From positions 1 to 21,651 of the forward strand of contig JAHRWC010000200.1 of NCBI GenBank assembly GCA_019090365.1: a stretch of 21,651 nucleotides of DNA, read 5' to 3'. This document shows positions 1-21,651 of this stretch, in pieces (the stretch's first letter is position 1; every line of letters starts with the position of its first letter). Under the pieces are notes generated by a model, which made no database searches, was not told where the DNA came from, and saw only the letters and a program-made list of their open reading frames with translations. Made by a program: the position numbers and the translations under genes. Origin of the DNA: Flavobacteriaceae bacterium (GTDB taxonomy: Bacteria; Bacteroidota; Bacteroidia; Flavobacteriales; Flavobacteriaceae).

Positions 1-1728
1 TGGAAGCATTTTTACAGCCACTGAATTCGTAAAAAATAGACTAATAGAAGCGATTAATATTAGAAAAGTAACACCCAAAAACCCCCATCTTTTTTTAGGA
101 TTTTCAATAAGTGGTCTTTCAAACTTATCGTATAATTTATAGATAAGTCCATCTTCCATTTTCTTTACTTTCTTTTCTACTTTCTTTCCCTTTTTATCTT
201 TTTCTTTCAGAAAAATAAACCCTAAATATGGAGTAATCGTTAAAGCAACAAAAAGAGACAATATCATTGCTATGGAAGCTCCAATTGGCATTGGTGCCAT
301 ATAAGGCCCCATTAACCCAGACACAAAAGCCATAGGCAATACTGAAGCAATTACTGTAAAAGTTGCTAGGATTGTTGGATTTCCAACTTCATTAATCGCA
401 TAAATAGCAGCATCTTTAAAAGGCAATCTTTTCATCTTAAAATGACGATGCATATTTTCGGCAATAATAATCGAGTCATACACGACAATTCCAGTTACAA
501 ACACAAGAGCGAATAAAGTGATTCGGTTTAGTGTGTAATCAAGCATATAATAACTTAACAACGTTAATGCGAATGTGATTGGCACCGATAAAAACACTAC
601 CAATCCACCACGCCAACCCATAGCAAGCATTACTACAATAGTAACTGCAAGGATTGCACCGATGAGGTGCATTAACAATTCTGATACTTTTTGTGAAGCA
701 GTTTCACCATAATTACGAGTTACTTCTACTTTTACATCATCTGGAATTAAAGTGGTTTTTAAGCGATCCACTTTATTTAAAATCACCTCTGAAATTTTCA
801 TAGCATCAGCGCCTTTCAGCTTCGCTACCGAAATAGTAACAGCTGGATATTCAGAAGGGAATTCATCTCTTTTTTTACTTGCCTGTCCATACCCTAAAGA
901 CACATAATTCTTAGGGATTTCAGGTCCATCAATAATTGTAGCAATTTGTTTTAAGTAAATAGGTTGGTTTTGTTTTACGCCGACCACTAAGTTTTCTACA
1001 TCTTCTACATTCTTTAAAAATTGACCTGTTGTTACTGAAAATTCAACATCTCGATTGTTAAAATCACCAGCATTTAATTGCTGGTTATTTACTTTAATCA
1101 TTTCAGAAATAGATAAAAAATCCAATCCACTTTCAGCCATTTTATCTTTATCTAACACTACGCGAAGCTGTCTGTTTCGACCTCCAACTTTTTTAGTAAT
1201 CGCAACATTGGGTACTTTTTCAATCTCATTTGTCAACTCTTGTGCAATCTGTTTTAACTGAAAATCATCATAGGTCTCACTCCAAAGGGTTAATCCTAAA
1301 ATAGGCACATCATCAATCGCACGCGTTTTCACTAAAGGCATGGTCACTCCTTGCGGCATGTTATCCATGTGCTTGTTAATTTCATTGTATAATTTTACAA
1401 AAGAACGCTCAATGTCTTCCCCTACATAAAACTGAACAATCACCATTCCTTGTTCCTTCATCGAAGTAGAATACACATATTCAACTCCTTTAATATTCGA
1501 AATTAATTTCTCTAAAGGTTTAATTACTCTAGACTCCACTTCGGTTGGACTCGCACCTGGATATCCAACAAAAATATCTGCCATAGGGACATCAATTTGT
1601 GGTTCCTCTTCACGCGGAATTAAAAACGAACTATACACACCAATAACCATAAATACAATCATTAAAAGCACGGTGAGCTTTGATCCTATAAATCCTTTGG
1701 CAATTTTACCTGCAAATCCTTCTTTCAT
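1..1728 (-). CDS. RND efflux transporter permease, N-terminal part (gene runs off the left edge)
   Basis: Inner-membrane proton-driven pump of a tripartite efflux system. The visible 576 codons start at ATG 1728 and remain open to base 1. The first residues are MKEGFAGKIAKGFIGSK, then a first membrane helix, then PREEEPQIDVPMADIF and GYPGASPTEVESRVIKPLEKL, typical of the first RND porter loop. The TM4 region at about residues 410-425 reads GIVVYDSIIIAENMHRHF. AcrB has two adjacent Asp here (D407, D408); this protein has Tyr417-Asp418. A TM block with NEVGNPTILATFTVIASVLPMAF follows. The visible end (FFTNSVAVKMLP) corresponds to the start of the second half of the duplicated fold, so roughly the C-terminal 450 residues are missing. 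It lies last in the order TolC, fusion protein, pump. The substrate cannot be told; the PREEEPQI type is neither classic AcrB nor CusA. Confidence 0.93.
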   Translation of the reverse strand, partial: MKEGFAGKIAKGFIGSKLTVLLMIVFMVIGVYSSFLIPREEEPQIDVPMADIFVGYPGASPTEVESRVIKPLEKLISNIKGVEYVYSTSMKEQGMVIVQFYVGEDIERSFVKLYNEINKHMDNMPQGVTMPLVKTRAIDDVPILGLTLWSETYDDFQLKQIAQELTNEIEKVPNVAITKKVGGRNRQLRVVLDKDKMAESGLDFLSISEMIKVNNQQLNAGDFNNRDVEFSVTTGQFLKNVEDVENLVVGVKQNQPIYLKQIATIIDGPEIPKNYVSLGYGQASKKRDEFPSEYPAVTISVAKLKGADAMKISEVILNKVDRLKTTLIPDDVKVEVTRNYGETASQKVSELLMHLIGAILAVTIVVMLAMGWRGGLVVFLSVPITFALTLLSYYMLDYTLNRITLFALVFVTGIVVYDSIIIAENMHRHFKMKRLPFKDAAIYAINEVGNPTILATFTVIASVLPMAFVSGLMGPYMAPMPIGASIAMILSLFVALTITPYLGFIFLKEKDKKGKKVEKKVKKMEDGLIYKLYDKFERPLIENPKKRWGFLGVTFLILIASISLFFTNSVAVKMLP

Positions 1729-1742
1729 GTCTTTATATTTTG

Positions 1743-1817
1743 GCGTTCGAGCGGGCTATTCGTTATATCTTTTTGCAAATAATTTTGCAAAAAGGATGTC
1801 ACTGTTATCCCTAACGC
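1743..1817. repeat. Imperfect palindromic intergenic repeat element between adaptor and pump genes
   Basis: The whole 94-base gap between the two efflux genes is filled by a palindrome-like element. The outer arms are GCGTT at 1743-1747 and AACGC at 1813-1817. The inner arms are perfect: CTTTTTGCAAA at 1769-1779 and TTTGCAAAAAG at 1784-1794, with a 4-base loop. GC-rich patches (GCGGGC near 1751, ATCCC near 1808) lie between. From memory, closely similar elements (GGGCTAT...AAAAAGGAT...ATCCCTAACGC) recur between genes in many Flavobacteriaceae genomes, so this is probably a dispersed repeat. It could act as an mRNA stabiliser or attenuator between the two genes. Confidence 0.6.
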
Positions 1818-1822
1818 GAATC

Positions 1823-2908
1823 TTATTTTTTAATATTAATTGGTGCTCCGTTGTATAATTTTCCTTCAGAATTTAAGATATAAGCTTCATCCGAGTTTAA
1901 TCCAGACAATACTTCAACCTGATCTCCATAGGTTTTTCCTAAGCGGAGCCAACGCAATAATGCAGTGTTATTCTCACTTACAGTATACACTCCCGAAAGT
2001 TGACCTTTGTGAACTAATGCTCCTGTTGAAACCAATACTTTATCATTAGAAGTATTGGTTTTTTCAACAGGAAATTCAACCGAAACATACATACCTGACA
2101 ATATATTTTCTATTGTTTTCGATAGGTTTATTTTAACTTGATATTGCCCGCCTGTGTTTTGTGCAGAACGACTTATTTCAGAGACTTTACCTTTTATAAT
2201 TTTCCCTGAAGATTTTATCTTTATGCTTACAGGAACATCTTTTTTAATTTGTTGTATTTCATTTTCATTTAGGCTAGTTATCACTTCAAAATTTGAAGGG
2301 TTTTCAATAGACAGTAATGGAACTCCAGGGTTTGCCATATCGCCTTCTTTTATTAGTTTTTGTGTAATCACTCCTTTAAAAGGCGCTCGAATATTTACAT
2401 AAGCAAATTGCGCATTGACTTCATTTTTCATTTGTTGAGCAGCTTCTAATCTTGCTTTAGCCATCTCATAATTAGAAGTCATATCGTCCATTTCTTTTTG
2501 AGAAGCACTATTATCTTCAAACAAGTTTTTAAAACGATTGTAATCTTTTTTAGCAATAGAAAATCTAGCTTTAGCTTGTGTAATTGAAGCATTTGCCTGC
2601 GCAAGTTTTGCTTGTAAATCTGAGTTATTAATAGAAATTAATAATTGTCCTTTTTCAACTTCATCGCCCACAGTTACATGAATTTTATTGACAAAACCCA
2701 TCATTCGAGTACTTAAATTTGCATTGTTACTTGCTTCAATTTTCCCACTTGTGGTAATAAAAGGACTTGCATTTTTTTGAGTGTTTGAACTTAAAGTTAC
2801 AGTAACAGGAATTTTTTGTTCTGAAACTGTTTTATCAACATCACTACCACAACTCACTATAAATATTGAGGTAAAAAGTATTGCTATTGTATATCGAATA
2901 GTATTCAT
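1823..2908 (-). CDS. RND efflux periplasmic adaptor (membrane fusion) lipoprotein, HlyD family
   Basis: Periplasmic adaptor of 361 residues linking the RND pump to the TolC-like channel. A lipoprotein signal ends at the lipobox IFIVSCGSD with Cys20 as the lipidation site. Next come the lipoyl half-motif region (about 55-95, GKIEASNNANLSTRMMGFVNKIHVTVGDEVEKGQLL), an alpha-helical hairpin of about 100-165 rich in Ala, Lys and Gln, the second lipoyl half (ANPGVPLLSIENP) and a beta-barrel/membrane-proximal part. The start at 2908 is six bases past the stop of the TolC-like gene, so the two are in one operon. The size is normal for the family. Nothing in the sequence indicates substrate. Confidence 0.93.
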   Translation of the reverse strand: MNTIRYTIAILFTSIFIVSCGSDVDKTVSEQKIPVTVTLSSNTQKNASPFITTSGKIEASNNANLSTRMMGFVNKIHVTVGDEVEKGQLLISINNSDLQAKLAQANASITQAKARFSIAKKDYNRFKNLFEDNSASQKEMDDMTSNYEMAKARLEAAQQMKNEVNAQFAYVNIRAPFKGVITQKLIKEGDMANPGVPLLSIENPSNFEVITSLNENEIQQIKKDVPVSIKIKSSGKIIKGKVSEISRSAQNTGGQYQVKINLSKTIENILSGMYVSVEFPVEKTNTSNDKVLVSTGALVHKGQLSGVYTVSENNTALLRWLRLGKTYGDQVEVLSGLNSDEAYILNSEGKLYNGAPINIKK

Positions 2909-2914
2909 GGTAAT

Positions 2915-4234
2915 TTATTTGGTTGTTAAAAATTGTAAATAAGCTTGAGCGTAATTAAAGCTAAACACAGCCTGATAATAATCTAATTGTTTTTGAGCGA
3001 AGGAAGTTTCAGCGGTTAAAACATCAGCTGTTTTTTCGAGCCCTTCTTTAAATCGATTGGTTCTTATTCGTAAAGCTTCTTTTGCTTGTTCTAAGGATAA
3101 TTCATTCAATTTTAAATTGTTTTCAGCATCACTTAACATTCTTTGAGCTTTATTTAATTCAAGTTTACTTTTTGAAAGATATTGTGTGTATTCTAAGGAA
3201 GCTTTATTGTATTCGGCTTTGCTTTTTTGAGCCTTTCCGAAGCGCTTTGTACCTTCTAGAATATTCCAACTTAATTGAGCACCAACTAAATATCCATTTG
3301 CATCAGCTTGCAAAAATTTGTCATCGTAAAGTTCATAACTTCCAAAAGCATTCAAGCGAGGTAAAAAAGAATATTTATCTGCTTTATATATAGAATTATA
3401 AGCTTCAGAAGCCAATTGCATTGCTTTTAAATCGGATCTTTCTTCTGAAAGAATTAAACTTTCACCTACTATTACTTCAGAAACAAACAAACTGTCTGAA
3501 GGTTTAAAAATCAATGAATCATCTTCATTCATGATATAAGAAACATAATTTGAAGCATTACTTATTTCGCTTTTAGCTTGTAGTAATTGATTGTAAATTT
3601 CGTTTACTCTAATTTCTACAGATAACAAATCAGCTTTTTGTAAATACCCGTTTTTGTAACTATTGTTTGCTACTTTTAAATTGGCTTGAGCAGCTTCCAA
3701 AGCTTTTTCTAGAACTTCTACAGCTTTATAAACTAACTGTAGTTCCATATACGATTTTGTAGCTTCTAATGTGAGGTATTCCTGAGTACGAATCGACTTA
3801 AGTTGCATTGCATTCATCTTAGTTTTTGCAGCTTTACGTTGAAACATACCGTCTAAATTTAAAAGCGGTTGTTGAATTTCGAACTTTGTCGTAAAATTTT
3901 GAACTCTATCAGGATCATTTAATCGAGATGGATCAAAATCTTGGGCTGTTAATACTTCTTGATTTAGTTTTGATCCAAATGCCATCAAAGGATTATTGGT
4001 TACAATACCTGTGTATGATGCCGTAATATTTGGTAAAAAAACAGCATTGGTTTGTTGATAATCTGCTTTTGCTTGATTGTATTCTTGCTCAGAAATTTTT
4101 GCTGATAAGTTTTGAGAGGCAACCTTTGTTAACACTTCAGATTTGCTAATAGTTTTAACCTCCTGAGCATGTATGTGCCCAGTAAACAATCCAAAACAAA
4201 AAGTGAGAATATGAATATGTTGTTTAATCATCAT
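2915..4234 (-). CDS. TolC-family outer membrane efflux protein
   Basis: Outer-membrane channel component of 439 residues and first gene of the efflux operon. The signal peptide covers about residues 1-23 (HILTFCFGLFTGHIHA-QE). The remainder has the TolC pattern of two repeats of long amphipathic helices, with runs such as QEYNQAKADYQQTNA and AQANLKVANNSYKNGYLQKADLLSVE, and the second-repeat equivalent RFKEGLEKTADVLTAETSFAQ near the C terminus. The promoter at 4250-4293 carries a Crp/Fnr-like site, and a terminator of the preceding gene lies just upstream. ATG 4234 would leave a very short leader of about 10 bases. A second in-frame ATG follows directly. Confidence 0.93.
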   Translation of the reverse strand: MMIKQHIHILTFCFGLFTGHIHAQEVKTISKSEVLTKVASQNLSAKISEQEYNQAKADYQQTNAVFLPNITASYTGIVTNNPLMAFGSKLNQEVLTAQDFDPSRLNDPDRVQNFTTKFEIQQPLLNLDGMFQRKAAKTKMNAMQLKSIRTQEYLTLEATKSYMELQLVYKAVEVLEKALEAAQANLKVANNSYKNGYLQKADLLSVEIRVNEIYNQLLQAKSEISNASNYVSYIMNEDDSLIFKPSDSLFVSEVIVGESLILSEERSDLKAMQLASEAYNSIYKADKYSFLPRLNAFGSYELYDDKFLQADANGYLVGAQLSWNILEGTKRFGKAQKSKAEYNKASLEYTQYLSKSKLELNKAQRMLSDAENNLKLNELSLEQAKEALRIRTNRFKEGLEKTADVLTAETSFAQKQLDYYQAVFSFNYAQAYLQFLTTK

Positions 4235-4249
4235 TATTATTTATAGGGA

Positions 4250-4293
4250 CAAAATTAAATGATGAAGCAGGTGATGTCAGTTACATTTGTTAC
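4250..4293 (-). promoter_or_regulatory. Promoter of the efflux operon with a GTTAC-N4-GTTAC Crp/Fnr-type site
   Basis: On the minus strand the -7 box TAATTTTG (4250-4257) matches TAnnTTTG fully. Centred 29.5 bp upstream of its near edge is GTTAC-ATTT-GTTAC (plus strand 4280-4293, centre 4286.5). The same spacing occurs at six other promoters in this window. A regulator bound here would sit at about -41.5, the usual class II activator position. Confidence 0.6.
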
Positions 4294-4298
4294 CAAAC

Positions 4299-4325
4299 AA
4301 AAAAAGCAGCGTAAAGCTGCTTTTT
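4299..4325 (-). terminator. Rho-independent terminator after the kelch-like gene
   Basis: GCAGC and GCTGC arms (4306-4310, 4316-4320) enclose a 5-base loop and are flanked by A and T runs, so the minus strand ends in a seven-base T tract. It follows the stop of the gene at 4345-5958 and lies upstream of the efflux operon promoter, separating the two units. Confidence 0.85.
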
Positions 4326-4344
4326 AAATTAGTAGGTTAAGTAT

Positions 4345-5958
4345 TTATAATTTAATTATCTTTTTTAAAGTAGAACTTCCTTCACTTTTTAAGGTAACAA
4401 AGTATTCTCCTGATGCAAATGATGAAAGGTCAATAGTAATAGAATGATTTCCTATTGGTTCTATTATTTCAACTCTTTTAATTAGTTTTCCTAGTAAATC
4501 ATTCACTTCAATAATGTGAGCTTTTGTACTAGGCACGAAAAAGTTTAAAGTAAAAATATCTTTAGAAGGATTAGGAAATACAGAAAGATTATAGACACTT
4601 TCATTGTTTAATTCAATGTCATTTACACCTAAAATACCTTTATTAATAAACACTTTAAAAATTACATTACTTGCACTACTTTGAGTTCCATTATTGATAA
4701 AGAAAATGTTTTCTTGTGAACTATCAATTCCTCCAAAGATATAACCTACTAAAGTTGGACCTTCTGGAAGATTATTGATGTTTAAAATATCTTCAGAAGT
4801 ATAAAAGGAAGTATTTGTTATTGGAATAAATTCGGCTCCAGAACCTAATAAGCTAGGCATTTCAATTTCTAGTTTTGTTTCAGTCATTGCGCCACTATTT
4901 GACCGTGTAACTTTACTAATAGTTTTAACAAACGGTACATTATCATCCTGCACTAAATTACCGTTTTCGTCTAATGTATACTGACTCATACCTCCAAAAA
5001 ATATAGTATGCATTGTGTTGTTTGCATCATCGTAAATTGGAATTTTTGCACTATGGTATTGACTCAAATACTGATTGAAATTATTATTTACAGTATGTCC
5101 ATTTGGTGTGATATCTACTGAATTTAAAAAGGGTAAATCAACTTCTTGTTGAAAAACTCCACTAAACATGGTAAATCCAGCTTCTCCGTTTGGAAATATT
5201 TGAGGAGCCATATTGTAATCACGTCGATGAAGATTATCAACATCATTTACAGCTGAATAATTCGTTAATGATAAATTAGTACCATCATCTACTACATTAA
5301 ATTTTCTAATTTCATCGGTATATTCTTGCTCAAATCCTGGTCCGTGATCGGGTCCCATTGGGTTGTATCTTCCTTCAAAAAATTGTCCTCCGCATAAGTA
5401 AAAAACATCGTCTAACAATCCAAGTTGACCTCCAGTTGAAGCAAGATTAGGATCAGAAATTTGCCTGAAATATGGATTTAAATCAGTATTATTTATAACC
5501 GCATTTGCTACTTCATCAAGATCAATAGCAGTTAGATTTGGGTAAGTAATATGATCGCCAGCTGTTGGACTATAACCATAACCTCCAATTATATATAAGG
5601 TATTGTCTCTTTGAATAAATTCTTGATTAGTTGATTGTAATTGTTCAAAAATGGAAGTAGTAATATTTTGTAAAGATCTTGACCATGTTTGATTTGTAGC
5701 AATATCAATTACGGTAATATCTTTATTATTACTATTTTCTAAAAAAGCTGCAAAAGGCTGTCTTTGATGTAAACCATCAATTCTTCCTCCAATGATAACC
5801 CATTTGTCATCACTTGTTTTTCCCCAAGAAAAGGAATGAACATTTGGAGCTTCTGTAATAACTAAGGGATCAATTTCTACTGTAAATACATCTTGAGAAA
5901 ATAATGAATTGCTTAATAATAAAGCTAAAATAAAAAGAGAATTGTATACTTTTTTCAT
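4345..5958 (-). CDS. Secreted kelch-like beta-propeller protein with T9SS type A sorting domain
   Basis: A secreted protein of 537 residues. The signal peptide covers about 1-21 (ending SNSLFSQ). Repeated blade-like segments with paired glycines are visible: WVIIGGRIDG, LYIIGGYGYS, VFYLCGGQFFEG, HTIFFGGMSQY and VGYIFGGIDSS, indicating a kelch-type propeller. The last ~80 residues (from SVFPNPSKDIFTLNF to the end LKKIIKL) are a type IX secretion C-terminal sorting domain, so the protein is exported across the outer membrane and probably displayed on the surface. Catalytic function is not recognisable. Met/His-rich stretches such as NPMGPDHGPG and HRRDYNM are noted, without a claim of metal binding. 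It is a single-gene unit with its own promoter and terminator, divergent from the copper genes, and it shares the regulatory layout of its neighbours. Confidence 0.8.
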   Translation of the reverse strand: MKKVYNSLFILALLLSNSLFSQDVFTVEIDPLVITEAPNVHSFSWGKTSDDKWVIIGGRIDGLHQRQPFAAFLENSNNKDITVIDIATNQTWSRSLQNITTSIFEQLQSTNQEFIQRDNTLYIIGGYGYSPTAGDHITYPNLTAIDLDEVANAVINNTDLNPYFRQISDPNLASTGGQLGLLDDVFYLCGGQFFEGRYNPMGPDHGPGFEQEYTDEIRKFNVVDDGTNLSLTNYSAVNDVDNLHRRDYNMAPQIFPNGEAGFTMFSGVFQQEVDLPFLNSVDITPNGHTVNNNFNQYLSQYHSAKIPIYDDANNTMHTIFFGGMSQYTLDENGNLVQDDNVPFVKTISKVTRSNSGAMTETKLEIEMPSLLGSGAEFIPITNTSFYTSEDILNINNLPEGPTLVGYIFGGIDSSQENIFFINNGTQSSASNVIFKVFINKGILGVNDIELNNESVYNLSVFPNPSKDIFTLNFFVPSTKAHIIEVNDLLGKLIKRVEIIEPIGNHSITIDLSSFASGEYFVTLKSEGSSTLKKIIKL

Positions 5959-5983
5959 GTTACATTTGGGATTAATTAATCTA

Positions 5984-6027
5984 CAAAATTCGTGATTAAT
6001 TTAGTTTCAGTTGGTTACTAATGTTAC
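5984..6027 (-). promoter_or_regulatory. Promoter of the kelch-like gene with a GTTAC-N4-GTTAC site
   Basis: The minus-strand -7 box GAATTTTG (5984-5991) matches seven of eight positions of TAnnTTTG. GTTAC-TAAT-GTTACA (plus strand 6014-6028; the 14-base core is centred at 6020.5) lies exactly 29.5 bp from the box edge. It is the second example of the direct-repeat-like class also found before the efflux operon. Confidence 0.55.
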
Positions 6028-6030
6028 ATA

Positions 6031-6071
6031 GCCTTATAAAAAGTGATGATAAATATCACATTTTATAAGGC
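6031..6071. repeat. 41-bp inverted repeat spanning the Fnr-like site of the copper operon
   Basis: Arms of 17 bases (6031-6047 and 6055-6071) pair with one mismatch around a 7-base loop. The arms read GCCTTATAAAAAGTGAT and ATCACATTTTATAAGGC. No T tract follows on either strand, so it is not a terminator. The Fnr-like core TGATAAATATCA (6047-6058) lies at its middle, between two divergent promoters. Confidence 0.7.
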
Positions 6072-6089
6072 TTGAACTTCCTACTTTTG
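6047..6089 (+). promoter_or_regulatory. Promoter of the copper operon with a TGAT-N4-ATCA (Fnr-like) site
   Basis: The plus-strand -7 box TACTTTTG (6082-6089) is a perfect TAnnTTTG. The Fnr-consensus core TGAT-AAAT-ATCA (6047-6058, centre 6052.5) is 29.5 bp from the box edge. Counting about five bases from the box puts transcription start at about 6094, the predicted GTG start codon itself, so the mRNA may be leaderless. Confidence 0.65.
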
Positions 6090-6093
6090 AAGC

Positions 6094-6468
6094 GTGAAAA
6101 TCTATAGTCACATATTCGTTGGATTTTTTATTGCATTAATGGCATGGAATACTTTTCAAGTATCTATAACCTATGCTTATTATTATGCGAGTCCTGTTGA
6201 ATTTATAGAACAGTTCTGTAAGAATATAGATAAACCCGAACTCGAATGTAATGGAAAGTGTCATTTAAAAGAAGTCACTACAAAAACTTCTTCTGAAGAT
6301 AAAACACCTACAGAGTATATTACATTTAAAGATTTTCCAGTTTTTGTAGCTTCAAATTTTAGCTATAAATTATATAAATTCAAGAAGAACAATAAGAAAC
6401 AATATTTATACAATAATTTGTATGCATATATAGATAAACCTTCTATATATCACCCTCCCAAAGTTTAA
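6094..6468 (+). CDS. Small membrane-anchored periplasmic cysteine protein next to a copper receptor
   Basis: A protein of 124 residues of a type I recall as common in Flavobacteria beside TonB-dependent receptors; its function is unknown. An N-terminal hydrophobic segment (about 7-30) is followed by a periplasmic part with FCKNIDKPELECNGKCHL: Cys42, Cys52 and Cys56 next to His57. This could bind a metal such as copper (inference from the partner gene). The C terminus ends HPPKV. GTG at 6094 is chosen because a TGA lies two codons upstream, and the next start, ATG 6139 (codon 16), would cut into the hydrophobic segment. An 80-base gap with no visible promoter or terminator separates it from the receptor gene, so they are probably co-transcribed. 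Confidence 0.75.
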   Translation: MKIYSHIFVGFFIALMAWNTFQVSITYAYYYASPVEFIEQFCKNIDKPELECNGKCHLKEVTTKTSSEDKTPTEYITFKDFPVFVASNFSYKLYKFKKNNKKQYLYNNLYAYIDKPSIYHPPKV

Positions 6469-6548
6469 TTAATTTATACAATCTAATATGTTTCAATAAA
6501 GGCTTTTATTGGAACCCATTACTATTAAGTTAAATTAATTATATTAAA

Positions 6549-8651
6549 ATGAAAAAACTTTTTAGTGTACTATTATGTACACTTTTATATACAGTTTCTT
6601 TTTCACAAGAAGTAGAAAAAGAACAAGATAGTACTAACCAAAAGGTCATTAAGATAGATGAAGTAATTGTTGTTGGTAATTCAAAAAATGATCCTGTATT
6701 TGCAACTGTTTCTACAGACAATGCTGAAAAAATTGTACAACCTAAAAATGTTGCAGATTTATTTAGCAGCGTTAATGGTTTTTCAACTATAAAACGTGGA
6801 AATTATGCAAATGATCCTGCGTTTAGAGCAGCTCAATATGAGCAACTAAATATAATGTATGATGGAGGTACTAAAGCTGTAAATGCTTGTACTAACAGAA
6901 TGGATCCAATTACTACACACGTGATTCCTGAAGAAATTACAAAAATTGAGATTATTAAAGGGCCTTACTCTGTACGTTATGGCGCAACCTTTGGAGGGAT
7001 TGTAAATTTAGTAACTCAAAAACCTTCTGCTTCTGAATATGGTTTTCATGGAAAAACATCTGCTGGATACGAAACCAATGGAAATTCATTAGTAACCATG
7101 CTTCAATTACAACAGATTACCGAAAAATATGATATCGTTGGAAATGTAGGATATCGTGATTTTGGAAATTATGAAGACGGTGATGGAACCGAGATTCCTT
7201 CCTCTTTTAGAAGTACTGACTACGGAATTAAATTTGGATATAATTTTACTGAAGATCAACGTATAAAATTACATTGGCGTCAATCATTTGGACGCGATGT
7301 ATTACACGCAGGATTGCCAATGGATACTGAATTTGACAACAGTACAGTTGTATCCTTAGATTATAAATTAACAAACATTGGCGAAGTTGCAAAGACTTTA
7401 AACGCTAAGGTGTATTATAGTTTTGTAGATCATTTAATGACCAATTTTAAAAGACCTTCTTTTATGAGAATGTCAGCTTCATCTCCTGTAGAAGCTACAA
7501 CAATTGGAGGTAAAATTGAATTAAAATGGAATCCATCTGAACAAGTAAAATTATTTAGTGGAGTAGATGCGATGTTAATTGCAAGAGATGGTGTTAGAAA
7601 CCGAATCATGAAATTAAATATGATGGGAGAACCGCTACCTATGCCAATGGAATTTACAGATAAAATTTGGCAAGATTCCTATATTAATAATTATGGAGTT
7701 TTTACAGAAGCAAGATGGCATGCAAATAGCTCAACCATATTTACTGCGGGTTTACGTTATGATATGATTAATACTGACATCCAAGACCCTGAAGAGGATT
7801 TTGCTGAAATGTACGACCTTAAAGAGCGTAATGAAGATAATATTAGTGGTACAGTTTCTTTAAAGAAATTAATCTCAGATAATTTTACTTTGGAAGCCGC
7901 TTATGGTAGAGGGGTACGTTCTGCAAATATGATTGAACGTTATGTAAATCATTTCAATATAGGACAAGATCCTTACGAATATATTGGGAATCCAAACCTA
8001 AAAGCTGAGGTAAATAATCAATTTGAAATAGGATTTAAAGGAAAGAAAAAATTTGAGCAAGGAATCGATGCTTTTAAATTTGAAGCTTCATTTTATTATT
8101 CATTTTTTGAAAACTTAATTGTTGCAAAGATTGATGAAAGCTTAACAAGAAAATTCAATCCTATGCTAGATCCTGTTCACCCGAAAGTTTTTCAGAATAT
8201 AGAAGAGGCGTATAAAACAGGATTTGAAGCAACGGCTCAAATAGACTTTTTAAAAGACTATTATTTTAAAACTGAAGTTGCTTTAGTTTATGCAAAAAAC
8301 AAAGATTTTAATGAATCTTTACCATTAAGCCCACCTGTTACTACAAAAGTATCTTTAGGGTTTGAAAAAAAGAAATTTTGGGCTAGTGCTTTGTTAAATG
8401 TAGTTAGTAAGCAAAATAATATTTCAGAAAGTTTTGGCGAAACTAGCACTGATGGATATGAAACTTTAGATGTAAAACTAGGAGTAAAACCTATTAAGAA
8501 TGTAACCTTAGGAGTTTCAGTATTGATTGTATTTGACAAAACATATCATAATCACTTAAATTTTTCTTATAGAAATCAAGAAGATTTTGGTAGTGTACCG
8601 ATTAATGATCCGGGAAGAAACTTTACTGCTTTTCTACAGTATAAGTTTTAG
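6549..8651 (+). CDS. TonB-dependent outer membrane copper receptor, OprC-like
   Basis: Outer-membrane importer of 700 residues. The signal peptide ends at about residue 20 (LLYTVSFSQ). A TonB-box-like stretch (KIDEVIVVG) and the plug domain follow, including EITKIEIIKGPYSVRYGA and GGIVNLVT, then a 22-strand-type barrel ending in the aromatic FTAFLQYKF. The plug contains ACTNRMDP: Cys114 and Met118 form CxxxM. In the barrel, VDHLMTNF supplies His295 and Met297 (HxM). The CxxxM-HxM set is the copper site described for Pseudomonas OprC, so copper import is the best call. There is no N-terminal carboxypeptidase-like domain, and no SusD partner is nearby, which argues against glycan uptake. It is preceded by the small cysteine protein and ends at a terminator shared with a convergent gene. 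Confidence 0.85.
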   Translation: MKKLFSVLLCTLLYTVSFSQEVEKEQDSTNQKVIKIDEVIVVGNSKNDPVFATVSTDNAEKIVQPKNVADLFSSVNGFSTIKRGNYANDPAFRAAQYEQLNIMYDGGTKAVNACTNRMDPITTHVIPEEITKIEIIKGPYSVRYGATFGGIVNLVTQKPSASEYGFHGKTSAGYETNGNSLVTMLQLQQITEKYDIVGNVGYRDFGNYEDGDGTEIPSSFRSTDYGIKFGYNFTEDQRIKLHWRQSFGRDVLHAGLPMDTEFDNSTVVSLDYKLTNIGEVAKTLNAKVYYSFVDHLMTNFKRPSFMRMSASSPVEATTIGGKIELKWNPSEQVKLFSGVDAMLIARDGVRNRIMKLNMMGEPLPMPMEFTDKIWQDSYINNYGVFTEARWHANSSTIFTAGLRYDMINTDIQDPEEDFAEMYDLKERNEDNISGTVSLKKLISDNFTLEAAYGRGVRSANMIERYVNHFNIGQDPYEYIGNPNLKAEVNNQFEIGFKGKKKFEQGIDAFKFEASFYYSFFENLIVAKIDESLTRKFNPMLDPVHPKVFQNIEEAYKTGFEATAQIDFLKDYYFKTEVALVYAKNKDFNESLPLSPPVTTKVSLGFEKKKFWASALLNVVSKQNNISESFGETSTDGYETLDVKLGVKPIKNVTLGVSVLIVFDKTYHNHLNFSYRNQEDFGSVPINDPGRNFTAFLQYKF

Positions 8652-8678
8652 ATCATTTTGTTGTTTAGTTGTTTAATT

Positions 8679-8707
8679 AAAAAGAGGGCTATTAAGCCCT
8701 CTTTTTT
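8679..8707. terminator. Bidirectional terminator between the copper receptor and the 26-residue peptide gene
   Basis: A perfect 10-bp stem AAAGAGGGCT / AGCCCTCTTT (8681-8690, 8695-8704) has a 4-base loop, an A run before and a T run after. It therefore works for the plus-strand receptor gene and the minus-strand small gene that converge on it. Confidence 0.88.
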
Positions 8708-8726
8708 CTAACAACACTAATTATTA

Positions 8727-8807
8727 TTATTTCTTTTTACCACTGTTCATGAATTGAACTAGCATTACAACAAGTGCAACAATGACTAAAACAAAAACAC
8801 CAATCAT
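8727..8807 (-). CDS. Predicted 26-residue single-helix membrane peptide
   Basis: A short frame from ATG 8807 to TAA 8727. The peptide starts MIGVFVLVIVALVVMLV, a near-perfect transmembrane helix, then QFMNS and ends GKKK, suggesting the basic C terminus lies in the cytoplasm. Support beyond the frame: the helix-plus-basic-tail composition, a perfect TAnnTTTG -7 box with an Fnr-like site upstream (8877-8919), and a strong terminator directly after it, so it is a complete stand-alone transcription unit. Small single-helix peptides of this kind often associate with respiratory complexes, but no family is recognised. The leader would be about 65 bases. An in-frame stop upstream and no other in-frame ATG before 8807 fix the start. 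Confidence 0.6.
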   Translation of the reverse strand: MIGVFVLVIVALVVMLVQFMNSGKKK

Positions 8808-8876
8808 GATTACACCATTATTGTAATTGTAAAGAGAAATAGTTTGATCTATCAGAATATACTTTTTATATTAAGT

Positions 8877-8919
8877 CAAAAGTAGAAATATGTCAGTTTT
8901 AATAAAATGATAAAAGTCA
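8877..8919 (-). promoter_or_regulatory. Promoter of the small peptide gene with a TGAC-N4-ATCA (Fnr-like) site
   Basis: The minus-strand -7 box TACTTTTG (8877-8884) is a perfect TAnnTTTG. TGAC-TTTT-ATCA (8908-8919, centre 8913.5) is 29.5 bp from its edge. The plus-strand 19-mer AAATGATAAAAGTCAGTTC (8905-8923) is identical to the one before the SQR gene (11103-11121). Confidence 0.65.
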
Positions 8920-8930
8920 GTTCTTGAAAT

Positions 8931-8959
8931 AAAAAAAGCCATCTTTTAGATGGCTTTTT
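8931..8959 (-). terminator. Terminator of the SQR-TusE-DsrE operon
   Basis: The stem AAAAAGCCATCT / AGATGGCTTTTT (8933-8944, 8948-8959) has a 3-base loop and a T run on the minus strand. It starts 16 bases past the DsrE-like gene's stop codon and lies directly upstream of the small peptide promoter. Confidence 0.88.
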
Positions 8960-8975
8960 CATGGTTAAATTTTAA

Positions 8976-9449
8976 TTAAATGAAGAGCAAATGGCAGTCT
9001 TCAGTATTGGCTCTATTGTAAAAATCACCAATTGTTAGAATACCATCAATATCATCAATTAAATCTTCTTCTTTTAAATGGAACATTTCAACAGCTAATT
9101 TACAAGCCCAAAGTTTCGCTCCAGAATCTGATAAGATTTCTAAGAACTCACCTACAGGAGGCATGTCTAATTTTTCCATTTCTTTTTTCATCATTTTTGT
9201 AGCAAATGCTTCCATTCCTGGTAAGCCTCCTAACATGGTAGGAATATGCATTGCTGGATTACCAACAGTGGCTACTTTTAAATGTTCTAATTTCTTTTTC
9301 TGAATTGCTTCTAGCCCAAAGAAAGTAAAGAATATTTCAGATTCAATCCCTTCCATTCTAGCTCCATTTGCCATAATAAAGGCTGCATATACATTTTCAA
9401 TTGTTGCTTTCGATAAGATGAAAAGCATTTTTTTTACGGTTGTTGCCAT
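8976..9449 (-). CDS. DsrE-family sulfur-carrier protein (DsrE2-like)
   Basis: A protein of 157 residues, last gene of the SQR operon. The family moves persulfide sulfur on a cysteine between partner proteins. The Rossmann-like start (KKMLFILSKATIENVYAAFIMANGARMEG) and the motif SGAKLWACKLAVEMFHLKEEDL, with candidate acceptor Cys116, fit the DsrE/DsrE2 group. Cys152 near the C terminus is a second cysteine of unknown role. A Met/Gly-rich middle (NPAMHIPTMLGGLPGM) contains no clear membrane helix, so it should be cytoplasmic. It starts 17 bases after the TusE-like gene. Pairing with TusE/DsrC and SQR suggests it takes sulfane sulfur produced at the membrane (inference). Confidence 0.82.
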   Translation of the reverse strand: MATTVKKMLFILSKATIENVYAAFIMANGARMEGIESEIFFTFFGLEAIQKKKLEHLKVATVGNPAMHIPTMLGGLPGMEAFATKMMKKEMEKLDMPPVGEFLEILSDSGAKLWACKLAVEMFHLKEEDLIDDIDGILTIGDFYNRANTEDCHLLFI

Positions 9450-9466
9450 TTGATTTTATTTTTAGA

Positions 9467-9775
9467 TTAAATACAACTTTTTGGTTTTGGAATTCCTGCA
9501 ATTAAAGTAGATTTCTTTAAAGGACCTCCAGGGAATAAAGCGTAAAAAGTTTTAATGTCGATTACACCGCTTTTTTTAATTCCTCTAATTGATAAAGCAG
9601 CATCTTCTTTATGTTTTCCTTGAAGAAATTCAACAACTTCCCAATGTTTATCTGTCATTTCAATTTCTTGCTCTTTTGCTAGTTCTATACCAATTTCTTT
9701 TGTCCATTGAGAGAAATCTGTTAGGTAGCCATCTTCTGTTGTGTTGATTTTATATCCTGCTATTGTTGTTTCCAT
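9467..9775 (-). CDS. TusE/DsrC-family sulfur relay protein with a single C-terminal cysteine
   Basis: A cytoplasmic sulfur relay protein of 102 residues. The family signature is clear: DGYLTDFSQWTKEIGIELAKEQEIEMTDKHWEVVEFL, then SIRGIKKSG, then FPGGPLKKSTLIAGIPKPKSCI. The penultimate residue Cys101 is the flexible-arm cysteine that carries sulfur. The second cysteine of true DsrC (GACKIAGLPKP type) is replaced by Thr90. This excludes the trisulfide chemistry used with DsrAB and makes it TusE-like or a DsrC-like carrier. No TusBCD or DsrAB genes are visible here. It lies between the SQR and DsrE genes in one operon. Confidence 0.9.
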   Translation of the reverse strand: METTIAGYKINTTEDGYLTDFSQWTKEIGIELAKEQEIEMTDKHWEVVEFLQGKHKEDAALSIRGIKKSGVIDIKTFYALFPGGPLKKSTLIAGIPKPKSCI

Positions 9776-9804
9776 GATTCTTATATTTATGTTGTTTATA
9801 TTAA

Positions 9805-11046
9805 TTATTTTTTGATATCAAATACTTTTCCTTTAAAGCTCATATTTCTTGAAACAAATGGAATTGCTATTCCTTTTAAAAGCATATTCCAATAGATCCA
9901 TCTAAATGCTAATTTCCCCCAGTGATTAAATACACTTTCTTTTAATAGCTTAAGAGGTCCAATTTTTGAAAACGGAAAGGTTCCATGAACAGGTTCTGTG
10001 ACATAATTAAAGTCGATTAATAAAGCTTTTTTATCTCCTGTTTCAATAAAACAATTTGCGTGACCATCAAATTCTTCTTTTAAAGTATATCCTTTGATAT
10101 ATAGAAGTATGTTATCGGTTAAAGTTTCTGCTTGGAAATGGGCTACAGAACCTGCCTTTGAAGCTGGGACATTTGTAGCATCACCAATGACAAACACATT
10201 CTCATTTTCTATAGATTGTAGGGTGTGTTTATGTGTTGGAATAAAGTTTAAATCGTCTCCCATACCAGATCTTTCAATTACCTCATCTCCCATATTAGTA
10301 GGGACAGTAACTAATAAATCGAAAGGAACTGTTTTATCTGCATAATCGATAATTTCTTTGTTTTCATTATCGACTCTTTCAATAGCGAAATCTGGTTCTA
10401 ATTTTATTCCCTTTTCTTCTAATAAATAACTAAGAGCTGTTGAACAAGTAGGTTTTGTAAAAGCACCGTCTAAAGGAGTTACATAGGTAATATCTACTTT
10501 ATCGCGCATTCCTTTTTCTTTGAAATATGAATCAGCTAGAAAAGCAAATTCAAGAGGAGCAACAGGACATTTTATTGGTAATTCAGTAATATGAACTACT
10601 AGTTTTCCACCTTCCCATTCACGTAATTTATTACGCAAAGCTAAAGCACCTTCAAAAGTGTAAAAGTCGAAAATATCTTTTTTCCAAAGAGGTCCAAGTA
10701 ATCCTTCTGTTTCATCTGGAGCAATTTTAGAGCCAGTAGCAACCACTAAAATATCATACTCTAAAGTTTCATCTTCTAGCTCAACTTTATTTTCTTCTGG
10801 AAGAATTTTTTCAATCTTTTTTTGAATATAATTTACTCCTTTTGGAATAAATTTTTTACCTACTTTTTTAACTTGTTCTTCAGTATAAGTGTCGAAGGGA
10901 AGAAATAAAAAGCCTGGTTGATAATAATGTGTTTTATACTGATCAACAATTGAGATATTCCATTCACCTTTGTTAAGTTTAGGTCTAAGATGGTTTGCCA
11001 TCATTGTCCCCGCTGTTCCTGAACCTAATATAACTAAGTTTTTCAT
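9805..11046 (-). CDS. sqr: Sulfide:quinone oxidoreductase-like FAD flavoprotein
   Basis: A membrane-associated flavoprotein of 413 residues that should oxidise sulfide to polysulfide or persulfide and reduce quinone. FAD-binding GSGTAGTMMANHL is at residues 8-20, the second nucleotide motif VVATGSKIAP at 101-110, and the third VFVIGDATNVPASKAG at 284-299. Cys160 (IKCPVAPLEFAF) and Cys332 (HANCFIETGDKKALL) match Cys160 and Cys356 of Acidithiobacillus SQR, the pair that holds the polysulfide. The third SQR cysteine (Cys128) is absent, with Cys201 elsewhere. A hydrophobic, basic C terminus (GKLAFRWIYWNMLLKGIAIPF) fits monotopic membrane binding. It heads an operon with TusE- and DsrE-like genes and carries both classes of Crp/Fnr-type sites upstream. 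Other members of the FccB/SQR superfamily remain possible. Confidence 0.85.
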   Translation of the reverse strand: MKNLVILGSGTAGTMMANHLRPKLNKGEWNISIVDQYKTHYYQPGFLFLPFDTYTEEQVKKVGKKFIPKGVNYIQKKIEKILPEENKVELEDETLEYDILVVATGSKIAPDETEGLLGPLWKKDIFDFYTFEGALALRNKLREWEGGKLVVHITELPIKCPVAPLEFAFLADSYFKEKGMRDKVDITYVTPLDGAFTKPTCSTALSYLLEEKGIKLEPDFAIERVDNENKEIIDYADKTVPFDLLVTVPTNMGDEVIERSGMGDDLNFIPTHKHTLQSIENENVFVIGDATNVPASKAGSVAHFQAETLTDNILLYIKGYTLKEEFDGHANCFIETGDKKALLIDFNYVTEPVHGTFPFSKIGPLKLLKESVFNHWGKLAFRWIYWNMLLKGIAIPFVSRNMSFKGKVFDIKK

Positions 11047-11074
11047 TGTAAAAGTTTAAGTAACTAATAATGAG

Positions 11075-11117
11075 TAAATTTACTTAAGTTATAAAAGGCA
11101 ACAAATGATAAAAGTCA
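11075..11117 (-). promoter_or_regulatory. SQR operon promoter with a TGAC-N4-ATCA (Fnr-like) site
   Basis: The minus-strand -7 box TAAATTTA (11075-11082) matches seven of eight positions of TAnnTTTG. TGAC-TTTT-ATCA (11106-11117, centre 11111.5) is 29.5 bp from its edge. Predicted transcription start is near 11070, giving a leader of about 24 bases. The 19-mer around the site (11103-11121) is identical to that before the 26-residue peptide gene. Confidence 0.65.
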
Positions 11118-11125
11118 GTTCGATG

Positions 11126-11141
11126 TGTAACTAAAGTTACA
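11126..11141. promoter_or_regulatory. Perfect TGTAAC-N4-GTTACA palindrome, candidate operator for the local Crp-family regulator
   Basis: TGTAACTAAAGTTACA is a perfect palindrome with the geometry of a CRP site (TGTGA-N6-TCACA) but A instead of G at the third base from the spacer side (TGTAA-N6-TTACA). It lies 22 bp, two helical turns, upstream of the Fnr-like site of the SQR promoter and 25 bp past the regulator's stop codon. Confidence 0.55.
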
Positions 11142-11165
11142 GAGAATACAAGGAAAATGTTGTAT

Positions 11166-11819
11166 CTAAAAGCTTTCTATGATGATTTTATTACGACGCA
11201 TTTCAATTTTGTTTTCCTGTTCTAATTGCTTTAACATACGAGAAACCACAACTCTAGAAGAATTTAAATCGTTTGCAATTTCTTGATGTGTAATGTCTAG
11301 AATATTCTCTTGCGTAATTTTTACTTTTTCAATTAAATATTTAAGCATTCTATTTTTAAGTTTCATAAATGCTAAACCATCAATTGCGTCAACCATCTCA
11401 AGAAGTCTAAGATGATAACTATCAATAATAAAACGCCTCCAAGTTTTGTGTTTTTGAAGCCAATCATCAATCACTTCAACAGGTAGAAATACAACTTCAA
11501 CATCTTTTTCAACAATACCTCTAAAAATACTCCTTTTGTGATCAATGCAATTTACAAATGAAATTGCACAGGTGTCACCACGTTCTAGGTAATAAAGTGC
11601 TAATTCTTCATCTTCATTTTCTTGCCTCATTATTTTAACTACTCCACTTAAAATTAAAGGGATATGAGTTAAATCTTGGCCTATGTCTATTAATAAGTTT
11701 CCGCTTTCAATCGATTCAAATCGCCCAACTTTTATAATATCATCTATAAGTTCTTTTTCAAAAATACTAGAATAGTATTCACTTAATTTGTCCTGTAAAT
11801 TACTGTTTTGACTATTCAT
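11166..11819 (-). CDS. Crp/Fnr-family transcriptional regulator
   Basis: A DNA-binding activator of 217 residues. The N-terminal cyclic-nucleotide-like beta roll (about 30-115) lacks the cAMP phosphate-binding loop and the Fnr-type four-cysteine cluster. It contains GDTCAISFVNC with Cys84 and Cys91, which could sense a redox or sulfur signal (inference). A dimerisation helix follows at about 115-145, then the winged helix-turn-helix ITHQEIANDLNSSRVVVSRMLKQLE (176-200). This aligns without gaps to E. coli CRP [25 protein letters not shown]: Arg180 and Arg185 are kept (Arg189, Arg194), but Glu181 is Val190. A weak -7-like box (TAACTTTA, 11848-11855) lies upstream with no Crp/Fnr-type site at the shared spacing, so it appears not to be under the same control as its neighbours. 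Confidence 0.92.
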   Translation of the reverse strand: MNSQNSNLQDKLSEYYSSIFEKELIDDIIKVGRFESIESGNLLIDIGQDLTHIPLILSGVVKIMRQENEDEELALYYLERGDTCAISFVNCIDHKRSIFRGIVEKDVEVVFLPVEVIDDWLQKHKTWRRFIIDSYHLRLLEMVDAIDGLAFMKLKNRMLKYLIEKVKITQENILDITHQEIANDLNSSRVVVSRMLKQLEQENKIEMRRNKIIIESF

Positions 11820-11861
11820 TGTATGTATATTTTTTACACTTAGGAAGTAAAGTTAAGAAAT

Positions 11862-11894
11862 AAAAAACTCTCTAACTTAAGTTAGAGAGTTTTC
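11862..11894 (-). terminator. Terminator after the porin gene
   Basis: A perfect 30-base palindrome (11864-11893) with arms AAAACTCTCTAACTT / AAGTTAGAGAGTTTT; on the minus strand it runs into a T tract. It ends the rhodanese-rhodanese-porin operon and insulates the regulator gene downstream. Confidence 0.85.
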
Positions 11895-11934
11895 CTTAAA
11901 AAGACTATTAAATAATCAAAACAAATAAAAAATA

Positions 11935-12978
11935 TTAGAATCTTACTTGTACTTGTGCCAAAAATACATCGTTATCAATATTAATGTCAGTTTCAATATG
12001 AGCTTGATAATTTATTTGAAGTCTAACTCTGTCATTATGGAAATAACTTGCTCCAATAGTCATCATTTCTTGGTATCCAACTTTTTTCACGTCAATGTTA
12101 GAGTCAAAAAATTCGTATTTAAAAACAGGTTGGATATTCCATTTTGTGTCATAAGTTGCCATAATGTATCCACCGTCTCTTTTTTCACCTAATTCAACTA
12201 AAGCATCTCCACAACCACCACCTGCAGCGCGGTTAAAATCACCTTCATCATAGATATATTCACCTTGTAATTTAAACTTGTCGTAGGTTGCTACAAATTC
12301 GGCACCATAAGAAGTTCTAGATTCGTCATTATTAGGGTATCCATATCTAAAACTACCACCAACTGTTAAAAAGTCGAATGCTTTATAAGTTAATCTACCT
12401 ATAAAATCCTTTTGTGAATTATTATCAGATACGTGAAGTCCACTACCATTCATTAAAGCTATAGAATAATTAAATTTTGTGTATTTATTTCCACCTAAAA
12501 TCATTAAACCATAATCTCTTTGTGGAGCAATTAATTGATTAGATACAATGGCTCTATCAATAGTACTTAAACCATGACAAGGAGTAGATACTTCAAGACC
12601 AAATGGTTGTTTGAATGAACCTAATGAAGCCTTAGCCCAAGTATATTTGTCGTACGTAACAAAAGCATCTAATAAAACCACACTTCCGGTACCACTAACA
12701 AATGGACTTGTTTCAAGTGTAAAGTAATATGAAAAGTCATTATTTACTTTACCTCTTACACCAATTCGGGCTCTTTTAAATTTGAATTCACTTTCGTTTT
12801 CATCATTAAAAGTGTAATCAAATTCAGGTTGAAGATAACCGAAAATCTTTATAGTCGGTTTTGTTATAGAATCGTTTTTTGCTTCCGGTTCATCACCTTC
12901 ACATCCTTGTGAAAAAAGATTACTTGAAGTGAATAAAAACACAAGCGATATCAGTATTAATATTTTATTTTTCATCAT
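11935..12978 (-). CDS. Outer membrane porin, phosphate-selective porin O/P-like
   Basis: A beta-barrel of 347 residues. The signal peptide ends at about residue 24 (SSNLFSQ). The barrel begins KIFGYLQPEFDYTF and ends in the outer-membrane terminal strand AQVQVRF, with family-typical stretches FKFKRARIGVRG, FSYYFTLETSP and SLGSFKQPFGLE. Members of this group admit anions or small solutes; entry of thiosulfate or other sulfur oxyanions is an inference from the neighbouring genes. Three cysteines (Cys26, Cys134 in TPCHGL, Cys256 in GGGCGDAL) are uncommon in porins. It is third and last in an operon with two tandem-rhodanese proteins, separated from the second by 18 bases. Confidence 0.82.
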   Translation of the reverse strand: MMKNKILILISLVFLFTSSNLFSQGCEGDEPEAKNDSITKPTIKIFGYLQPEFDYTFNDENESEFKFKRARIGVRGKVNNDFSYYFTLETSPFVSGTGSVVLLDAFVTYDKYTWAKASLGSFKQPFGLEVSTPCHGLSTIDRAIVSNQLIAPQRDYGLMILGGNKYTKFNYSIALMNGSGLHVSDNNSQKDFIGRLTYKAFDFLTVGGSFRYGYPNNDESRTSYGAEFVATYDKFKLQGEYIYDEGDFNRAAGGGCGDALVELGEKRDGGYIMATYDTKWNIQPVFKYEFFDSNIDVKKVGYQEMMTIGASYFHNDRVRLQINYQAHIETDINIDNDVFLAQVQVRF

Positions 12979-12996
12979 TTGAATTTTTAAGTTCTA

Positions 12997-14007
12997 TTAA
13001 TTTACAATTGGTAAATTTTTTGAAACAGATGAACTCCATTGATTTGCAGTCCATGCAGGGTTAGAATTATATAAACCGTTCATTCCAAATTTTACACTAT
13101 AAGCATCATATCCTAATACACGCATCCATGCTGTAAGTACAGCAGAAGTTTGTCCTGTATAGCAATAGTTTGCAACTTGAGCATTCGTTGCAGGATCTAT
13201 TCCTTGATATCCATTATTTATTAATGTAAGATCTTCTTTAAATCGGTATGCATCAACTATGTGACCAAATCCTTGATAATCTGTTGCACTGAAATAATTA
13301 TTTATGAAGTAGTTACTTGGTGTATTAAGAACATCAATTCCGTTTATTCCTTTAAACCCTTCAGATAACACTAGCGCAATTCGGTCATTTAATATTTCTT
13401 GACCATCTGTTTCAAATGTTGTCATTGTTGGATCTGAAAAAACTAAATGAGTTGGTTCTTCATTAAATGACCAATTAGCATGACCTTCTGCTGGGCTAGC
13501 AATAGAATTATTCCAAGATGCTGCAGTTGCTGGATTCCAACCAGACATTCCCCATTTTAGCGCTTGTGTGTTACTATATCCTGCTAAACGTAATAAACCT
13601 GTACCATAACAAGCTGTTTGTCCTGTATAACATACTAATAGTATTGCTTGTCCATTTGCATTAGGAGCTTCATTTAATAAATCAGCAAGTGGTACATTAA
13701 TTGCCCCTTGAATATGTCCATTTGCAAAATCTGTATTACTTCTAATATCAACAATGTAATACTTGTCTAGAAATGTTTGAAGATCAGCTTCTGCAGGTGC
13801 GCCAGCAACAAATTTGGCTCCGTCAACATTCGTTAAGATTTTATCTATATCTAGATTGTTGTTAATCATATACTCTTTCATAAGAGTAAAAGCTGGAGTT
13901 GAACTTGATCCATTGTTTGTTACAAGATCATCTCCTCTATCACATGATGTTAAGAATAGTGAGGGTATCAAAAAGAGTCCAATAAGAAAGAATGATAATT
14001 TTTTCAT
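12997..14007 (-). CDS. Tandem-rhodanese lipoprotein with two active-site cysteines
   Basis: An envelope sulfurtransferase of 336 residues. The lipoprotein signal ends at FLTSCDRG with Cys22 as the lipidation site. Two rhodanese domains follow. The first (about 70-160) has YYIVDIRSNTDFANGHIQGAINVPL and the active loop CYTGQT at 126-131. The second (about 220-315) has NYFINNYFSATDYQGFGHI and a second CYTGQT at 282-287. Both catalytic cysteines are present, unlike the duplicated neighbour at 14038-15030. An extra Cys133 sits just after the first loop. Rhodaneses pass sulfane sulfur from thiosulfate or polysulfide to a thiol acceptor. It lies between the other tandem rhodanese and a porin in one operon, so it probably works at the periplasmic face or outer membrane. 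Confidence 0.87.
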   Translation of the reverse strand: MKKLSFFLIGLFLIPSLFLTSCDRGDDLVTNNGSSSTPAFTLMKEYMINNNLDIDKILTNVDGAKFVAGAPAEADLQTFLDKYYIVDIRSNTDFANGHIQGAINVPLADLLNEAPNANGQAILLVCYTGQTACYGTGLLRLAGYSNTQALKWGMSGWNPATAASWNNSIASPAEGHANWSFNEEPTHLVFSDPTMTTFETDGQEILNDRIALVLSEGFKGINGIDVLNTPSNYFINNYFSATDYQGFGHIVDAYRFKEDLTLINNGYQGIDPATNAQVANYCYTGQTSAVLTAWMRVLGYDAYSVKFGMNGLYNSNPAWTANQWSSSVSKNLPIVN

Positions 14008-14037
14008 GATATTATATTTAAGTTATTTTATAATGTA

Positions 14038-15030
14038 TTATTCAATAACTGGATATGTGTTTACTTCTTTATTAGTAAAAGCATCCCATTTATTTTCTTT
14101 AAGTTTTTTATTTATAAAGCTATTAGCACCATAAGCTATGTTTCCTGTATCGTAACCTAATATGTTTAAGTAGGCAACTACATAGGCAGTTTCTTGACCT
14201 GTTGAACCATATACAGCAACTTTTTTATCTGTTGGAAGTGTCAATAAATCAGCAGTAGCTGATAAAGAAGCATTTGGTTGGTATTGAATAGCACCAGGAA
14301 TATGACCAAAGGCATATTTGTCTTGATCCCAATAATTTACGACATAGTAATTAGTAGCGTTTTCAAAAACATCTGCAGATTTGATTATTGATTCTTTATA
14401 AGGTGTAGCAAATGCTTTCTCTAATTGAGCTCTCAATATTTCTTTAGCATCTGTTTTACCAGTATTTAACACAGGAGAAATACCTTTTTCAGCTTTTGCG
14501 TTTTCTGTTGTTTCAAGGCTTTCTGCAAAATCATTTTTAATGTTTTTTAACCAAGAGTTTTCAGCAAAATCTAATCGCCAAGAGCTCATTCCCCATTTCA
14601 TGTTATACACATTGTTATAACCAGCTAATCTTAACAGTCCAGAAAAATATGCTGCTGATTGACCAGAATAGCAAACCAATGTAATTTTTTCAAAATCCTC
14701 TGGTTTGATGGTATTTTCAAAATAAGTAAGCAAATCTGCTGCTTTTACATTCACAGCATTTTTAATATGACCATATTCAAACCAACTATCACTTCGGATA
14801 TCTATTACATGATATTTTGGGTTTTTTAGATTCTTTTTGACTTCTTCAGCTTGAATTATAGCGGGAGCAGCTTCACTATTAATAAAGTTTCCATTCGCTT
14901 CTAAATACTCTATTAATATATCGAATTCTGATGCAGATATTTTGGCATCACTTTGACCTATAATTTTATAGCTATTTGTGAAAAATGTTATAAAAAATAG
15001 TAGCACTAAATACGAGGTTAATTTTTTCAT
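14038..15030 (-). CDS. Tandem-rhodanese periplasmic protein, second domain lacking the catalytic cysteine
   Basis: An exported protein of 330 residues. The signal peptide covers about 1-26 (ITFFTNSYKIIGQS); there is no lipobox. The first rhodanese domain (about 60-155) has YHVIDIRSDSWFEYGHIKNAVNV and the active loop CYSGQS with Cys120. In the second domain (about 215-305) the same place reads VAVYGSTGQE, so the cysteine is Gly275 and the domain cannot form a persulfide there. It is a paralogue of the next gene (shared WGMS motif, similar domain order), from which it is separated by 30 bases. It heads the rhodanese-rhodanese-porin operon, with an Fnr-like site in its promoter. Confidence 0.87.
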   Translation of the reverse strand: MKKLTSYLVLLFFITFFTNSYKIIGQSDAKISASEFDILIEYLEANGNFINSEAAPAIIQAEEVKKNLKNPKYHVIDIRSDSWFEYGHIKNAVNVKAADLLTYFENTIKPEDFEKITLVCYSGQSAAYFSGLLRLAGYNNVYNMKWGMSSWRLDFAENSWLKNIKNDFAESLETTENAKAEKGISPVLNTGKTDAKEILRAQLEKAFATPYKESIIKSADVFENATNYYVVNYWDQDKYAFGHIPGAIQYQPNASLSATADLLTLPTDKKVAVYGSTGQETAYVVAYLNILGYDTGNIAYGANSFINKKLKENKWDAFTNKEVNTYPVIE

Positions 15031-15282
15031 TTTAAATAGATTAAGATTAATTAATGTCTTAAATTTCGTATAAAATTAGACATGGAATAGGCCTTTTAAT
15101 ATGACCATTATCATACTTCTTCTATACATAATTATTCTGCTTAGATACTTTTGTTACACAAGTAAAACACTGAAAAACAGTTAGTTGTAAAAAAATTATT
15201 TAAAAATGTTTTTATTAAAAGAATATCGATAGAAATACAGTTGAAAAAATGAATTTTAGGGCATAATAAAAGAGAAAATTAA
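15031..15282. other. Intergenic region upstream of the tandem-rhodanese operon
   Basis: The gap between genes runs from 15031 to 15379. It holds the promoter described at 15071-15113 and the terminator at 15281-15312. The AT-rich stretch 15114-15280 between them holds no frame or repeat I can support. GTTAC-ACAA-GTAAA at 15153-15166 is a one-mismatch palindrome of the GTTAC type, centred 52 bp from the Fnr-like site; its role is uncertain. Confidence 0.6.
15071..15113 (-). promoter_or_regulatory. Promoter of the rhodanese-porin operon with a TGA-N6-TCA (Fnr-like) site
   Basis: The minus-strand -7 box TAATTTTA (15071-15078) matches seven of eight positions of TAnnTTTG. Plus-strand TGAC-CATT-ATCA (15102-15113, centre 15107.5) is 29.5 bp from its edge. 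Both the box and the site closely match those upstream of the molybdoenzyme operon (21604-21646). Confidence 0.62.
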
Positions 15283-15312
15283 AAGGGTAGTTTAATTAAA
15301 AACTACCCTTTC
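15281..15312 (-). terminator. Terminator of the molybdoenzyme-rhodanese operon
   Basis: A perfect 11-bp stem AAGGGTAGTTT / AAACTACCCTT (15283-15293, 15300-15310) with a 6-base loop. The minus strand continues into T-rich sequence. It lies about 70 bases after the last gene of the seven-gene operon. Confidence 0.82.
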
Positions 15313-15379
15313 ATTCAAATAACTTATTTATCATTATGTGTTTTTTAGTGGAAAAACAATGATAAATACGATCATAAAA

Positions 15380-15988
15380 TTAACATCCACCTTCCACCGG
15401 CATTTTCTTTTTCTTTTTCTTCGGAACAACTTTTTTTGGTATTCTTTTTTTAGGTTTTGGAACGATTTTTACTTTTTTCTGAGATTCAGCTATAAAAGCA
15501 TTTATATCGGTTACATTTTTTTCAATTATACTATTATTTGTAATGAGTTTATTTTGTTCGTATGCTAAAGAGACTAATAAAATTTTAATATTTTCAAACC
15601 CTAATTGATACAAAACCATAAAAGCATTATTTGCTTCAGTTGGAGTAGAACCATATAAAATTGCCACTTTTTTATTGGCTGCTATTTTATTAAATAGTTC
15701 TGGATTATCACCTTTTAATAATTCAGGAGTTGAAATATTAATTGCTTCATTGAGATGACCTTTTTCAAATTCAAAAGGACTTCTTATATCAATTAAAACA
15801 ATACTTGGATCATCAATTTTATCTAGGGCAATAAAATAATCTGCTTTAATAACTTTTTCTAACATATCGTTAGAGTTCACTGTATATAAATGTTTTGGTC
15901 TCTCATAAAACAATAAACCAATAATTATTATTAATATAAAAAGCACTGCAGCAATTGATATTCTTTTAGTTTTTTCTAATTCTTTCAT
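15380..15988 (-). CDS. Membrane-anchored rhodanese-like protein without catalytic Cys, ending in a Lys-rich GGC tail (copy 2)
   Basis: A protein of 202 residues. One N-terminal membrane helix (about 9-27, IAAVLFILIIIIGLLF) places a rhodanese fold (about 40-145) in the periplasm. SIVLIDIRSPFEFEKGHLNEAINI is a clear rhodanese element, but the active-site loop reads AILYGSTPTEAN, with Gly113 where Cys is expected. A basic, proline-containing arm then leads to the very C terminus, VVPKKKKKKMPVEGGC, so Cys202 is the only cysteine in the whole protein and its last residue. This resembles the GGC carrier arm of SoxY and the C-terminal arm of DsrC/TusE, suggesting the tail carries the sulfur (inference). 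It is the last gene of the seven-gene operon, 25 bases after the first copy. Confidence 0.85.
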   Translation of the reverse strand: MKELEKTKRISIAAVLFILIIIIGLLFYERPKHLYTVNSNDMLEKVIKADYFIALDKIDDPSIVLIDIRSPFEFEKGHLNEAINISTPELLKGDNPELFNKIAANKKVAILYGSTPTEANNAFMVLYQLGFENIKILLVSLAYEQNKLITNNSIIEKNVTDINAFIAESQKKVKIVPKPKKRIPKKVVPKKKKKKMPVEGGC

Positions 15989-16013
15989 AATAAAAGTATT
16001 TCAATTATATTAT

Positions 16014-16673
16014 TTAGCAACCACCTTCAACAGGCATCTTTTTTTTCTTTTTTTTCGGAATCACTTTTTTCTTCGGAATTATTTTCACAACAGGTTTAGC
16101 TTTAAATTCATCTGGATATGCAACACCAAAATACATACTTGCAGCTTTTCTAAAGGAATATAATTCTGAAGCAATTACAGATTGATTTTCTGAAGGTTTT
16201 TCAGGATTTATAATTGTATTAAACCATGCATTAAGACCTCCTTTTAAAACACGAATATGATTATAATCCAATCGATTACAAATAAGCCAGGCTTGATCTG
16301 CATAAAAATGATCGTTCGAAAATAAAATAACATCAAATTGATCTTGGTTTAAGAATGAATTTGAATCCTCACTCAAAAGTTTGTCAAGCGGAATATTGAT
16401 TGAATTTGGAAGGCTATATTTTTTATAACTTTCCTCTTCTCTAACATCAATCAAAATAAAAGAGGGATCTTGATTAATGATAAGATCTGCTAGTTCATCT
16501 GTAGTAATATATCGTTCAGAACTCACCGCATTTTTCAACAATGCTTCCGGCTGAATACCTTCTTGTTTTTCATATTTAGGCAATACTACCAATCCGCCTG
16601 CTAAGACTAAAAATATGATTGCTAGTATTTTATACCTAAATGATAAAACTTTTGCTAACTTTCTATTAATCAT
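16014..16673 (-). CDS. Membrane-anchored rhodanese-like protein without catalytic Cys, ending in a Lys-rich GGC tail (copy 1)
   Basis: A protein of 219 residues. An N-terminal membrane helix (about 14-31, YKILAIIFLVLAGGLVVL) is followed by a rhodanese domain (about 55-152) with YITTDELADLI, FILIDVREEESYKKYSLPNSINIPL and VLKGGLNAWF. The active-site loop reads VILFSNDHFYAD (115-126) and has no cysteine. Cys132 lies in a helix and is not the catalytic position. The C-terminal arm (from about 192) is basic and ends VIPKKKKKKMPVEGGC, Cys219 being the last residue. The final 13 residues equal those of the next gene, although the rhodanese domains differ clearly, so the tail is under stronger constraint than the fold. 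It starts 11 bases after a YeeE/YedE gene. A role as sulfur carrier beside that transporter is an inference. Confidence 0.85.
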   Translation of the reverse strand: MINRKLAKVLSFRYKILAIIFLVLAGGLVVLPKYEKQEGIQPEALLKNAVSSERYITTDELADLIINQDPSFILIDVREEESYKKYSLPNSINIPLDKLLSEDSNSFLNQDQFDVILFSNDHFYADQAWLICNRLDYNHIRVLKGGLNAWFNTIINPEKPSENQSVIASELYSFRKAASMYFGVAYPDEFKAKPVVKIIPKKKVIPKKKKKKMPVEGGC

Positions 16674-16684
16674 AGTGATGCGCT

Positions 16685-17278
16685 TTAATTATAAAATATT
16701 TTTTTATTTCTTTTTCTAATGATATCTACAACGATAAAAGCAATAATTGCTATAATGGTAAATATGAATACAAACCAATAAGGTGATATTCCTAAGGAAT
16801 CGACGAGGGTAACATTTCCGAAGTAATAACCGCTATAAATAGGTTCGAAAAAGGAAATTAATTCAGAAAAAATAAAGATTCCAATTAAAATTCCACCGAC
16901 AAAAACCATAGCGTCAATTTTTCCGATAGCCACAGCGCATAAACTAGTTCCAGGGCAGAATCCACCTGAAACAAAACCAATTCCCATAATGGCTCCACCT
17001 ATAATTGCTCCCCATAAAAATGTTGGATGTACATACAGGCTGTTAAAATCAAGATATCCTAAGTAATCCATATACAGAATTCCTATTACTGAAACCAATG
17101 CAGCAGTAAAAAATACTTTTAAAACCACAAAGTCATATCCGTAAAAAACACCGGCTAATTTTCGGGAAGATGAAAAGCCTGAAGCTTCCAATATATATCC
17201 AAAAGCCAATCCTATAAGTATAGCAATTATGTAGCTCCATTCGTGAGAAATTATATCGTTTGGTATTAAAGGTCCCAT
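16685..17278 (-). CDS. YeeE/YedE-family sulfur transporter subunit
   Basis: A membrane protein of 197 residues with about five to six helices. The family motif GIGFVSGGFCPGTSLCAVAIGK (residues 99-120) contains Cys108 and Cys114, equivalent to the cysteines that pass thiosulfate through TsuA/YeeE. An N-terminal region GYILEASGFSSSRKLAGVFYGYDFVVLKVFF is typical of the group. It is about half the length of one-chain YeeE and follows a second half-size member (17294-17824) by 15 bases, so the two probably form one transporter. Its place after a periplasmic molybdoenzyme and before rhodanese-like carriers suggests import of thiosulfate or another sulfane-sulfur compound. Confidence 0.87.
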   Translation of the reverse strand: MGPLIPNDIISHEWSYIIAILIGLAFGYILEASGFSSSRKLAGVFYGYDFVVLKVFFTAALVSVIGILYMDYLGYLDFNSLYVHPTFLWGAIIGGAIMGIGFVSGGFCPGTSLCAVAIGKIDAMVFVGGILIGIFIFSELISFFEPIYSGYYFGNVTLVDSLGISPYWFVFIFTIIAIIAFIVVDIIRKRNKKIFYN

Positions 17279-17293
17279 GTTGTTTTGTTTAAA

Positions 17294-17824
17294 TTATATC
17301 CAATTTTTTCTAAAGAAATACGCTGCTAAATAACCTGTTCCAAAAATGGAAAGCATCGTTATAAATCCACCTGTTGAAAGGACAGCCATTCCGCTAAGTG
17401 CTGCTCCACTTGTACAACCTCTCGCAATCTGAGATCCTAGTCCAAATAGCACTCCGCCTATTAAGGCAAAAACGAGTCTTCGTCTGGATGTTATTTTTGG
17501 AGAGTGTTGCGTTCTTAATCCAATTCTGCCTGCTAAACTTCCTGAAATAAAAGCTCCTAACAAGATCCCAATAGTTTCAAAAACAAGCCAATTGTTTAAA
17601 ACAGATTCATCTTTATTTATAAACTTGCTGTAATAAGAATTACTTTCAGCATGTGTATGAGAAATAGTATCTACTGTTGCGACTACGCTACTTTTCATTG
17701 CACCTGTAGCACCTAAACCTCTTCCTGTCATGTAAAAAGTAAAGATGATTAATATACCAAGTAGAAAACCACCAAAATATGGATTCCAGTATATATGCTT
17801 GTTTTGTTTTTTTTCTGCTTTCAT
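17294..17824 (-). CDS. YeeE/YedE-family sulfur transporter subunit, partner half
   Basis: A membrane protein of 176 residues with about four helices. The motif GLGSQIARGCTSGAALSGMAVLS with Cys137 is the YeeE/YedE signature. FYMTGRGLGATGAMKSSVV near residue 30 is also typical. A polar, His-containing loop at about 52-78 (DTISHTHAESNSYYSKF) separates the first helices. It is separated from the NrfD-like gene by 9 bases and from the second half by 15, so translation is tightly linked. With its neighbour it is expected to form the path for a sulfur oxyanion or sulfane sulfur through the inner membrane (inference from family and context). Confidence 0.87.
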   Translation of the reverse strand: MKAEKKQNKHIYWNPYFGGFLLGILIIFTFYMTGRGLGATGAMKSSVVATVDTISHTHAESNSYYSKFINKDESVLNNWLVFETIGILLGAFISGSLAGRIGLRTQHSPKITSRRRLVFALIGGVLFGLGSQIARGCTSGAALSGMAVLSTGGFITMLSIFGTGYLAAYFFRKNWI

Positions 17825-17833
17825 AATGTTTAT

Positions 17834-18793
17834 TTAATATAGATAGCGTGTAATTTGTCCTGCTTCAACCATAACAAACCTAAAAACAAGGCCTCCTAAT
17901 AGAACTAAAAGTGCTGCTATGGCAACGGGAGTTTTATAACCATATATTTCAATGAGCTCAAGAATTGCTGGGATTATTAAACCTAGAATTATTACAAAGA
18001 CAAAGAACATGACTGTAAATTCACCTCCAATCAATAATTGCATTGCTTCTACTTGTACTTCAGGACCAGCAAAATATCCCATAATCATATGAGAGATAAG
18101 CGCTAACTCGATAATGATTAATGCTAAATCTATTTTCCCAAAAAAGTGTTTTTCTTTTTTCTTTTTTGAAAGTAAAATAATGGTTGCTGCTGCTGTAGAT
18201 AAACCAGAAGTTAAAAATAGAGGTCCTAGTATTGCATTATTCCAAAGCGGTCTTGCATTAAAAGCTGAAAGTAATATTCCTGTATAGATTCCTAATATTA
18301 GGGTTAAAGGAATTAAAGCATAGGCTAAATATTTTCTGTTTTTAATGATATATTTTTCAAGACCATTCAAGAATTTAAGTCTTTTAAATACCTGAAGTTT
18401 ATTTTCTAGTTTTGGATATACTTCTCTGTAATAGCTAAAAGTCCAAAGAAAGGATATTGGCGTTACAATAAGTAATACCCAAGCTCCCCATGACATAGGA
18501 GATTCAATTCGTATTGTTGTGTATAATTGCCAAGTATATAGTTTATGTGTTAAATCGTATACCAACGCTAATAGTCCAATTGATAAAGCTATTGGAGGTA
18601 TCACAGATGAAACTTTTACAGCAGCTGGATATTTTTTATCCTTTCCTAATAGGTAAAAAACGGCAGCAAAAAATAAAAGCCCGGCAGCTAAACCTCCTAA
18701 AAATAAGTATAAAGAAATAGGCCAATGCCAGACTTCTAATGATGGATCTATATTAGGTATGTTTCTTCCGCTTATAAATAATTCCTCTTCCAT
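17834..18793 (-). CDS. NrfD/PsrC-family quinone-interacting membrane subunit
   Basis: An integral membrane subunit of 319 residues with about eight helices. It exchanges electrons between the quinone pool and the ferredoxin subunit. The N-terminal WHWPISLYLFLGGLAAGLLFFAAVFYLLG is the NrfD/PsrC start; SPMSWGAWVLLIVTPISFLW and the later acidic and His-bearing helices (ELALISHMIMGYFAG) are also characteristic. The gene follows the ferredoxin gene by 11 bases, completing a catalytic-ferredoxin-anchor order. The NrfD type could run in either direction, quinol to substrate or sulfur compound to quinone. The protein ends ITRYLY. Confidence 0.9.
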   Translation of the reverse strand: MEEELFISGRNIPNIDPSLEVWHWPISLYLFLGGLAAGLLFFAAVFYLLGKDKKYPAAVKVSSVIPPIALSIGLLALVYDLTHKLYTWQLYTTIRIESPMSWGAWVLLIVTPISFLWTFSYYREVYPKLENKLQVFKRLKFLNGLEKYIIKNRKYLAYALIPLTLILGIYTGILLSAFNARPLWNNAILGPLFLTSGLSTAAATIILLSKKKKEKHFFGKIDLALIIIELALISHMIMGYFAGPEVQVEAMQLLIGGEFTVMFFVFVIILGLIIPAILELIEIYGYKTPVAIAALLVLLGGLVFRFVMVEAGQITRYLY

Positions 18794-18804
18794 GTTAACA
18801 GTTT

Positions 18805-19338
18805 TTATAGTAAGTAATATACATGAGGCTTAGTTCCTGCTTCAGGAGCTAACGTTTTATACTTTCTTTTTTTCAATAATTGTGAAACTTCACTATTTGG
18901 ATTGTCCAAATCACCGAAATACATACACTTTGTAGGACATACAGAGACACAAGCTGGAAGTTGTCCTTTTTCTAATCGATGATGACAGAAGGTACATTTA
19001 TCTACATAACCATCTGGATGTTGGTACCGAGCATCGTAAGGACATGATTCTATACAAGCACCACAACCAATACATTCGTCTCCAGTAACTAATACAATTC
19101 CGCCTTCAACAATATGGCTTGCCCCGGTTGGACAACAACGAACGCAAGGAGCATTTTCACAATGATTACATCGTTCAGATTTTAGTTCTAAATCTAAACT
19201 TGGATACGTTCCTTTTACGGTTTCAGTAATCCAATCTCTACAATACCCAATAGGGACATCGTTCTCTGTCTGACAAGCAACAACGCAGTCACTACAACCT
19301 ACACATTTTAATGTGTCTATTACCATTGCATATCTCAT
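18805..19338 (-). CDS. Four-cluster ferredoxin subunit of the molybdoenzyme (PsrB/PhsB/NrfC-like)
   Basis: An electron-transfer subunit of 177 residues. Four cysteine groups give four [4Fe-4S] clusters: CVGCSDCVVACQTEN (12-26), CNHCENAPCVRCCPTGA (57-73), CIGCGACIESCPYDA (89-103) and CTFCHHRLEKGQLPACVSVCP (115-135). There is no own signal peptide; the family is normally exported together with the Tat-bearing catalytic subunit. The start codon overlaps the end of the catalytic subunit gene by four bases, indicating translational coupling. Length and cysteine layout fit PsrB, PhsB and TtrB equally well. Confidence 0.93.
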   Translation of the reverse strand: MRYAMVIDTLKCVGCSDCVVACQTENDVPIGYCRDWITETVKGTYPSLDLELKSERCNHCENAPCVRCCPTGASHIVEGGIVLVTGDECIGCGACIESCPYDARYQHPDGYVDKCTFCHHRLEKGQLPACVSVCPTKCMYFGDLDNPNSEVSQLLKKRKYKTLAPEAGTKPHVYYLL

Positions 19339-21578
19339 ATTCCTATTGTTTTATGTGGATCTTCAGTTAATATGGTGACAAAATTTCCTCTCATTCCAGT
19401 TCCCCCCATGATCGGGTCAATGGCAACTTTTGTAATTAATTGCGTATCATTTATTCCTTTTCCGAAGGCTCTTTTTAATTTTTTGTTATTGTGACCAAAA
19501 CCATGAACCATATATACAGAATCCCATCGTACTCTTTCCGTAATTCTAACCTTGATTGAAAATGTTGAAATAATTCCATCTTGATTTTTCAACCATACTT
19601 CTTGATTTTTTTTCAGTCCAATGATTCTTGCAACTTTCGGATTTACCCAAAGGTTATTTTCATCTTTTAAATCATTTAAATTGGGATTGTTGGCAGTTCT
19701 ACTAAATGTATGCATAGGAGCTCTACCGTAATTCAATCTATAAAAACCTTGAGGTGGTTCAGGATGTTTTGTGTATTTAGGTAATGGATCAAAGCCTAAG
19801 TTTTTTAACTCTTGTGAGTATAATTCAATCTTTCCGCTTTCAGTTGGGAATGTATAATTTTCATCTTCTTTTAAATAAAGAGGTCCTGATGTTCTTGGAT
19901 AATTTTTAACACCAATTTTTTTCATTTCCTCTAAAGAAGTCCCCATTTTATCTAATTGCCATTCTATAACTTCTTTATAATCGGTGTAGTTAAAGAATTC
20001 ATTTAAATTTAGTCGATCTCCAATTTCTTTTGCCATCCACCAAGCTGGTTTTGAATTGTATTTAGGAGCAACCGCAGGAATTCTAACTGCAATAGAAGGT
20101 TCTCTGTTGGTTGCAGAACGAATTCCGTCATAACGTTCTAGGTATGTACATTCAGGTAAAACAACATCTGCATATCCAGTAACATCCATAGGCATTGTAT
20201 CGACTACAACCATAAAATCTAACTCATTAATAGCTTTTTCTAATAATGCCTTATTCGGTATAGCTTTAGTAAGGTTAGTTCCTGCAACCATCCACGCTTT
20301 AATAGGATATTTATTATCCTTATGAGGAATAGAAGCATTAATTACTTCGGTAGTAATTCCCATTTGAGCTAAAGGATATTTTTCACCAATCTCTTGCCAT
20401 CCCCATTTTGGGTGTGGATATTTTGGGTGTGGATATTTAGGAACGTTAATTTTTTCTTTGAAATAGAATCCACCACGACGACCCCAAGAACCTAATAATG
20501 CATTTAAAATAGCCATGGTTCTAGCTCTTTGTGAATCATCTCCATACCACACAACGTGACGTCCAGGATGTATAATTACAGCAGGAGAAGCATTTGCCAT
20601 TTCTCTAGCAGTTCTTCTTATTACTTCTGGTTTAATTGTAGTGATTCCGTAAGCCCATTCTGGAGTGAATTGACGGACATGTTCTTTTAGTTCATCAAAA
20701 CCTTTTGCATATTTTTTAATATAATCTTTATCGTAAATTCCTTCATAAATTAATACATGAATCCAAGAAAGCATTAAAGCAATATCAGTAGCAGGTTTAA
20801 TGGCTAACCAATATTTCGACTTACTTGCTGCAGTTGATAATCTAGGGTCAACAGTAATAATGGTTGCACCGTTATCAATGGCATCAGACATTTCTTGAAC
20901 TTGCGTATTGTGCATGTTTTCACCAATATGTGATCCAATAAGCACTAAGCATTTTGTATCTCGAATATCTGTAGGTTCTGGTGAGCCAACCCATGATCCA
21001 TATGTTAATGCAAATCCAGTTTCTCTTGGTCCTCTACATTGAGCGTAAGCAGGTTCAGCAATTGTGTCTGAACCAAATGCTTTAAATAAATGTTCAAAGT
21101 GTTTTCCAGGAGATCCATGTTTTAATAATGCAATAGATTCTGCACCGAATTCTTCTTTAATTACTTTAAATTTTGAAGCAATTAAATCTAATGCTTCAGT
21201 CCAACTAGCTTCAACAAAAGTTTCTTCACCGTTTACCATTTTTCTAATTAATGGAGTTTTTAAGCGATCATCATCATGGTACATTCCAACACCACCAGTT
21301 CCTCTAGGACATAATCTTCCATAACAATGAGAATCTTCTTCATTCCCTATTATTTTTTTAATAGTTCCTTCTTCATCTGTATACGTCCATGCAGCACATT
21401 TCCAAAAACAAACTTCACAATATGTAGGTGTTCTATTAAATTTTTTAGTAAGATTTTCTCTCACCAATTCATCGACATATGGATTGGATCCGAACATATT
21501 AAAAGCAGATGAAGCTGCAGCTACACCTCCTATACTTAGAGCAGAAATTTTAATAAATTTTCTTCTTGAAGTAGTCAT
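19335..21578 (-). CDS. Periplasmic molybdopterin oxidoreductase, Psr/Phs-like catalytic subunit
   Basis: A catalytic subunit of 747 residues of the bis-molybdopterin guanine dinucleotide family. A Tat signal TTSRRKFIKISALSIGG starts the protein, so it acts in the periplasm. A [4Fe-4S] site follows: Cys54, Cys57, Cys61 and Cys90 (YCEVCFWKC ... GRLCPRG). Cys181 in AEPAYAQCRGPRETGF is the likely molybdenum ligand. Later blocks AWMVAGTNLTKAIPN, DVVLPECTYLERYDG and RAPMHTFSRTANNP are typical. The Tat signal argues against SoeA, which is cytoplasmic. Psr, Phs or Ttr-type substrates (polysulfide, thiosulfate, tetrathionate) are likely given the rhodanese and YeeE/YedE genes downstream, but substrate and direction cannot be read from the sequence. 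An exact in-frame 15-bp tandem duplication at 20406-20435 repeats YPHPK. Confidence 0.9.
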   Translation of the reverse strand: MTTSRRKFIKISALSIGGVAAASSAFNMFGSNPYVDELVRENLTKKFNRTPTYCEVCFWKCAAWTYTDEEGTIKKIIGNEEDSHCYGRLCPRGTGGVGMYHDDDRLKTPLIRKMVNGEETFVEASWTEALDLIASKFKVIKEEFGAESIALLKHGSPGKHFEHLFKAFGSDTIAEPAYAQCRGPRETGFALTYGSWVGSPEPTDIRDTKCLVLIGSHIGENMHNTQVQEMSDAIDNGATIITVDPRLSTAASKSKYWLAIKPATDIALMLSWIHVLIYEGIYDKDYIKKYAKGFDELKEHVRQFTPEWAYGITTIKPEVIRRTAREMANASPAVIIHPGRHVVWYGDDSQRARTMAILNALLGSWGRRGGFYFKEKINVPKYPHPKYPHPKWGWQEIGEKYPLAQMGITTEVINASIPHKDNKYPIKAWMVAGTNLTKAIPNKALLEKAINELDFMVVVDTMPMDVTGYADVVLPECTYLERYDGIRSATNREPSIAVRIPAVAPKYNSKPAWWMAKEIGDRLNLNEFFNYTDYKEVIEWQLDKMGTSLEEMKKIGVKNYPRTSGPLYLKEDENYTFPTESGKIELYSQELKNLGFDPLPKYTKHPEPPQGFYRLNYGRAPMHTFSRTANNPNLNDLKDENNLWVNPKVARIIGLKKNQEVWLKNQDGIISTFSIKVRITERVRWDSVYMVHGFGHNNKKLKRAFGKGINDTQLITKVAIDPIMGGTGMRGNFVTILTEDPHKTIGI
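20406..20435. repeat. Perfect 15-bp tandem duplication inside the molybdoenzyme gene
   Basis: TTTTGGGTGTGGATA occurs twice head to tail (20406-20420 and 20421-20435), giving KYPHPKYPHPKWGW in the protein near residue 385. It keeps the frame and looks like a recent slippage event or a repeated loop motif. Confidence 0.85.
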
Positions 21579-21603
21579 ATTTATATGAATTAATTTCTAG
21601 GTA

Positions 21604-21646
21604 TAAAATTATTCAATTATTAAAAAGTAGGGCATGACAATTATCA
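21604..21646 (-). promoter_or_regulatory. Promoter of the molybdoenzyme operon with a TGA-N6-TCA (Fnr-like) site
   Basis: The minus-strand -7 box TAATTTTA (21604-21611) matches seven of eight positions of TAnnTTTG. The near-palindrome CATGACAATTATCATG contains TGAC-AATT-ATCA (21635-21646, centre 21640.5), 29.5 bp from the box edge. Predicted transcription start is near 21599. The region beyond the right edge cannot be seen, so further upstream sites are possible. Confidence 0.62.
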
Positions 21647-21651
21647 TGTAA

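Follow-up and report, generated by a model that had tools for sequence, protein, structure and literature searches.

A pseudo-rhodanese family with a C-terminal cysteine arm as candidate periplasmic sulfur carriers next to YeeE/YedE importers

What is the role of two adjacent rhodanese-fold proteins that lack the catalytic cysteine of their fold and end in the same Lys-rich arm with cysteine as its last residue? The question is raised by a stretch of 21,651 nucleotides from a Flavobacteriaceae bacterium (assembly GCA_019090365.1, contig JAHRWC010000200.1), which is called the window throughout. An earlier sequence-only reading had suspected that this pair represents a new periplasmic sulfur-carrier design, in which the rhodanese fold is a scaffold and the tail carries the sulfur.

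The locus and its two pseudo-rhodaneses

The two proteins, termed RhdA and RhdB, are encoded on the minus strand in the order Mo subunit, 4Fe-4S subunit, NrfD-type subunit, YeeE1, YeeE2, RhdA, RhdB, RhdC and RhdD. After RhdD follow a porin-like protein, a Crp-type regulator, a type III sulfide:quinone reductase (SQR), a TusE/DsrC-family protein and DsrE2.

19335..21578, minus strand: molybdopterin catalytic subunit, PhsA/PsrA-like, with the twin-arginine motif SRRKF
18805..19338, minus strand: 4Fe-4S ferredoxin subunit, assigned by family profile matches
17834..18793, minus strand: NrfD-type membrane subunit, assigned by family profile matches
17294..17824, minus strand: YeeE1, Sulf_transp, PmpA-type half transporter with the Cys of RGCTSG
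16685..17278, minus strand: YeeE2, Sulf_transp, PmpB/YedE-type half transporter with the Cys of FCPGT
16014..16673, minus strand: RhdA, 219 aa; N-in membrane helix, pseudo-rhodanese domain and Lys-rich arm ending in GGC
16014..16055, minus strand: DNA of the RhdA arm, last 13 residues (KKKKKKMPVEGGC) and stop
15380..15988, minus strand: RhdB, 202 aa; second pseudo-rhodanese, arm as in RhdA
15380..15421, minus strand: DNA of the RhdB arm, last 13 residues and stop
14038..15030, minus strand: RhdC, two-domain rhodanese with a signal-like N-terminus; domain 1 has the active-type Cys loop VCYSGQ
12997..14007, minus strand: RhdD, rhodanese with a lipoprotein-like N-terminus and active-type loops (CYTGQ)
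9467-9775: TusE/DsrC-family protein, TIGR03342 at 78.9 bits (cut-off 53.5); its only Cys is the penultimate residue
8976-9449: DsrE2, adjoining the TusE/DsrC-family protein and SQR

Both YeeE1 and YeeE2 qualify as Sulf_transp halves (PF04143) with the conserved cysteine. In the family this importer pair follows a periplasmic sulfur enzyme of one of three kinds, a setting that the sequence-only reading had missed. The Mo subunit had PhsA as its best NCBIfam model with 460.9 bits, which misses the curated cut-off of 694 and suggests membership in the same broad family as thiosulfate reductase PhsA. RhdC and RhdD do not have a Cys arm and are possible loaders, and the TusE/DsrC-family protein and DsrE2 are plausible cytoplasmic acceptors. 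The SQR ORF (9805-11046) reads open without an internal stop and matched the model for the selenoprotein subtype of type III SQR (NF049943) with 646.9 bits (cut-off 525). SQR, TusE and DsrE2 matches were also present on the arm loci L221 and L228.

The fold of RhdA and RhdB was as had been read from the letters, with 49.8 and 50.9 bits for the pair against Pfam Rhodanese PF00581 (cut-off 22.2), and membrane anchoring was borne out by a single N-terminal hydrophobic helix in each protein. The claimed loss of the loop cysteine also held: the catalytic column is occupied by Ser in RhdA (LFSND) and by Gly in RhdB (LYGST). In the family-profile alignment the catalytic Cys of the solved rhodanese 6mxv (YCGGGFRSA) lies over the Ser of the family motif YSEGGIHSA. 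A Foldseek search with the AlphaFold model of RhdA returned rhodaneses as top PDB matches. The core blocks of this model mostly reach a pLDDT of 90 or more, whereas residues 190-200 are below 50 and the end is at 57-62; as a low-confidence region of the model the Lys-rich arm of RhdA is probably disordered.

Both proteins terminate in PKKKKKKMPVEGGC. The last 14 residues agree at 14/14 positions, yet 7 of the 14 codons differ synonymously, so the match is one at the protein level and does not stem from a recent DNA copy. RhdB contains one cysteine, its last residue, and RhdA two, residues 132 and 219. The pattern PVEGGC-stop occurs nowhere else in the 2.55-Mb draft genome (88% complete). No NCBIfam model scored above its cut-off for RhdA or RhdB, and TIGR03342 of the DsrC/TusE family was not among their matches. 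At an E-value of 0.01 Rhodanese was the only domain found in the two proteins, the SoxY domain PF13501 being absent; a search for PF13501 gave 0 matches in the draft genome as well as in the control genomes.

Conservation of the terminal cysteine in the family

Five profile searches were run over genome sets, the matching loci were then collected and their ORFs examined. Among close genomes 14/59 matched at a loose cut-off, with strong tail-bearing matches in G000, G009, G036 and G051. Matches were found in 68/395 genomes of the phylum, 9/395 of the order, 90/294 of one class and 7/199 of the phylum of an Acidobacteria genome. In the collected loci the tail-containing profiles identified 148 distinct ORFs; 138 closed with Cys at position -1 or -2, 9 closed without a terminal Cys and 1 runs off an end. 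The nine comprise the broken genes L329 and L121 (each with an EGC tail after the break) and L313 (..RYRC), five ORFs with a catalytic-type Cys loop (L349, L327, L322, L321 and L016), and L326, where the arm is on the next ORF. The catalytic column of the 138 Cys-ended relatives was Ser in 66, Gly in 34, Ala in 28, Cys in 4 and other residues in 6. The sequence-only reading had named tail-bearing homologues devoid of the Cys, and a loop Cys retained in most homologues, as observations that would speak against it; homologues did not keep the tail while losing its cysteine, and the catalytic-column Cys was found in only 4/138.

Because the first profiles held tail columns, the count was repeated with a tail-blind profile that stops before the tail. 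It was run on 294 genomes, of the same class as the earlier search with 90/294 matches, and on sets of 150 and 184 genomes. At E 1e-12 the matching genomes were 15/150, 18/184 and at least 149/294, ordinary rhodaneses included. ORFs were then rescored in all collected loci except the tail-scan loci, the collection covering a part of the matches. With a domain score of at least 70 there were 167 closed relatives, and 156 of them had Cys at -1 or -2. The 11 exceptions were the three broken genes (L329, L121 and L313), in which a Cys tail is still encoded, L437 with unread bases at the tail, L413, which is an ordinary rhodanese (YCHHGMRS), and L410, L411, L412, L414, L415 and L326, where a neighbouring ORF of its own provides the Cys arm. 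In the broken genes an in-frame stop or frame break precedes the Cys tail, which marks them as pseudogenes or assembly errors.

A catalytic-column Cys was present in 5/167 relatives at this score, of which 4 were also armed. At scores of 60-70 three of the 8 closed ORFs had a catalytic Cys, none of them armed, and 4 others a terminal Cys. The 38 closed ORFs at 40-60 were mostly ordinary rhodaneses; 32 had the catalytic Cys, 9 a terminal Cys and 3 both, and several of the nine were RhdB-type arm proteins. Arm Cys and catalytic Cys thus appear nearly mutually exclusive across the family. As a base rate, 1/309 neighbouring MoCo, FeS, NrfD and YeeE genes had Cys at -1 or -2 versus 156/167 in the family.

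To explore the spread of the arm further, the DNA of one genome each for 84,980 species was scanned for KKK[KR]EGC-stop. This returned 110 stretches, 80 of which have an ORF of at least 60 aa ending in the motif (61/80 plus 19/30); the other 30/110 have none, and the family counts rest on the 80. The family profile matched 77/80 of the motif-ended ORFs (59/61 plus 18/19). All three off-family ORFs were short, i.e. L155 (86 aa), L221 (81 aa) and L183 (77 aa); the L221 locus carries SQR, TusE and DsrE2 matches, while L183 is without a neighbour match. Record titles of the profile-matching loci named Ignavibacteria, Melioribacter, Stygiobacter, Maribacter, Chlorobiaceae, Acidobacteria, Opitutaceae, Gemmatimonadetes and Gammaproteobacteria, nearly all of them MAGs. 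Having been picked by its tail, this set is uninformative on how often the tail is kept. Selenocysteine at the arm was considered and rejected, as the in-frame TGA of two full-length matches lies upstream of the likely start (G864) or in the linker (G904). Taken together, the idea of a periplasmic scaffold with a tail cysteine survived the sequence checks, but the design is not specific to this pair and belongs to a large multi-phylum family.

Neighbouring genes, membrane side and tails

Gene context was evaluated for 113 members in 108 loci of at least 6 kb each. The pseudo-rhodanese is fused to YeeE2 in 49/113 members and unfused in 64/113. Both YeeE halves were detected upstream of 55/64 unfused members, and in 45/64 YeeE1, YeeE2, NrfD, FeS and Mo genes were all upstream; where one or more were missing this was due to contig ends, overlong ORFs or real absence. 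The YeeE Cys motifs were present in 99/106 and 106/107 ORFs. With respect to the head enzyme 52 members were of the Mo/NrfD type (48 loci), 46 were multiheme, and 15 had neither or were at an edge. A multi-domain rhodanese lies upstream of the YeeE genes in 9 of these 15, split into two ORFs in L092; the five that were checked each have an active-type Cys loop, along with 2 or 3 rhodanese stretches. A rhodanese-repeat protein is also present in L325, which was placed in the Mo group. The fused loci without NrfD had the same cytochrome family upstream in 46/48 cases. The one representative tested matched TIGR04315, the tetrathionate reductase family octaheme cytochrome, with 604.6 bits (cut-off 375), and in most such loci a cytochrome b561 lies between the octaheme cytochrome and YeeE1.

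The commonest arm endings differed by head enzyme, with [ED]GC in 38/52 Mo members and GGC or GGCx in 46/46 multiheme members. The proposition that the head enzyme sets the arm type holds only partly and is confounded by ancestry, the multiheme set being one side of a branch. Head type and fusion each changed 3 times on a quickly built tree, many of whose branches are weak; the three enzyme contexts therefore represent few independent events. Arm and importer were not always found together. Genome G351 (99% complete; L066, G351:C4) kept RhdA, RhdB and the Mo complex, and Sulf_transp gave no match there at E 1e-5 in a search whose control matched 4/14 genomes. Thus import is not obligatory and not the whole story. 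On the other hand, the window's genome has a second, short YeeE pair (L361, G000:C103:1998-2984) whose 4.4-kb contig lacks an arm gene, hence YeeE pairs can exist without arms.

The membrane side was assessed by charge. The mean net charge was +2.6 before the helix and -0.1 after it, and the charge before the helix exceeded that after it in 55/64 unfused and 42/49 fused proteins. Some relatives of RhdB start lipoprotein-like (L005, L006). A twin-arginine-like motif was found with a loose pattern in 49/49 Mo subunits of more than 600 aa. By the positive-inside charges the domain and its arm are predicted on the outer side of the membrane, as is the Mo subunit. An AlphaFold model of a YeeE2-Rhd fusion was discarded as a source of geometry, because its mean pLDDT of 54 was too low.

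The last 22 residues of the relatives have a net charge of 0 to +11. Among the 138 Cys-ended relatives the arm ended in GC in 134 and in GGC in 66; GGCGG was seen in 0/147 closed endings, which were GGC, GGCG/A/S, EGC and others. In 53/80 members under 330 aa the arm Cys is the sole cysteine. Seven loci (L326, L410, L411, L412, L414, L415 and L416) encode the arm on an ORF of its own that directly precedes YeeE1. The separate ORFs end in ..PKKKSAGC or ..KKRKSVGC in the first six and in ..RSAGC in L416 (score 66, one rhodanese stretch). The YeeE2-linked protein of the first six has three rhodanese stretches, the last with an active-type loop in the two checked (L410 and L326). The separate arm ORF of L326 (8151-10253, minus strand) encodes 700 aa with Lactamase_B and rhodanese matches, an architecture that presumably resembles persulfide dioxygenase-rhodanese fusions. 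The arm ORF of L410-L412 and L414-L416 is truncated at the edge of the DNA, and its length is partial.

Tails differ between genomes, while those of RhdA and RhdB nearly match within one genome and the domains are about 27% identical, in keeping with the notion that the folds diverged and the tail was kept. In seven genomes with both proteins the last 14 residues agreed at 93/98 positions within genomes, and the true pairing was the only one of 5040 permutations to reach this value. Pairing of the bodies had no effect, with 27% identity within and between genomes (2772 of 5040). For five less related genomes the tail pairing was 1 of 120. Within genomes 2-7 of the 14 tail codons differed synonymously between RhdA and RhdB, which argues for selection on the protein and makes recent gene conversion an insufficient explanation of identical tails. 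Older or partial conversion could have contributed, in G351 (2/14 codons differ) even recently. A shared docking pocket would most simply account for the selection. Some genomes have two or three copies whose arms match. G036 and G051 each encode a third tail-bearing protein; it is a double rhodanese, has active-type loops and agrees with the tail at 13/14 and 14/14 positions. In L123 (7025-8146, minus strand) and L124 (10531-11649, plus strand) an active-loop double rhodanese carries the arm of its two pseudo-rhodanese neighbours, perhaps combining loader and carrier in one chain.

A proposed route, its alternatives and known systems

The terminal Cys that is kept, the catalytic Cys that is lost and the arm that can reside on another ORF point to a carrier at the outer face that loads the importer, as does the combination of three periplasmic sulfur enzymes with an importer pair for zero-valent sulfur (PMC10812762, excerpted text). 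A sulfur-carrier role of the arm is highly probable on these sequence data if the import route and a role for the redox enzyme only are taken together. For RhdA and RhdB as periplasmic carriers on a route from enzyme to arm to YeeE1/2 the balance is favorable, and this is the reading we prefer. The PhsA/PsrA-like Mo complex with its FeS and NrfD subunits would generate or handle sulfane sulfur, perhaps with the help of RhdC and RhdD, and the terminal thiolate of the arm would accept it, forming a persulfide or S-sulfonate. Next, the arm would swing to YeeE1 and YeeE2, whose two conserved cysteines would pass the sulfur through the membrane to cytoplasmic acceptors, e.g. DsrE2 and TusE, whose genes lie on this contig. 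The arm's basic residues may lower the pKa of the thiol, bind anionic sulfur species or dock in a pocket common to RhdA and RhdB.

Sud presumably feeds PsrABC, and by analogy the arm might serve the redox enzyme only, presenting sulfur of polysulfide or thiosulfate to the Mo or octaheme site for reduction, with YeeE having another task. The persistence of arm and Mo complex in G351 without a YeeE match is consistent with this, and so are arm endings that differ by head as though moulded by the enzyme, but all multiheme members fall on one side of a tree branch. We regard this alternative as unlikely, given that both YeeE halves are upstream of 55/64 unfused members, that YeeE2 is fused to the other 49, and that YeeE and arm also occur together with a multi-domain rhodanese in place of a reductase.

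A fold that is kept without its catalytic Cys, in some genomes in two or three copies with matching arms, could also be a structural or sensory pseudo-enzyme, with the domain holding a complex together and the terminal Cys forming a regulatory or structural disulfide between RhdA and RhdB or with YeeE. Yet a structural disulfide alone would leave the long basic arm unexplained, and the arm Cys is the only cysteine in 53/80 members under 330 aa; we consider this quite improbable. There is but a slight chance that the terminal Cys is a ligand of a metal or cofactor or a site of lipid or other attachment. The basic tail with its C-terminal Cys resembles some membrane-targeting or metallochaperone tails, but the aligned rows show no further conserved Cys or His in the arm, a membrane anchor is already present, and the neighbours are sulfur genes.

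In a wider reading, the arm proteins could be a third class of swinging-arm carriers with a C-terminal Cys, one that evolved separately from SoxY and DsrC/TusE and has a retired rhodanese as its scaffold. They would load YeeE/YedE at the outer face in several phyla with three unrelated donor enzymes, the arm being a movable module that co-evolves between copies. To this wider proposal we assign an even chance. The family would be a concrete candidate loader that brings periplasmic sulfane sulfur to YeeE/YedE importers. It predicts that octaheme 'tetrathionate reductase' cytochromes and Phs/Psr-like complexes feed sulfur inwards in many such genomes, and the Cys arm would provide a sequence marker for such loci. 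Here the catalytic thiol of an enzyme fold seems to be replaced by a thiol on an arm.

Import of sulfur into the cytoplasm is called poorly understood in the abstract of the SoxT paper (PMC11582611). According to published excerpts, import of zero-valent sulfur by YedE1E2 depends on one Cys per half (PMC10812762), and YeeD serves as a cytoplasmic 'fourth cysteine' of YeeE (PMC11073785). YeeE1 and YeeE2 are such half transporters with conserved Cys motifs as in PmpAB/YedE1E2 and TsuAB (YeeE-YeeD); the known partner YeeD is cytoplasmic, however (PMC11073785, excerpt), whereas the thiol of RhdA and RhdB is predicted on the outer side. The YeeE/YedE proteins of Desulfurivibrio have been proposed to take sulfur from periplasmic polysulfide or sulfurtransferases, and the excerpted proposal mentions no arm (PMC12142623). 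In the YTD cluster (YedE-TusA-DsrE) YeeE/YedE likewise adjoins sulfur transfer proteins; excerpts of its literature do not mention a pseudo-rhodanese arm protein. Excerpted open-licence PMC text covered YeeE/YedE, PmpAB, YTD and Psr systems and contained no description of the arm family (e.g. PMC11582611, PMC9751629, PMC12998232, PMC13047784, PMC13293266).

RhdA and RhdB share the fold of active rhodaneses and differ from them by the loss of the catalytic-loop Cys. Their profile also matched PDB 1qxn (E 4e-6), labelled 'sulfide dehydrogenase', which we take to be Sud, the polysulfide sulfurtransferase of Wolinella. Sud works beside the periplasmic polysulfide reductase and uses its catalytic-loop Cys, whereas RhdA and RhdB have lost the loop Cys and bear the thiol on the arm. 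DsrC/TusE proteins are cytoplasmic and bear, on a swinging arm, a Cys close to the C-terminus; RhdA and RhdB share a Cys near the C-terminus, but are outside TIGR03342. SoxY, with an arm ending in GGCGG, has in common with them the idea of a periplasmic carrier and a mobile arm with Gly-Gly-Cys at its C-terminal end. In contrast to SoxY, RhdA and RhdB have a rhodanese fold with Cys last or next to last, and they are partnered by YeeE1/2 together with Phs/Psr-like, octaheme or rhodanese proteins. The arm family would thus work like SoxY or DsrC but belongs to neither.
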